Shown: positions 1 to 64,000 of the stretch, in pieces | How positions within the stretch are numbered: the first letter of the stretch is position 1 | Layout: the number at the start of each line of letters is the position of its first letter | DNA from: Flaviramulus sp. | Lineage (GTDB): Bacteria; Bacteroidota; Bacteroidia; Flavobacteriales; Flavobacteriaceae | DNA length: 64,000 bases | Assembly (NCBI GenBank): GCA_030731745.1 | Contig: JANQTJ010000028.1 | Coordinates: forward strand, 31,817 to 95,816 | Direction: 5' to 3' | The notes under the pieces: generated by a model | The model's input: the letters and a program-made list of their open reading frames with translations, nothing else | Told to the model about the DNA's origin: nothing | Database searches by the model: none | Program-made: the position numbers and the translations under genes

Positions 1-302
1 CTGATGAATCTTTGAAAAATGTAAATATAGATTCTATTGCAATACTAATTGGAGAAAAAGAAGCAGCAAAAGATTTAGAAATATTGGATCACTTTAAACA
101 AGTTCAAGAATTGTGTAATAAAGAACAAAAGGAAAAATTTAGTAAAATTATAGAGGATGCAATGCGAAGAGCCGGTGAAAATCGAGGTCTGCCACCCGGA
201 AGACAACCAGATGGAAACCGACCGCCACATCCTGATGGAGATAGACCACCGCACCCTGATGGTCCACCTGACAGTAAAAGACCGCCACCACCAGGGCACT
301 AA
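1..302 (+). CDS. C-terminal part of a Spy/CpxP/ZraP-like periplasmic (heavy metal sensor-like) protein, truncated at window left edge
   Basis: Frame is open to base 3 (..DESLKNVNIDSIAILIGEKEAAKDLEILDHFKQVQELCNKEQKEKFSKIIEDAMRR), typical Spy/CpxP C-terminal helix, followed by a Pro/His-rich tail; the ORF-track TTG start at 12 is probably not the true start. Confidence 0.6.
   Translation, partial: DESLKNVNIDSIAILIGEKEAAKDLEILDHFKQVQELCNKEQKEKFSKIIEDAMRRAGENRGLPPGRQPDGNRPPHPDGDRPPHPDGPPDSKRPPPPGH
216..263 (+). repeat. Two tandem 24-bp units encoding (N/D)RPPHPDG
   Basis: Translated NRPPHPDG then DRPPHPDG, followed by a partial unit. Confidence 0.75.
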
Positions 303-321
303 TAATTAGATATAGCATTTT

Positions 322-353
322 AAGACCTTCAAAATATTGAGGGTCTTTTTTTT
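322..353 (+). terminator. Rho-independent terminator
   Basis: AAGACCTTC..TGAGGGTCTT hairpin followed by T-run. Confidence 0.75.
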
Positions 354-429
354 GTGATTTTTTTAACAAAAGTCTCCACAAGTTTTTGATAAAGGAGGCA
401 TCTAAATGTAAATAACAATAAAATTTAAA

Positions 430-717
430 ATGATGAATAATGTATTTAGAATAGCAGTATTAGTTTTTGGATTGACACTTTTTATGTCGACCAGTTCTTT
501 TGGACAATCTGAAAACAGAGATGAAAGAAAAGAACCACCAACTTTTAAAGAGTTACTAGAAAAGATGGATACCAATGAAGATGGCAAATTATCAAAAGAA
601 GAAGTTAAAGGGCCTTTGAAAGACGATTTTGCTAAAGTTGATGCAGATGAAGATGGTTTTATTACAGAAGAAGAATTAAAGAAAGCACCAAAACCAAAAG
701 GAAGAAAAAGAGATTAA
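430..717 (+). CDS. EF-hand domain protein, secreted
   Basis: Signal peptide; two EF-hand loops (MDTNEDGKLSKEE, VDADEDGFITEEE). Confidence 0.8.
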   Translation: MMNNVFRIAVLVFGLTLFMSTSSFGQSENRDERKEPPTFKELLEKMDTNEDGKLSKEEVKGPLKDDFAKVDADEDGFITEEELKKAPKPKGRKRD

Positions 718-758
718 AAAAGGAATAGTAGAGGGAATTAACTTTAAAGACTAAAGAT

Positions 759-2186
759 ATGAAGACGATAAAATCAATTCTACCATTAGTAAAAGCTTCA
801 ATTTTTGTATTTCTTGGATTATGCTTTATTGGATGTAGTAATGATAACGCTTCGGAACAGGAAATGATGGAAGAAGTTGAAGAAATTATTGTTTTAGATG
901 ACACAGATTTTGAAGCTACAGACTGGACAACTGAAACACACACTAAGGATGTAGATCCAAATTTTGATGAGGTGTTTCAAGATAATACTGTTAAAAGACT
1001 AGATTTTGTAATTACAGAAGCAAGGTGGCAAAGTATGTTGGATGATATGACTGCTACTTACGGTGCTTTTGGTTCAGGTAGCTCAGCTGGTTTACTAGAA
1101 ACAGATGAAGACCCCATTTTTGTGCCAGCGGAAGTATTTTATAATGACAAACAATGGTATCGAGTAGGTGTGAGATTTAAAGGAAACTCTAGTTTACAAT
1201 CAAGTTGGGGAAATGGTAATTTAAAACTATCGTTCAAATTAGATTTTGATGAGTTTGAAGATGATTATCCGCAAATTGACAACCAACGTTTTTATGGATT
1301 TAAGAAGTTTAGCCTTAAAAATAATTTTGATGACAGATCGATGCTTCGCGAAAAAGTAGCAACTGATGTGTTTAGAAATGCAGGTTTAGTAGCATCACAT
1401 ACCGCGTTTTATACACTTTATGTTGATCATGGTGATGGCCCTCAATATTTTGGTCTTTATACTTTGGTGGAAGAAGTTGATGGTAGCGTTTTAGATACAC
1501 AATTTTCTGATGATGATGGGAATTTGTACAAACCCGACGGAGATGCAGCAAGTTTTGCAGCGGGGACGTATGATGAAGATGAATATGTAAAGAAAACAAA
1601 TGAAGATGAAGCTGATTTCTCAGATGTTCAAAGCCTTTTAACGGCAATTAATAATGATATTAGAACAACTGATGCAGCTACTTGGAGAGCGAACCTTGAG
1701 ACTGTTTTTGATACTGAGGTATTTTTAAAATACTTAGCTGTTAATACGGTTGTTCAAAACTGGGATACTTATGGGCGCATGACACACAATTATTATTTAT
1801 ACAATAATCCAGATACTAGTAAATTAACTTGGATTCCTTGGGATAATAATGAGGCACTGCAGGATGGTAAAAGGGAAGGTTCATTAGCATTAGATTTTTC
1901 TGATTTAAGTACTACGGAGTGGCCAATAATTGGTTATATGTATCAAGATGATGTATATAAAGCTAAATATGATACCTATCTACAAGAGGTAATAGATGGC
2001 CCTTTTAATACAGCCACAATACAAACTTTATATAGCACTTACTCAAATTTGGTAGAGCCTTATGCAACTACTGAAGTAGATGGTTATTCATTTTTGAATA
2101 ATAGTAGTGATTTTTATTCTGCTATTTCAACGCTTAAAACACATGTGGCAAATCGAACAGCAGCAGTTAACAATTATTTAGATTAA
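759..2186 (+). CDS. CotH kinase family lipoprotein
   Basis: Lipobox (FIGCSND); CotH-like motifs (VGVRFKGNSS, FKKFSLKNNFDDRSMLREKVATDVFRNAG, WIPWDNNEAL). Confidence 0.8.
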   Translation: MKTIKSILPLVKASIFVFLGLCFIGCSNDNASEQEMMEEVEEIIVLDDTDFEATDWTTETHTKDVDPNFDEVFQDNTVKRLDFVITEARWQSMLDDMTATYGAFGSGSSAGLLETDEDPIFVPAEVFYNDKQWYRVGVRFKGNSSLQSSWGNGNLKLSFKLDFDEFEDDYPQIDNQRFYGFKKFSLKNNFDDRSMLREKVATDVFRNAGLVASHTAFYTLYVDHGDGPQYFGLYTLVEEVDGSVLDTQFSDDDGNLYKPDGDAASFAAGTYDEDEYVKKTNEDEADFSDVQSLLTAINNDIRTTDAATWRANLETVFDTEVFLKYLAVNTVVQNWDTYGRMTHNYYLYNNPDTSKLTWIPWDNNEALQDGKREGSLALDFSDLSTTEWPIIGYMYQDDVYKAKYDTYLQEVIDGPFNTATIQTLYSTYSNLVEPYATTEVDGYSFLNNSSDFYSAISTLKTHVANRTAAVNNYLD

Positions 2187-2230
2187 CATAGCATTATAAT
2201 TAGTATTTGGTTGGTTGATTATTAGTTAAA

Positions 2231-2267
2231 GGCTTCATGATATGATGAGTCATGGAGTCTTTATTTC
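2231..2267 (+). terminator. Terminator hairpin after cotH-like gene
   Basis: GGCTTCATGA / TCATGGAGTC stem with wobble pairs, then T-rich. Confidence 0.55.
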
Positions 2268-2490
2268 AAAACACCGCAAGTTTTTTTTTGTTTAAGCATC
2301 TAAAAAGATAACTTAACCAAAAACCTTGAAGATTAGTAGAAATAAATTAATGATTGTTCTTTTTGTTACAGTTATAGCATTACTTATTTTAAACTTATAT
2401 ATGGTTTATAATTTGAGTTGAGAGAAGTAAACTAGTAGTAAAAAAATAGGGGTTATTATAAAAAAGCAAATAAATTTAAAAATAAAAAAA

Positions 2491-3282
2491 ATGAAAACAT
2501 TATTTAAAAAACCACAAGCTATACTTAGCATATTAGTTTTAGCAATTTTCGCAATTATCTCTTGCAGTAATAGCGATGATAGCTCAAATGAAGAAATGGA
2601 GGAAGAAGGAGAAGAAGGAATAACAGAATTAAGTAGTGCTTTTGCCCAGTTTTCAGATGCAGTTACCGTTATGTTATCTGATGATGGAACCGAAATCTAT
2701 ATTGAAACAACAGGATTTCCAAATCATACTTCAATTTATTGGAATCCTACTAATGCACTCTATATAGACGAACCAACAGTTAGAAAAACAACCGAAAATA
2801 CTTATATTGGAGGAGGTCGGGGTGAAGCTAGTTCGTTTACAGTTGATGCAACTCCAAACTTAACAGGAGCTACTGTTGCTACACAATTAGGAACTATGGG
2901 TATCGCTGTAAGTGGATCAGCTATTTTTAATGACCAAGAAGGTAACGGAGATTTAGACGGAGCTGCAGGAGGGTTAGATTGGGCGGGAGCCCATAAAGGG
3001 CCTGGTGTCTATCACTATCATTTAGAACCTAGGCCTATTACTAATGATGATGAGAAATTAGTAGGGATATTACTAGATGGTGTTTTTATTTATGGAAGAA
3101 AGTGCCATTCCACTGGAACATATCCAACAGATTTAGACGCATCAGGAGGGCATACATCTACTACACAATATGAAACTGAAGCTATTTACCATTATCATAT
3201 CATTAATGAAGTCTATCCTGCATCTACATATGGGTATGACGACCCTATTGTTCTATTTGCAGGACCATTCCAAGGTTATTGA
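2491..3282 (+). CDS. YHYH domain-containing lipoprotein (copy 1)
   Basis: Lipobox (IISCSN); two YHYH motifs (GVYHYHLEP, IYHYHIINE); paralog of 6134..6898. Confidence 0.8.
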   Translation: MKTLFKKPQAILSILVLAIFAIISCSNSDDSSNEEMEEEGEEGITELSSAFAQFSDAVTVMLSDDGTEIYIETTGFPNHTSIYWNPTNALYIDEPTVRKTTENTYIGGGRGEASSFTVDATPNLTGATVATQLGTMGIAVSGSAIFNDQEGNGDLDGAAGGLDWAGAHKGPGVYHYHLEPRPITNDDEKLVGILLDGVFIYGRKCHSTGTYPTDLDASGGHTSTTQYETEAIYHYHIINEVYPASTYGYDDPIVLFAGPFQGY

Positions 3283-3914
3283 AATATAGATATATGAAAC
3301 CAATTCTTTTTTTTATGCTTATCGCGTTTTCGATAATAGGTTGTAAAGAAACTGAAGCTAACAAAATAGCAAATATTGTTTCAGATGATAATGCTATACT
3401 TATTGATAGCATAGAAGTGCTAAAAGAAGAATTGGTTCTTAAAGGAAATAAGGGTAAATGGTATTATAAAGAACAACCCTTTAATGGATATTCTTTAAAG
3501 TATTACCCTAATGGAACTTTAGAAGAGAAATGGGGTTTTCATAATGGAAAAAGGGAAGGTATTGCTAAGCGCTGGACTGAAAATGGAATCCTTCAAGTAG
3601 AATCTTATTATAAAAATAACCTTTTAACTGGTGTGTATAAAACCTGGTGGGAAAATGACACTTTAGCAAGTCAATCTTATTATGAAAATGGTACTAAGCA
3701 AGGTGTAGATAAAAATTGGTATTCAACAGGTCAAATAGCCAAATTGCGAAATCTTGTTGATGGAAAAGAAAACGGTTTACAACAAGCTTGGTTAGCAAAC
3801 GGAAAATTGTATGTTAATTATGAAGCAAAAAATGGACGTGTTTTTGGAATGAGAAGAGCAAATTCATGTGTTAGATTAGAGGATGAAGTTGTAATCAGAA
3901 AAGTAAAGAAATGA
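3279..3914 (+). CDS. YwqK/MORN-repeat lipoprotein (copy 1)
   Basis: Repeated YYxNG/W.xNG motifs; lipobox IIGCK; start TTG 3279 or ATG 3294. Confidence 0.75.
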   Translation: MKYRYMKPILFFMLIAFSIIGCKETEANKIANIVSDDNAILIDSIEVLKEELVLKGNKGKWYYKEQPFNGYSLKYYPNGTLEEKWGFHNGKREGIAKRWTENGILQVESYYKNNLLTGVYKTWWENDTLASQSYYENGTKQGVDKNWYSTGQIAKLRNLVDGKENGLQQAWLANGKLYVNYEAKNGRVFGMRRANSCVRLEDEVVIRKVKK

Positions 3915-4579
3915 AGTATATAACTGTATTGTGTCTCTTGGTTTTTTTTAGTTGTAAAAAGGAAATCAAAAAAGAAAACATTAAGGTTGTTGAAACTAGT
4001 AGGGTGGATTATTTGCCCTATTACAATGATGAATCTTTTACGCCCCATTGGTTAACTCCTGGAAGCGATCAAGAAAAGGCATTCCATAAAATTCCAGATT
4101 TTAATTTATTAAATCAATTAGGCGAAGTAGTTACTCAAAAAACGTTTAATGATAAAATATACATAACAGATTTCTTTTTTACTACTTGCCCAGGTATTTG
4201 TCCTAAAATGACCGGTAATATGGCTAAAGTACAGGAAGCCTTTATAAATGATTCTGATGTATTATTATTGTCACATTCAGTTATGCCAACCACAGATTCT
4301 GTTCCAGTTTTAAAAACTTATGCAAAAAACAATAATGTCATTGATAATAAATGGCACTTAGTAACTGGTGACAAAAATGATATTTATAGTTTGGGGAGAG
4401 ATCATTATTTTGTTGAAAATGATTTAGGAGAAGTAAAAAGTATTGACGATTTTTTACATACAGAAAACTTTTTACTTATTGATAAAAATAAACATATAAG
4501 AGGTATTTATAATGGCTTGAATAGAGCCTCAATAGCACAATTAATTATTGATGTAAAAGCACTCAAAGAAGAAATTTGA
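3911..4579 (+). CDS. SCO family (SCO1/SenC) copper-chaperone-like lipoprotein (copy 1)
   Basis: FFFTTCPGICPKM (CxxxC) with downstream HTENFLLIDK; ATGA overlap with upstream ORF. Confidence 0.88.
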   Translation: MKYITVLCLLVFFSCKKEIKKENIKVVETSRVDYLPYYNDESFTPHWLTPGSDQEKAFHKIPDFNLLNQLGEVVTQKTFNDKIYITDFFFTTCPGICPKMTGNMAKVQEAFINDSDVLLLSHSVMPTTDSVPVLKTYAKNNNVIDNKWHLVTGDKNDIYSLGRDHYFVENDLGEVKSIDDFLHTENFLLIDKNKHIRGIYNGLNRASIAQLIIDVKALKEEI

Positions 4580-4605
4580 TTACTTAATAGATGTTTTTTG
4601 ATGAG

Positions 4606-4637
4606 AAGCTTCGTGATTTATTTACGAAGCTTTTTTA
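4606..4637 (+). terminator. Terminator after SCO copy 1
   Basis: AAGCTTCGT / ACGAAGCTT stem followed by T-run. Confidence 0.75.
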
Positions 4638-4802
4638 TTTATAGCAGTTAAATTCTGATATGAATTAAACTTTACGAGTTTTTAATAGTCTTAATAAAAA
4701 AACGAACTAAATAATTAAAGGAGCATGATTAGAATTTTATCACCCAACGGAATGATAAATGGCAAGTCGCACATGACTTTTCGTAACAATAAGTAATATC
4801 AC

Positions 4803-6116
4803 ATGAAGCTAACTTTTTATATTTTTCTATTCAGTATTATTTTTTTTTCATGTAGTAAAAGTGAAGAAGCTCAAGAAATTATAGAACAAGAAGAAACTAA
4901 CATAGATATCACAAAACCCAATATTTTACTCGTTATTGCCGACGATATGGGATTGGATGCTACGCCAGGTTATGATTTAGTTAACAGTATAAAACCACAA
5001 ATGCCAAATTTAGAAGCCATGATTAGTAATGGTATTAAATTCACAAATACATGGTCTTATTCAGTATGTTCTCCAACGCGGGCTAGTATTTTAACTGGAA
5101 AATATGGTTTTAGAACAAATGTACTTCGAGCTGGAGATGTGTTATCTACTAGTGAGATTTCACTTCAAAAATATTTAGATAATCAAAATTCTGGATATAG
5201 TCATAAACTTATTGGTAAATGGCATCTCTCTAGCGATATAAATCATCCAAATAGTATGGGTATAGATGATTTTGCTGGCTTTAGAAATGGTGGAGTTACA
5301 TCGTATTCAAATTGGGATTTTATAGAGAACCTTCAAACAAGTAATTCAACAGAATATACAACTACTAAATTTACCAATTTAGCTATAGATTGGGTTGCAA
5401 ATCAAACACAACCTTGGTTTTTGTGGTTAGCTTATAATGCACCTCACACACCTTTTCATTTACCACCAAATAATTTGCATAGCCAAGGAAGTTTACCATC
5501 AGAATCTTCTGCTATAGAAACCAATCCTTTACCATATTATTTGGCAATGATAGAAGCTATGGATACTGAAATGGGTAGGTTGATAAGTACCTTTAGTCAA
5601 GAAGTTAAAGATAACACGATTATCATTTTTATAGGCGATAACGGTAGCCCAAGGCAAGTAGCACAAGTTTATCCTAACGGTAGAGCAAAAGAGAGTTTAT
5701 ATCAAGGCGGTATAAATGTGCCCATGGTAGTTTCTGGTAAAAATATAGAACGTATTGGTGCCATTGAAGACGCTTTAATAAACACAACAGATTTGTATGC
5801 TACAATAGCAGAAATTGCCGGATTAAATATTGCTGAGATAAATGACAGTAAGAGTTTTAAATCTTTATTCAAAACCTCAAACACAAGTATAAGAGATTAC
5901 GCTTTTAGCGAATTAGAAGATACCTCTGGAAATATAGATTACACCATAAGAAATAATACATTCAAGTATATGAGTTTTTCAAGTGGCCAAGAGGCTTTAT
6001 ATAATCTTATAAACGATCCTTTAGAATCTACAAATCTTTTGAATAATACGTTAACAGATACAGAAAACAATAATAAACTGGCCTTAATTGCTGAGGTTAC
6101 AAGGCTAAAACAATAA
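4803..6116 (+). CDS. Sulfatase (arylsulfatase-type) lipoprotein
   Basis: NILLVIADDMG; CSPTRASILTGKYG Cys-type sulfatase signature; lipobox FSCSK. Confidence 0.88.
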   Translation: MKLTFYIFLFSIIFFSCSKSEEAQEIIEQEETNIDITKPNILLVIADDMGLDATPGYDLVNSIKPQMPNLEAMISNGIKFTNTWSYSVCSPTRASILTGKYGFRTNVLRAGDVLSTSEISLQKYLDNQNSGYSHKLIGKWHLSSDINHPNSMGIDDFAGFRNGGVTSYSNWDFIENLQTSNSTEYTTTKFTNLAIDWVANQTQPWFLWLAYNAPHTPFHLPPNNLHSQGSLPSESSAIETNPLPYYLAMIEAMDTEMGRLISTFSQEVKDNTIIIFIGDNGSPRQVAQVYPNGRAKESLYQGGINVPMVVSGKNIERIGAIEDALINTTDLYATIAEIAGLNIAEINDSKSFKSLFKTSNTSIRDYAFSELEDTSGNIDYTIRNNTFKYMSFSSGQEALYNLINDPLESTNLLNNTLTDTENNNKLALIAEVTRLKQ

Positions 6117-6133
6117 CTTAAAAACTACTTCAA

Positions 6134-6898
6134 ATGAGAAAACTTAAATATCCAATTCAATTTTCGTTGCTTTTATTATTTATTTCCATAGCATGTTCAA
6201 GTGATGGTAATAATGAAGTTGTTAAAAAAATAGAACCTGAAGCAAATTATGATATTAGTTCAATTTTAACGAAATTTGAAGGCACAGGTTTATCTTATTC
6301 CACAAGCGGAAATACAGTTACATTTACAACTCAAAATTTACCAAACCACACCAGTCCGTATTGGCCAACAAATAATCCACTTTACGAAGTTTATAATGGT
6401 GCAAATTCAAGTTGGAGACAAAATCCTAATGAAATTGCAGAACAGAATATTGTACTAACCATAAATCTAAACCCTAAAGAAGCACTCAATAAAGAAGCTA
6501 CGCCATTGGGTCCTATCGGAATCTCGAGAAACGGTGTTGTGTTTTTTAATCAATATGCTGGCCCAGATTTACCACTTACTAACGAAATAAATTCGTTCGA
6601 TCAATGGTTAGGGCATCCCACAGGAGGAAGTATTTATCATTACCATATCGAGCCAACTTATTTAACAACTACGTTTGGAGAGGATGCTTTTTTAGGGCTT
6701 TTAGCCGATGGGTTTCCTGTTTATGGGCCAGTTGAAAATGGTGAAACCATTAGCAATACTGATTTAGATGCTTATCACGGGCATACTAGTGCTACAACCG
6801 ATTTTCCAGATGGAATTTATCATTATCATATAACAAGTGAAGATCCATATCTTAATGGAAATGGATATTTCGGAACCCCAGGAAATATTTCTAGATAA
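6134..6898 (+). CDS. YHYH domain-containing lipoprotein (copy 2)
   Basis: Lipobox (SIACSS); two YHYH motifs (SIYHYHIEP, GIYHYHITSE). Confidence 0.8.
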   Translation: MRKLKYPIQFSLLLLFISIACSSDGNNEVVKKIEPEANYDISSILTKFEGTGLSYSTSGNTVTFTTQNLPNHTSPYWPTNNPLYEVYNGANSSWRQNPNEIAEQNIVLTINLNPKEALNKEATPLGPIGISRNGVVFFNQYAGPDLPLTNEINSFDQWLGHPTGGSIYHYHIEPTYLTTTFGEDAFLGLLADGFPVYGPVENGETISNTDLDAYHGHTSATTDFPDGIYHYHITSEDPYLNGNGYFGTPGNISR

Positions 6899-7465
6899 TT
6901 GAAATTTAAAGTATTATATATTGTTTTTTTGACTTTCATTTTTATGTCTTGTAAAAATGAAAGCCAACATTTGATATTAGATGCATCAAATCTAGGTTTG
7001 AAATTAGAAAATGGCGTTTTACAATTAAAAAGCATACCTTTTTTTGGAAAATTAAATACGTATCATATTAAGGGTAATTTGAAATCTGAAATATATTACG
7101 TTGAAGGTTTAAAGCATGGTGATGAAAAACATTGGTATGAAAACGGATATTTAGCGATACAGCGTAATTATACAAAAGGTTTTAAAACAGGAATTCATAA
7201 AGCTTGGTGGGAAAATGGAAATCTTAGATTTGAATATTATTTTAATGATAAAGGTGAGTTTCATGGTAGTGTTAAAGAATGGTATAATGAAGGAAATCTG
7301 CAAATGAGTTTTAATTATATAAATGGAAAAGAAGCGGGAAATCAGCTTGTACTGAAAAGTAATGGGAATATTAAAGCTAATTACGAAGTTATTAATGGTG
7401 AACGATTTGGATTGATTGGTTTAAAAAAATGTTATACCGTAACCGAAATTAGTGATGCATTTTAA
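6899..7465 (+). CDS. YwqK/MORN-repeat lipoprotein (copy 2)
   Basis: MORN-like repeats (HWYENGYLAI, AWWENGNLRF); lipobox FMSCK; TTG start directly after upstream stop. Confidence 0.75.
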   Translation: MKFKVLYIVFLTFIFMSCKNESQHLILDASNLGLKLENGVLQLKSIPFFGKLNTYHIKGNLKSEIYYVEGLKHGDEKHWYENGYLAIQRNYTKGFKTGIHKAWWENGNLRFEYYFNDKGEFHGSVKEWYNEGNLQMSFNYINGKEAGNQLVLKSNGNIKANYEVINGERFGLIGLKKCYTVTEISDAF

Positions 7466-8093
7466 TATAAAAAATATCAGTTTATTAATATTAATTGTTT
7501 TTTACTCTTGTAAAGAAAAGCAAACAGAAACTGTTTCTGTTTTAAAACTTCCGTATTTTAATAGTGCTGAGTTTACTCCAGAATGGAACACACCTACTCA
7601 TAAAATTCCAGAGTTTTCATTTGTAAATCAAGATGGAGAAAAAGTGACTAACAAAACATTTGAAAACAAAATATATATTGCTGATTTCTTTTTTACGAGT
7701 TGCCCAGGTATTTGTCCTAAATTAACTAAAAACATGAACAACTTGCAAACTACTTATTTAAATGATGATGACATAAAATTACTTTCACATACCGTTATGC
7801 CGTGGAAAGATTCTATTCCTGTTTTAAAACAATATGCTGAAAGAAACCAAGTAAATATTACTAAATGGCATTTAGTTACAGGTAATAAAGATGATATATA
7901 TGAGATAGCTAGAAACGGTTATTTTGCTGATGAAGATTTTACAAAAACCCAAGATGAAAGTAATTTTATTCATACCGAAAATTTTATTTTGGTAGATAAA
8001 AAAGGGTTTATTCGTGGTGTTTATAATGGTACTTTAGAAATTGATGTTGAACGCTTAAAACGTCATATTGAAATATTACAGAAAGAAATTTAG
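7455..8093 (+). CDS. SCO family (SCO1/SenC) copper-chaperone-like lipoprotein (copy 2)
   Basis: FFFTSCPGICPKL motif and HTENFILVDK; clear paralog of 3911..4579; ORF track begins at GTG 7452. Confidence 0.87.
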   Translation: MHFNIKNISLLILIVFYSCKEKQTETVSVLKLPYFNSAEFTPEWNTPTHKIPEFSFVNQDGEKVTNKTFENKIYIADFFFTSCPGICPKLTKNMNNLQTTYLNDDDIKLLSHTVMPWKDSIPVLKQYAERNQVNITKWHLVTGNKDDIYEIARNGYFADEDFTKTQDESNFIHTENFILVDKKGFIRGVYNGTLEIDVERLKRHIEILQKEI

Positions 8094-8120
8094 TTTGACT
8101 AATTTTATTTAGTTGAAAGC

Positions 8121-8147
8121 GCTTCGTGTTAATTCATGAAGCTTTTT
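8121..8147 (+). terminator. Terminator after SCO copy 2
   Basis: GCTTCGTG / CATGAAGC stem then T-run; resembles hairpin at 4606. Confidence 0.65.
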
Positions 8148-8163
8148 CTATTTTTATAGAAAT

Positions 8164-9216
8164 TTGAAATTAATGAAACAGTTTAGCGTAATAATTTTGT
8201 CATTTGTGTTTTTGTTTTCTTGTGGAAAAAAGAAAGTGTTTAAACCAAGACTTATTACTAAAGTTGAAATTGAAACGCTTTTGGAAGATTCTTTACTGAG
8301 TATTAGAGCCATTGAAATTCTTAATGATAAAAGTCTAGCATTTGCTGCTAACAATGGTGCATTTGGATTGTCTAATTCTAGAACGGGGTTATGGCAAAAA
8401 TCATTTCAAAAATATGATAGCTTAAATATACATTTTAGAGCAGTGGCTCATACAAGTAAAGATTTTTTTATGCTAAGTGTTGATACTCCAGCTTTACTAT
8501 ATAAAACAGGTAGTGATGGAAAAATGGAAGTCGTTTATAAAGAAGATGGGATTGGTGTTTTTTACGATTCCATGAATTTTTGGAATGATGAAGAAGGCAT
8601 TGCTATAGGTGACTCAAATAATGGTTGTTTAAGTGTAATTATTACTCGAGATGGCGGAGAAAGTTGGACTAAACTTTCTTGTGATGCTTTACCAAAAGGA
8701 ATTGAAAACGAAGGTGCTTTTGCTGCCAGCAACACTAATATTGCTATAGTTGGAGATAAAACTTGGATAGCAACAAATACAGGACGAGTTTATTATTCGC
8801 ATAATAAAGGAAACAGTTGGGAAGTTTTTGATACCCCAATTGTTAAAGAAAAGGAAACTGAAGGCATATATTCTATTGATTTTTACGATGCACTTAATGG
8901 GTTTGCTATTGGTGGCGATTATACAAAACCTGATGATAATAGTGCCAATAAAATAAAATCTACAGATGGCGGAAAAACATGGCAATTAGTTTCTCAAAAC
9001 AAAAATCTAGGTTATAGAAGTTGTGTGCAATACATTCCAAATAGAGAAGGGAAGGAGTTGGTTGCTATTGGTTTTAAAGGTATTGATTACAGTAATGATG
9101 CTGGAGAAACTTGGAAGCACTTAAGTGATGAAGGTTTTTATACGATTCGGTTTTTAAATGATAGTATTGCTTATGCCGCTGGTCTAAAACGTATATCAAA
9201 ACTTATTTTCAGATAA
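8164..9216 (+). CDS. YCF48/BNR-repeat beta-propeller lipoprotein
   Basis: Repeated DGGxSWxKL / STDGGKTWQLV / NDAGETWKHL motifs; lipobox FSCGK. Confidence 0.75.
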   Translation: MKLMKQFSVIILSFVFLFSCGKKKVFKPRLITKVEIETLLEDSLLSIRAIEILNDKSLAFAANNGAFGLSNSRTGLWQKSFQKYDSLNIHFRAVAHTSKDFFMLSVDTPALLYKTGSDGKMEVVYKEDGIGVFYDSMNFWNDEEGIAIGDSNNGCLSVIITRDGGESWTKLSCDALPKGIENEGAFAASNTNIAIVGDKTWIATNTGRVYYSHNKGNSWEVFDTPIVKEKETEGIYSIDFYDALNGFAIGGDYTKPDDNSANKIKSTDGGKTWQLVSQNKNLGYRSCVQYIPNREGKELVAIGFKGIDYSNDAGETWKHLSDEGFYTIRFLNDSIAYAAGLKRISKLIFR

Positions 9217-9246
9217 AAAAAGGGAGCTTTTTAGCTCCTTTTTTTA
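9215..9246. terminator. Bidirectional terminator between convergent genes
   Basis: AAAAAGGGAGCTTTTTAGCTCCTTTTTTT palindrome. Confidence 0.8.
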
Positions 9247-9690
9247 ATTATCTTTTCTACCTTCCTCGCGCCATTTTTTAAATTGTTCAAAAAGTTTTTT
9301 GTTAAAATCTTCTTCAGCCTGTTTTAATAAAATGATTTTTTTTGGAGATATAACTTTTTTCAATTTAGCTATCAAGTCTATATCTAAATTATGTAGTTTA
9401 TTTTCAGCATCCATAAGCTTATTTAAAAGCTCATTAGCTTTTTCATCAGATAAAGTAACAGTATTACTTTTAAATTCTTTATTTATACTTCTGATCTCTG
9501 AGTGTTTAATTTTTAAATAATTATCATCAAAATCATTATAAATAGGCCAGAATTTTTGGGCTTCTTGTTGAGTTAAATTAAGTCTTTCGGTAATAAACGA
9601 AACTTTAAGAGCCTTAATTTTATCTCTTCGAGATTGAGAAAATAGACTTAAAGAGGTAAAAAGTAATAATATTATAGTAATTTTTTTCAT
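9244..9690 (-). CDS. Spy/CpxP-like 'sensor of ECF sigma factor' periplasmic protein
   Basis: Signal peptide; FITERLNLTQQEAQKFWPIYNDFDD; same strand as adjacent sigma gene. Confidence 0.65.
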   Translation of the reverse strand: MKKITIILLLFTSLSLFSQSRRDKIKALKVSFITERLNLTQQEAQKFWPIYNDFDDNYLKIKHSEIRSINKEFKSNTVTLSDEKANELLNKLMDAENKLHNLDIDLIAKLKKVISPKKIILLKQAEEDFNKKLFEQFKKWREEGRKDN

Positions 9691-9701
9691 AATTATTTTT
9701 T

Positions 9702-10199
9702 TTAGTCAACCATTAGGCTTTCAATATCAATATGATTAACAATGTATGATTCAATATTTTCTTCATTAAAATTATAATCTATAAAATTCTCTTCTGTAAG
9801 CTCTTCTAATGTTAGTAAGTTGGCAATTTCATAAGAGTCAACACCTTCATTGATAATATAATTCTCAGCTGTTTCAATATCTAAACTATCAAAAGTAATA
9901 TTTCTTTCAAAAATAGATAGGTTGAATAATAGTAAAATAGCTGCAGCAATACTAGAAGCATAAACAAAATTCTTTCGATTAAAAAGTGAAATAACTTTAA
10001 TATTTTCTTTTTCTGAAACTTTATCTAAAATTTTGTATTCAAGTGTTTCTAAATAGTTTTTGGGAATTTTAAAGCCTGATCTATCTGATAGTTCTTTAAT
10101 TTTTATAGAACTTAATAAAACATCATCAAAATTTTCAAAGTAATCTTTAGGAACTTTAAATCCAGCTTCTTTAATGTTATTTAATTTATTTTGTTTCAT
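9702..10199 (-). CDS. Putative membrane anti-sigma-like protein
   Basis: Single TM segment; lies between sigma factor and sensor-like gene; duplicated GFK(V/I)PK(D/N)Y motif. Confidence 0.45.
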   Translation of the reverse strand: MKQNKLNNIKEAGFKVPKDYFENFDDVLLSSIKIKELSDRSGFKIPKNYLETLEYKILDKVSEKENIKVISLFNRKNFVYASSIAAAILLLFNLSIFERNITFDSLDIETAENYIINEGVDSYEIANLLTLEELTEENFIDYNFNEENIESYIVNHIDIESLMVD

Positions 10200-10232
10200 C
10201 TTAGTATTAAGACTTATATTTTTGTTAAAGGT

Positions 10233-10775
10233 TTAATTTTTAGTTAAATAAGCTTCAATTTTTTTTATGGCGATATGGTAAGATGCTTTTAAAGCACCTT
10301 CACTGGTTTCTAAAATATCTGACATATCCTTGTATTTTAGTTCTTGAAAATATTTCATATTGAAAACTAATTGCTGTTTTTCTGGCAAAGTAGCTATTGC
10401 TTTTTGTAATTTAAGTTGAATAACATCACCTTCAAAATAAACATCTGTAGCTAAATTATTAATAGCGAATTGTTTCATTTCTTCATTAGAAGTTTGCAAT
10501 CTTTTAGCATTTTTATTAATGAATGTTAGAGATTCATTAGTGGCAATTCGATACATCCAAGAGTATAATTTACTATCTCCCTTAAAATTATGAATATTTC
10601 TGAAAACTTTTATGAAAGTGTTTTGTAAGACATCGTCTGTATCATCATGAGATTTTACAATATTACGTATGTGCCAGTACAAAGGTTCTTTATATTGCGT
10701 TATTAACGCTTTAAATCCCTTGTCTTTTTGATTCTCAGATTTTAATTGTTCTAATAATTTAGCTTCTTCAATCAC
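10233..10775 (-). CDS. RNA polymerase sigma factor, ECF (sigma-70 family)
   Basis: Region 2 (DDTDDVLQNTFIKVFRNIHNFKGDSKLYSWMYRIATNESL) and region 4 (LPEKQQLVFNMKYFQELKYKDMSDIL). Confidence 0.9.
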   Translation of the reverse strand: MIEEAKLLEQLKSENQKDKGFKALITQYKEPLYWHIRNIVKSHDDTDDVLQNTFIKVFRNIHNFKGDSKLYSWMYRIATNESLTFINKNAKRLQTSNEEMKQFAINNLATDVYFEGDVIQLKLQKAIATLPEKQQLVFNMKYFQELKYKDMSDILETSEGALKASYHIAIKKIEAYLTKN

Positions 10776-10886
10776 AAAAACACTTTGCTAATTAGACTAT
10801 TAAATTTACTAAAAGTTTAAAGTCTATTTTTTTTAAATAACTTAAAAATATAACTTATTTAAAATCAGTTATTTAAATAATTTTAT

Positions 10887-10923
10887 ATCGACAAAATACA
10901 TTTAAAATCGACAAAATACATTT
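10887..10923. repeat. Perfect 17-bp direct repeat ATCGACAAAATACATTT, 20-bp period
   Basis: Identical copies at 10887-10903 and 10907-10923. Confidence 0.9.
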
Positions 10924-10964
10924 TTTTCTTGTATAAACTTAAAATTTAATTTAAATTTGTATCA

Positions 10965-11050
10965 GAAACCTACTTATGTGGTTAGTCTTCCCCAAGTCTA
11001 ACTGTGAATAAAAAAAAGGATAGAAGCCCAAATCTCTATCCTTTTTTATA
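10965..11050 (+). ncRNA. Candidate small RNA with own promoter, hairpin and terminator
   Basis: TTG(10929)-N20-TAAATTTG(10952) upstream; hairpin GTTAGTCTT-CCCC-AAGTCTAAC (10981-11002); AAAGGATAGA..TCTATCCTTTTTT terminator; no ORF. Confidence 0.35.
11012..11050. terminator. Bidirectional terminator downstream of ABC transporter gene
   Basis: AAAAAAGGATAGA / TCTATCCTTTTTT palindrome. Confidence 0.8.
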
Positions 11051-11066
11051 TTTGTAATAGTTTGTT

Positions 11067-12926
11067 TTACTCAAAACTTTGCATATCAACAAGTTTTTTA
11101 TAAACACCGTTTTTAGCAATTAAATCTATGTGTTTACCTTGTTCTACAATTTCTCCTTTATTTAAAACTACAATTTCGTCTGCGTTTTGAATAGTAGATA
11201 ATCTATGTGCAATTACAATAGAAGTTCTATTTTTCATCATGTTTTCAAGTGCTACTTGTACTAAGCGTTCACTTTCTGTATCTAATGCAGAAGTTGCTTC
11301 ATCTAAAACCATTATAGGAGGGTTTTTTAAAACGGCTCTGGCAATACTTAAACGTTGTTTTTGACCACCAGATAGTTTGTTTCCGGAATCACCAATATTG
11401 GTTTCTATACCATTTGGTAAATCTTTAACAAATTCCCATGCATTTGCAATCTTTAAAGCTTCAATAATAGCTTCATCAGTTGCATTACAATCACCCAGTT
11501 TTAAGTTGTTTTTTATACTATCGTTAAATAAAATGGCATCTTGAGTTACGATACCTAATTGATTTCTTAAAGATGAAACAGTTAATTCTCTAATGTCAAT
11601 GTCATCAATTAGAATGGAACCTTCATTCACATCATAAAAACGAGTAATAAGATTAGCAATAGTAGATTTCCCACTACCAGATTGCCCTACTAAGGCTACT
11701 TTTTTTCCTTTCGGAATTGTTAGTGAAAAATCTTTTAAAATAAAATCATCTTGATATTTAAATGATATGTTATTAAATTTTATTTCTGAATCAAAGTTCG
11801 ATTTAATAATTGCGTTTTCTTTGTCTTTAAGTGGATTAGGAGTATCAATAATTTCTTGAACTCTTTCAGCGGCTGCATTACCTTGTTTAATATTATAGAG
11901 TCCACGAGATATTGCTTTTGCAGGAGTTAAAATATAATAAGCCAAACCCATATAGACTAAAAAAGAACTTGCATCCAAACCACCAGAACTTCCTTCTTTT
12001 AATACTAGTTGACCACCATACCATAATAAAATAGCAATTACAAAAATACCAAGAACCTCACTAGCAGGTGACGCCAAGTTTTGACGATTCATTAATTTAT
12101 TTGAAAAATTATAAAAACGAGTAGATGATTCTTGAAACTTAGTATCAAATTTTTCTTCTGCATTAAAGCCTTTTATGATTCTTAATCCAGTTAGTGTTTC
12201 TTCTAAAGTTGATAGAATAACACCCTGTTCTTGTTGTACACGATCAGATTTTCTTTTTAAACTTTTACCTATTCTAGAAATGATTAAGCCAGTAATTGGT
12301 ATAAAAACGAAAACAAAAAGTGTTAGACTTGGGCTTAAATAAACCATGGCTATTATTGTGAAAATAATAGTTAAAGGTTCTCTGATAATAAGCTCCAAAA
12401 CAGGAAGCATGGAGTATTGTAGCGTTGAAACATCGTTTGTAACCCTAGCCATAATATCGCCTTTCTTTTGCTCAGAAAAGTACGACAGGGGTAACTCAAC
12501 CGTTTTTCTATAAACCGCATTTCTGAGATCTCTAACAACACCATTTCTTAAAAAAACCATAAAATAGTTAGCTAGGTAACCAAATAAATTTTTAAGTAAA
12601 AAAGCAACAACTATAAGTCCAACAACAAATACCAAAGCTTTAGACTTATCTCCTCCTGTAAATTCGTACATTTGGTAAGCGAGCATATCTTTTAAAAAAT
12701 CAGCTAATTTTAAAAAACCTTGATATTCAGGTTTTAAAGGAGTATTGTTTAATACTTCGTTTCCAAGTTTGTCAACATTTTTGACAAAAATAACATCTAA
12801 CATAGGTTTTAATGCTATCATGGATAAGGTACTAAATAAGGCAAACAATACATTAGATATAATATGCCCAATAGCATAACTTTTATAAGGTCTTGCGTAT
12901 TTTAAAATATTTACAAACTGATTCAT
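11067..12926 (-). CDS. ABC transporter, fused permease/ATP-binding (MsbA-like)
   Basis: ABC TM domain; Walker A GQSGSGKST, LSGGQKQR, Walker B IMVLDEATSALD. Confidence 0.92.
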   Translation of the reverse strand: MNQFVNILKYARPYKSYAIGHIISNVLFALFSTLSMIALKPMLDVIFVKNVDKLGNEVLNNTPLKPEYQGFLKLADFLKDMLAYQMYEFTGGDKSKALVFVVGLIVVAFLLKNLFGYLANYFMVFLRNGVVRDLRNAVYRKTVELPLSYFSEQKKGDIMARVTNDVSTLQYSMLPVLELIIREPLTIIFTIIAMVYLSPSLTLFVFVFIPITGLIISRIGKSLKRKSDRVQQEQGVILSTLEETLTGLRIIKGFNAEEKFDTKFQESSTRFYNFSNKLMNRQNLASPASEVLGIFVIAILLWYGGQLVLKEGSSGGLDASSFLVYMGLAYYILTPAKAISRGLYNIKQGNAAAERVQEIIDTPNPLKDKENAIIKSNFDSEIKFNNISFKYQDDFILKDFSLTIPKGKKVALVGQSGSGKSTIANLITRFYDVNEGSILIDDIDIRELTVSSLRNQLGIVTQDAILFNDSIKNNLKLGDCNATDEAIIEALKIANAWEFVKDLPNGIETNIGDSGNKLSGGQKQRLSIARAVLKNPPIMVLDEATSALDTESERLVQVALENMMKNRTSIVIAHRLSTIQNADEIVVLNKGEIVEQGKHIDLIAKNGVYKKLVDMQSFE

Positions 12927-13005
12927 TAAATAAGAATTGTCTATTTATAAAACATGCTTTTATGGAATCCATAAAAGCATGCAAATTTACTAAAAGTTAA
13001 TAGTA

Positions 13006-14736
13006 TTAAATAAGTTTCATATCTTTTAATATGGCATCTGCTTTGGCATCTAGTTGTATTTCAGTGTTTTTGAAATTTTCAACAGCATCTAAAGTGCTAT
13101 TCACACTCACATAAAACTTTATTTTTGGCTCTGTACCACTTGGTCTTAAAGCTACTTGACTACCATCTTCTAAATAATATATAATAACATTAGATTTTGG
13201 AATGTTTATATTAGTTTTTTTGCCAGTAATTAAATTGTTTGATACAGATAGATCATAATCTTCTATTTTAACAACCTTAGCCCCGTTTACTATTTTAAGT
13301 GGATTTTCTCGCGCATTCGTCATCATTTGTTTTATTTCTTGTGCGCCTTCAATACCTTTTTTTGTTAAAGAAACTAATTTTTCTTTAAAGCATCCATGTT
13401 CTACATATAGTTTAAGTAATTCCTTGTAAAAAGAACTTCCATTAGATTTTGCTATAGCTGCAATTTCGCACGCTAATAATGTTGATGTTACAGCATCTTT
13501 ATCTCTTACAAAATCGCCAACCATAAAACCAAAACTTTCTTCACCACCACCTATAAAATCAAGTTCTGGAAAATCTTTAATAAGTTTTGCAATCCATTTA
13601 AAACCTGTTAAAACTATTTTGTTATCTACTTTATATGAATCTGCCAATTTGTTAAGCATTGGAGTAGAAACTATAGTAGTAGCAATAAATTCTTTACCTT
13701 TAATTTTACCTTTAGCTTTCCATTGTTTTAATAAGAAATCAGTCATCATTAACATGGTTTGATTTCCATTAAGTAATTGGAGCTCGTTTTGGTTATTACG
13801 AACAGCAACTCCTAATCTATCACAATCAGGATCCGTTCCAATTACGATATCCGCATTTACTTTTTCAGCAAGTTCTAGTGCCATTTTTAATGCAGCAGGT
13901 TCTTCAGGGTTTGGAGAAGCTACAGTTGGAAAATCACCATTTGGCTCTTCTTGTTCTTTAACAATATGTACATTTTTAAAACCAGCACGTTTTAAAGTTT
14001 CAGGAACAGCTGTAATTGAGGTTCCGTGTAATGATGTAAAAACAATTTTTAAATCATCTTTTGCTGCTTGACTAGCACCAACGCTTCCATTTTTTACTGC
14101 GGCTTCAATAAAAACATCATCAACATCTTTCCCAATGTAATGAATTAAGCTATTATTTGCTTCAAATCTAATATCTGAATAATTTAAAACATTAATCATA
14201 TTAATTATTTCTCCATCTTGAGGTGGTACTAATTGTCCACCATCTTGCCAGTATACTTTATATCCATTGTATTCTGGTGGGTTATGAGAAGCTGTTAAAA
14301 CAATACCACAATGACAGTTTAAATGTTTAACTGCGAATGATAATTCTGGAGTTGGTCTTAAATCTTCAAATAAATATACTTCAATACCATTAGCAGAAAA
14401 TACATCAGCAACTACTTTTGCAAGCGATTTACTGTTGTGTCTGCAATCGTATGCAATTACAGCTCTTGGTGTTTGATTTGGGAATTGTTTATGTAAATAT
14501 TGGCTTAAGCCTTGGGTGCTTTTACCTAGCGTATATTTATTAATACGATTAGTACCTACTCCCATAACGCCACGCATGCCTCCAGTTCCAAACTCTAAGT
14601 CTTTATAAAAGCTTTCTTGAATATCAGTTGGATTATTAGCAATGCTATTTTTAATTTTTTCTTGAGTATCGTTGTCAAAAACAGGCGTCAACCATGTGTT
14701 AATCCTATCTAAAATTTTTGGTTCGATGTGTATCAT
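13006..14736 (-). CDS. Phosphoglucomutase/phosphomannomutase family
   Basis: [15 protein letters not shown] active site; [31 protein letters not shown]. Confidence 0.93.
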
Positions 14737-14822
14737 AGTGCTTTAAAATATTAACCAAAAGTAAACAATTGCATTAAAACAGCTTTTAAAATTGCCATCA
14801 TTTTGGATGAAATGGCGTTATT

Positions 14823-15773
14823 TTAGTTTAAATTGATTTCATCCTTAACTAAATAGCGTTTTTTATCTGTTCGGTTTCTTAAAATTATTTCCCCAAGGAA
14901 TCCAGCAACAAAAAATTGCGTACCAATAATCATTGTTGATAGTGCTATAAAGAATTGTGGACGCTGGGTTATTAACCTACCTGTTGGGTTTAAAAATAAT
15001 TTATCAATACCTAAATATAAAGAAAAACCAAATCCAATAGCAAACATAATAACGCCTAAAGCACCAAATAAATGCATAGGGCGTTTACCAAAACGTGATA
15101 AAAACCAAATTGTGATTAAATCTAGAAAACCATGAACAAAACGGTTCATGCCAAATTTAGTTTCACCGTATTTTCTTGCTTGATGCAATACAACCTTTTC
15201 ACCAATTTTAGTAAAACCGGCATTTTTAGAGAGAAGTGGGATGTATCGATGCATTTCCCCATTGACATCAATATTTTTTACAACATTAATGTGGTATGCT
15301 TTAAGCCCACAGTTAAAATCATGTAATTTTACACCAGATGTTTTTCTTGCAGCCCAATTAAAAAGTTTAGAAGGTAGATTTTTTGAAATAATAGAATCAT
15401 AACGTTTCTTTTTCCAACCAGACACCAAATCGAATCCATCATTTACAATCATATTATAAAGTTCTGGAATCTCATCAGGATTATCTTGTAAATCTGCATC
15501 CATTGTTATTATAACATTGCCTTTGGCTTTTTCAAAACCTGCATGAAGAGCTTGCGATTTACCATAATTTTTTAAAAAACGAATGCCTTTAACTTGGTCA
15601 TTTTTTTTAGAAAGTTGTTTGATGGTTTGCCAAGAATTGTCGGTACTACCATCGTCAATAAAGATAATTTCATATGAAAAGTGATTGGATTGCATAACTT
15701 TTGCAATCCAATCATGTAATTCCGTTAAAGAATCTTGTTCGTTAAGTAGTGGTATGACTACTGATATATTCAT
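14823..15773 (-). CDS. Glycosyltransferase family 2 with C-terminal TM helices
   Basis: SVVIPLLNEQDSLTEL, IFIDDGSTDNSW, ITMDADLQDNPDEIPE. Confidence 0.9.
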   Translation of the reverse strand: MNISVVIPLLNEQDSLTELHDWIAKVMQSNHFSYEIIFIDDGSTDNSWQTIKQLSKKNDQVKGIRFLKNYGKSQALHAGFEKAKGNVIITMDADLQDNPDEIPELYNMIVNDGFDLVSGWKKKRYDSIISKNLPSKLFNWAARKTSGVKLHDFNCGLKAYHINVVKNIDVNGEMHRYIPLLSKNAGFTKIGEKVVLHQARKYGETKFGMNRFVHGFLDLITIWFLSRFGKRPMHLFGALGVIMFAIGFGFSLYLGIDKLFLNPTGRLITQRPQFFIALSTMIIGTQFFVAGFLGEIILRNRTDKKRYLVKDEINLN

Positions 15774-15813
15774 TTAAATATTTTCAAAATATAATATTTC
15801 AAAAATACTAAAT

Positions 15814-16344
15814 TTATGCTTCGTCTGGGTTATTTTTTTTAATAACCAATGCTGCAATAAGACCTACAATGATATAACCAATAAGTTGAAAAGCTAATGA
15901 TTTTAGTACCTGTCCAATAGCAAACATGTTTTCTTGCGCTTCAAATTCTTCTAATGCTTTAGCTATAGCCTCTTCGGGTGCACCAAAATTTTGCATCATT
16001 TCAGCTTGACTATCTATAATTTTCTCCTTTAGGGTAACAGCAGCTTCTGGATCCACAAAGTTGTAAATTACGATAGTTACAAAAGTGCTTACAACTAAAC
16101 CTAAAGCTACAGTAATAAAAAATGAAGTAAAAGCTAGTTTAAAGCTTATGAATCCACCTTGTAAAGCTTTAGATTTCATTGCTGACACAATTCCAAAAAC
16201 AATAATTAGTATTAACATACTAATACCAAACCACCATTTTGTTAATAAATCTAGATTAACATATCCGATAACACCTAGTAATGCTAAAATAACACCTAAA
16301 TACAAGCCCCAATTTGTAGCTAACGATTTCATTGATTTTTCCAT
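15814..16344 (-). CDS. DUF4199-like membrane protein
   Basis: Multiple TM segments, overall composition typical of flavobacterial DUF4199 proteins. Confidence 0.65.
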   Translation of the reverse strand: MEKSMKSLATNWGLYLGVILALLGVIGYVNLDLLTKWWFGISMLILIIVFGIVSAMKSKALQGGFISFKLAFTSFFITVALGLVVSTFVTIVIYNFVDPEAAVTLKEKIIDSQAEMMQNFGAPEEAIAKALEEFEAQENMFAIGQVLKSLAFQLIGYIIVGLIAALVIKKNNPDEA

Positions 16345-16436
16345 AATATTCTATATAATTTGATTAGTTTTATTGTTAGTAAATAAAGATAGTAAAACGT
16401 TACAAATATTTACAAAAATAAAAATTAATAAAACTA

Positions 16437-16466
16437 TTGTGAGTTTCTAAAAAATAAGTAAATTTG
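16437..16466 (+). promoter_or_regulatory. Bacteroidetes-type promoter of rpmE2
   Basis: TTG (16437) - N19 - TAAATTTG (16459-16466). Confidence 0.6.
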
Positions 16467-16502
16467 CACTTCTAAAATTGAAAAGAATTAAAGCATTTAG
16501 CG

Positions 16503-16754
16503 ATGAGAAAAGGTATACATCCAGAAAATTATAGAATAGTAGCTTTTAAAGATATGTCTAATGAAGATGTGTTTTTAACAAAATCTACTGCAGTTACTAA
16601 CGAAACTCTTGAAGTAGATGGTGTTGAGTATCCATTAATTAAAATGGAGATTTCAAGAACATCTCATCCATACTACACAGGTAAATCTAAATTAGTAGAT
16701 ACTGCTGGTCGTATTGATAAATTCAAAAATAAATATTTCAAATTTAAAAAATAA
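16503..16754 (+). CDS. rpmE2: 50S ribosomal protein L31 type B
   Basis: MRKGIHPENYRIVAFKDMSNEDVFLTKST...HPYYTGKSKLVDTAGRIDKFKNKY; Cys-free type. Confidence 0.95.
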   Translation: MRKGIHPENYRIVAFKDMSNEDVFLTKSTAVTNETLEVDGVEYPLIKMEISRTSHPYYTGKSKLVDTAGRIDKFKNKYFKFKK

Positions 16755-16773
16755 TTTAGATATATATCATACT

Positions 16774-16807
16774 AAAAAGCCTTTCAATTTTGAAAGGCTT
16801 TTTTTAT
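16774..16807 (+). terminator. Terminator after rpmE2
   Basis: AAAAAGCCTTTC-aatttt-GAAAGGCTTTTTTT. Confidence 0.85.
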
Positions 16808-16901
16808 TATACTCAATTCATCTATTTTTGTTTAAATAATAAGCTTTAAGAAAATGTAAATTAATACTTTTAATTTTTTGGCTTTTAACCTTTAATCACA
16901 C

Positions 16902-18077
16902 ATGAATTATATACTTTTTGATGGACCATCTCGCAACAATTTATTGCCGTTTACATTTACAAGACCGGTTTCAGAAATTCGTGTAGGCATTTTAACCATA
17001 AGAGAAAAATGGGAAGTTTTTTTAGGTACTACAACAACTACGGTAACACAAGATTATTTGTCAGAAAAATATCCGATGGTTGAAATGGATGATAATGTTA
17101 TGATAAACGCATCTTTTTTACCAAATTTGGAGTTGGTTGAAATGGTTAAAGATTTAAAAGAAAATCAAGCCATTTTTAGAGAAGAAGATGTGATAGCTTT
17201 TTATACCAAAGAAACTCAAGAAGATATCGATTTCAAAAGTTTTGAAGCTATAGAGTTTGCAGACGAGATTATTAAAATTGAGAATACATGGGATATTTTT
17301 TCCAAGAATGGAGAAGCCATTCAAGAAGATTTTAATTTAATAACAGCAAATAGAAAATCCCAGCCTATTCCATCAAGTAATAATATAATTGCTGCAGAAA
17401 ATATTTTTATTGAAGAAGGCGCAAAGCTTGAATTTACTACGCTTAATGCTAGTAAGGGGCCCATTTACATAGGAAAAGATGCAGAAATAATGGAAGGTTC
17501 TATTATTCGTGGTCCTTTTGCTTTATGCGAGCATGCTACCGTGAAATTAGGAGCTAAAATTTATGGGCCAACCACTGTTGGACCTTACAGTAAAGTAGGA
17601 GGAGAGGTTAATAACTCTGTTATTTTTGCATATTCTAATAAAGGGCATGATGGCTTTTTAGGTAATTCTGTTTTAGGAGAATGGTGTAATTTAGGTGCAG
17701 ATACTAATAATTCTAATCTAAAAAATAATTATGCCGAAGTTCGTTTATGGGATTACAATACCGAAGGTTTTGCTAAAACGGGTTTACAGTTTTGCGGACT
17801 TATGATGGGTGATCATAGTAAATGTGGTATCAATACCATGTTTAACACAGGCACAGTAGTTGGAGTTAGTGCTAATATCTTTGGTAGTGGCTTCCCAAGA
17901 AATTTTGTACCTAGTTTTAGTTGGGGTGGGCATGCTGGTTTTACTACTTTTTTAACAAATAAAGCTTTTGAAGTTGCTGAGGTTGTAATGAGTAGAAGAG
18001 GTATTGGATTAACGCAACAAGACAAGGATATTCTTGAACATATTTTTGATGAGACCAAAAAGTTTAGAAGAGATTAA
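16902..18077 (+). CDS. GlmU-like sugar nucleotidyltransferase / left-handed beta-helix protein
   Basis: NYILFDGPSRNNLLPFTFTRPVSEIRVGILTIREKW plus hexapeptide repeats. Confidence 0.85.
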   Translation: MNYILFDGPSRNNLLPFTFTRPVSEIRVGILTIREKWEVFLGTTTTTVTQDYLSEKYPMVEMDDNVMINASFLPNLELVEMVKDLKENQAIFREEDVIAFYTKETQEDIDFKSFEAIEFADEIIKIENTWDIFSKNGEAIQEDFNLITANRKSQPIPSSNNIIAAENIFIEEGAKLEFTTLNASKGPIYIGKDAEIMEGSIIRGPFALCEHATVKLGAKIYGPTTVGPYSKVGGEVNNSVIFAYSNKGHDGFLGNSVLGEWCNLGADTNNSNLKNNYAEVRLWDYNTEGFAKTGLQFCGLMMGDHSKCGINTMFNTGTVVGVSANIFGSGFPRNFVPSFSWGGHAGFTTFLTNKAFEVAEVVMSRRGIGLTQQDKDILEHIFDETKKFRRD

Positions 18078-18815
18078 ATCTCCAAATTAGTTTCAATAAA
18101 ATTTATAAACTCATCTTTCCTACGGCTAGAAATTACGGATGGAGAATTAACAACATCAATCAATGTAGAAATAACGCTTTTGGATGTTCCTGGACCAGAA
18201 AATGGCTTGTTGGCTTATTACCCCTTTAATTCAAATATGTTTGATGGCTCTGGAAACAATCACAACGTTATGAATGTCTCTAGTACTGGTCTAAATGTCG
18301 TTGCTAACAGGTTTGGAAAGTTAAATGCCGCTTTTCAATTTGACAATGGGTATATGTCCATACCTTCATTTGGAACCAATATTGATAATTTTACTATTTG
18401 AGCTAGGGTATATCACGATTCTAATTTATCAAATTTAATGGGCGACCAAACTATTGTTGCTAAGGCAGGAACGGGTAGAGAGTATGTTATGAAATTATTG
18501 AACAGAAAAGCCAGTGCGTATTTTTACAATCCAACATATTACCACGTAACCTCAGATAACGATTTACCCTCTAATACATGGTTTCATTACGCTTTAAAAG
18601 TCGAGAATACGGTTTGGAGCATTTATATTAATGGTGTTTTGGTAAAGTCTGTCTCGCAACCAGCCAATATAAATTGGGGTGCTAATAATATAGTTATTGG
18701 TGCGTTAACGGCATCAGGAACCGAAAGATTCTTTGGTAAATTAGATGATTTACTTTTTTATGGAAGGGCTTTAACTAATAACGAGATTCTTGCTATTGCC
18801 AATAATTTATATTGA
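18078..18815 (+). pseudogene. LamG/concanavalin-like domain remnant, N-terminally truncated and interrupted by an in-frame TGA
   Basis: Frame continuous with glmU-like ORF from its TAA; open 18078-18398, TGA 18399-18401, resumes in same frame to 18815; LLAYYPFNSNMFDGSGNNHN... WFHYALKVENTVWSIYINGVLVKS... GKLDDLLFYGRALTNNEI. Confidence 0.8.
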
Positions 18816-18817
18816 TA

Positions 18818-18913
18818 ATGGAAAAGTTTATAGATAAAAATAAGTTAGAACTGTTTTTGTTCTTTTTTTATTCCTTGCTACTAGCAGCTTTTTATATGCT
18901 GATTAATTTATAG
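18818..18913 (+). CDS. Candidate 31-aa single-TM small protein
   Basis: MEKFIDKNKLELFLFFFYSLLLAAFYMLINL*; ATG 2 nt after LamG remnant stop; not in ORF track. Confidence 0.3.
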   Translation: MEKFIDKNKLELFLFFFYSLLLAAFYMLINL

Positions 18914-18950
18914 CACGGTTTCTTAGGTTGATTAAAAATTGGAGAAGTTT

Positions 18951-20570
18951 TTATAGCTTCTTCACTTTTTTTAAATCCAACATATTTATTGGATTGATGC
19001 CTAAACCTTTTACGTTTTTTTGAGTAAAACGTACCACTTCATCGTAGTATAATGGAACCATAATAGCATGATCCATAGCTAAAGAATCTATGGTTGTATA
19101 TAAATGTTTTCTTTTTTCAATATCAGTAATAGAGAAGGCTTTGTTGTACAAGCTATCTACAATTTTGTTTTTAAAGTGGAAATAATTCGAGCCATTTGGG
19201 GCAAAATTTTTACTGTAAAAAATCGATAAATAATTTTCGGCATCTAAATAATCTGCAATCCAAGAGCTTCTAAACATATCTACTTTTCCATTTGAACGAG
19301 CTGATCTTAATGTTGCTTCAGGCATGACATCAATATTAATTGTTAAACCAGTTTTTTCAAGTTCTCTCTGAATAAATTCGCAAAAACTCAAATAATTGCT
19401 GGTGGTAGTTAACGTGATTTCCGGATAAGAAATACCGCTTTCTTTTTTAAATTGTTCAACAAGTTCTTTTGCTTTATTTGGTTGATAGGTAAAACCAATA
19501 GCTTCGTTATATCCAGCCAAACCTTCAGGGATAAAGCCGCCATTTGCAGGATTTCCAATACCATTTCTTAAATAAATCATCATTTTTTTTCTATCAAAAC
19601 CATAATTAATAGCTTTTCTGATAAGTTCTGACTGTATTTCTTGTGTTTTTGAATCCAGATAAAACCCTAAATATTCTGTGTTTAAGTAAGGTCCTCTAAT
19701 CATATTTATCGATTTTGAGTAGGATTCTCTAAGCGATCCTTTTGCAGTTAATAATTCATCTTTATAAGAGGAATCTAAACTGTTTAAAAAATCTAAATTT
19801 CCTTGAATAAATTGCAGAAACTCACTTTGCTTATCTGGCAAAAAAGTAATAGCAACTGCTTCTAAATAAGGTATTTGACTTCCGTTTTCATCAGTTTCAA
19901 AATAATTTTCATTTCTTCTAAAAACCATTTTTATGTTTTCTTCCCAACGTTTAAATTTAAAAGGTCCAGTTCCAATAGGGTGTGCTCTAAAATCTGTCCC
20001 ATAATATTCAACAACTTCTTTAGGAACTACAGAGCAATATTTCATGGTAAGAAGCCCAATAAAAGCCGGAAAAGGTTGACTTAGTTCTATTTGGAAAGTG
20101 CTGTCGTTTACAGCCGAAAAGGCTTTAACTTTATTTAAAACCCAACTACCTGGCGCGGCTAATTTTTTGTCTCTTAAACGGTTTAAACTAAACTCAAAAT
20201 CTTTAGCAGTAACGGTTCTTGTAGAATCTTTACCAAATAAAGGGTGTTTATGAAAATAAACATCTTTTCTTAATGAAAATTCATAAAAAATTCCATCTTC
20301 AGATATGCTCCAATCTTTAGCTATACATGGTAAAATATTTAAATCGCTATCTAGTTGTACCAATCCATTAAACAATTGATTACAAACAGAATTATCTTGA
20401 AGGGTTCTGGAAAAAGCTGGATCTAAAGTGTTGATATTCGCATATTCATTGTAACGAAAAACTAAAAGGTCTTTGTTTTTATTGATGTTATAATTACATG
20501 ATAAGAATAAAAATAGAACACAACTAATTGATAAATAGCTAATTAATTGTTTTGAAATAGGTTTTATCAT
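18951..20570 (-). CDS. ABC transporter substrate-binding lipoprotein (oligopeptide/SBP family 5)
   Basis: Lipobox; TLDPAFSRTLQDNSVCNQLFNGLVQLD, HPIGTGPFKFKRW motifs. Confidence 0.88.
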   Translation of the reverse strand: MIKPISKQLISYLSISCVLFLFLSCNYNINKNKDLLVFRYNEYANINTLDPAFSRTLQDNSVCNQLFNGLVQLDSDLNILPCIAKDWSISEDGIFYEFSLRKDVYFHKHPLFGKDSTRTVTAKDFEFSLNRLRDKKLAAPGSWVLNKVKAFSAVNDSTFQIELSQPFPAFIGLLTMKYCSVVPKEVVEYYGTDFRAHPIGTGPFKFKRWEENIKMVFRRNENYFETDENGSQIPYLEAVAITFLPDKQSEFLQFIQGNLDFLNSLDSSYKDELLTAKGSLRESYSKSINMIRGPYLNTEYLGFYLDSKTQEIQSELIRKAINYGFDRKKMMIYLRNGIGNPANGGFIPEGLAGYNEAIGFTYQPNKAKELVEQFKKESGISYPEITLTTTSNYLSFCEFIQRELEKTGLTINIDVMPEATLRSARSNGKVDMFRSSWIADYLDAENYLSIFYSKNFAPNGSNYFHFKNKIVDSLYNKAFSITDIEKRKHLYTTIDSLAMDHAIMVPLYYDEVVRFTQKNVKGLGINPINMLDLKKVKKL

Positions 20571-20658
20571 CTAACTTATTAGTTGTAAATTTGCAATATT
20601 TTAATGGGTAAAGATAAATTTTATTAAATCTTGAAGCAAATTCAAGATTGCAATTATA

Positions 20659-21984
20659 ATGAAAAAGAAAGTCGCATTTTATACTTTAGGTTGTAAACTT
20701 AATTTTTCGGAAACTTCAACTATTGCAAGAGGTTTTACCGATGAAGGGTTTGATCGTGTAGATTTTGCTGAAAAAGCAGATATCTATGTAATTAATACAT
20801 GCTCAGTTACAGAAAATGCAGATAAGCGTTTTAAATCTATTGTAAAGCAAGCGCAACAAGCTAATCCTGATGCTTTTGTAGCAGCTGTAGGTTGCTATGC
20901 CCAGTTAAAACCTCAAGAATTAGCAGATGTTAATGGAGTGGATTTAGTGCTTGGTGCTACTGAAAAGTTTAAAATAACAGATTATATAAACGACCTTTCT
21001 AAAAATGATTTTGGAGAAGTTCATTCCTGTGAAATTGAAGAGGCAGATTTTTATGTTGGTAGTTATTCTATTGGTGATAGAACACGTGCTTTTTTAAAAG
21101 TTCAAGATGGATGTGATTATAAATGTACTTACTGTACCATTCCTTTAGCTAGAGGTATTTCACGTAGCGATACCATGTTTAATGTTATCAATAATGCCAA
21201 GGAAATTTCAGCTCAAAATATCAAAGAAATTGTATTAACAGGCGTTAATATTGGCGATTATGGTAAAGGCGAGTTTGGTAATAAAAAACACGAACATACT
21301 TTTTTAGATTTGGTAACCGAATTAGATAAGATTGATGGGATTGAACGTTTACGAATTTCATCCATAGAACCTAATTTATTGAAAAATGAAACCATTGATT
21401 TGGTTTCAAAATCTAGAGCTTTTGTACCACATTTTCATATACCTCTTCAATCTGGAAGCAACGAGATTCTTAAAAAAATGAAACGCCGTTATATGCGTGA
21501 GTTGTATGTTGATCGTGTTTCAAAAATTAAGCAAGTTATGCCACATGCTTGTATTGGTATTGATGTTATTGTAGGTTTTCCAGGAGAGACAGATGAGCAT
21601 TTTTTAGAGACCTATAATTTTATAACCGATTTGGATATTTCATATTTGCACGTTTTTACTTACTCTGAGCGTAATAATACTGAAGCTGCTAATATGGAAG
21701 GTGTTGTGCCAAAAAATGTTAGAAGCAAACGTAGTAAAATGCTTCGTGGTTTATCGGTTAAAAAGCGTCGAGCATTTTATGAAAACCAATTAGAAACCAA
21801 AAGAACGGTTTTATTTGAGGGTGAGAATAAGGAAGGCTACATACATGGTTTTACTGAAAATTATGTAAAAGTTAAATCTGCTTGGAATCCAGAATTAGTA
21901 AATACGCTTCACGAAGTTATATTAACTAAAATTGATGATGATGGTTTGGTACGATTTGATTTTGTGAAAGAATTAGTATCATAA
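20659..21984 (+). CDS. mtaB: tRNA t6A37 methylthiotransferase MtaB
   Basis: TLGCKLNFSETSTI; radical SAM CDYKCTYCTIPLARG; TRAM-like C-terminus. Confidence 0.92.
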   Translation: MKKKVAFYTLGCKLNFSETSTIARGFTDEGFDRVDFAEKADIYVINTCSVTENADKRFKSIVKQAQQANPDAFVAAVGCYAQLKPQELADVNGVDLVLGATEKFKITDYINDLSKNDFGEVHSCEIEEADFYVGSYSIGDRTRAFLKVQDGCDYKCTYCTIPLARGISRSDTMFNVINNAKEISAQNIKEIVLTGVNIGDYGKGEFGNKKHEHTFLDLVTELDKIDGIERLRISSIEPNLLKNETIDLVSKSRAFVPHFHIPLQSGSNEILKKMKRRYMRELYVDRVSKIKQVMPHACIGIDVIVGFPGETDEHFLETYNFITDLDISYLHVFTYSERNNTEAANMEGVVPKNVRSKRSKMLRGLSVKKRRAFYENQLETKRTVLFEGENKEGYIHGFTENYVKVKSAWNPELVNTLHEVILTKIDDDGLVRFDFVKELVS

Positions 21985-22039
21985 AAAAAATCCGAAAACT
22001 TTTAGATTTTCGGACCCTCTATTTTTAATATCTTCTATT

Positions 22040-22336
22040 CTATATTCTAACACCTACAGGAAGCATACGCTTATATTTTCTATTCCCTCTTACAAATTTA
22101 GCTATTTCAGGACTCGTTGGTACAATACTAAGGTTACGTTCATTAATCTGATCAAAAACTGCCGCTAAAAATTCTTTTTTAAAATTTTCGTCCTTAATTT
22201 CTTCTGGGATAATTAATTTGGTTAAAAAAATCTTTCTTTCTTGTAAAGAGTATTCAATTTTTGCTAAATGGTCATCAATTTTTAATTCAAATTGGCGTAA
22301 AAAATCGTTGTCAATAAGTTCAGCTACATCAACCAT
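22040..22336 (-). CDS. Conserved hypothetical protein
   Basis: 98-aa ORF between convergent/divergent neighbours; coding-like composition. Confidence 0.6.
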   Translation of the reverse strand: MVDVAELIDNDFLRQFELKIDDHLAKIEYSLQERKIFLTKLIIPEEIKDENFKKEFLAAVFDQINERNLSIVPTSPEIAKFVRGNRKYKRMLPVGVRI

Positions 22337-22511
22337 AGTTTATTTTTTAAATTATTTGGAATCATAAAAATAGTGAAGACTATTTTCTATAAGTTTGTGA
22401 TGCAAAAGTACAAAAAAAAACAATACCATTAGTTAGTTTTTAAGTTAATCTCTTCTAAAATAAACTATTAGAAATTAGTTTTTAATTAAATTACAAATAG
22501 TATTTATAAAA

Positions 22512-23177
22512 ATGAACAAAGAAATTATCCATGTATACTTTATGCCAGGTATGGCAGCGAGTTCAAAAATATTTGAGTATATAAAATTACCAAAAAATCA
22601 ATTTAAAATTCATTTATTAGAATGGTTAATACCCATTAGCAATGAAAATTTAAGTGATTATGCACTTAGGATTTCTAAAAATATAAAACACAAAAATAGT
22701 GTATTGCTTGGTGTTTCTTTTGGAGGTGTTTTAGTACAGGAAATAAGTAAGCATATCAATGTTGAAAAACTCATTATAGTTTCTAGTGTTAAATCTATAA
22801 AAGAGCTTCCAAAAAAAATGTTACTAGCTAGGACTACAAAAGCTTATAAATTGATACCAACGCAATTATTAAGCAATATTGATTTTTTTGCAAAATATGC
22901 TTTTGGTGCAAATGTAACTAAGCGTTTAGAACTATATAAAAAATATTTATCTATAAATGATAGTAAATATTTAGATTGGGCCATTGAAAATATGGTTTGT
23001 TGGAGTCAGAAAGATTATAACCCTAAAATCATACATATTCATGGCGATAATGATGTTGTATTTCCTATAAAAAATATTTCAAATTGTATTACTATAACAG
23101 GCGGAACACATATTATGATTATTAATAAATACAAATGGTTTAATGAGAATTTGCCAAAGATTATTTTAAACAACTAA
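22512..23177 (+). CDS. Alpha/beta hydrolase
   Basis: FMPGMAASSKIF, LLGVSFGGVLVQEI nucleophile elbow, HIHGDNDVVFP. Confidence 0.8.
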   Translation: MNKEIIHVYFMPGMAASSKIFEYIKLPKNQFKIHLLEWLIPISNENLSDYALRISKNIKHKNSVLLGVSFGGVLVQEISKHINVEKLIIVSSVKSIKELPKKMLLARTTKAYKLIPTQLLSNIDFFAKYAFGANVTKRLELYKKYLSINDSKYLDWAIENMVCWSQKDYNPKIIHIHGDNDVVFPIKNISNCITITGGTHIMIINKYKWFNENLPKIILNN

Positions 23178-23212
23178 CTGATTTTTTCATATATTTATAA
23201 AAACTTTTTAGA

Positions 23213-24139
23213 ATGAAGACATTACAAAAAGCCCTGGCGTTTGTGGGATTATTAAGTTTATGCACCCTATTTATTTATGCCCTACAAGAAGCTCCAACAG
23301 ATGAAAATTTTGAAAAAAAATTAATTAACGATTATAATGTTTATGCTATACAAGTTCCTGCTGATTTAAATTTTGCAGATGAAGCTATGCCTCTCAAAAA
23401 TTTAGATATTTTAGAGCGTATGGATAGAGAACTATTAGTTAACACCTATTGGCAATCTAATGGATTATTAATGTTTAAAAGAGCTAAAAAGTATTTCCCA
23501 ATAATTGAACCCATATTAAAAAAACATAATATACCCGACGATTTTAAGTACTTAGCTGTTATTGAAAGTGGTTTAACAAATGCGGTTTCTCCTGCAGGAG
23601 CAAGAGGTGTTTGGCAAATCATGCCTGCAACAGGTAGAGAAAATGGTTTAGAAGTTAACGATAATGTAGATGAGCGTTATCATTTGGAGAAATCTACAGA
23701 AGTAGCATGTAAATATTTGCTAAAATCTAAGGAAGAATTAGGGTCTTGGACGTTAGCTGCTGCAGCTTATAATGCTGGAACTGCGGGAATTTCAAGAAAA
23801 TTAAAAGAACAAAACGTAACAGATTATTATGATTTGTTATTAGGAGAAGAAACAGGGCGTTATCTTTTTAGAATTGTTGCTTTGAAAGAGATTTTGAATA
23901 ACCCAACTAAGTATGGTTTTAATTTTAGAGAAAAAGATTTGTATAGTAACGTACCTACTTTTAAAGTTGAAGTTGATACCGCTGTTTCAGATTTTTCTGA
24001 GTTTGCTCAAAACTATAACATTAACTATAAGATATTAAAACTACATAACCCTTGGTTACGCGAGCCTCACTTAAATAACAAGTCTAAGAAATTATATCAA
24101 ATTGAAATACCAGAAAAGGGGTACTACGATGTTCAATAA
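23213..24139 (+). CDS. Lytic transglycosylase (SLT domain, MltD-like)
   Basis: LAVIESGLTNAVSPAGARGVWQIMPATGRENGL; AAAYNAGTAGI. Confidence 0.9.
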   Translation: MKTLQKALAFVGLLSLCTLFIYALQEAPTDENFEKKLINDYNVYAIQVPADLNFADEAMPLKNLDILERMDRELLVNTYWQSNGLLMFKRAKKYFPIIEPILKKHNIPDDFKYLAVIESGLTNAVSPAGARGVWQIMPATGRENGLEVNDNVDERYHLEKSTEVACKYLLKSKEELGSWTLAAAAYNAGTAGISRKLKEQNVTDYYDLLLGEETGRYLFRIVALKEILNNPTKYGFNFREKDLYSNVPTFKVEVDTAVSDFSEFAQNYNINYKILKLHNPWLREPHLNNKSKKLYQIEIPEKGYYDVQ

Positions 24140-24147
24140 AGCATTAC

Positions 24148-24723
24148 TTAACCTCTTCTTTTTTGAGCTCTTAATGATCCGCCACTACCGTAATGCTGAT
24201 TAGGAATTTGAGAACGCTTCATGTTTTCCTTCATCATTTTAATTTGATCTGTTAACATACCTTGCTTATCAAGCTTTTGTGCTTCTTGAAGTAATTTTTC
24301 AGCTTCTATTTTTCTGCGTTTAGAAAAAGCAATTCCTGATAAGTTTAACTTAGCCATTGCTAAATCATGATCCATTGATAAACCTAAAGAAATAGCTTTT
24401 TTGAAATATTTTTCGGCTTCATTCATATTGCTTTGAGAAACCATAATACCATGTAAATAATTAAAATACCCCTGTTGTTTAATTACTAATGCAGATTCTG
24501 GATTTTTAATTTTGTTTAGCCATTTTTTAGCACCTTCAAAATCTTGCTTTCTAAGTCTTAAAAATGCCAATAAAATAAATTCATTTTTGAAATAAAGGAA
24601 TATGAACATTAATGATAATAATATAAACATGATACCATTCCCTATATTGCCTTCAGTAAATTGAAATACAGCAAGGGCAATAATTCCTGCAGCGATTATT
24701 AGTTTTATAATTTTATTGTACAT
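24148..24723 (-). CDS. Tetratricopeptide-like membrane protein
   Basis: N-terminal TM helices followed by TPR-like AEKYFKKAISLGLSMDHDLAMAKLNL. Confidence 0.6.
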   Translation of the reverse strand: MYNKIIKLIIAAGIIALAVFQFTEGNIGNGIMFILLSLMFIFLYFKNEFILLAFLRLRKQDFEGAKKWLNKIKNPESALVIKQQGYFNYLHGIMVSQSNMNEAEKYFKKAISLGLSMDHDLAMAKLNLSGIAFSKRRKIEAEKLLQEAQKLDKQGMLTDQIKMMKENMKRSQIPNQHYGSGGSLRAQKRRG

Positions 24724-24927
24724 ATTTATTTTGTTTGAAGTAAAAAAAGATTGTTTTGTAATAAATTGAATCGTTATTTGATGTTTTTAGCTGCAAAGAA
24801 ACTAAATTTTTATGAAAAACAACCTATTGAGAATTGATAAAAAAAACGGCTTAGACCAAATAAATAAAGGTATGACAAGGCTTTTAGGGTAAATTAAAAA
24901 ATTAAAAAATATTTTTTTAAAAATGGT

Positions 24928-24957
24928 TTGCAAAGTAATAAAGGCTTTGTATATTTG
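24928..24957 (+). promoter_or_regulatory. Bacteroidetes-type promoter of rpmH
   Basis: TTG (24928) - N19 - TATATTTG (24950-24957). Confidence 0.6.
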
Positions 24958-25019
24958 CCCTCGGTTTTAAGAAAGCCTTCTAGATAATATTTACAATTCA
25001 GAATTAAAGATAAAAGATA

Positions 25020-25181
25020 ATGAGTAAAAGAACATTTCAGCCTTCTAAAAGAAAGAGAAGAAACAAACATGGTTTCAGAGAAAGAATGGCATCTGCCAAT
25101 GGTAGAAAGGTATTAGCTCGTAGAAGAGCTAAAGGAAGAAAAAAATTATCTGTGTCATCTGAATCTAGACATAAAAAATAA
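25020..25181 (+). CDS. rpmH: 50S ribosomal protein L34 (absent from supplied ORF track because of length)
   Basis: [53 protein letters not shown]. Confidence 0.96.
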
Positions 25182-25203
25182 TGATTAACAATTGTTCATA
25201 ATT

Positions 25204-25237
25204 AAAAGGTGTTACTTAAGTGTAACGCCTTTTTTTA
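25204..25237 (+). terminator. Terminator after rpmH
   Basis: AAAAGGTGTTAC-ttaagt-GTAACGCCTTTTTTT. Confidence 0.85.
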
Positions 25238-25294
25238 TATCTACTGATTACTATTTTTGTAAAATATTTAAACCCAACATATAACTGCAAAAAA

Positions 25295-28150
25295 ATGCCA
25301 AAAAACGAAAAACTAAAATCCATCTTAATTATTGGCTCTGGACCTATTGTAATTGGACAAGCATGTGAATTTGATTATGCAGGATCTCAATCTTTACGTT
25401 CATTAAGAGAAGACGGAATTGAAACAATTTTAATCAATTCTAATCCTGCCACTATTATGACAGACCCATCAATGGCGGATCACGTTTACTTATTACCACT
25501 TACAACAAAATCCATAATTAAAATTTTAAAAGAGCATCCGCAAATTGATGCGGTGTTACCTACGATGGGTGGACAAACGGCTTTAAATTTATGTATAGAA
25601 GCTGACGACAAAGGTATTTGGAAAGATTTTGGAGTTGAATTAATAGGTGTAGATATTAATGCCATTAATATTACCGAAGATAGAGAACAGTTTAGAGAAT
25701 TAATGGGTAGAATAGGTGTTGAAATGGCACCACAAGCTACAGCTACCTCTTTTTTAAAGGGTAAAGAAATTGCTCAAGAGTTTGGATTTCCATTATGTAT
25801 TAGAGCTTCTTATACACTAGGTGGTGCAGGTGCAGCTATCGTTCATGATGAAAAGGATTATGATAGTTTGTTAAGAAGAGGTCTTGAAATCTCGCCAATA
25901 CACGAGGTGATGATTGATAAAGCTATGATGGGTTGGAAAGAGTATGAGCTAGAGTTACTTCGAGATAAAAATGATAATGTTGTAATTATCTGTTCTATTG
26001 AAAATATGGATCCAATGGGTATTCATACTGGTGATTCAATTACGGTAGCTCCAGCTATGACATTGAGTGATAGAACTTATCAGAAAATGCGTGATATGGC
26101 TATCAAAATGATGCGTAGTATTGGCGATTTTGAAGGTGGTTGTAATGTGCAGTTTGCAGTTAGCCCTGATGAAAAAGAAGATATTATTGCCATAGAAATT
26201 AACCCACGTGTATCACGTTCTTCAGCACTAGCAAGCAAAGCTACAGGTTATCCTATTGCTAAAATAGCTACAAAACTTGCTATTGGTTATACATTAGATG
26301 AATTAGATAATCAAATTACTAAATCTACTTCTGCTTTATTTGAGCCAACTTTAGATTATGTTATTGTGAAAATACCACGTTGGAATTTCGATAAATTTGA
26401 AGGTGCCGACAGGACTTTAGGTTTACAAATGAAAGCGGTTGGTGAAGTAATGGGAATTGGTCGTTCTTTCCAAGAAGCATTACACAAAGCTACGCAATCA
26501 TTAGAAATTAAAAGAAATGGTTTAGGAGCAGATGGTAAGGGTTACAAGGATTATAATCAAATAATAGAAAAATTAACCAATGCAAGTTGGGATCGTGTTT
26601 TCGCTATTTATGATGCTATTGAAATAGGAATTCCTTTAAGCCAAATTTACGATATCACTAAGATTGATATGTGGTATTTAAAACAATATGAAGAGTTATT
26701 TCAACTTCAAAAAGAGATATCAAAATTCAATATCGATACTATTGAAAGAGACTTATTATTAGAGGCTAAACAAAAAGGTTATGGAGATAGACAAATAGCA
26801 CACATGCTAAATTGTTTAGAGAGCCAAGTTTACAATAAAAGAGAGGAATTTAACATACAAAGAGTATTTAAATTAGTTGATACTTGTGCTGCTGAGTTTG
26901 AAGCAAAAACACCTTATTACTATTCTACTTTTGAAAGTGATATGGAAACAGCCGATGGTAAACGTTTTTCACACAACGAAAGTATTGTAAGCGATAAGAA
27001 AAAAATAGTAGTTTTAGGTTCTGGACCAAACAGAATCGGACAAGGTATTGAGTTTGATTACTGTTGTGTTCATGGTGTTTTAGCTGCCGCAGAATGTGGT
27101 TATGAAACAATCATGATAAATTGTAATCCTGAAACAGTTTCTACCGATTTTGATACTGCTGATAAACTATATTTTGAGCCTGTTTTCTGGGAACACATTT
27201 ATGATATTATACGTCATGAAAAACCAGAAGGTGTTATTGTTCAATTAGGAGGACAAACCGCATTAAAACTAGCAGAAAAATTAACGAAATACGGTATTAA
27301 AATTATTGGAACTAGTTTTGAATCTTTAGATTTAGCTGAAGACAGAGGGAGTTTTTCTACCCTATTAAAAGAAAATAACATACCATATCCTGAATTTGGA
27401 ATTGCTGAAAATGCAGATGAAGCTTTAGCTTTAGCTGACGAATTAGATTTTCCAATTCTAGTAAGACCATCTTATGTTTTAGGAGGTCAAGGAATGAAAA
27501 TTGTTATTAATAAAGAAGATTTAATAGAGCATGTTGTTGATTTGTTAAGAATCATGCCAAATAATAAACTACTACTAGACCACTATTTAGATGGTGCTAT
27601 AGAAGCAGAAGCTGATGCTATTTGTGATGATGATGGTAATGTTTACATTATTGGTATTATGGAGCATATAGAGCCTTGTGGTGTTCACTCAGGAGATTCT
27701 AATGCTACGTTACCTGCATTTAATTTAGGAGATTTAGTAATGCAACAAATAATTGATCATACGCATACCATAGCAAGAGCATTACATACAGTAGGCCTCA
27801 TTAATATTCAGTTTGCTATAAAAGATGATATCGTGTATATTATAGAAGCAAATCCAAGAGCTTCAAGAACTGTACCTTTTATAGCGAAAGCTTACAAAGA
27901 ACCTTATGTTAATTATGCTACCAAAGTAATGCTAGGGGCTAAAAAAGTAACTGATTTTAAATTTAATCCTCAGTTAGAAGGTTATGCTATTAAACAGCCT
28001 GTATTTTCTTTTAATAAATTCCCTAATGTTGACAAACGTTTAGGACCAGAAATGAAAAGTACTGGAGAAAGTATTTTATTCATAGATAGTTTAAAAGATG
28101 ATGCCTTTTATGAGTTGTATTCCAGACGTAAAATGTATTTAAGTAAATAA
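25295..28150 (+). CDS. carB: Carbamoyl-phosphate synthase large subunit
   Basis: ILIIGSGPIVIGQACEFDYAGSQ; two ATP-grasp halves; VVLGSGPNRIGQGIEFDYCCVH. Confidence 0.96.
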   Translation: MPKNEKLKSILIIGSGPIVIGQACEFDYAGSQSLRSLREDGIETILINSNPATIMTDPSMADHVYLLPLTTKSIIKILKEHPQIDAVLPTMGGQTALNLCIEADDKGIWKDFGVELIGVDINAINITEDREQFRELMGRIGVEMAPQATATSFLKGKEIAQEFGFPLCIRASYTLGGAGAAIVHDEKDYDSLLRRGLEISPIHEVMIDKAMMGWKEYELELLRDKNDNVVIICSIENMDPMGIHTGDSITVAPAMTLSDRTYQKMRDMAIKMMRSIGDFEGGCNVQFAVSPDEKEDIIAIEINPRVSRSSALASKATGYPIAKIATKLAIGYTLDELDNQITKSTSALFEPTLDYVIVKIPRWNFDKFEGADRTLGLQMKAVGEVMGIGRSFQEALHKATQSLEIKRNGLGADGKGYKDYNQIIEKLTNASWDRVFAIYDAIEIGIPLSQIYDITKIDMWYLKQYEELFQLQKEISKFNIDTIERDLLLEAKQKGYGDRQIAHMLNCLESQVYNKREEFNIQRVFKLVDTCAAEFEAKTPYYYSTFESDMETADGKRFSHNESIVSDKKKIVVLGSGPNRIGQGIEFDYCCVHGVLAAAECGYETIMINCNPETVSTDFDTADKLYFEPVFWEHIYDIIRHEKPEGVIVQLGGQTALKLAEKLTKYGIKIIGTSFESLDLAEDRGSFSTLLKENNIPYPEFGIAENADEALALADELDFPILVRPSYVLGGQGMKIVINKEDLIEHVVDLLRIMPNNKLLLDHYLDGAIEAEADAICDDDGNVYIIGIMEHIEPCGVHSGDSNATLPAFNLGDLVMQQIIDHTHTIARALHTVGLINIQFAIKDDIVYIIEANPRASRTVPFIAKAYKEPYVNYATKVMLGAKKVTDFKFNPQLEGYAIKQPVFSFNKFPNVDKRLGPEMKSTGESILFIDSLKDDAFYELYSRRKMYLSK

Positions 28151-28178
28151 AAAAAAGCCGCTTTAAAGCGGCTTTTTT
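28151..28178. terminator. Bidirectional terminator
   Basis: AAAAAAGCCGCTTTAAAGCGGCTTTTTT. Confidence 0.85.
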
Positions 28179-28717
28179 CATTTGGAATTGAGGTTAAAAA
28201 CAAAGGAAATATCAACATTTTCCGAAACTTTGTTTTTTACTAATTTTGGGACACTTATATTATAATCTGAAACTTTTACTTTCAAGTTTCCAGTGAGAGA
28301 GATTTTTTGTTCTGCTTTATTTAATTTTAAATTTATACTAACGTTTTTGGTTACACCATGAAAATTTAATTCACCATCCATTTTATATTCAGATGATATT
28401 TCTAGTTTTTCTAACGAAAAGTTCTTTATTTTTCCTTTAAAAGTTGCTTTTGGGTATTTGTCAGATTCAGCATAGTTTTCATTAAAATGTTCTTCCATTA
28501 AAGCATTCCTAAAACGAAACGCTTTTACAAAAATAAGTACTGCAAATTCACCATTGCTTGTGTTTATTATAGCTGTAACTGATTTATTTGTAGCTTTTAC
28601 TTCTTCAAAAGCTGGCATAGACGCTTCAAAGTTAACGGTGCCAGTTTTTGTTAAGTATTTGTCTTGAGAAAAACAGTTTAAACTTACAATAACAAATATG
28701 AAGATTAATTTTTGCAT
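28178..28717 (-). CDS. YceI family protein
   Basis: Signal peptide; AEQKISLTGNLKVKVSDYNISVPKLVKNKVSENVDISFVF; DGELNFHGVTKNVSI. Confidence 0.85.
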   Translation of the reverse strand: MQKLIFIFVIVSLNCFSQDKYLTKTGTVNFEASMPAFEEVKATNKSVTAIINTSNGEFAVLIFVKAFRFRNALMEEHFNENYAESDKYPKATFKGKIKNFSLEKLEISSEYKMDGELNFHGVTKNVSINLKLNKAEQKISLTGNLKVKVSDYNISVPKLVKNKVSENVDISFVFNLNSK

Positions 28718-28728
28718 TTAATTTTTAA

Positions 28729-29094
28729 TTAATTTTCTAAAAGACCATCGTCTTTCCATTGTTGTATTAATTGTCTGGTTGCTAAAGGCATCAATCCGTT
28801 TTGAGGCATTGGATTCGATGCATTATTTATCCTACTAATAATCTTATCTACATCATTTCTTACTTGATTGTAAGTAGTATAAGATGTTGGTGCTCCATTA
28901 CTTGTTGGGCTTCCATGACAAGAAGTACAATTGCCACTCATAATGCTTCTTATATTACCAGTATAAGTTATTTTCCCAGATGGATTTGGATTTGGGTTTG
29001 GAGTTGATTCAGGTTCAGTTGAGTCGTCTCCACTCGAACAATTAAATACTAGTATTGAAATCGCTAGTGCAGTAATCAAATTTTTGAAATTCAT
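28729..29094 (-). CDS. Cytochrome c-like heme-binding lipoprotein
   Basis: Lipobox FNCSS; CTSCHG heme motif; distal MPQNGLM. Confidence 0.75.
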   Translation of the reverse strand: MNFKNLITALAISILVFNCSSGDDSTEPESTPNPNPNPSGKITYTGNIRSIMSGNCTSCHGSPTSNGAPTSYTTYNQVRNDVDKIISRINNASNPMPQNGLMPLATRQLIQQWKDDGLLEN

Positions 29095-29138
29095 AGGATT
29101 TGTTTTTTGTTAATATTTTTTTTCTAATTAATTGTTTA

Positions 29139-29987
29139 TTAAAAAGTTCTACTCAGATTAAATCCAAAATAGATATCCCCAGCTGTCCAATCTCCAGTTG
29201 CTTGTCCCATAAATCCATTTACATTCATTGCTTGCGAATTGGTAAAATGCATTTGAAACACGTGGCCACCAGTTTCTAAATCAAAACCTATGGATAAAGG
29301 GTTTTTAAATGGCGAGTTGCTAGCTCTATTTAGATGCCACCCATAATCAGCATTTATTGACCAGCGTTTGCCTAATTTGTATCGACCTCCTAAGCCTAAA
29401 GCATATTGTGTTTTGTCTTGTTCTGCTATTTCCATAAAGTTATCATGAAAAAAAGTTGGAGCTAGTTCTAAAGATAAATTTGTGTTTATTTTTCTGGAAA
29501 TCAGTAATTGAAAAGCGTAACCTAAACGATCACTAAATTCTAAACCAGGAATATTATCTTTATCTAATGATGAATTAATTTGTAAAGAATTAAAACCTAC
29601 AACAGTAAATGGAAACCCGTTTTCTTTTTGATTAATCAATCTATATTTTGTAGATACATCATAAATTTGTAAGAACGAACTGCGAGAAACACCAATATTA
29701 AAACTTTCAGATATTCCGTAAATAAAGTTTAATTGTGTAACAGCATTATCTAATCCAAAAAAAGTATCGAATCCATCTTTTATACTACTAAATCTGTGTG
29801 ATACTATAAAATTAAACTCTTTTTTACCTGCTAGTTTTGTAGATTCAAAATTTACAATTTTTAATCCTTTAAAACTTGCACTAGCATATTCATTAGCAGT
29901 TGAATCTGCGTTAATTTCATTTAATAAATCTTCTTGCGAATTAAGAGTTAAAGACGTTACTAATAGAAGTAAGACTATGATTTTCAT
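29139..29987 (-). CDS. DUF5777-like outer-membrane beta-barrel protein
   Basis: Signal peptide; amphipathic strands; FNFIVSHRFSSIKDGFDTFFGLDNA typical of this family. Confidence 0.7.
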   Translation of the reverse strand: MKIIVLLLLVTSLTLNSQEDLLNEINADSTANEYASASFKGLKIVNFESTKLAGKKEFNFIVSHRFSSIKDGFDTFFGLDNAVTQLNFIYGISESFNIGVSRSSFLQIYDVSTKYRLINQKENGFPFTVVGFNSLQINSSLDKDNIPGLEFSDRLGYAFQLLISRKINTNLSLELAPTFFHDNFMEIAEQDKTQYALGLGGRYKLGKRWSINADYGWHLNRASNSPFKNPLSIGFDLETGGHVFQMHFTNSQAMNVNGFMGQATGDWTAGDIYFGFNLSRTF

Positions 29988-30559
29988 TTTTTTAATATTT
30001 TTTTAGTTCTTGTAATTCCTTCAGATGTTACTTTTAAAATATACACACCTTTAGCCCAATTAGTGACATCTATATTTTTTTTAAACTGATTACTTTTATA
30101 AATCTGTTTTCCTAGAGCATCAAATATTTTTATCTCATCTATTTTAATATTGTTTGGTAATTCTAAATTGATAAAACTATCTGAAGGATTTGGGGATATT
30201 GATAGACCTTTTTGTTTAAAATCTTCTATTCCTAGCGAAGTTTGGACGGTAATATTACCTGCCATACTCAATGGGTGAAAATTACATTGATACGGATTTG
30301 TACCTACAGTATTAAAAGTTTTTGAGTATGAAGAACCATTACCAGTTAAAGTCCCACTATTAAATGTTTCAGCACTTCCTGCTTTACTAGTTATTGTATG
30401 AGGAAATGCATCAGACCAGGTCCATATAACAGTATCACCCGGTAATATTGTTAAATTTAAATTAGTTCCAATTCCTATTCTCCAATCTAAATTGTGAGTT
30501 GTTTGAGCTTGGGTAATTGCAGTTCCTAAGAATAATAATACAAGTAATGTTTTTTTCAT
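29984..30559 (-). CDS. Cupredoxin/plastocyanin-like protein with T9SS type A sorting domain
   Basis: DTVIWTWSDAFPHTITSK...YQCNFHPLSMAGNITV copper-site pattern; C-terminal SISPNPSDSF...GVYILKVTSEGITRTKKILKK; ORF track extends to 30586 but MKKTLLV start at 30559 more likely. Confidence 0.85.
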   Translation of the reverse strand: MKKTLLVLLFLGTAITQAQTTHNLDWRIGIGTNLNLTILPGDTVIWTWSDAFPHTITSKAGSAETFNSGTLTGNGSSYSKTFNTVGTNPYQCNFHPLSMAGNITVQTSLGIEDFKQKGLSISPNPSDSFINLELPNNIKIDEIKIFDALGKQIYKSNQFKKNIDVTNWAKGVYILKVTSEGITRTKKILKK

Positions 30560-30564
30560 AGTTT

Positions 30565-30942
30565 TTAATTTTTGATTATAATACATTGGTCTAATTTGAT
30601 TTGATTTAATAAATCATCATATCCTATAAACCTTCCTTTAATTATTAATTGGGATGATTTTGTTAATGTTTCTATGTTTTCATGAAATTGACAAAAAACT
30701 ATTTTATCAATAGTTATATTTTTGAGGTCTATATCTGTAACATTACCTGTTACTTCAATGGTTTTATTTAGGTATTTAGTTTCAGAATCAGTTGGATTTA
30801 TAAAAAACTCGTTAATTAAGTTAATTGTATTCGTCTCATAACTACTTGTTTCATTTGCAATATTTCGATGATTTTGAAATATATACAGGTATAAACAAGC
30901 TGAAATTATTATTACTACAATTAATAATATTAACTTTTTCAC
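30565..30942 (-). CDS. OB-fold (tRNA_anti-like) small membrane-anchored protein
   Basis: N-terminal TM; YLNKTIEVTGNVTDIDLKNITIDKIVFCQFHE; LIIKGRFIGYDDLLNQIKLDQCII. Confidence 0.6.
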   Translation of the reverse strand: MKKLILLIVVIIISACLYLYIFQNHRNIANETSSYETNTINLINEFFINPTDSETKYLNKTIEVTGNVTDIDLKNITIDKIVFCQFHENIETLTKSSQLIIKGRFIGYDDLLNQIKLDQCIIIKN

Positions 30943-31087
30943 AACTTTTTATTTTTTTTAAAAACTGCCTCAGTAAATTAATACTGAAGCAGTTCGCTAG
31001 CTAACCAAACTTTTCCTATTTATTTCACAGGATTAAATCGTTTGATGATTTGAAATTTTTCTTTTTCATTTAAGTATTTCTACTAGC

Positions 31088-31540
31088 TTAGTTTCTTTCG
31101 AAGGTTAATGTATCAGTTCCACCATTTCCTCCACTAATATCTATTAATTCAATTTTTGTTGCACTGTAGCTTACTATATCCCAATCGTCAGTTAAGTCAT
31201 CATTGAAATTAACTGGTGATGAAAAGAATATATTAAAATCAATATCATTAGAATCATTACTGTCATCGTCACTATTACTGTCATCAGTTATAGACCAGGT
31301 TCCGTTTATAATTTCATTTCCGTTTACTACTGCTAAAGTTCCATTTGCGTTGAAATTGAAATTGTAACCAGCATAATCATTAGTTTCATCAACTCCAGAG
31401 TCAATAAAACTTGTAATTTGCCAGTTTTCAGAAGTAACTGTGTTTTTAATATTATTAATTTCTTCAGTATTATCAATAATAATCATGTCATCATCTGAGC
31501 AGGTTGTAGACATTAATGAAAAATAAAGCATTAATAGCAT
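31088..31540 (-). CDS. Asp/Asn-rich lipocalin-like secreted protein
   Basis: YAGYNFNFNANGTLAVVNGNEIINGTWSI; N-terminal hydrophobic segment. Confidence 0.6.
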   Translation of the reverse strand: MLLMLYFSLMSTTCSDDDMIIIDNTEEINNIKNTVTSENWQITSFIDSGVDETNDYAGYNFNFNANGTLAVVNGNEIINGTWSITDDSNSDDDSNDSNDIDFNIFFSSPVNFNDDLTDDWDIVSYSATKIELIDISGGNGGTDTLTFERN

Positions 31541-31594
31541 TGCATAAATAAATTTTGTTTTAATAGTTTTAAATTTTAGGGGTTTATTTTAATT

Positions 31595-32665
31595 TTAGTT
31601 ACAATCGTTTTCGTATCTTAATCTATCATCATTACCAACTCTTAAATCAATTTTGGTTTCATTATATTCAGATATTTCGTGTAAAATCCAATCATTATTA
31701 CAATATGGTAAATCTGGGATATTGATATTAATAGTAATGTTGTTAGCAGTTCCGGTTGCTGTCCAAGTGCCATTATCAATTCCACCGGAGTAGTATACTG
31801 TTAAAGTGCCATCATTAGAAAAATTAAAGGTGTATCCAGTATAAACATCATCAAAATCGTTGCCATTTCGTTCAAGTTTATCAACAGTCCAATTTGGGCA
31901 AGAGGTTAAAATACTTATTAATTGATTTTGAGAACAGTCATCACAATCATCATCATTGTAATCATAATCGTCATCTTCATCACAATAATCTTTATAAGCA
32001 TTAATAATGTTTTCTAATTCTATTAAATCATTAATAATAAATTCTGTACCATCTAAAAGCACCGTTTTTATTGGGAAATTGATGGATACTAAGTCAGACG
32101 AATCTAAATTTCTTATGAAATTATAAAATTCACCATCCGTATTGATTTGATTAGAATCTATGATTTCGTCATTGGAATTATACAGAAAGGTTGTTATGGG
32201 GTAATCAAAATTTAAACATTCAATATCGTCATCATATTCATTTTCACCATTGCAATTATTAGCATAACTTATTAATTGTGAATTACTATTTATGGTTATT
32301 ACACTAAAATCGTCAAGAATAATTTGTATTGGAAAAGTAATAATTATGGTGTCTGAGTCATCGTCAGAATCGTCAAAAATATATTCAATTTTTTTATAAT
32401 CTTCTGTAGTATTTACTGCAATTTCTTCACTATTTACTAATACTGTTACCGGTAGTTTTATATTAAAACAATTTGCATAATCAATAATATTATCAAACGA
32501 ACCATCATTAGTTGAAGTTTTTTGTATCAAGCTAGCTAAAGTAGAATTAGCTATTAAAACATCTTCAGGAAGGGTTTCTATTAATTCAGAGTCTTCCGTT
32601 CTACATGAAGCAAAAGCTATAGTAACTAAGAAAATGAATTGTATTTTTTTTGATGCCTTTTTCAT
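31595..32665 (-). CDS. Asp-rich lipoprotein with duplicated domain and C-terminal lipocalin-like module
   Basis: Lipobox FASCR; tandem C..FPI..C units; C-terminal YTGYTFNFSNDGTLTVYYSGGIDNGTWTA. Confidence 0.65.
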   Translation of the reverse strand: MKKASKKIQFIFLVTIAFASCRTEDSELIETLPEDVLIANSTLASLIQKTSTNDGSFDNIIDYANCFNIKLPVTVLVNSEEIAVNTTEDYKKIEYIFDDSDDDSDTIIITFPIQIILDDFSVITINSNSQLISYANNCNGENEYDDDIECLNFDYPITTFLYNSNDEIIDSNQINTDGEFYNFIRNLDSSDLVSINFPIKTVLLDGTEFIINDLIELENIINAYKDYCDEDDDYDYNDDDCDDCSQNQLISILTSCPNWTVDKLERNGNDFDDVYTGYTFNFSNDGTLTVYYSGGIDNGTWTATGTANNITININIPDLPYCNNDWILHEISEYNETKIDLRVGNDDRLRYENDCN

Positions 32666-32936
32666 GATGATAAAACTTTTGTATATGCCATTTATTATTA
32701 AAACAACTAATAATAAAAAACTCCTGAAACTTTTTTAATTTTTTTTTTATTATTTGTATATTCAATTTAATATGAGTGTTTTTTCAGGATATTTTAAACT
32801 ATTTTTTTAATTTCTGATAAAGCAATAGAATGAATTAACGTTTTATGTTCATTATTTTTCTAAAGGATGTATTTTATTACAACTTAAAATTTTATTTTTT
32901 TTTATATAACTTTGGCTCATTAAAAAAATAAAAATT

Positions 32937-33461
32937 TTGCCAAAAGAACTTAACGATAATATTTGTGATGATAATGTGTTTGAACTTGTTTATAATAAGT
33001 ATGCACAAGATTTACAAAACTTTCTTTATTATAAATTTGGAGAACAATATAATCCGGCAGATAAAGTTCAAGATGCTTTTGTTAAATTATGGAATAATTG
33101 TAAAAATGTAACTTTAAGTAAAGCTAAATCGTTTTTATTTACAGTTGCAAATAACATGATGCTAAATGAAATAAAGCACCAAAAAGTAGTTTTGAAATAT
33201 AATCAGGTTAAACCAAAAGATTATACAAATGAATCTCCAGAATTTATTTTAGAAAAAGAGCAATTTTTACAGCAATATCAAAATGTTTTAGAAAATTTAA
33301 CCGATGAACAGCGTGTTGCTTTTTTACTGAGTAAAGTTGAAGGAAAAAAACACATTGAAATTGCAGAGATGTTAGGAGTTACTCAAAAAGTTGTTGAATA
33401 TAGAATTTATAGTGCTTTTAATATTTTAAAGAAAGAGTTAGAAGGATTCAAAATAAAATAG
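32937..33461 (+). CDS. RNA polymerase sigma factor, ECF
   Basis: NPADKVQDAFVKLWNNCKNVTLSKAKSFLFTVANNMMLNEIKH; LTDEQRVAFLLSKVEGKKHIEIAEMLGVTQK; TTG start. Confidence 0.9.
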   Translation: MPKELNDNICDDNVFELVYNKYAQDLQNFLYYKFGEQYNPADKVQDAFVKLWNNCKNVTLSKAKSFLFTVANNMMLNEIKHQKVVLKYNQVKPKDYTNESPEFILEKEQFLQQYQNVLENLTDEQRVAFLLSKVEGKKHIEIAEMLGVTQKVVEYRIYSAFNILKKELEGFKIK

Positions 33462-33508
33462 TCAGGATATTTATAGCTTAAATTGTTTTATAATAAAGTT
33501 AAGGTTAC

Positions 33509-34414
33509 ATGGATAAAGAATACTTAATAAAGAAATGGTTGAATGAAGAGCTTATTGATTCTGAAAAACAAGCATTTAATAAGCTGGATGATGCTTTTTT
33601 GAGTCAATATATAGTTGATAATGCAAAGTATTTTAAAGCATCTCATTCTCAAAAAATTGAAGATTTTGATACCTTTAAATCTCGATATGAAGCTTCTAAA
33701 AAGTTGGTAAAAAAATTAAATTGGTTCAGTCCATTACTTAAAATCGCAAGTGTTATAGTTGTTTCTTTAGGTTTATATTTTACATTTTTTTTCAACAACA
33801 TTACTGTTATTGAAACATTAGCTAGTGAAAAAACTAGCGTTGAACTTCCTGATCATTCATTGGTTGAATTGAATGCGCTTTCGGCCATTGAGTTTAGTTC
33901 GAAAAATTGGGACGACAATAGAGCATTAACTTTAAAAGGTGAGGCCTATTTTAAAGTGGCTAAAGGAAAAACTTTTGATGTAAAAACGACTAGTGGCATA
34001 GTAACCGTTGTAGGTACACAATTTAATGTAAAACAACGTAATAATTATTTTGAAGTTAAATGTTTTGAAGGGATTGTTAAAGTTGTTTCAGATACCATTG
34101 TTATGCAATTATTAGCTGGAGATAGTTACCAAATTCTTGATGGTAAATTTACTTATGGAAAAATAGTATATTCATCACCACAGTGGATAACTAATATGAG
34201 TGAGTTTAATGCCATACCCATAAAAAATGTTTTATCGGAATTAGAACGACAATATGATGTTGAAGTTACATTCAATAATGTAGATACAAATAGATTATTT
34301 ACGGGAGCTTTTCCCCATGATAATCTTGAAAATGCCCTTTTTGCAATTACGCAACCTATGAACTTGACCTACAAATTGAATGCTTCAAATTTGGTAGTAA
34401 TTCATGGAAAATAG
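33509..34414 (+). CDS. FecR family anti-sigma factor
   Basis: Central TM; SVELPDHSLVELNALSAIEFSSKNWDDNRALTLKGEAYFKVAKGKTFDVKTTSGIVTVVGTQFNVK. Confidence 0.92.
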   Translation: MDKEYLIKKWLNEELIDSEKQAFNKLDDAFLSQYIVDNAKYFKASHSQKIEDFDTFKSRYEASKKLVKKLNWFSPLLKIASVIVVSLGLYFTFFFNNITVIETLASEKTSVELPDHSLVELNALSAIEFSSKNWDDNRALTLKGEAYFKVAKGKTFDVKTTSGIVTVVGTQFNVKQRNNYFEVKCFEGIVKVVSDTIVMQLLAGDSYQILDGKFTYGKIVYSSPQWITNMSEFNAIPIKNVLSELERQYDVEVTFNNVDTNRLFTGAFPHDNLENALFAITQPMNLTYKLNASNLVVIHGK

Positions 34415-36920
34415 AATAAAAAAGATATACATTTTTTTTACTTTATTATTTTTTGTTTTTTTTAGTTTTTATGCCCAAAATACTAATAAACAAGAATCAC
34501 TTTATAATATTATAAACTTATTACAACATCGCTTTAACATTCAGTTTAATTATGCTGAGGACACCATTGAGGATTTTTTTTTAATACCTCCCTCTAACAA
34601 CTTGTTATTTAAAGAAACTTTAGAATATCTTGAAACTAAAACAGGGCTGTCATTTTTTGTTATGAATGAGCGTATCGTTTTAATAAAACCTAAAAAAGAT
34701 ATTGTTTTTTGTGGTTATATTAAAGATAAAATTAATTCTGAACCACTGGTAGCGGCAACTATTCAAGTATCAAATAATTCCACAATAACCGACGAAAACG
34801 GATTTTTTAAAATTCAAATTGAAAATATTTCAGATCTTATTACTATTCGCTTTTTAGGTTATAAAAACATTCTAAAAACAATTAAAGAATTTTCAAGTTT
34901 TGATTGTCTAGATATTTTTTTATCACCAAATATTCAATCGTTATCAGAAGTTATAATTTCAAATTATATAACAAGCGGAATTAGTAAGTTAAGCGATGGT
35001 TCTTTTGAGATTAATTTTTCAAATTTTGATATTTTACCGGGTTTAATTGATGATGATGTTTTGCAGTCATTACAGGCTTTTCCAGGTATACAAAGTATAA
35101 ACGAGACAGTGTCTAATATTAATATTAGGGGCGGTACCCATGATCAAAATTTAATTCTGTGGGATGGTATAAAAATGTATCAATCTGGACATTTTTTCGG
35201 TCTTATTTCTATGTATAATCCTCACATAACTCAAACAGTTTTTTTAAGAAAAAATGGTAGCGATGTTAGTTACACAGATGGTGTTTCAGGAACCATAGCT
35301 ATGCAAACTGAAAAAGATATAAATGATAGTTTTAAAGGAATAGCAGAAGTCAACTTAACCAATCTTAATGGCTTTGTTGATGTGCCGATTAATGATAAAT
35401 CATCCATTCAAATTGCAGCAAGAAAGTCAATTAGTGATTTTGTTGAAACACCAACTTATACAGCTTTTTTCGATAGAATATCTCAAAATACAGAAGTGTC
35501 AAACAATGCAATGACAATAACTAATAGTAATGAAATTTTTGATTTTCACGATACATCTTTAAGATGGATTTATGAAATTAGCGATAATGATGAGGTTAGA
35601 CTTAATTTTATTAACGTTAATAATATACTTCAGTTTAATGAAAATGCTACAATTAATAATCAACTTGAATCTCGAGAGAGTCGATTAACTCAAAATAGTA
35701 TTGCTGGTGCTTTGCATTATATCAGAAGATGGAACAGCAGATTAAATACGGAGTTAGAAGTTTATGAAACCGATTATAAACTAAAAGCAGTAAACGAAAA
35801 CCTATTGGAGTCTCAGCGCTTTTTACAAGAAAATATTGTTTCAGAAACAAGTATAAAACTTAAAACAAATTATCAACTAAATGATTCTTTTCGTTTTTTA
35901 GGTGGGTATCATTTTGTAGAGACTGAAATAACTAATTTAGATGATGTTGATTTACCACGTTTTAGAAATTTGGTATCCGAAGTATTGAGAACTCATGGGT
36001 TGTTTTCTCAGATTGATTATAAATCATTGAATAAAAAAACAAATCTAAATTTTGGTTTAAGATATAATTATATTGAAAAATTTAGAAAGTCTATTTGGGA
36101 ACCAAGACTCGATTTTAGTCATCAATTTCTAAATTATTTCTCATTAGAAATTTTAGGAGAATTTAAGCATCAAAATACATCTCAAGTTATTAATTTCCAA
36201 AATGATTTTTTAGGAATTGAAAAACGTAGGTGGCAGTTATCAAACAATCGAGACATTCCTGTTATTACTAGTAAGCAAATATCAACAGGAATAAACTTTA
36301 ATAAAAAGGGATGGCTAATTGATATGGATGTTTATTATAAATCTGTAAATGGAATTACTACTCAAAGCCAAGGGTTTCAAAATCAGTATGAATTTGTAAA
36401 AAGTAAAGGGGAGTACGATGTTGGAGGTTTAGATTTTTTAGTAAGTAAACAGTTTAATAAGCTTAAAACTTGGTTAAGTTATTCTTATATGGATAATCGC
36501 TATTATTTTTCTGAATTAGAATCAGATTATTTTCCAAGTAATTTTAATATAACCCAAACTTTTACTTTGGGATCTGCTCTTAAACTTAATAATTTTAAAT
36601 TTTCAGCAGGATTAAACTGGCATACTGGTAAGCCTACTACGCTTCCAGTTATGGGTAACGAGATTATAAATAATGAAGTTAATTTTGCTAAAACTAATGC
36701 TTTAAATCTTCATGATTACATGCGCTTAGATGTTTCTGCGATATATAATTTTAAATTTGGAAGTCATACTAAAGCGAATCTGGGTGTTTCGGTCTGGAAT
36801 CTTTTAGATAGAGAAAACCAAATAAATAATTTTTATCGTGTTAATAATGGCGATGTTACTGAAACTATTCAAAGTTCACTTGGCATTACACCAAATGCGG
36901 TTTTTAGAGTTTATTTTTAA
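34404..36920 (+). CDS. TonB-dependent receptor with N-terminal STN and carboxypeptidase-regulatory-like domains
   Basis: STN-like N-terminus, plug (SINETVSNINIRGGTHDQNLILWDGIKMYQSGH), beta-barrel; 11-nt overlap with fecR-like gene. Confidence 0.9.
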   Translation: MENRIKKIYIFFTLLFFVFFSFYAQNTNKQESLYNIINLLQHRFNIQFNYAEDTIEDFFLIPPSNNLLFKETLEYLETKTGLSFFVMNERIVLIKPKKDIVFCGYIKDKINSEPLVAATIQVSNNSTITDENGFFKIQIENISDLITIRFLGYKNILKTIKEFSSFDCLDIFLSPNIQSLSEVIISNYITSGISKLSDGSFEINFSNFDILPGLIDDDVLQSLQAFPGIQSINETVSNINIRGGTHDQNLILWDGIKMYQSGHFFGLISMYNPHITQTVFLRKNGSDVSYTDGVSGTIAMQTEKDINDSFKGIAEVNLTNLNGFVDVPINDKSSIQIAARKSISDFVETPTYTAFFDRISQNTEVSNNAMTITNSNEIFDFHDTSLRWIYEISDNDEVRLNFINVNNILQFNENATINNQLESRESRLTQNSIAGALHYIRRWNSRLNTELEVYETDYKLKAVNENLLESQRFLQENIVSETSIKLKTNYQLNDSFRFLGGYHFVETEITNLDDVDLPRFRNLVSEVLRTHGLFSQIDYKSLNKKTNLNFGLRYNYIEKFRKSIWEPRLDFSHQFLNYFSLEILGEFKHQNTSQVINFQNDFLGIEKRRWQLSNNRDIPVITSKQISTGINFNKKGWLIDMDVYYKSVNGITTQSQGFQNQYEFVKSKGEYDVGGLDFLVSKQFNKLKTWLSYSYMDNRYYFSELESDYFPSNFNITQTFTLGSALKLNNFKFSAGLNWHTGKPTTLPVMGNEIINNEVNFAKTNALNLHDYMRLDVSAIYNFKFGSHTKANLGVSVWNLLDRENQINNFYRVNNGDVTETIQSSLGITPNAVFRVYF

Positions 36921-36929
36921 TAAAAAAAA

Positions 36930-37466
36930 CTAAAGTTCAATTTTAGCATTTTGTGTTTTAATTAGTTCTATATGTTCTTCAATTTTAAATTCTGAAGGTT
37001 TAAAACGATTCGATCTATGTTTAGATTGTTCTTGTCTGGTTATACTTCGTGCAAACCTTCTAACACTTTGTACAGAGTCTAAAATTATACCTGGTACAAG
37101 AACATTTTTACCGTTTTCATCCTTTGCAACCATAGTGAAATAAGACGAATTGCAGTGCTTCTTTTCACCTGTTTGTATATTTTCAGATTCTACACGTACA
37201 CCAACTACCATAGAGGTTCTTCCGGTATAATTAATTGATGCTTTCAGGGTTACTAATTCTCCTACATCAATTGGATTTAAAAAATCTACCTTATTTACAG
37301 AAGCAGTAACACAATAATTTCTGGAATGTTTTGAGGCACATGCAAAAGCAATTTGATCCATTAAATTTAAAATATAACCACCATGAATTTTACCACTAAA
37401 GTTTGAATGAGATGGCAGCATAAGTTCTGAAATAGTGATTTGTGAATCTTTAATTTGCTTAAACAT
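36930..37466 (-). CDS. Acyl-CoA thioesterase (hotdog fold)
   Basis: MLPSHSNFSGKIHGGYILNLMDQIAFACASKHS. Confidence 0.9.
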   Translation of the reverse strand: MFKQIKDSQITISELMLPSHSNFSGKIHGGYILNLMDQIAFACASKHSRNYCVTASVNKVDFLNPIDVGELVTLKASINYTGRTSMVVGVRVESENIQTGEKKHCNSSYFTMVAKDENGKNVLVPGIILDSVQSVRRFARSITRQEQSKHRSNRFKPSEFKIEEHIELIKTQNAKIEL

Positions 37467-37477
37467 ATATTTAAATT

Positions 37478-38668
37478 TTATTCGTCTTCGTTTGCACGTT
37501 TAATGATGGCTTCTGGTAATGATTTTTTAGCTTTTGCACCCATCTTTTTAAGTTTTTCAACACTTGTAATTAGGTTTCCTTTACCCTCAACCAATTTATT
37601 CATAGCTGCAGAATAGTCGCTTTTTGCAGCATCAATCTTTTTACCAACACCAGTTAAATCTTGAACTAAGCCTTCAAACTTATCGTATAATGCTCCAGCT
37701 TGTCTTGCAATTTCAATCGCGTTTTGTTGCTGTTTTTCGTTGTTCCACATACTATCAATAGTACGTAATGTAGCTAGAAGGGTAGAGGGTGTTACTATTA
37801 CAATATTCTTTTCAAAGGCTTTGTTGTAAATACTATTATCTTCATTAACTACTATTGCAAAAGCTGGCTCGATTGGGATAAACATGAGCACAAAATCTGG
37901 TGATTCGATATCATATAAATCTTGGTAATTTTTTTCTGAAAGTTGATCGACATGTTTCCTAATAGAATTTACATGAGCTTTTAAAAATTGCGGTTTATCA
38001 TCATCTTCAGCATTTACCAAACGCTCATAATCTGTTAAAGAAACTTTACTATCAATGATCATTTTCTTACCATCGGGTAAATGCAAAACTACATCAGGTA
38101 AAACTCTAGAGCCATTTTCTAAAGTAAAACTTTGTTGTACAAAATATTCTCTATCTTTTTCTAAACCAGATTTTTCAAGTACACGTTCTAAAACCAACTC
38201 ACCCCAGTTACCTTGCATTTTACTATCACCTTTTAATGCGCGAGTTAGGTTTGTGGCCTCTTTTGTCATTTGCTGATTTAAGTCTTTTAAACCCAGTAAT
38301 TGCTCTTTCAGAGCCGAATGCATACTAATACTTTCCTTTTGAGTTAAATCTACTTTTTCCTCGAAGATTTTAATTTTTTCTTGAAGTGGATTTAAAATAT
38401 TTTTGATGTTTTCTTTATTCTGAAGTGTGAATTTTTCCGATTTTTCATCCAGTATTTTAGTTGCTAGTAATTCAAAATCTTTTCGCAATTGTTCTTGACG
38501 TATTTCAAGTTCAGCATCGCGTTTTAAATTTAATTGTTGCAAGTTTTCGTATTCGGCATTTTTTCTTGCTAATTCAGAATTCAAAAAATCTTTTTCTCTT
38601 CTAATTTCCTCGCGTTCACTTTCAATTTTATTCAAATTTTGTTTTAACTCTTCAATAGTTAAACCCAT
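37478..38668 (-). CDS. rmuC: DNA recombination protein RmuC (N-terminal anchor separated by in-frame stop)
   Basis: NWGELVLERVLEKSGLEKDREYFVQQSF; DGKKMIIDSKVSLTDYERL; frame continues upstream to a TAA. Confidence 0.88.
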   Translation of the reverse strand: MGLTIEELKQNLNKIESEREEIRREKDFLNSELARKNAEYENLQQLNLKRDAELEIRQEQLRKDFELLATKILDEKSEKFTLQNKENIKNILNPLQEKIKIFEEKVDLTQKESISMHSALKEQLLGLKDLNQQMTKEATNLTRALKGDSKMQGNWGELVLERVLEKSGLEKDREYFVQQSFTLENGSRVLPDVVLHLPDGKKMIIDSKVSLTDYERLVNAEDDDKPQFLKAHVNSIRKHVDQLSEKNYQDLYDIESPDFVLMFIPIEPAFAIVVNEDNSIYNKAFEKNIVIVTPSTLLATLRTIDSMWNNEKQQQNAIEIARQAGALYDKFEGLVQDLTGVGKKIDAAKSDYSAAMNKLVEGKGNLITSVEKLKKMGAKAKKSLPEAIIKRANEDE

Positions 38669-38710
38669 TTGATTTTGACGTTCTTCAAGTGTGCTTCTTT
38701 CGCTTTTGCT

Positions 38711-38797
38711 TTAGAGTTTTGAGAAATAAGTGACTAAAAAGAAACGTGTTAATGCAAAAATAATAATGGCGATTATAAGAATTATGGTGTCGTTCAT
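38711..38797 (-). CDS. Small ORF encoding the missing RmuC-type N-terminal TM anchor
   Basis: MNDTIILIIAIIIFALTRFFLVTYFSKL* in frame with rmuC; downstream codons SKSERSTLEERQNQ lead directly into rmuC. Confidence 0.6.
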   Translation of the reverse strand: MNDTIILIIAIIIFALTRFFLVTYFSKL

Positions 38798-38848
38798 TTA
38801 AATGGAACTAAAAAATTTTTAGCTATAAAATTACATTTTATAAAATAA

Positions 38849-38874
38849 AAAAAACGCCAAAAAAGCGTTTTTTT
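38849..38874. terminator. Terminator
   Basis: AAAACGC-caaaaaa-GCGTTTTTTT. Confidence 0.7.
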
Positions 38875-38896
38875 AAGAATTATTATTTTTTAAATT

Positions 38897-39481
38897 CTAG
38901 GCTGTTTGTAAATATTTTTTTGCAACAAACTCGAAGCTAAAATACATAACTGCTGTAAAAAATAAATCTCCAATTACCGAATTTCTAAAAAACGGAATAG
39001 CTAATGTGTAACATTCTACTAAACCACCAATAGTTTTAGGATATCCAATTAACCAATCACCAAAATTTGTAATTACAAAAAAGCTTAAACTTGATATCAA
39101 AACACTTGAAATGCCTATTTTTTTTGATTTTATTCCAATAAAACTTATTAAAATAAATGCTAGATAAACAAAAATTGAAATAGCAGAAAAGCCTAAAAAC
39201 AAATCGGATATAAACATAGCTATTAATGGCACCAGAAAGGCATATTTTTTATTTGTAAAATAAACACCAGAAAAAAGAGCCATGGCTGTAATTGGTGTAA
39301 CGTTTGGTAAATGTGGAAACAAACGTATAATAGCAGCTATTAAAACGAATGAAATTATAACGAGTTGTTTTTTACTTAGTAAAGAAGTCATGATAATTTT
39401 TTTATACTTCAAAAATAATACTAATAGTTGATACAATAAAATAAAAATGATGTTTATATTAGCTAAGAATTTTGGTTTCAT
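38897..39481 (-). CDS. DUF6580-like putative membrane transport protein (true start probably nearer 39391)
   Basis: Multi-TM; RLFPHLPNVTPITAMALFSGVYF; GDLFFTAVMYFSFEF; next to cobalamin riboswitch. Confidence 0.65.
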   Translation of the reverse strand: MKPKFLANINIIFILLYQLLVLFLKYKKIIMTSLLSKKQLVIISFVLIAAIIRLFPHLPNVTPITAMALFSGVYFTNKKYAFLVPLIAMFISDLFLGFSAISIFVYLAFILISFIGIKSKKIGISSVLISSLSFFVITNFGDWLIGYPKTIGGLVECYTLAIPFFRNSVIGDLFFTAVMYFSFEFVAKKYLQTA

Positions 39482-39496
39482 TTGATTTTAAATTAA

Positions 39497-39655
39497 ATGG
39501 ATTAAAAGGGAATCTGGTGAGATTAAATTGTTTTCAAGTCCAGAACTGTTCCCGCAACTGTAAGCTATAAAGCTTCATGTTAAACTTCAAAGTCACTGAA
39601 GATTTTTCTTTGGGAAGACCAACATGAAGACGCAAGTCAGGAGACCTGCCATTTT
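39497..39655 (+). promoter_or_regulatory. Cobalamin (AdoCbl-type) riboswitch
   Basis: GGGAATCTGGTGAG...CCAGAACTGTTCCCGCAACTGTAA...GGGAAGACC...GCAAGTCAGGAGACCTGCC consensus elements. Confidence 0.92.
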
Positions 39656-39733
39656 CAAAAGGAATAAGTTAAACTTTCGGGATAAAAGTTTGCGTATGAT
39701 AATCCATGCGATTCTCGAGTAATGAATCTTTAA

Positions 39734-41605
39734 ATGAAAAAAAAAACACATGTTTTTGGTTTACTGTGTATTGGTATATCAATGGTTGGGTTTGCACAAA
39801 AGCAAATCGATTCTACAAAAGTGCAACAACTTGATGAAGTTGTTATTACAGATTCGCGTTTTGAATTAAAACGTGAAAATTCAGGTAAAACGGTTATTAA
39901 AATTTCTAGAAATGAAATTGAAAATAATCAAGGGAGAACTATTTCAGAGTTGATTAATTCCAAAAGTGGTATTGAGATTAATGGAAGCCGTAGTGCTGAA
40001 GGTAATAATTTAGGCTATTACGTTAGAGGAGGAAATAACAGACAAGTTTTAATACTAATTGATGGAATTCAAGTGAATGACCCCTCTTTAGTTTCTAATG
40101 ATTTTGATTTAAGATTATTTGATTTAAATACTGTTGAATCTATCGAAATAATTAAGGGTGCAGCTAGTACATTATATGGTAATGGGGCAGCTACAGCTGT
40201 TATAAATATTACCACTAAAAAAGCATCTAGCAATTCAATAGCTGGAAGTTTTTCTTCAGTTATAGGTACCAATCAACCAAAAAATGATTTAAATTATAAC
40301 GTTGCTAGTTTTACTAACAATGTATCCGTAAATGGTTCCGTAGATAAATTTAATTATGTTGTTAGTTTTGGAAATAAATTTGTTGATGGTTTATCAGCAG
40401 CAAAATCAGAAACTCCCGAAAAAGACTCATTTTCGAGGTATAATACCAATGTTAGTCTAGGATATAAGGCTTCAGATAAACTTGAAATTACTGGTTTTGC
40501 TAGTTACGATAAGTTTAAAACAGCTATTGATGGTTTTCCGCCCCCAATTTTTGCTTTTGCTGATACAGATGATGCATATATTTCGGAACAAACTCGCTTT
40601 GGAATCGCCCCAAAGTTTAATTATAACAATGGGAGTTTTCAAGTAAATGCTGCGTTTTCTAAAATAAATAGAGAAACTATATCCTCATTTTCAACTACTA
40701 ACGAAGCTCAAAGTTTTGTTTTAGATGCCTTTAATAAGTATATAATTAATGATAAATTTTATACAATAATTGGTATTAATTATGGTGAATATGAAAGTTT
40801 ATTTAATACCGATGAGTCCTTTACAAATACCGATCCGTACTTAAATGTGGTTTACGTATCAGATTTTGGTTTTAATTTGAATGCAGGTGGCCGTTTAAAT
40901 AATCATAGTACCTATGGCTCGCATTTGGTTTATAGCTTAAATCCATCGTACAATATTAAATTAAAAGAGGGGTATACTAAATTGTTTGGCTCTTATGCTA
41001 CCTCATTTATTGCGCCTAATTTGTCACAATTATTTGGGTTTTTTGGCCCAAACCCTGATTTACAACCCGAGGAAAACACGACTACGGAAGCTGGTTTAGA
41101 ATTTAATACCAAAAATGGATTGAGAGTTAATGGGGTTTATTTTAATAGAAAAGAAGAAAATACCATTATTTACACAACCAATTATGAAAATGCTACTACA
41201 GAAGCAACCGTTCATGGTTTTGAGTTTGAAGCAGAATTAAAGATTATTAAAAACTTAAATATAAGTACAAACTATACGTTTACAGAATTAAAAGGTGGGT
41301 TGCGTTTACGCCTACCAAAACATAAGGTAAATACAAGTTTGGGATATCAATGGAATGAAAAAAACTATGCTTCATTAAATTATCAATTTGTAGGAAGTAG
41401 GACAGATTTAGATTTTTCAACATTTGAAAATATTGAATTAAAAGCCTTTTCTTTAGTTGATTTTTATTTTAGTCAAAAATTAATAAATACTAAGCTGAAG
41501 CTTTTTATTAGCATCGCTAATATTTTTAATGAAGATTATTTTGAAATTTTGGGGTACACAACAAAAGGAAGAAATATTAATTTAGGATTAAATATAAATT
41601 TGTAA
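39734..41605 (+). CDS. TonB-dependent receptor, probable cobalamin receptor (BtuB-like)
   Basis: TonB box/plug (LDEVVITDSRF, YYVRGGNNRQVLILIDGIQVND) and barrel; directly downstream of cobalamin riboswitch. Confidence 0.88.
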   Translation: MKKKTHVFGLLCIGISMVGFAQKQIDSTKVQQLDEVVITDSRFELKRENSGKTVIKISRNEIENNQGRTISELINSKSGIEINGSRSAEGNNLGYYVRGGNNRQVLILIDGIQVNDPSLVSNDFDLRLFDLNTVESIEIIKGAASTLYGNGAATAVINITTKKASSNSIAGSFSSVIGTNQPKNDLNYNVASFTNNVSVNGSVDKFNYVVSFGNKFVDGLSAAKSETPEKDSFSRYNTNVSLGYKASDKLEITGFASYDKFKTAIDGFPPPIFAFADTDDAYISEQTRFGIAPKFNYNNGSFQVNAAFSKINRETISSFSTTNEAQSFVLDAFNKYIINDKFYTIIGINYGEYESLFNTDESFTNTDPYLNVVYVSDFGFNLNAGGRLNNHSTYGSHLVYSLNPSYNIKLKEGYTKLFGSYATSFIAPNLSQLFGFFGPNPDLQPEENTTTEAGLEFNTKNGLRVNGVYFNRKEENTIIYTTNYENATTEATVHGFEFEAELKIIKNLNISTNYTFTELKGGLRLRLPKHKVNTSLGYQWNEKNYASLNYQFVGSRTDLDFSTFENIELKAFSLVDFYFSQKLINTKLKLFISIANIFNEDYFEILGYTTKGRNINLGLNINL

Positions 41606-41623
41606 CACAAATTTTACAACTAA

Positions 41624-41660
41624 AAAAGCCTCATACTAAATTGAATATGAGGCTTTTTTT
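41624..41660. terminator. Bidirectional terminator
   Basis: AAAAGCCTCATA / TATGAGGCTTTTTTT. Confidence 0.85.
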
Positions 41661-41673
41661 ATTCATAAAAAAA

Positions 41674-43107
41674 TTAATCGATAATCATGCCGCCTTCACG
41701 AGGATTAAAATCGTTACTGTCTTTTATTAATTTTAAAGACGATTTAGCCTGAGATTTTATTAAAGATAATTTCCCAATTGAGTTTTCAATATCTGATAGT
41801 GCTAGTGCAAGCATAGGCTCGTTTATATCGCCCAAAATACCATAATTAATTGGCCTTTCTTCATAATCAAAACCTAGAGATGGTACTAAACCTGAACCAG
41901 GTACAGCTTCATTATTTTTATTTACCCCATTAGCTATAAGTGGTTGCATAGCATAAGTGTGATTGGGATTTACATCCTCTCTGTTAAAATTTGGTGAATC
42001 ATAAAGCGTTCTTGATGCTTGTGTTTTTCCAGTTGTATTAGAGCCTATTTGAATAACTTGAATGTAAGAAGATAATCCATTAATTAAACCCTCACTGGCA
42101 GAAGCACTTCTGCTTGTGGTTAGTACGTATAGTTTATTAAGATTTAGACTATTAATTGGATTGCCATTTTCTAATTGTGTTTGAAAATTATAATCAGTAT
42201 TCTGTGATTCAAAATTTTCATTATAGATCAGTTTTGTAAAAACTTCACCTGGAAATTGCCCTGTAATCATGCTAGCTAAGTAGGTTTCAATACTCACACG
42301 TCCACCGGGATTGTAGCGTAAATCTAAAACCAAATGTTGTACATTATTATTGTTAAAATTTGCAAAAACATTATTTAATTCAATTTCTGAGCCTGCTGTA
42401 AAGCCGTTGTACATTATATAGCCAACATTTTGACCACCAACATTATAAATATCTGATAAGTAAACAGGGTTTTCTGTATATACTGCTTTAGTAAGGGTTA
42501 TGTTTTCTGTGGTGGGTTCGATAAAATCATCTTCTGTTTCTGGTGTACCATTATCGTTAAAAACACCTAAATTCAGCGTGTAAGAATCTTGACTCAAAAG
42601 CTGAGAAAAATTAGTTTCATTTAAAGCAGTACCATTTATACCATAAAAAACATCACCACGCTCAATTCCATTTGATGATGCGCTAGTGTTTGGAAGTACT
42701 AATCTCACTACACCAATAACATCTGTAGTGCTGTTTGGAGCAAAAAACAAACTAAACTCCATCCCGTTTACTGTTGCCGTTCCTTGGAATTGTTGCTCTA
42801 AAGCAATATAATCATCCACTATCCAACTAAATCTATCAACGGTTTCTCTTTGGAAAATTAAGCTTTCAAATAAATCTTCTGGCTCAGTAAAAGAGTTTAA
42901 ATAATCTGCATATTCTTGATTTGTAGTAAATCTATCATTGGCTAGATTTGATATATCTGATTTATATAAGTAGAAGATATTCATTCCTTTCCATACAAAA
43001 TCATTTATTTCGCTGGCAAATATTTGAGTATCATCATCATCTTCGAAACAGCTTATGGATATGAAAGAAAAAATAAGCAGAAGTAAAAGTACTTTTAAAT
43101 TTTTCAT
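41674..43107 (-). CDS. S41 family peptidase lipoprotein
   Basis: Lipobox; HLVLDLRYNPGGRVSIETYLASMI; LTTSRSASASEGLINGL. Confidence 0.9.
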   Translation of the reverse strand: MKNLKVLLLLLIFSFISISCFEDDDDTQIFASEINDFVWKGMNIFYLYKSDISNLANDRFTTNQEYADYLNSFTEPEDLFESLIFQRETVDRFSWIVDDYIALEQQFQGTATVNGMEFSLFFAPNSTTDVIGVVRLVLPNTSASSNGIERGDVFYGINGTALNETNFSQLLSQDSYTLNLGVFNDNGTPETEDDFIEPTTENITLTKAVYTENPVYLSDIYNVGGQNVGYIMYNGFTAGSEIELNNVFANFNNNNVQHLVLDLRYNPGGRVSIETYLASMITGQFPGEVFTKLIYNENFESQNTDYNFQTQLENGNPINSLNLNKLYVLTTSRSASASEGLINGLSSYIQVIQIGSNTTGKTQASRTLYDSPNFNREDVNPNHTYAMQPLIANGVNKNNEAVPGSGLVPSLGFDYEERPINYGILGDINEPMLALALSDIENSIGKLSLIKSQAKSSLKLIKDSNDFNPREGGMIID

Positions 43108-43270
43108 GGCAATTCTTTTTATTCTAAGTAGTCTATAAAACCCTAAATTTACTTACATTATTGTGTAATAAAAAATAATTAATTGAAATTGTTTATTCTA
43201 GAAATGAGTCAATAAACTTTGGGTTATTAAAAAGGCTTCTATTTTATAAATTGCATGATGTTGATAGCTT

Positions 43271-43354
43271 GCGTAAGGGATTGAACGGTTTGTTTGAGCT
43301 CGCCGACCTAGGAGGAAGCGAGTAGTGAAAGCCCAACCCGATAGGGTTATGCTC
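43271..43354 (+). repeat. Intergenic structural repeat, copy A
   Basis: GCGTAAGGGATTGAACGGTTT..CTCGC..GCGAG..TAGTGAAAGCCCAACCCGATAGGGTT; shares blocks with reverse complement of 63822-63895. Confidence 0.55.
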
Positions 43355-43456
43355 TAAAAATTATTTTTTTTTATTGGTGATGTAACAAAATAAATAGGTT
43401 GTCGTCGTAATAACAAATAGCCTTAATAAAGCTATTTTAACTAAACCAAACCAAAA

Positions 43457-43966
43457 ATGACTCAAGCGGAGTTTTTAAATATTGTAATGCCTTTTAAAGA
43501 TAAAGTGTTTCGTTTAGCGAAACGATTACTGGTATCTACGGAAGAAGCTGAAGATGCTACGCAGGAGGTGCTTATGAAATTGTGGCATAATAAAAAGAAG
43601 ATACAAGAGTATAAAAATGTAGAGGCTTTTTCGATGACTATGACAAAGAATTTTTGTTTTGATAAATTAAAATCTAAACAAGCACAAAATTTAAAAATTG
43701 TACATAGTAATTATGAAGATGGAAATACACCTTTGCAAAAACAAATTGAGTTAAACGATAGTGTAAATTGGGTTGCAAAAATAATTGAAGCATTACCTGA
43801 ACAACAAAAAATGATAATTCAGCTTAGAGATATTGAAGCATACGATTTAGATGAGATAGCCCAGATGTTAGATATGAATAATACAGCAGTACGTGTAAAC
43901 TTATCGAGAGCTAGAAAAACAATAAGAGAAAAATTAACTAATACACATAATTATGGTATTAAATAA
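43457..43966 (+). CDS. RNA polymerase sigma factor, ECF
   Basis: EDATQEVLMKLWHNKKKIQEYKNVEAFSMTMTKNFCFDKLK; LPEQQKMIIQLRDIEAYDLDEIAQML. Confidence 0.92.
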   Translation: MTQAEFLNIVMPFKDKVFRLAKRLLVSTEEAEDATQEVLMKLWHNKKKIQEYKNVEAFSMTMTKNFCFDKLKSKQAQNLKIVHSNYEDGNTPLQKQIELNDSVNWVAKIIEALPEQQKMIIQLRDIEAYDLDEIAQMLDMNNTAVRVNLSRARKTIREKLTNTHNYGIK

Positions 43967-44438
43967 TATAGAAAAATTACTAGTAAAGTACGAGAACGGT
44001 GAAACATCCCTTAAAGAGGAGCAAGTATTGAAAAACTATTTTACCAGCGATACTGTTGCTCCATATTTAGAAATGTATAAACCTATGTTTGATTATTTTT
44101 TGGTAAATCAACAAGAGCAATTTACTAAACACGTTCCATTAAAAACTAAGCGAACTTTTAATTACAAATGGATTTCTGTTGCAGCCGTAGCTGTTCTTAT
44201 GTTAGGATTTTATTTTAAAGAGCCTGTGGTATCTTCTTATAACGAATATACTTATGGAACTTACGATAATCCTGAAGAAGCCCTTAACGAACTTGAAAAT
44301 TCGTTAGCCATGATTTCAAATCATTTTAATAAAGGAACCTCTACTGTAAATTATTTAAATGAGGTAAACAAAGGTACCTCTACACTAGGGTATTTAAATG
44401 AAATTGAAAACACAACCAGTATAATTTTTAAAAAATAG
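43953..44438 (+). CDS. Putative membrane anti-sigma-like protein
   Basis: Overlaps sigma gene; central TM (WISVAAVAVLMLGFYF); C-terminal 13-aa tandem repeat. Confidence 0.6.
   Translation: MVLNNIEKLLVKYENGETSLKEEQVLKNYFTSDTVAPYLEMYKPMFDYFLVNQQEQFTKHVPLKTKRTFNYKWISVAAVAVLMLGFYFKEPVVSSYNEYTYGTYDNPEEALNELENSLAMISNHFNKGTSTVNYLNEVNKGTSTLGYLNEIENTTSIIFKK
44328..44405 (+). repeat. 39-bp in-frame tandem duplication
   Basis: NKGTSTVNYLNEV | NKGTSTLGYLNEI. Confidence 0.85.
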
Positions 44439-44473
44439 AAAAAACAAAACAATAATAAATTAAAATAAAAACG

Positions 44474-45034
44474 ATGAAAAATAAATTAATAGTATTTGTA
44501 ATGGCGATTATGTTATTACCATTAACAGGGATGGCACAAAAGGATATCTTTGAAAAGTATAGCGACGATTCTAATGTTACTTATGTATCCATTAAACCTA
44601 AAATGTTTCAAATGATTGCAAAAATGGGTATTAACGTAGATGATCCTGAGGCAAGAGCTTTTATGGATATGGTTAATAGTATTACCAGCTTTAAAACCAT
44701 TGTAACAGATAACAAAGTGATTTCTGCAGATATATCTAAATGGGTAAAATCTCGTGCTAGCTCGCTTGAAGAATTGATGGAAGTTAGAGATGATGGGACC
44801 AATGTAAACTTCTATGTAAAAGAAGGAAAAGATTCAGACCATGTAAAAGAGCTTTTAATATTTGTGAATGGCATAGATAAAAAGATGGATGATAAAATTG
44901 AAATTAATGGTAAAGAGCGTAAAATTGAAACTGTAGTGGTTTCACTTACTGGAGACATTAATTTAAATGAGATTTCTAAACTTACTGATAAGATGAATAT
45001 TCCAGGAGGGAAACATTTAGAAAAAAGTAAATAA
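44474..45034 (+). CDS. DUF4252-like protein (copy 1)
   Basis: Signal peptide; LMEVRDDGTNVNFYVKEGKDSDHVKELLIFVNG; VVVSLTGDINLNEISKL. Confidence 0.8.
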   Translation: MKNKLIVFVMAIMLLPLTGMAQKDIFEKYSDDSNVTYVSIKPKMFQMIAKMGINVDDPEARAFMDMVNSITSFKTIVTDNKVISADISKWVKSRASSLEELMEVRDDGTNVNFYVKEGKDSDHVKELLIFVNGIDKKMDDKIEINGKERKIETVVVSLTGDINLNEISKLTDKMNIPGGKHLEKSK

Positions 45035-45045
45035 AAACAGCAATC

Positions 45046-45588
45046 ATGCAACGAACAATCAAATATATTATTTACACCTTTATAACCACAGTTATGTTAA
45101 CTAGCTGTGGTAATGAGGTAAGTTTACAACGCTATTATGTAGACAATCAGGAATCTAAAAATTTTATTACTCAAGATTTACCACTTTCTATGATAGAAAT
45201 TGATAAATCAAACTTTACAGAAGAGCAGTTAGAAGCTTATGCATCTGTTAGTAAATTAAATTTTTTAGGTTACAAGTCTAATGATTCTAATATGGAAGCT
45301 TATAGCTCTGAAATTGAAAAAGTTAAAACTATATTGAAGAACAGTAAGTATAATGATTTGATGGAGTTTAGTGATAAAGGCAATAAAATACTTGTAAAAT
45401 ATGTTGGTGATGATGATGAAGCAGATGAGGTTATTGTTTTTGGAAGTTCAAAAGAAATCGGCTTTGGAATTGTTAGAATTTTGGGAAATAATATGAATCC
45501 GGAAAAAATGATGACTTTAATTTCTACTATGCAAAATTCTAATATGGAGACATCTAAATTTCAAGATATTATGAATTTTTTTAAGTAA
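45046..45588 (+). CDS. DUF4252-like lipoprotein (copy 2)
   Basis: Lipobox LTSCG; same architecture as upstream gene. Confidence 0.75.
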   Translation: MQRTIKYIIYTFITTVMLTSCGNEVSLQRYYVDNQESKNFITQDLPLSMIEIDKSNFTEEQLEAYASVSKLNFLGYKSNDSNMEAYSSEIEKVKTILKNSKYNDLMEFSDKGNKILVKYVGDDDEADEVIVFGSSKEIGFGIVRILGNNMNPEKMMTLISTMQNSNMETSKFQDIMNFFK

Positions 45589-45617
45589 ATAGGAATTCAT
45601 TTAAATATGAAAACAAT

Positions 45618-45647
45618 AAAAAAGCTTCCTTACAAGGAAGCTTTTTT
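45618..45647. terminator. Bidirectional terminator
   Basis: AAAAAAGCTTCCTTACAAGGAAGCTTTTTT. Confidence 0.85.
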
Positions 45648-45842
45648 ATTTATATCGTCTTGGTTCTTGGGATTTACTTTGACTTTTGAAATGGTATAAA
45701 TCAAGTTTATAATGATAGCTAAAAAAACAAGTGTAAAACCAGTTAAAACAACAAAATTATCAAGGATGTCTAGAATACCGAAAACAAAAATGCTTCCTGC
45801 TAAAAATCCGGTTAGTATTAAAGATTGATTGTTGCTTAACAT
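45630..45842 (-). CDS. Small membrane protein, hypothetical
   Basis: 70 aa, two predicted TM segments. Confidence 0.5.
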   Translation of the reverse strand: MLSNNQSLILTGFLAGSIFVFGILDILDNFVVLTGFTLVFLAIIINLIYTISKVKVNPKNQDDINKKASL

Positions 45843-45848
45843 AAAAAA

Positions 45849-47219
45849 TTAAATTCCTGTAAAGTTACTAGGGGTAATACGTTTTAATTCTTCTTTTATT
45901 GTATTAGATACTTCTAATGTATCAATAAAATTAGAAATTAAGTTTTGATTAATTTTTTCATTAGTTCTCGTTAAACCCTTTAATGCTTCGTATGGATTAG
46001 GATAGCCTTCTCTTCTCAAAATAGTTTGAATAGCTTCAGCAACTACTGCCCAGTTATTTTCTAAATCTTCTGCAAATTTAGGTTCGTTTAATAATAACTT
46101 ATTTAAACCTTTTAATGTGGATTTAAAACCAATTATTGTATGTCCAAAAGGCACACCAACATTACGTAAAACCGTACTATCTGTAAGATCTCTTTGTAAT
46201 CTAGATATTGGTAATTTAGCAGATAAATGTTCAAAAATAGCATTAGCAATACCTAAATTTCCTTCTGAGTTTTCAAAATCTATCGGATTTACTTTATGAG
46301 GCATAGCACTACTTCCAACTTCGCCGGCTTTAATTATTTGTTTAAAATAATCCATTGATACATAGGTCCAAATATCTCTATCTAAATCAATTATGATAGT
46401 ATTAATTCGCTTTAAGGCATCAAAAAGCGCCGCCATATGGTCGTAGTGTTCAATTTGTGTTGTTGGGAATGAATGCTGTAAACCTAATTTTTCTTGAACA
46501 AATTTACCTCCAAAAGCTTTCCAATCAATATTCGGATAAGCTACATGGTGGGCATTAAAATTACCAGTAGCTCCGCCAAATTTTGCAGCACTAGGGATGT
46601 CATTTAATAAATTGAATTGTTCTTCTAAACGCACCACAAAAACGGCTATTTCTTTACCAAGTCGGGTAGGAGATGCTGGCTGCCCATGCGTTCTTGCTAG
46701 CATAGATATGGATGCCCAATCTTTTGATAATTCTTTAAGTTTATTTAGGATAATCAAATATTCTGGGACATACACATCATTCATAGCTTCCTTTATACTT
46801 AAAGGAATTGCTGTATTGTTTATGTCTTGTGAGGTTAAACCAAAGTGGATAAATTCTTTATATTGAGATAATCCTAGAGCATCAAATTTTTCTTTAATAA
46901 AATATTCAACGGCTTTTACATCATGGTTTGTAACACTTTCAATTTTTTTAATAGCTAGTGCATCATCCGTTGAGAAGTCATTGTAAATAGCTCTTAAATT
47001 ATCAAAAACTGAATTTTCAACAGCTTTAAGTTGTGGTAAAGGGATTTCACACAAAGCAATAAAGTATTCAATTTCAACTAAAACACGATATTTTATTAAA
47101 GCTTCTTCAGAAAAATAATTAGCTAATTCATTTACTTTATTTCTATATCTTCCATCAATTGGTGAGATGGCATTTAATGCTGATAATAACATATTTGCTT
47201 TGTTTTTTTGAAGTTGCAA
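45849..47219 (-). CDS. purB: Adenylosuccinate lyase
   Basis: ALNAISPIDGRYRNKV; EVGSSAMPHKVNPIDFENSEGN signature. Confidence 0.95.
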   Translation of the reverse strand: MQLQKNKANMLLSALNAISPIDGRYRNKVNELANYFSEEALIKYRVLVEIEYFIALCEIPLPQLKAVENSVFDNLRAIYNDFSTDDALAIKKIESVTNHDVKAVEYFIKEKFDALGLSQYKEFIHFGLTSQDINNTAIPLSIKEAMNDVYVPEYLIILNKLKELSKDWASISMLARTHGQPASPTRLGKEIAVFVVRLEEQFNLLNDIPSAAKFGGATGNFNAHHVAYPNIDWKAFGGKFVQEKLGLQHSFPTTQIEHYDHMAALFDALKRINTIIIDLDRDIWTYVSMDYFKQIIKAGEVGSSAMPHKVNPIDFENSEGNLGIANAIFEHLSAKLPISRLQRDLTDSTVLRNVGVPFGHTIIGFKSTLKGLNKLLLNEPKFAEDLENNWAVVAEAIQTILRREGYPNPYEALKGLTRTNEKINQNLISNFIDTLEVSNTIKEELKRITPSNFTGI

Positions 47220-47264
47220 AGATACAAAGAAAGTTAGAAGTGTAAAGTTTGAATTAATAACTTA

Positions 47265-47834
47265 TTATTGGATTTTTTTAATTTTTTTTAAAATGTGCTT
47301 AGCTCTGGATTTATAACCAGCACTTTCGCTTTGAAAGTTTTGCTGTAAAATTTCAGACAGTTCCTCATAAATCCATTTTGAATTTTTTCCAAATAGAAAA
47401 AGTGTTTCCATTGTATAAGCTTTTGTGGCTGTTTTTTGATTGGAAATTAACCAATCAAAACAAGATTCAACAATACGTTTTTCATACACGGGTAATAAGG
47501 TTTTTTTTATTGTATTTTGTTGCTTAGAAGAGAAAGTTGTTGCTATAAATTGACACACCTTTGCAACTGGTCGAACTGCAGAGTTTAAATGAATTTTATG
47601 GATATTCTTTGTAAAAAAATCTAAATGAGGTACCAAAGCATAAATATTATCATTAATAACAAACTCAAAAACCCAAGCAGCACGATAAGATACTTTATCA
47701 TCAACCATAAACATAATTTCTAAAAGTTTCGGAAATAAGTTCATGTCTTTTAAAACCATATCGGCATATTTTAGCCTACTTTTTTTACTAGCATCAACAA
47801 AGCTCAATTCTTTATAGAATTCTTCAAGTGTCAT
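47265..47834 (-). CDS. Conserved hypothetical protein (adenylosuccinate lyase-adjacent, helical-repeat-like)
   Basis: Intact 189-aa ORF, helical composition. Confidence 0.6.
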   Translation of the reverse strand: MTLEEFYKELSFVDASKKSRLKYADMVLKDMNLFPKLLEIMFMVDDKVSYRAAWVFEFVINDNIYALVPHLDFFTKNIHKIHLNSAVRPVAKVCQFIATTFSSKQQNTIKKTLLPVYEKRIVESCFDWLISNQKTATKAYTMETLFLFGKNSKWIYEELSEILQQNFQSESAGYKSRAKHILKKIKKIQ

Positions 47835-47875
47835 GGAATAATTTTCATATTTTTATATTTCTAAATTTATTTAAA

Positions 47876-48349
47876 ATGAAATTAATAAAAAAGATATTAT
47901 TAGCATTATTGTTGGTGTTTGTTGTTGCTCAATTTTTTGGGCCAGAAAAAAATCTAGGAAACCTTAGTTCTATTGAGCCCTTTTTAGCTGAAACTAATCC
48001 GCCTGAAGATGTAAAACTAATTTTAAAAGAAACTTGTTATGACTGCCATAGTGATGTTACAAGATATCCTTGGTACAATAATATAACACCAGTTAATTAT
48101 TGGTTGAATGATCATGTTAAAGATGGTAAAAAACATTTTAATATGTCTAATTGGGAAGGTAGTTCTGTGAAGAGAAAAGATCATAAATTTGAAGAACTTA
48201 TTGAAATGGTTGAAGAAAAAGAAATGCCATTAGAGTCTTACACTTGGACACATAGTGAAGCAAAACTTTCAGACAATCAAATAAAATCAGTTGTAGATTG
48301 GGCAAAAAATGTACGAATGATGTATGCCCTTGAGCCAAAACCAGAGTAA
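47876..48349 (+). CDS. Heme-binding domain-containing protein
   Basis: CYDCHSDVTRYPWYNNITPVNYWLNDHVKDGKKHFNMSNW; MKLIKKILLALLL start at 47876 preferred over ORF-track 47828. Confidence 0.85.
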   Translation: MKLIKKILLALLLVFVVAQFFGPEKNLGNLSSIEPFLAETNPPEDVKLILKETCYDCHSDVTRYPWYNNITPVNYWLNDHVKDGKKHFNMSNWEGSSVKRKDHKFEELIEMVEEKEMPLESYTWTHSEAKLSDNQIKSVVDWAKNVRMMYALEPKPE

Positions 48350-48425
48350 CTATTTCTGTTTTTTGGTTATAGTTTATATCCAAAAAAAATAGAAAATTTT
48401 ACATTGAAAAAATATTTTTGAATTA

Positions 48426-49664
48426 GTGGTAAAAAACCTCTTAATAATCGGTTTTGTTTGGCCAGAACCAAAAAGTTCTGCTGCAGGAAGCAGGATTTTG
48501 CAGCTAATTGATGCGTTTCAGATTAGTGATTACAAAATAACTTTCGCTTCCCCTTGTTCAAAAAGTAAAAACGCTTTTGATCTTGAATCTATTGGGGTTT
48601 CTCAAAAAACTATAGAACTAAATAATCCTAGTTTTGATGTTTTTGTAAAAAAACTGAATCCAAACGTTGTTTTGTTTGACCGTTTTATGATGGAAGAACA
48701 ATTTGGCTGGCGCGTATCAGAGCAGTGTCCGGATGCTTTAAGAATTTTAGATACCGAAGATTTACATTGCTTAAGAAAAGGAAGGCATCTAGCCTTTAAA
48801 GACAATAAGCCTTTTGATCTTTCTTATTTATTCAACGATATTGCTAAACGAGAAATTGCAAGTATATACAGGTGTGATTTGAGTTTGATTATTTCTGAGT
48901 CTGAAATGCAGATTTTAAAAAATGATTTTAAAGTTGATGAAGCACTACTAGTTTATTTGCCTTTTCAATTAGAAGTTATTAATGATGAAAGTTTTAAAAA
49001 ACTTCCAGATTTTAACGAAAGACAGCACTTTGTAACCATTGGTAATTTTTTGCACGAACCCAATTATAATGCAGTTTTATATTTAAAAGAAACTATTTGG
49101 CCATTAATAAGAAAACAATTACCCAAGGTACATTTAAATATTTATGGTGCTTATGCTTCACAAAAAGTTATGCAACTACACAACGAAAAATATGGTTTTT
49201 TAATAAAAGGTTTTGCTGATGATGTGAATAAAGTTATGAAACTATCTAAAGTTTGTTTAGCACCTATTAGGTTTGGTGCTGGTTTAAAAGGGAAATTAGT
49301 AGATGCCATGCAAAATGGTACTCCTTGCGTAACTTCAACTATTGGAGCAGAGGGTATGTTTGGAGCATTAAACCCTAATGGTTTTATTGAAGATAATCCA
49401 GAAGAGTTTGCTAAAAAGTGTGTGCAACTTTATACCGATGAAATTCTATGGAAAGAAAAGCAACAAAGCGGATTTAATATTATAAATGTACGTTTTAATA
49501 AACCTTATTTTCAACATAAATTAATTACAATAATAAATGAGAATGTTAGATTTTTAAAGCAAAAACGCATGAATAATTTTACAGGACAAATGTTACATCA
49601 TCATACCATTCAAAGCACCAAGTTTATGAGTAAATGGATTGAAGAAAAGAATAAAATTAATTAA
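48426..49664 (+). CDS. Glycosyltransferase (GT4-like)
   Basis: HFVTIGNFLHEPNYNAVLYLKETIWPLI; LAPIRFGAGLKGKLVDAMQNGTPCVTSTIGAEGM; GTG start. Confidence 0.85.
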   Translation: MVKNLLIIGFVWPEPKSSAAGSRILQLIDAFQISDYKITFASPCSKSKNAFDLESIGVSQKTIELNNPSFDVFVKKLNPNVVLFDRFMMEEQFGWRVSEQCPDALRILDTEDLHCLRKGRHLAFKDNKPFDLSYLFNDIAKREIASIYRCDLSLIISESEMQILKNDFKVDEALLVYLPFQLEVINDESFKKLPDFNERQHFVTIGNFLHEPNYNAVLYLKETIWPLIRKQLPKVHLNIYGAYASQKVMQLHNEKYGFLIKGFADDVNKVMKLSKVCLAPIRFGAGLKGKLVDAMQNGTPCVTSTIGAEGMFGALNPNGFIEDNPEEFAKKCVQLYTDEILWKEKQQSGFNIINVRFNKPYFQHKLITIINENVRFLKQKRMNNFTGQMLHHHTIQSTKFMSKWIEEKNKIN

Positions 49665-50107
49665 GCTTCCACTTCACTTTTTTTAATTTTACGATACAAA
49701 AAGTTATTAAATATGTTGCGTTTGGCAAAACGCGTTAACTTATCAGCTTGACAAAGTTTGATGTATAATGCTTTATTTACACCAAAAAACTCATAAGTTT
49801 CACCATCTAAAAATGTTATTTCTAAAACCATGCCTTTGTGTTGCCAATCTATAATTGGCGCACAAATAGTTTCATTAAAAGAATCTAAATTAGCTGCTTT
49901 CGTTTCAGGAGAAATACTTACAAGAAAATGATATGCATCAATAATTTGTCGGCTTTTTAATTCTGCTTCGATTCCTTTTTCATCACCAGCTTGAAACTTA
50001 TCAGGATGCCATTCTTTTACCAAATTTCTATAAGTAGTTTTTAGAGTTTTTAAACTCATATCATTCTCAATACCAAACAATTTCTTGTATTCACTAATAC
50101 GTTTCAT
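49661..50107 (-). CDS. J domain protein with KTSC-like C-terminal domain
   Basis: LKTTYRNLVKEWHPDKFQ (HPD); C-terminal MVLEITFLDGETYEFFGVNKALYIKL. Confidence 0.8.
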   Translation of the reverse strand: MKRISEYKKLFGIENDMSLKTLKTTYRNLVKEWHPDKFQAGDEKGIEAELKSRQIIDAYHFLVSISPETKAANLDSFNETICAPIIDWQHKGMVLEITFLDGETYEFFGVNKALYIKLCQADKLTRFAKRNIFNNFLYRKIKKSEVEA

Positions 50108-50218
50108 GTGATTTTTTTTCTAAATAAGGCGCGAAGATAGTCTTTTAAATGAATCTACTTTAATATTTCTTCATACTATCTTGTTTTTTAATAGCTTTGC
50201 AGCTTTCAAAAATATACT

Positions 50219-51859
50219 ATGATTTCAGTTGATAATTTAGCAGTAGAGTTTGGTGGTAGTGCATTGTTTAGTGACGTGTCTTTCACTATAAATGAAAATG
50301 ATAAAATTGCCCTAATGGGTAAAAATGGTGCAGGAAAATCTACAATGATGAAGATTGTTTCTGGAAAACAGAAAGCGAGTAGAGGGCATGTGCGTTTTCC
50401 AAAAGATGTCGTGATAGCCTACTTGCCTCAGCATTTGTTAACTAAGGATGATTGTACTGTTTTTGAGGAAGCTTCAAAAGCCTTCAATCATGTATTTACC
50501 ATGCGGGACGAGATGGATCGTTTAAACAAAGAGTTGGAAACCAGAACAGATTACGAGTCTGATTCGTACATGAAAATTATTGAACAAGTATCAGATTTAG
50601 GAGAAAAATTTTATGCCTTAGAAGATGTTAATTATGATGCTGAGGTAGAAAAAGCATTAAGAGGTTTAGGTTTTAAACGTGAAGATTTTAATCGATTAAC
50701 AAGTGAATTTAGTGGTGGTTATCGCATGCGGATTGAATTGGCTAAAATTTTATTACAAAAACCAGATCTCATTTTATTGGATGAGCCTACTAATCATATT
50801 GATATTGAATCTGTTATTTGGTTAGAAGACTTTTTGCTGAATAAAGCCAAAGCGGTTATGGTTATCTCTCACGACAAGGCTTTTATTGATAATATTACCA
50901 ATAGAACTATTGAAGTGACTATGGGGCGTATTTACGATTATAAAGCAAATTATTCTCATTATTTACAATTAAGAGAAGATAGACGTTCACATCAAATTAA
51001 AGCATTCCAAGAACAACAAAAATTTATTGCTGATAACATGGCTTTTATTGAACGTTTTAAAGGCACCTATTCTAAAACGAATCAAGTGAGTTCTAGAGAA
51101 CGTATGCTAGAGAAATTAGAAATTATTGAAATTGATGAGGTTGATACTTCTGCTTTAAAATTAAGGTTTCCCCCAGCACCGCGATCTGGAGATTATCCAG
51201 TAACGGTTAAAGATTTATCAAAATCTTATGATGAACATATTGTATTTAAAAATGCTAATATGTCTATTGCTCGTGGTGAAAAAGTATCCTTTGTTGGACG
51301 AAATGGTGAAGGAAAATCAACGATGATTAAATCTATTTTAGGTGAAATCGATTTTGAAGGGCATTGTGCTTTAGGGCATAATGTAAAAGTAGGATACTTT
51401 GCTCAAAATCAAGCCTCTTTATTGGATGATAACTTAACTATTTTTCAAACGGTTGATGAGGTTGCAGAAGGCGATATACGTACGCAAATTAAAACTATTT
51501 TAGGGGGTTTTATGTTTAAAGGAGATGATATTGATAAAAAAGTAAGTGTACTTTCTGGTGGAGAAAAAACAAGATTAGCCATGGTAAAATTACTCTTGGA
51601 GCCAGTTAATTTATTGATTCTGGATGAGCCAACAAATCATCTTGATTTAAAATCTAAAGATGTTTTAAAAGAGGCTTTAAGGAATTTCGAAGGTACTTTG
51701 ATTCTGGTTTCTCACGATCGTGATTTTCTGCAAGGGTTATCTCAAAAAGTTTTCGAATTTAAAGATCAACGTGTTATTGAGCATTTTGAAACCATTGATG
51801 ACTTTTTGGTTCGTAATCGTATTGAGAATTTAAAACAGATAGATTTAAAAAATAAGTAA
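50219..51859 (+). CDS. ABC-F family ATP-binding protein
   Basis: Two nucleotide-binding domains (GKNGAGKST, GRNGEGKST) and LILLDEPTNHID / LLILDEPTNHLD; linker KFIADNMAFIERFKGTYSKTNQVSSRERMLEKLE. Confidence 0.93.
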   Translation: MISVDNLAVEFGGSALFSDVSFTINENDKIALMGKNGAGKSTMMKIVSGKQKASRGHVRFPKDVVIAYLPQHLLTKDDCTVFEEASKAFNHVFTMRDEMDRLNKELETRTDYESDSYMKIIEQVSDLGEKFYALEDVNYDAEVEKALRGLGFKREDFNRLTSEFSGGYRMRIELAKILLQKPDLILLDEPTNHIDIESVIWLEDFLLNKAKAVMVISHDKAFIDNITNRTIEVTMGRIYDYKANYSHYLQLREDRRSHQIKAFQEQQKFIADNMAFIERFKGTYSKTNQVSSRERMLEKLEIIEIDEVDTSALKLRFPPAPRSGDYPVTVKDLSKSYDEHIVFKNANMSIARGEKVSFVGRNGEGKSTMIKSILGEIDFEGHCALGHNVKVGYFAQNQASLLDDNLTIFQTVDEVAEGDIRTQIKTILGGFMFKGDDIDKKVSVLSGGEKTRLAMVKLLLEPVNLLILDEPTNHLDLKSKDVLKEALRNFEGTLILVSHDRDFLQGLSQKVFEFKDQRVIEHFETIDDFLVRNRIENLKQIDLKNK

Positions 51860-51860
51860 A

Positions 51861-52655
51861 TTAAAATGAATCATCCAGCAGTTCGACCTTTATCGTTTGT
51901 TTAATCGGAATAGCTGCTGGTCCAAATTGATTAAACATAGGAACGTCTGCTGCATCTCGACCATAAGCAACAGATACATAGCTCCCTTTTTTTTGAGTTT
52001 GTGTAGCGTCAAAAATATACCACTGGTTACCCACAAAAGCTTCAAACCATGCATGCATATCCATCGGCTTCAATTCATGTAAATAACCAACTACCATACG
52101 TGCGGGGATACTTAAACTTCTGCATAATGCAATCCCTAAATGAGCTAAATCTCTGCATACGCCTTGTTGTTTGTAATTAACTTCTATAGCCGAAATAGGG
52201 TAGTTGCTACTTTCAGGAATATAAGCTATGTTGTCTTTAAGCCAAGTTTCAATAGCTTCTACTTGATTGTAACCAGGTAATTGATTTAATGTTATATTAT
52301 TAGCTAAATCACTAAACCGGTCTGATTCACAGTATCTGCTTGGAAGTAAATAAATAAGAACATTATCTGGAAGATTTTCAATTTGTACAAAAGGCGCATT
52401 TTTTTCAATATTAACATCCTTTGATGTTTTTACATTAGCCATAGTTGATATGGTAAATAAACCAGGAGGTGCTGTAATACGTTGGCATAAATTCCCGTAA
52501 GTATCTGTGTATTCGTAGGCTTTTATTTTTGGTTTAATAGTGTATTTTTCACTAGCAATCCATTGTTTTGCACCACTTCTAGGTCTTAACATTAATATAA
52601 ATGGCGTGGGTATTTCAATGTTAAATACCAATTTACAGCTTACTCGTAATAACAT
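51861..52655 (-). CDS. Transglutaminase-like family protein
   Basis: QQGVCRDLAHLGIALCRSLSIPARMVVGYL; MHAWFEAFVGNQWYIFDAT (Cys-His-Asp). Confidence 0.9.
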   Translation of the reverse strand: MLLRVSCKLVFNIEIPTPFILMLRPRSGAKQWIASEKYTIKPKIKAYEYTDTYGNLCQRITAPPGLFTISTMANVKTSKDVNIEKNAPFVQIENLPDNVLIYLLPSRYCESDRFSDLANNITLNQLPGYNQVEAIETWLKDNIAYIPESSNYPISAIEVNYKQQGVCRDLAHLGIALCRSLSIPARMVVGYLHELKPMDMHAWFEAFVGNQWYIFDATQTQKKGSYVSVAYGRDAADVPMFNQFGPAAIPIKQTIKVELLDDSF

Positions 52656-52799
52656 AATCCATTTATATTTAAATATTAAATCTAATAAAAGTAGATTATA
52701 AAATTAGGATAATAAAACTGTATTTTACTTGTGTTTTATGTATTAATCTAGGTGGTATTTTAAAATAAGAATAAAAAAATCATCTTAAAATAACAAATA

Positions 52800-53480
52800 T
52801 CATGGTATAAGTAGTTTTATCAATTGTTTAATACCAATTGTTGCAAGTTCTGGTATTACGGTTAAATTCTTTCCACTATTTATGCTTGGCTTTGGGTCAA
52901 TAAAATAAGTTGGCGTGTTTTCTGGCACATAATGCATTAAACTGGCTGCAGGATATACTTGCATTGAAGTTCCTATAATAATCAAAATATCTGCGGTTTC
53001 ACAAATTTCAACAGCATGCTCAATCATCGGAACATCTTCTCCAAACCAAACAATATGTGGCCTTAATTGATAACCTTTTTTGCACGTATCTCCTAAGATT
53101 AGGTCTTTTTTCCACTCTAAAACATCAGTTTCATCAAACGTGCTTCTTACTTTTAATAGTTCACCATGTAAATGGATAACACGGCTACTGCCAGCACGCT
53201 CATGCAAATCATCTACATTTTGAGTAATAATTGAAACGCTAAAACCTTTTTCTAAATTAGCTAAATATTTATGGGCCTCATTTGGTTTTACTTCAAATAA
53301 TTGTTTTCTACGTTGATTGTAAAAGTCTAATACTAATTCTGGATTTTTTCTAAATCCCTCAGGGGTTGCAACTTCCATAACATCATGGCCTTCCCATAAA
53401 CCATTTTCATCTCTAAAGGTTTTTATACCACTTTCGGCACTCATACCAGCTCCCGTTAGTATAACTATATGTTTTTTCAT
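52800..53480 (-). CDS. cobB: NAD-dependent protein deacylase (sirtuin)
   Basis: ILTGAGMSAESGIKTFRDENGLWEGHD; TQNVDDLHERAGSSRVIHLHGEL. Confidence 0.92.
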   Translation of the reverse strand: MKKHIVILTGAGMSAESGIKTFRDENGLWEGHDVMEVATPEGFRKNPELVLDFYNQRRKQLFEVKPNEAHKYLANLEKGFSVSIITQNVDDLHERAGSSRVIHLHGELLKVRSTFDETDVLEWKKDLILGDTCKKGYQLRPHIVWFGEDVPMIEHAVEICETADILIIIGTSMQVYPAASLMHYVPENTPTYFIDPKPSINSGKNLTVIPELATIGIKQLIKLLIP

Positions 53481-53505
53481 GTTATAAATTTACTAATTTT
53501 GGTGC

Positions 53506-54162
53506 ATGATAGATTTAAAACTTTTAGAACATTTAGAAACATATTTAACCGACTCTAGAAAGCAAAAATTCTCAAATGTTTTATCACAACGCACCAAACA
53601 TTTCACAATAGCTACAGAAGATGTTTATCAACTACATAACACCAGTGCAGTTATTAGAAGTTGCGATGTATTTGGTGTGCAGGAAGTTAATATAATTGAA
53701 GAGCGAAACACGAAGCGTATTGATAGAGAAATTGCCATGGGAGCTCAGAAATGGGTAGATTTAAATAGATACAACTCTGTAAAAGCATGTATTTATGATT
53801 TAAAATTGAAAGGCTATCAAATTGTTGCTACAACACCACATACTAACGATACGTTATTACATGATTTTGATGTAACTAAAAAATCATGTTTTTTCTTTGG
53901 GAGAGAGACAGAAGGTTTATCTCAAGAAGTTTTAGATGCTGCAGATTGTTACTTAAAAATTCCAATGGTTGGTTTTACCGAAAGTTTAAATATATCAGTT
54001 TCTGCAGCAATTATACTTCAAGAGGTTACAACCAAACTAAAACAAACAAGTATTAACTGGAAATTATCGCAAAATGAAATTTTTGAGAAACGTTTAGATT
54101 GGTGTAAAAAAACATTAAAAAGTTATGATGATATTGTTGCTCGTTTTTATGAAACTAAATGA
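53506..54162 (+). CDS. TrmH/SpoU family RNA methyltransferase
   Basis: NTSAVIRSCDVFGVQEVNII; FFFGRETEGLSQEVLDAADCYLKIPMVGFTESLNISVSAAI. Confidence 0.92.
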   Translation: MIDLKLLEHLETYLTDSRKQKFSNVLSQRTKHFTIATEDVYQLHNTSAVIRSCDVFGVQEVNIIEERNTKRIDREIAMGAQKWVDLNRYNSVKACIYDLKLKGYQIVATTPHTNDTLLHDFDVTKKSCFFFGRETEGLSQEVLDAADCYLKIPMVGFTESLNISVSAAIILQEVTTKLKQTSINWKLSQNEIFEKRLDWCKKTLKSYDDIVARFYETK

Positions 54163-54200
54163 TACAAAAAGAGGAAATTAATATTGATTTCCTCTTTAAT
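54163..54200. terminator. Terminator between convergent genes
   Basis: AAAGAGGAAAT..ATTTCCTCTTT stem. Confidence 0.75.
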
Positions 54201-54218
54201 AATTTTTTTATATTAAGT

Positions 54219-54995
54219 TTATAATCTTTTACTTCTTCCTCTACTTAATAGTTTATATTCTTCATAACACTCACTTATGGCATCCAAAATTTGTAAATCG
54301 TTAGCACTTTGAATAAACCCTTTTGAGTAGTTACATTGGTTCACTATTTCATCCAAATCTATTCTATCTACTTGTAATAGTACGGTTAGCATTTCTCTAT
54401 CAAAACGAGAGGCTAATAAATTTCTAATTTCATCATCCTCTTTCATCTGTTTCAGTTTGCGTAATTCGTTTGGTTTTTTTCCAAACATACGATACAAAAA
54501 ATCTGCAGGATTAAAAATAGAGCCTATAACTTTGGTTAAGCCTGATGTTTTACCAGCTTCATAACCTTTACTTGATAAACCAGAAATACTATATCTGTAA
54601 TTATCATTCATCACAGGTACTTGTTTAATATCTACTTCTAAATAGCCTGTTAGCTTTAATTGATTTACAACGACCTCTTCTAGAGCGAGAGCTAATTCTG
54701 TTAATTCTATGTTAGAACTTCCAAACTTTATCCAATCATTTGTTACTCTAACTTTTATAGATTTGAAACCTAAATATGAAAAGTGAAGGGTATCATTAAC
54801 TTTAGCAGTAATGGAAAATTCTCCTTTGTTGTTTGAGGTAGTGCCAATAACTTGATTAAGATTAACGATGTTTACACTTTCTAAGGGTACATCATCGGAA
54901 GCATTAATAACTACGCCAAAAACTTTATCAATCTCTTGAGCTTTTCCTACAAAGGAAAAGCATAAAAGCATAAATAGGATTAGCGTATTCTTCAT
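54219..54995 (-). CDS. Carboxypeptidase-like regulatory domain protein
   Basis: VFGVVINASDDVPLESVNIVNLNQVIGTTSNNKGEFSI. Confidence 0.85.
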   Translation of the reverse strand: MKNTLILFMLLCFSFVGKAQEIDKVFGVVINASDDVPLESVNIVNLNQVIGTTSNNKGEFSITAKVNDTLHFSYLGFKSIKVRVTNDWIKFGSSNIELTELALALEEVVVNQLKLTGYLEVDIKQVPVMNDNYRYSISGLSSKGYEAGKTSGLTKVIGSIFNPADFLYRMFGKKPNELRKLKQMKEDDEIRNLLASRFDREMLTVLLQVDRIDLDEIVNQCNYSKGFIQSANDLQILDAISECYEEYKLLSRGRSKRL

Positions 54996-55099
54996 ATAAT
55001 TTTCTTAATCAGCACTAATTTTGCTATAAAAGTACTAAACTAAATAACAAAACTAGGTCTGAAAGTTTTATTTTGACTTAAAATTAACAAAAAAATGAG

Positions 55100-56938
55100 C
55101 TATCTTCTAGAACGTCTAGCTACAGAAGGTCTTGAACCAGAATCTGATCTTCGTGATCTATCTGAATTTGAATCACCTCCAGAACGTCTAGGTTTTGATC
55201 CACCCTCGCTTCTTCGTCTATCACCTCTGTTGCCAGAACTAGTTTTTCTCTCATCACGATTTCCACCACTTCTTTTTCTATCTCGTCTTCCGCCACCGCC
55301 TCCACCACGGTTTTCAGAAACTTCTACATTAACAAAACGACCTTCGTGTTTAAAGTCAGTAAAAAATGCTAAAACTTTTTCTTTAAGTTCGTTTTCAGTA
55401 TTAAAAAACGAGAAGCTTTCTTTTGTTTCAACTTTAAAAACATCATCTCTACCAAGCTCTAATTGTTCTTTTAAGAAATCTTTTAACTTCATCCAATCAA
55501 AACCATCTTTACTACCAACATTTATAAAGTATCTTGTAGAATCAGATTTTCCACCAAAATCTCTTCTACCTTCACGACCATCTTCACGATCGTTATCTCT
55601 ATCAAAAGAACCTTCAGCAATATTTAAGTTTTTAGATTTTTGGTAGTAATTATAGAAACGCGTAAACTCAACTGAGAAGAATTTTTTAATTAATTCATCC
55701 TTGGTTGTGTCTTCAAACATCTCTTTAATATTGGTAAGATATTTGTCAATTTCATGGTTAATCTCAGTGTTATGGATTTTATTTGCAAGCGACATTAATT
55801 GTACTTCGCATATTTCCATACCATCTGGAATATCTTTTTTCTCGAAGGCTTTATTGATGATACGCTCGATACTTTTTATTTTTCTAACTTCACTTTTTGA
55901 AACAATAACCATGGAAACACCCGTTTTTCCAGCACGTCCTGTACGTCCAGAACGATGCGTATAAGTTTCAATTTCATCAGGTAATTGGTAATTTATTACG
56001 TGTGTAATATCATCAACATCAATACCACGTGCTGCAACATCAGTAGCAACAAGCATCTGGATTTGGTTTTTTCTAAAGGCGTTCATTACCAAATCACGTT
56101 GGTTTTGGCTTAAATCACCGTGTAAAGCACCAGCATTGTAACCATCCTCTATAAGTTGTTCGGCTACTTTTTGGGTATCGCGTTTGGTTCTACAAAATAC
56201 AACTGAAAAAATATCAGGATTAGCATCGGCTAAACGTTTTAAAGCATTGTATCGATCTCTGGCGTTTACTAAATAATATTCATGAGACACTTGGCTAGTA
56301 CTTTCATTTTTATTTCCAACAGTTATTTCCTGTGGATTTTCCATGAATTTTTTAGCAATAACAGATACCTCTTTGGGCATGGTTGCACTAAATAGCCAAG
56401 TACATTTATCTTCTGGAGTGTTGGATAAAATATCTGTAATATCTTCATAAAAACCCATGTTTAGCATCTCATCAGCTTCATCTAAAACAGCATATTCAAT
56501 TTTAGAAATATCAACTAAACGTCTACTAATCATATCTTTAATTCGCCCTGGTGTTGCTACAATAATTTGTGCACCTTTTTTTACATCTCTAGCTTGATCG
56601 GTAATACTCGACCCTCCATAAACAGCTACAACATTAAGTCCTTTACAATATTTACCATACAATTTCATTTCGTTGGTAATCTGTAAACAAAGCTCTCTAG
56701 TTGGCGATAAAATTAAACCTTGCGTTGTTCTGCTATCAATATTAATTTTTTGTAACATTGGGAAGCCAAAAGCAGCTGTTTTTCCTGTACCTGTTTGTGC
56801 TAATGCTACCAAATCAGTTTCATTGTTTAATAAAATAGGAATTGCTTTTTCTTGTACTTCACTAGGTTTTGTAAAACCTAAGTCTGTAATAGCTTGCAGT
56901 AAGTCTTCATTAAGACCTAGTTCTTGGAATGTGTTCAT
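55100..56938 (-). CDS. DEAD/DEAH box RNA helicase with DbpA-like RNA-binding domain and basic Gly/Arg/Ser tail
   Basis: AQTGTGKTAAFGFPML, DEAD, SATMP, HRSGRTGRAGKTG; low-complexity RG/S tail. Confidence 0.93.
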   Translation of the reverse strand: MNTFQELGLNEDLLQAITDLGFTKPSEVQEKAIPILLNNETDLVALAQTGTGKTAAFGFPMLQKINIDSRTTQGLILSPTRELCLQITNEMKLYGKYCKGLNVVAVYGGSSITDQARDVKKGAQIIVATPGRIKDMISRRLVDISKIEYAVLDEADEMLNMGFYEDITDILSNTPEDKCTWLFSATMPKEVSVIAKKFMENPQEITVGNKNESTSQVSHEYYLVNARDRYNALKRLADANPDIFSVVFCRTKRDTQKVAEQLIEDGYNAGALHGDLSQNQRDLVMNAFRKNQIQMLVATDVAARGIDVDDITHVINYQLPDEIETYTHRSGRTGRAGKTGVSMVIVSKSEVRKIKSIERIINKAFEKKDIPDGMEICEVQLMSLANKIHNTEINHEIDKYLTNIKEMFEDTTKDELIKKFFSVEFTRFYNYYQKSKNLNIAEGSFDRDNDREDGREGRRDFGGKSDSTRYFINVGSKDGFDWMKLKDFLKEQLELGRDDVFKVETKESFSFFNTENELKEKVLAFFTDFKHEGRFVNVEVSENRGGGGGGRRDRKRSGGNRDERKTSSGNRGDRRRSEGGSKPRRSGGDSNSDRSRRSDSGSRPSVARRSRR

Positions 56939-57068
56939 TCTTGTGTATAAGTATTCGATTATATTATGCAGTGCTACATAAGAAGGGAATCGACATACTT
57001 AAACCTAAACTTCTAGTAACACATCCTCACTCTGAGGAATTTTAATCCTTAACCCGGATTTCAAGCGG

Positions 57069-57097
57069 CAAAGATAAGCTTTTATTTGAATAAACAA
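57069..57097 (-). promoter_or_regulatory. Bacteroidetes-type promoter of the DEAD-box helicase gene
   Basis: Minus strand TTG (57097-57095) - N18 - TATCTTTG (57076-57069). Confidence 0.5.
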
Positions 57098-57343
57098 TTT
57101 TTTGCAGTTTTAAGATGCTTTAAGCATTCAAAAGTATTTTATTTTTTGGAATTCGTAAATTTAAACATTTCACTGCGCTATCTCACTTGTCAGGGAGCTT
57201 AAACAATTAATCAGCGGTGCGCAAAGGCGAACCGTTCAAGTGTTAATACAATTATTTGAGAATTATTAGGTTTAATTAGTTGTTTTTATTAATTCGGACT
57301 GTTTAGTACTCAGGCTATGCGAAGTGTTCAGAATAGTTTTTAT

Positions 57344-57919
57344 TTACTTATGTTTATTAATATAACCTTTATTATCGTCAAGTAAACTTGAGTAAGATTC
57401 TAAAAGCGTTTGCTCACCATCAATCACATCTGCTAATAAATGGTAAAATTTTATTTTTACTTCATCATTTCTTTCGTTAAGATTATCATAAACAAAATCC
57501 GCTAAACGTTTTATTTTATCAGAGAGAATATCGGTTTGTGATTCAATATCCAATAATTGCGATATAATTTGAAATTCTAATAGTTCAGCCTTATTAGAAA
57601 TAAAAAATCTTAGGCTCACATTTTTTATAGATGCAACTTGAAAACCTCCCGAACTTGTTATTATTTCGCTTAGCGTCTGTTCATTATTACCAATTTCATT
57701 ATCAATTATTTCATAAAGTTTTAGGTGTCTGTTTAATACACTATCTACTTCTATTTGACTTGATTTAATTTCATTTTCTATAGCCAATAGTGTCTTTTCG
57801 ATATACTTCTCGTTGTCTACATTTTCTTTATAGTTACTTATCGAAACAGCAATTAATATACCAATTGCAACGATTACAATTTCTTGAAAAATGTATACGA
57901 CCTTCTTTTTCTTTTTCAT
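57344..57919 (-). CDS. DUF6090-like membrane protein
   Basis: KKKKVVYIFQEIVIVAIGILIAVSISNYKE N-terminal pattern; helical remainder. Confidence 0.6.
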   Translation of the reverse strand: MKKKKKVVYIFQEIVIVAIGILIAVSISNYKENVDNEKYIEKTLLAIENEIKSSQIEVDSVLNRHLKLYEIIDNEIGNNEQTLSEIITSSGGFQVASIKNVSLRFFISNKAELLEFQIISQLLDIESQTDILSDKIKRLADFVYDNLNERNDEVKIKFYHLLADVIDGEQTLLESYSSLLDDNKGYINKHK

Positions 57920-58105
57920 TTAACCCTATATTTATTTTGTACAACTACTTGATAATAAATTGTTTTAATAATTTATATCTGTTACTAAACGAAGATATAT
58001 GATTTTTTTTTCAAAGTCAAATCCCAACTAAAACTATAAAATTTATTATTTAATTTCTGTTAGTCTTGAAATCATTCCATTAATCAAATTATTAAGAATA
58101 TTAAC

Positions 58106-58984
58106 TTACAATAAAGGAATGAATTTATCCAATATAGGATTTCTATTTTCTTTATTCCAAATTGCATAAAGTGTGGTTCTTTGCTTTATTTTATGTAATT
58201 CAATAAATTTTAAATTTGAATTGTTCTCGTTTATTAATGATTTTGGAACTATCGAAATACCAAAGTTGTTTTCTACCAATTTATAAATAGAACCTGCGTG
58301 AATAGTGTTATGAGACACCAAAGGGCTAAAACCACTTTCATCAAAAATAGTCATCACTTTTTCATAATAGGAAGCACTATATTCTGGATCGAATAAAATA
58401 AAATGTGCTTCTTTAAATTGTGATAAATTTTTAAAGTTTGAAGCATCAATCGCATGATTTTTAGGTAAAACCAAACAAAAAGGCTCTTTTAAAATAGGAT
58501 GACTTTCTAAACCTCTAGGGATTCTGTCGAGCCTTACAAACCCAATATCTATATCTTGGGCTAACAGTCCTTCAATTTGTTTGCTATTGTCCATTTCTTT
58601 TAAACTAAAGAGCACATTTGGATGATCTTTAGTGAATTTTAACAGCAAATTTGGAATAATTTTTTGCATTGCAGAACCTACATAGCCAAAGTTTAACTTA
58701 CCGTCTTTACCATTTTCAAGCAACTTGGCGTGATATAAAATAGTATCTAAGTTTTTTAAGTTTTTTGATAACTCTTCTTTTAGATACATTCCGGTAGGTG
58801 TAAGTTTTACTTGTCTATTATGTCTTTCAAATAATTTAACATCCAAATGTGCTTCCATTTCTTTTATTTGTCTGCTTAATCCAGGTTGAGAAATAAAAAG
58901 TGTTTCAGCAGCTTTTCTGAAGTGTAAAACATCTGCAACAGCTAAAAAATATTTGATGTGTCTAAATTCTAATTGATAACTCAT
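58106..58984 (-). CDS. LysR family transcriptional regulator
   Basis: N-terminal HTH FRKAAETLFISQPGLSRQIKEMEAHLDVKLFERHNRQV. Confidence 0.93.
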   Translation of the reverse strand: MSYQLEFRHIKYFLAVADVLHFRKAAETLFISQPGLSRQIKEMEAHLDVKLFERHNRQVKLTPTGMYLKEELSKNLKNLDTILYHAKLLENGKDGKLNFGYVGSAMQKIIPNLLLKFTKDHPNVLFSLKEMDNSKQIEGLLAQDIDIGFVRLDRIPRGLESHPILKEPFCLVLPKNHAIDASNFKNLSQFKEAHFILFDPEYSASYYEKVMTIFDESGFSPLVSHNTIHAGSIYKLVENNFGISIVPKSLINENNSNLKFIELHKIKQRTTLYAIWNKENRNPILDKFIPLL

Positions 58985-59078
58985 GGTTATTAATTATTAA
59001 ATATATTAGTATTAATAAGCATCAAAAATATCAATAAATTTGTAATAAACAGATTTAGATCTTATATTTATTCAGCAC

Positions 59079-60569
59079 ATGTTTGTATACGGAATTGATA
59101 AGCTTACAGTAGATAAAGTAATGGCAATAGCCAATGGATTATTAAAAGCCTCTTTATCTTATTATGCCGTTACTAAAATTATTGAGTGTCGAAGGAAGGT
59201 AGAAGTTATGGCAGCTTCAACCAAAGCCATTTATGGTATTAACACTGGTTTTGGACCATTGTGCGATGTTAAAATTTCGCCAGAACAAACAAGTTTACTT
59301 CAAAAAAACTTATTAATTACGCATGCCGTAGGGGTAGGGAAACCTATAGATAAGCAATTATCTAAAATCATGATGATTTGCAAAGTACATGCTTTAAGTA
59401 GAGGGTTTTCTGGTATTCGTTTAGAAGTTATAGAACGTATTATTTATTTTATTCAAAACGACTTATTACCAGTGGTTCCAGAGCAAGGTTCTGTTGGTGC
59501 TTCGGGAGATTTAGCACCCTTATCACACCTTTTTTTACCTTTAATTGGTGAGGGCGAATTTTGGATAGATGATGATTTGGTTCCAGCTATGGACGTTTTA
59601 AACAAGCATAATTTACAACCTATCGAGTTGCAAGCTAAAGAAGGTTTGGCTCTTATAAATGGTACACAATTTATACTAGCACATGCCATAACAGGCTTAC
59701 ATAAAATGGGGTATTTACTAGATTTAGCTGATGTAGCTGGCGCGATGAGTTTAGAAGGTTACCAGGGTAGCGAGTCGCCTTTTAAAGAATTATTACATAG
59801 CATTCGTCCCTTTAAAGGCAATTTAGTAGTCGCTGAGCGCATGCGTATGCTTTTTAAAGATTCTAATAATATAAAATCTCACGAAAATTGTGCACGTGTT
59901 CAAGATCCCTACTCTATGCGATGTATTCCTCAAGTACATGGGGCTTCAAGAAATGCCTATTATCATTTAGAAGAACTGGCAGAAATTGAAATGAATTCGG
60001 TAACCGATAACCCTATTGTATTAAGTGAAACAGAAGCTATTTCAGGAGGGAATTTTCATGGGCAACCACTAGCAATGGCTCTAGATTATAACTCAATTGC
60101 CGCATCAGAATTGGGAAATATTGCAGACAGACGTTGTTATCTTCTCCTTGAAGGTAAATATGGATTACCACGTTTACTAACAGCAAGCGGTGGTTTGAAT
60201 TCTGGATTTATGATTCCACAATACACTACGGCGGCCTTAGTTACCGAGAATAAATCACTTTGTTTTCCGCCATCAGCAGATAGTATTCCAACCTCCTTAG
60301 GGCAAGAAGATCACGTGTCTATGGGTAGTATTTCTGGTCGAAAATTCAATCAAATTTTAGGAAATCTTGAAAAAATATTAGCTATCGAACTCATGTATGC
60401 AGCACAATCGATGGAGTTTAGAAGACCAAATACATTTTCTAAAATTATAGAAAGAAATTTCGAAATCATTAGAACTAAGGTAGATAAACTAGAAGAAGAT
60501 CGTATTCTTAAAGACGATATCAATACCTTAATTTCTATGGTGAAAAATCAAGTTTTTATAGTGAAATAA
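59079..60569 (+). CDS. hutH: Histidine ammonia-lyase
   Basis: GSVGASGDLAPLSH MIO-forming Ala-Ser-Gly; YGINTGFGPL. Confidence 0.93.
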   Translation: MFVYGIDKLTVDKVMAIANGLLKASLSYYAVTKIIECRRKVEVMAASTKAIYGINTGFGPLCDVKISPEQTSLLQKNLLITHAVGVGKPIDKQLSKIMMICKVHALSRGFSGIRLEVIERIIYFIQNDLLPVVPEQGSVGASGDLAPLSHLFLPLIGEGEFWIDDDLVPAMDVLNKHNLQPIELQAKEGLALINGTQFILAHAITGLHKMGYLLDLADVAGAMSLEGYQGSESPFKELLHSIRPFKGNLVVAERMRMLFKDSNNIKSHENCARVQDPYSMRCIPQVHGASRNAYYHLEELAEIEMNSVTDNPIVLSETEAISGGNFHGQPLAMALDYNSIAASELGNIADRRCYLLLEGKYGLPRLLTASGGLNSGFMIPQYTTAALVTENKSLCFPPSADSIPTSLGQEDHVSMGSISGRKFNQILGNLEKILAIELMYAAQSMEFRRPNTFSKIIERNFEIIRTKVDKLEEDRILKDDINTLISMVKNQVFIVK

Positions 60570-62579
60570 TTGCATATGAAGATGATTTTTAAAGAACTTA
60601 TATTACAAGGGATTCCATCAACATTACCTAAAAAACCTACCATTTCTAAGGATGTTAATAGAGCGCCTAAACGAAAAGATATATTATCAGTTGCAGAAAA
60701 ACAATTGGCCATAAGAAATGCGTTGCGTTATTTCCCTAAAGATTGGCATAAAGAACTTGCTGTAGAATTTTCAGAGGAGTTGAAAGCCTTTGGTAGAATT
60801 TATATGTACAGATTTAAACCAGATTATGAGATGTATGCACGACCAATTTCTGAATATCCTGCAACATGTTCCCAAGCAGCGGCCATTATGCTCATGATTC
60901 AAAATAACTTAAATCCAGCAGTTGCTCAACATCCAGAAGAGCTCATCACTTATGGTGGTAACGGTGGTGTTTTTCAAAATTGGGCACAGTATTTAATAAC
61001 GATGCAGTATTTAGCGCATATGACGGACGAGCAAACGTTGCATATGTATTCAGGTCATCCAATGGGCTTGTTTCCATCATCTAAAAATGCCCCAAGAGTA
61101 GTTGTTACTAACGGTATGATGATTCCTAATTACTCAAAACCAGACGACTGGGAAAAATTTAATGCTTTGGGTGTTACGCAATACGGACAAATGACGGCAG
61201 GTTCCTTTATGTATATTGGGCCGCAAGGCATTGTACATGGAACAACCATTACAGTAATGAATGCCTTTCGAAAAATCTTACCAAAAAGAGAAACACCTAA
61301 AGGAAAAATATTTTTAACTGCCGGTTTAGGTGGTATGAGTGGTGCACAACCTAAAGCTGGAAATATAGCTGGTTGTATTACTATTTGTGCAGAAGTAAAT
61401 GCCAAGGCTGCAACAAAACGATACGAACAAGGGTGGGTAGATGTTTTAATCAACTCTATGGAAGCTTTAATTGTTAGAGTAAAAAAGGCTAAACAAAAAA
61501 ACGAGATAATTTCTATTGCTTATATTGGAAATATCGTTGAAATTTGGGAACGTTTTGATGAAGAAGCTATTTTTATTCACGTTGGTTCTGATCAAACTTC
61601 ACTGCATATTCCATGGACAGGAGGTTATTATCCTGTAGATGTTTCTTATGAAGAATCCAACCGATTAATTCGTGAAGAACCTCAAGTTTTCAAAAAAAAA
61701 GTACAAGAATCATTAAGACGTCATGCTGCAGCCATAAATAAACATGCAGCAAAAGGCACTTATTTTTTCGATTATGGTAATGCTTTTTTATTAGAAGCAT
61801 CAAGAGCAGGCGCCGATGTTATGGCACAAAATAATATCGATTTTAAATATCCATCGTATGTTCAAGATATTTTAGGTCCTATGTGTTTTGATTATGGTTT
61901 TGGTCCGTTTAGATGGGTTTGTGCCTCTGGAAAACCAGAAGATTTAGATAAAACTGATGAAATAGCGATGCATGTGCTTCAGGAAATTATGAAAACAGCT
62001 CCAGACGAAATTCGGTTGCAAATGCAAGATAACATCACTTGGATAAAAGATGCCAAAAATAACAACATGGTAGTTGGTTCTCAAGCACGAATTTTATATG
62101 CCGATGCTGAGGGTAGAGCCAAAATTGCCGAAGCTTTTAATAATGCTGTGGGAGAAGGCATTATTGGTCCAGTTATTTTAGGTCGCGATCATCACGATGT
62201 TAGTGGTACTGATTCTCCGTATCGAGAAACATCAAATATTTATGATGGCAGTAAATTTACAGCAGATATGGCCATTCATAATGTGATAGGTGATAGCTTT
62301 AGAGGTGCTACTTGGGTTTCCATACACAACGGTGGTGGAGTAGGTTGGGGAGAAGTTATTAATGGTGGTTTTGGGATGTTGTTAGATGGTACTAAAGAAG
62401 CCGAAAAACGTTTAAAAAGCATGTTGTTTTTTGACGTAAATAATGGCATTGCACGCCGAAGTTGGGCACGAAATGATGAAGCTATTTTTGCTATAAAACG
62501 AGAAATGTCTCGAACTCCAAATTTAAAAGTAACTTTACCTAATCTTGTTGAAGACGATATTTTAAATAACTTATTTTAA
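60570..62579 (+). CDS. hutU: Urocanate hydratase
   Basis: ITYGGNGGVFQNWAQY; SGHPMGLFPS; LTAGLGGMSGAQPKAGNIAG; VSIHNGGGVGWGEVINGGFG. Confidence 0.95.
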   Translation: MHMKMIFKELILQGIPSTLPKKPTISKDVNRAPKRKDILSVAEKQLAIRNALRYFPKDWHKELAVEFSEELKAFGRIYMYRFKPDYEMYARPISEYPATCSQAAAIMLMIQNNLNPAVAQHPEELITYGGNGGVFQNWAQYLITMQYLAHMTDEQTLHMYSGHPMGLFPSSKNAPRVVVTNGMMIPNYSKPDDWEKFNALGVTQYGQMTAGSFMYIGPQGIVHGTTITVMNAFRKILPKRETPKGKIFLTAGLGGMSGAQPKAGNIAGCITICAEVNAKAATKRYEQGWVDVLINSMEALIVRVKKAKQKNEIISIAYIGNIVEIWERFDEEAIFIHVGSDQTSLHIPWTGGYYPVDVSYEESNRLIREEPQVFKKKVQESLRRHAAAINKHAAKGTYFFDYGNAFLLEASRAGADVMAQNNIDFKYPSYVQDILGPMCFDYGFGPFRWVCASGKPEDLDKTDEIAMHVLQEIMKTAPDEIRLQMQDNITWIKDAKNNNMVVGSQARILYADAEGRAKIAEAFNNAVGEGIIGPVILGRDHHDVSGTDSPYRETSNIYDGSKFTADMAIHNVIGDSFRGATWVSIHNGGGVGWGEVINGGFGMLLDGTKEAEKRLKSMLFFDVNNGIARRSWARNDEAIFAIKREMSRTPNLKVTLPNLVEDDILNNLF

Positions 62580-63817
62580 TGGCTACACTATTTAAAAATA
62601 TAAAAGAGTTAATTCAAGTAAGAAACAAACCTGTTACTTTTCTATCAGGAAAAGATATGAATAAGCTTCCAACCATAAAAAATGCTTTTTTAGTCATTAA
62701 AGATGGATTGATTAGTGATTTTGGAACTATGGAAAACTGTCCAAAGCACAATTTTTCAGAGGTTATTGATGCTACAGGGAAAATGATTTTACCCTCTTGG
62801 TGCGATTCGCATACACATATAGTTTACGCCGGAAACAGAGAAAACGAGTTTGTAGATAAAATAAAAGGCTTGTCTTATCAAGACATTGCCAATAAAGGCG
62901 GTGGTATTTTAAATTCAGCTAAAAAACTACAAGAAACCTCTGAAGACGATTTATACAACCAAAGTAAATCCCGTTTAGATGAGGTTATTAAACTTGGCAC
63001 AGGCGCCATCGAAATTAAATCTGGCTACGGATTAACTGTAGAATCTGAGTTAAAAATTTTAAAAGTTATTAAGCGCTTAAAAGAAAATTATCCGCTACCA
63101 ATAAAAGCAACTTTTTTAGGTGCGCATGCAGTTCCAAATGAGTTTAAAAATGATAAACAAGGATATATTAATCTTATTGTAAATAAGATGATTCCCTTAA
63201 TTTCAAAATCTAGTTTAGCCGATTATATTGATGTTTTTTGTGAAGAAGGCTATTTTTCGGTACAAGATACTAAACGTATTTTAGAAGCCGGAAAAAACTA
63301 TGGTTTACAACCTAAAATCCATGTAAATCAATTCAATGCTATTGGAGGAGTGCAGGCAGGTTTAGCATTTAATGCACTTTCACTCGATCATTTAGAAATA
63401 ATGAGAGAAGAAGATGTAGAGTCTTTAAAAAATACCACTACAATGCCGGTAGCATTGCCAAGTTGTTCTTTCTTTTTAGGTATCCCTTACACTCCAGCCA
63501 GACAAATGATTGATGTAGGTTTGCCATTAGCAATTGCAACCGATTTTAATCCTGGGTCATCACCATCAGGTAACATGAGTTTTGTGGTGGCTTTGGCATG
63601 CATAAAAATGAAAATAACACCAGAAGAGGCTATCAATGCAGCTACTATAAACGGCGCTTATGCCATGGGTTTACAAACCAAAGTAGGCTCAATCACCAAA
63701 GGGAAATTAGCTAATGTAATATTAACAAAACCTATAAGTTCTTATAATTTTATTCCTTATGCTTTTGGGATAAATCAAATAGAAAAGGTTTATATTAAAG
63801 GACAAGAAATTATTTAA
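62579..63817 (+). CDS. hutI: Imidazolonepropionase
   Basis: WCDSHTHIVYAGNRENEF; GTGAIEIKSGYGLTVESELKILKVI; ATDFNPGSSPSGNM. Confidence 0.95.
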   Translation: MATLFKNIKELIQVRNKPVTFLSGKDMNKLPTIKNAFLVIKDGLISDFGTMENCPKHNFSEVIDATGKMILPSWCDSHTHIVYAGNRENEFVDKIKGLSYQDIANKGGGILNSAKKLQETSEDDLYNQSKSRLDEVIKLGTGAIEIKSGYGLTVESELKILKVIKRLKENYPLPIKATFLGAHAVPNEFKNDKQGYINLIVNKMIPLISKSSLADYIDVFCEEGYFSVQDTKRILEAGKNYGLQPKIHVNQFNAIGGVQAGLAFNALSLDHLEIMREEDVESLKNTTTMPVALPSCSFFLGIPYTPARQMIDVGLPLAIATDFNPGSSPSGNMSFVVALACIKMKITPEEAINAATINGAYAMGLQTKVGSITKGKLANVILTKPISSYNFIPYAFGINQIEKVYIKGQEII

Positions 63818-63821
63818 TTAT

Positions 63822-63895
63822 GGGCGTTTTAACACGCTTTTCGCTATATCTTTTTTTCGTACCTCAAAAAAGGATGCCGCTGCAATCGTTAACGC
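63822..63895 (-). repeat. Intergenic structural repeat, copy B
   Basis: Reverse complement GCGTTAACGATTGCAGCGGCATC-CTTTTTTGAGGTACGAAAAAAAG-ATATAGCGAAAAGCGTGTTAAAACGC. Confidence 0.55.
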
Positions 63896-63963
63896 AATTA
63901 TCTGCTAACTAAGAGCTTTCATTAGATGTTTTGGAGTGGTTCGTTTAACGGTTTTGTGTATGG

Positions 63964-63987
63964 TTAGTTGCGTGTTTCAGCAACTAA
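63964..63987. repeat. Perfect 8-bp stem inverted repeat, near right edge
   Basis: TTAGTTGC-gtgtttca-GCAACTAA. Confidence 0.75.
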
Positions 63988-64000
63988 TTTAGTAAACAAA

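Follow-up and report, generated by a model that had tools for sequence, protein, structure and literature searches.

Two copies of a three-gene cassette, encoding a YHYH lipoprotein, a MORN_2 (YwqK-like) lipoprotein and a SCO1/SenC lipoprotein, lie close together in the 64-kb stretch of Flaviramulus sp. DNA analysed here (the window). Computational analysis identified the cassette as a conserved unit of Bacteroidota that exists in two types, carries invariant residues in all three proteins and, at this locus, is accompanied by two promoter motifs. In the reading we favour, held at a little under even confidence, SCO and MORN supply YHYH with its metal (probably copper) or mature it, and two ECF circuits responding to stress or metal control the system.

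Layout of the two cassettes

Pfam searches placed both copies of each protein in the same family. Scores for copies 1 and 2 were 42.2 and 65.4 bits for YHYH (PF14240, cut-off 25), 42.5 and 33.1 bits for MORN_2 (PF07661, gathering cut-off 29.6), and 83.7 and 98.1 bits for SCO1-SenC (PF02630, gathering cut-off 22.8). As a previous sequence-only reading had described, the six genes lie at the coordinates it gave and occur in the same order in both copies, all on the forward strand (Table 1), and each pair is paralogous, with identities of 31% for YHYH (E = 4e-28), 29% for MORN (E = 3e-25) and 50% for SCO (E = 5e-80); the motifs it had quoted were also found. Its prediction that the six products are lipoprotein-like was borne out by lipobox-like N-termini in most homologues (YHYH 132/135, MORN 104/135, SCO 130/135). 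The genes overlap or abut, with intergenic gaps of -4 and -4 nt in cassette 1 and 0 and -14 nt in cassette 2, and the sulfatase gene and cassette 2 probably form one transcript.

The cassettes are part of a larger locus, most of which the sequence-only reading had left out of the unit. On the 5′ side are an ECF sigma factor (ECF1), a small putative anti-sigma (p104), a Spy-like protein, an EF-hand protein and a CotH protein, the first two being upstream of the window. The sulfatase separates the copies. Downstream come a BNR lipoprotein and, in convergent orientation, another ECF module (ECF2).

Table 1. Features of the cassette locus (positions in the window)
Position	Strand	Feature	Basis or remark
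12..302	+	Spy/LTXXQ-like exported protein, C-terminal end	Gene start 261 nt before window
322..347	+	Terminator-like hairpin 3′ of Spy-like gene	
379..406	+	Putative ECF1 promoter motif (motif 1) CAAGTTTTTGATAAAGGAGGCATCTAAA	Before EF-hand/CotH
430..717	+	Small exported protein with two EF-hands	Pfam
759..2186	+	CotH kinase-family lipoprotein, surface-export-like N-terminus	Pfam, N-terminus comparison
2277..2304	+	Putative ECF1 promoter motif (motif 1) CAAGTTTTTTTTTGTTTAAGCATCTAAA	186 nt before YHYH copy 1
2491..3282	+	YHYH lipoprotein, type 1	Pfam, copy-copy comparison, residue conservation
3279..3914	+	MORN_2 lipoprotein, type 1, invariant C-terminal Cys197	Alternative ATG start 3294
3911..4579	+	SCO1/SenC lipoprotein, type 1	C93, C97, H183
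4603..4635	+	Terminator-like hairpin 3′ of cassette 1	14-bp stem
4667..4693	+	Motif 2 (putative ECF2-type promoter) AAACTTTACGAGTTTTTAATAGTCTTA	Before sulfatase
4803..6116	+	Sulfatase, C-x-P-x-R motif	17-nt gap before cassette 2
6134..6898	+	YHYH lipoprotein, type 2	AF2 model, pLDDT 92.7
6899..7465	+	MORN_2 lipoprotein, type 2	Invariant Cys178
7452..8093	+	SCO1/SenC lipoprotein, type 2	Alignment to Bacillus subtilis Sco1 (1ON4/1XZO)
8121..8142	+	Terminator-like hairpin 3′ of cassette 2	
8164..9216	+	BNR/Ycf48-like propeller lipoprotein	Recurrent neighbour, 39 loci
9244..9690	-	Small exported protein, sensor position of ECF2 module	
9702..10199	-	Putative anti-sigma of ECF2	Assigned by position only
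10208..10234	-	Motif 2 site	Before putative anti-sigma gene
10233..10775	-	ECF2 sigma factor	Sigma70_r2 and r4_2
10792..10818	-	Motif 2 site	Before ECF2

Conservation of the unit and its two types

The distribution of the cassette was determined from loci retrieved with YHYH as the query. The order YHYH-MORN-SCO was kept around 135 of 138 short-type YHYH genes of Bacteroidota, so that adjacency of the three genes in other genomes is near-universal for this subtype, as expected of the old, maintained unit suggested earlier. A single cassette (L187/L221) was without SCO. Outside Flavobacteriaceae, the flanking genes varied while MORN and SCO stayed, and the cassette was also kept where every flanking gene differed. 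Because MORN and SCO persist where EF-hand and CotH are missing, SCO belongs to the core of the cassette and EF-hand and CotH do not. SCO was absent from long-type YHYH loci, from YHYH loci of Bradyrhizobium and from those of Rhodobacterales, in which YHYH adjoins PEBP proteins. Since YHYH of other subtypes and phyla occurs without SCO, SCO is not required for the YHYH fold in general.

YHYH, MORN and SCO all divided into the same two types, with one branch for each (support 99/98/91). The types are ancient, their split being older than the family Flavobacteriaceae. Most genomes carried one type only; both were present in Flaviramulus sp. and a few others, and the two copies were linked in tandem in several genera. 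The duplication proposed from the sequence thus stands insofar as the copies are old paralogues, but they represent two types that are usually found singly in other genomes.

Invariant residues and predicted locations

The SCO copper ligands C93 and C97 (CxxxC) and the distal H183 were present in all 135 homologues, as was the C-terminal Cys197 of MORN. In the 135 YHYH homologues, H79, H168, H175, H177, H221, H234, D163, D196 and D216 were 100% conserved, and H236 99%. Cassette YHYH has the conserved His triad and Asp that form the predicted metal site of PF14240. A first AF2 model of YHYH, from 36 sequences, had a pLDDT of 65 and was left out of the fold search; the type 2 model in Table 1 was obtained from a 78-sequence alignment. 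A fold search against the PDB returned nothing meaningful (best E 0.55), and the match in BFVD was to phage YHYH proteins (E 5e-12). A PDB sequence search gave no relative of YHYH or MORN. Modelling thus gives YHYH a confidently predicted fold for which the PDB searches found no solved relative.

Residues following the lipid Cys were 33% acidic and 1% basic in YHYH, compared with 18 and 31% in SCO and 14 and 16% in MORN. An acidic pair behind the lipid Cys was found in 99 of 132 YHYH and 33 of 41 CotH proteins. A surface lipoprotein export signal is defined by a polar residue behind the lipid Cys, followed by acidic ones (PMC5080379). By this comparison YHYH carries such a signal, unlike MORN and SCO. 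Where the earlier reading had suggested a physical envelope complex, the predicted locations differ, with YHYH at the surface and MORN and SCO in the periplasm.

Promoter motifs and candidate ECF circuits

Genome-wide, motif 1 occurred four times and always within the cassette locus (about 0.17 expected); one site precedes the ECF1 gene and another cassette 1. Motif 2 preceded ECF2 in 32 of 45 cases and the sulfatase in 8 of 9, compared with 2 of 380 other genes. With motif 1 before ECF1 and motif 2 before ECF2, the motifs form a pattern of the autoregulation type. Judged from the upstream sequences, each cassette copy appears to have a dedicated stress regulator that turns it on, and the data point to two regulatory inputs rather than the two substrate specificities proposed previously. 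Motif 2 sites on C32 and C43 are background-like or unproven, and a scan for sigma-70 promoters gave a result no better than shuffles. Separately, repeats were observed upstream at a LytTR locus.

The modules resemble CnrYXH-type circuits in having an ECF sigma factor, a small second protein, a small exported protein and an autoregulatory promoter motif. However, the Spy-like sensor-position protein scored 18.7 bits against Metal_resist (PF13801), below the cut-off of 29.2, and the targets here are not efflux pumps. A relative cleared LTXXQ narrowly (24.5 against 24.3), and a homologue of the ECF2 sensor-position protein gave a weak Metal_resist match. In relatives, motif 1 also preceded MauG-type di-haem genes, which recalls the MbnH/MauG di-haem enzymes that occur with MbnP (PMC3621798). 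The MauG-family regulon members nevertheless fell below the curated cut-off for MbnH (TIGR04039; best 255.6, cut-off 362.85), and there are none at the Flaviramulus sp. cassette locus.

Proposed role and alternatives

A metal role is favoured because the SCO copper ligands are invariant and YHYH is rich in His and Asp, because sister YHYH genes are paired with the Ni/Co/Cu-binding DUF6702 family, and because MauG-type di-haem proteins share the same promoter. The sister genes lie in the same loci, and their DUF6702 partners have His at the predicted mature N-terminus in 18 of 19 cases; a DUF6702 metal sequesterase binds Ni with pM and Co/Cu with nM Kd (PMC12537917). In the Flaviramulus sp. cassettes, in contrast, DUF6702 is absent and its position is taken by MORN and SCO. 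Neither a copper transporter nor a copper-responsive regulator was found as a recurrent neighbour.

We propose that YHYH-MORN-SCO is a dedicated envelope metalloprotein-maturation cassette. SCO (thioredoxin fold, CxxxC and distal His) and the MORN lipoprotein would act on the periplasmic side, where the single invariant C-terminal Cys of MORN may relay metal or thiols. Together they would supply the His/Asp-rich YHYH with a metal, most likely Cu, or keep its site reduced, and YHYH would then be flipped to the cell surface via its acidic lipoprotein export signal. ECF1 would drive cassette 1 together with EF-hand and CotH, and ECF2 the sulfatase and cassette 2; the sigma genes flank the array, and next to each, in the position of the sensor, lies a gene for a small exported protein, an arrangement of the Cnr type. 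A bolder version, possible though doubtful, is that YHYH is a copper-dependent enzyme of the cell surface with a new fold and the cassette its self-contained maturation system across Bacteroidota, with two paralogous versions wired to two different ECF sensors in one array in some marine Flavobacteriaceae.

YHYH might instead hydrolyse polymers of the cell surface as a metal-dependent (Zn-type) enzyme, with SCO as a thiol-disulfide reductase, not a copper donor, guarding the MORN Cys or other envelope thiols. The sulfatase partner and the thioredoxin fold of SCO proteins would suit this arrangement. The phage tail/baseplate YHYH proteins, predicted to be Zn hydrolases with a Zn site (Iyer et al. 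2021, PMC7824862), belong to the same domain family and match in fold, and cassette YHYH has an invariant His/Asp set of the same kind. However, the hydrolase activity is itself a prediction, and cassette YHYH is a short lipoprotein subtype of Bacteroidota with MORN and SCO as partners; no peptidoglycan or tail genes were recognised nearby. The invariance of the distal His in SCO also counts against it, since this copper ligand is needless for a plain thiol reductase; we consider this alternative unlikely. Calcium or phosphate chemistry is also indicated by the neighbours, and the locus could be an envelope or mineral-interaction system of that kind (EF-hands, CotH kinase, VTC, DUF4956, sulfatase) in which SCO is a passenger. 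EF-hand occurs in 91 of 113 loci and CotH in 41 of 113, VTC and DUF4956 adjoin CotH, YHYH-EF-hand fusions exist, and a minimal ECF1 locus (L233) has EF-hand and BNR without YHYH. Most loci outside Flavobacteriaceae nevertheless lack these genes and retain MORN and SCO, and we regard this reading as quite unlikely.

The best-established role of SCO proteins, which have a thioredoxin fold, is copper-site assembly in cytochrome oxidase, and the cassette copies could serve the respiratory oxidase, assisted by YHYH and MORN. This is improbable: no oxidase gene was found among the annotated cassette neighbours (part of the neighbouring ORFs), a third, unlinked SCO adjoins feoB and an M50 protease gene, and motif 1 had no sites elsewhere in the searched genome. 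The cassette SCO proteins share fold family, CxxxC, distal His, export and lipid anchor with known SCO1/SenC chaperones (Bacillus subtilis YpmQ/BsSco, PDB 1ON4, 1XZO), and type 2 retains both Cys and the His in alignment. They differ in having fixed YHYH and MORN partners instead of oxidase genes, and in falling into two paralogous types that each go with a YHYH and a MORN type of their own. Finally, a toxin-antitoxin set can practically be dismissed; its sole basis is the habit of naming YwqK-like MORN proteins antitoxins in databases, whereas MORN is a predicted lipoprotein, the matches of the cassette proteins include no toxin family, and its neighbours in 135 cassettes are YHYH and SCO, not a cognate toxin.

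Significance

No description of a YHYH-MORN-SCO cassette was found in the literature on YHYH, DUF4956/VTC/CotH, SCO with MORN, CATCTAAA, or CotH with ECF sigma. The invariant residues, the predicted fold and export signal of YHYH, and the two ECF-type promoter motifs are likewise new. The promoter motifs, as read from sequence, allow an immediate expression test in cultured genera, among them Winogradskyella, Maribacter, Lacinutrix and Polaribacter. YHYH proteins span bacteria, phages, giant viruses and diatoms, all without a tested function, and the fixed partnership with a SCO chaperone offers a concrete handle on the role of one subtype. It predicts a SCO client outside respiration and a metal-handling role for the MORN lipoprotein.

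Conservation of the YHYH–MORN–SCO cassette

The six ORFs of the two cassettes lay where the sequence-only reading had placed them, all on the + strand, and their products matched Pfam YHYH, MORN_2 and SCO1-SenC above the curated cut-offs. As proposed, the copies are paralogous but well diverged (identity 31% for YHYH, 29% for MORN and 50% for SCO). Within each cassette, neighbouring genes abut or overlap.

The same reading expected the adjacency to recur elsewhere, and it did so in 135 complete cassettes (127 distinct YHYH sequences) versus three incomplete ones, two of which are extra YHYH genes adjoining another cassette. YHYH proteins were present in 41 of 151 genomes of the same family, 33 of them with the window's short subtype, and 35 of the 36 short-type copies in these 33 genomes showed the order YHYH–MORN–SCO on one strand. 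Eighty named loci, all Flavobacteriaceae, shared this arrangement. Another 16 short-type loci came from Bacteroidota at large; both partners were present in 15 of them and only MORN in the other. Outside Flavobacteriaceae, flanks were unrelated in most loci (MFS carriers, trehalase, glutamine synthetase, SecDF, others), so the linkage is not explained by common descent of a long chromosomal stretch. The conserved entity is the three-gene unit. The sole YHYH–MORN pair lacking SCO (L221:8726-11496) has an unannotated 339-residue gene in the SCO place.

Each cassette gene was scored against the window's two copies. The three genes agreed in type in 130 cassettes out of 135; those that disagreed were five deep branches, mostly with near-equal scores. 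One branch separated the types in each tree (support: YHYH 99, MORN 98, SCO 91). Within-type distances were correlated between genes (rho 0.75-0.90, against ≤0.53 in within-type permutations), which is partly species history. The duplication is old, as had been suggested: since each type is also represented beyond the family, the split predates it. Seven loci of the set hold both types, five at the same chromosomal site. Maribacter algarum (L113), L093, L127 and the window genome all carry precisely the arrangement type 1–sulfatase–type 2–BNR, and they are dispersed over the SCO tree. The simplest reading is an ancestral tandem array with one copy lost in most lineages; transfer of the block would be a less simple alternative.

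Promoter motifs and transcription units

Motif 1, found from upstream regions without a prior model, reads CAAGT-N15-CATCTAAA, with spacing fixed in 173 of 175 cases. Sites lie directly 5′ of ECF1 (the sigma factor gene upstream of the window), its small partner, EF-hand and YHYH genes. The motif occurred in 41 of 42 ECF1 loci versus 1 of 37 carrying a His-kinase/LytTR pair instead (Fisher 3e-20, overstating independence as the loci are related). In the window genome (75% complete) all four sites are at this locus, with ~0.17 expected. Motif 2, AAAC[CT]TT-N14-GTCTAA, precedes the convergent sigma gene ECF2 in 32 of 45 cases, sulfatase in 8 of 9 and other gene classes in 2 of 380; three of five sites in the window genome are at this locus, before sulfatase, ECF2 and ECF2's neighbour.

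Most simply, ECF1 would control cassette 1, and ECF2 the sulfatase–cassette 2 unit. Motif choice is no rule of types, because type-2 cassettes without sulfatase often have motif 1. Use of motif 2 at the window's sulfatase is less sure, as the site is 136 nt away (32-52 in relatives); by distance, motif 1 would likewise be less sure at YHYH copy 1 (186 nt, usually ~25). Terminator-like hairpins follow both SCO copies and BNR and so seem to divide the array into several transcription units, namely EF-hand–CotH, cassette 1, sulfatase–cassette 2 and BNR. These hairpins are consensus matches, each weak taken singly (five found, 3.9 in shuffles).

The ~37 His-kinase/LytTR loci (L109-L115, L119, L131 and similar) carry this pair divergently in ECF1's stead; their upstream regions contain repeats that recall LytTR sites, for example CTTAA and TTCAC at a distance of 12 nt. 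A minimal ECF1 locus (L233:5662-9108) holds ECF1, p104, Spy-like, EF-hand and BNR genes, without YHYH or CotH. In the window, the Spy-like protein tail (12-302) is a Pro/His/Asp-rich repeat (DGNRPPHPDGDRPPHPDG), possibly metal-binding.

Coordinates of features in the window and in compared loci
Feature	Position	Remark
Terminator-like hairpin	window 4603-4635	3′ of SCO copy 1; consensus match
Terminator-like hairpin	window 8121-8142	3′ of SCO copy 2; consensus match
Terminator-like hairpin	window 9216-9245	3′ of BNR gene; consensus match
MauG-family di-haem gene	L084:8111-9268	3′ of motif 1; MauG/MbnH-like product
MauG-family di-haem gene	L236:7990-9156	as above
MauG-family di-haem gene	L039:6043-7422	as above
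MauG-family di-haem gene	L060:10865-12211	as above
Long YHYH–EF-hand fusion	L074:9185-10315	directly 5′ of cassette or within same ECF locus
Long YHYH–EF-hand fusion	L104:7932-9575	as above
Long YHYH–EF-hand fusion	L143:18803-19972	as above
Other YHYH subfamily	L112:8133-9848	paired with DUF6702
Other YHYH subfamily	L061:8835-10570	paired with DUF6702
Other YHYH subfamily	L148:8136-9791	paired with DUF6702
Other YHYH subfamily	L143:13661-15345	paired with DUF6702
Sulfatase orthologue	L235:6727-8040	unlinked; 62% identity; preceded by motif 1

Invariant residues and predicted location

Both Cys of the SCO CxxxC and the distal His were invariant (135 proteins) and align with the corresponding B. 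subtilis Sco residues. In the cassette alignment, YHYH has six invariant His and three invariant Asp, with a seventh His at 99%. In MORN, a single Cys close to the C-terminus is invariant, alongside many Gly; this residue (Cys197 of copy 1, Cys178 of copy 2) was missed by the sequence-only reading, which had seen the NG.xFG motif. The model of YHYH copy 2 was confident (pLDDT 92.7, pTM 0.87) and matched phage YHYH proteins. Searched against PDB folds it had no neighbour (best E 0.55); by this search, YHYH would be a fold without a solved example.

Bacteroidota direct lipoproteins to the surface by a brief acidic stretch that follows the lipid Cys (PMC5080379). Scored over the ten residues following this Cys, the signal was present in YHYH and CotH (33% and 37% acidic, respectively; 1-2% basic in both), and absent from SCO, MORN and BNR. 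On these sequence statistics, YHYH and CotH are predicted outside the cell, SCO and MORN in the periplasm. These locations would fit periplasmic maturation followed by export, and argue against a stable three-part complex as the final state.

Possible roles of the cassette

SCO and MORN would help to load metal into YHYH, or reduce its site, copper being favoured because of SCO's ligand set. We hold this reading tentatively, as nearly evenly balanced and just short of probable. The published prediction of YHYH as a Zn hydrolase (PMC7824862) is compatible with a metal site and conflicts only with copper. A weakened alternative is calcium or phosphate chemistry, as most loci beyond the family lack EF-hand, CotH and VTC genes but retain SCO and MORN.

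The unlinked sulfatase orthologue with its motif 1 supports sulfatase as a regulon member. Two of the four MauG/MbnH-like genes come right after a cassette. In relatives, motif 1 also lies 5′ of VTC genes. Sister YHYH genes in these loci are fused to EF-hands or paired with DUF6702; 18 of 19 such DUF6702 partners are expected to begin with His once the signal peptide is removed, and this family has measured binding of Ni (pM) and Co/Cu (nM) (PMC12537917).

Other neighbourhoods were also seen. VTC, DUF4956 and DUF2490 genes adjoin CotH inside ECF loci (L102:6274-7023, L098:771-1373, L130:13540-14256), and a DUF3500 protein gene lies between two YHYH genes (L143:15381-16715). The window genome's third SCO has as neighbours an M50 protease gene and two feoB-type genes, one of which seems to be broken into two ORFs, 605-1369 and 1380-2798 (L210:1-8418). 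Another kind of partnership is seen on a Loktanella plasmid, where two YHYH genes are interleaved with PEBP/YbhB genes (L206:4415-7837).

Our literature search returned no description of the cassette, of either promoter motif or of a tested bacterial YHYH function. The protein families were already known; as far as that literature shows, their assembly and wiring are new. The regulon in relatives and the sister YHYH genes lean towards an envelope chemistry of transition metals and redox reactions.
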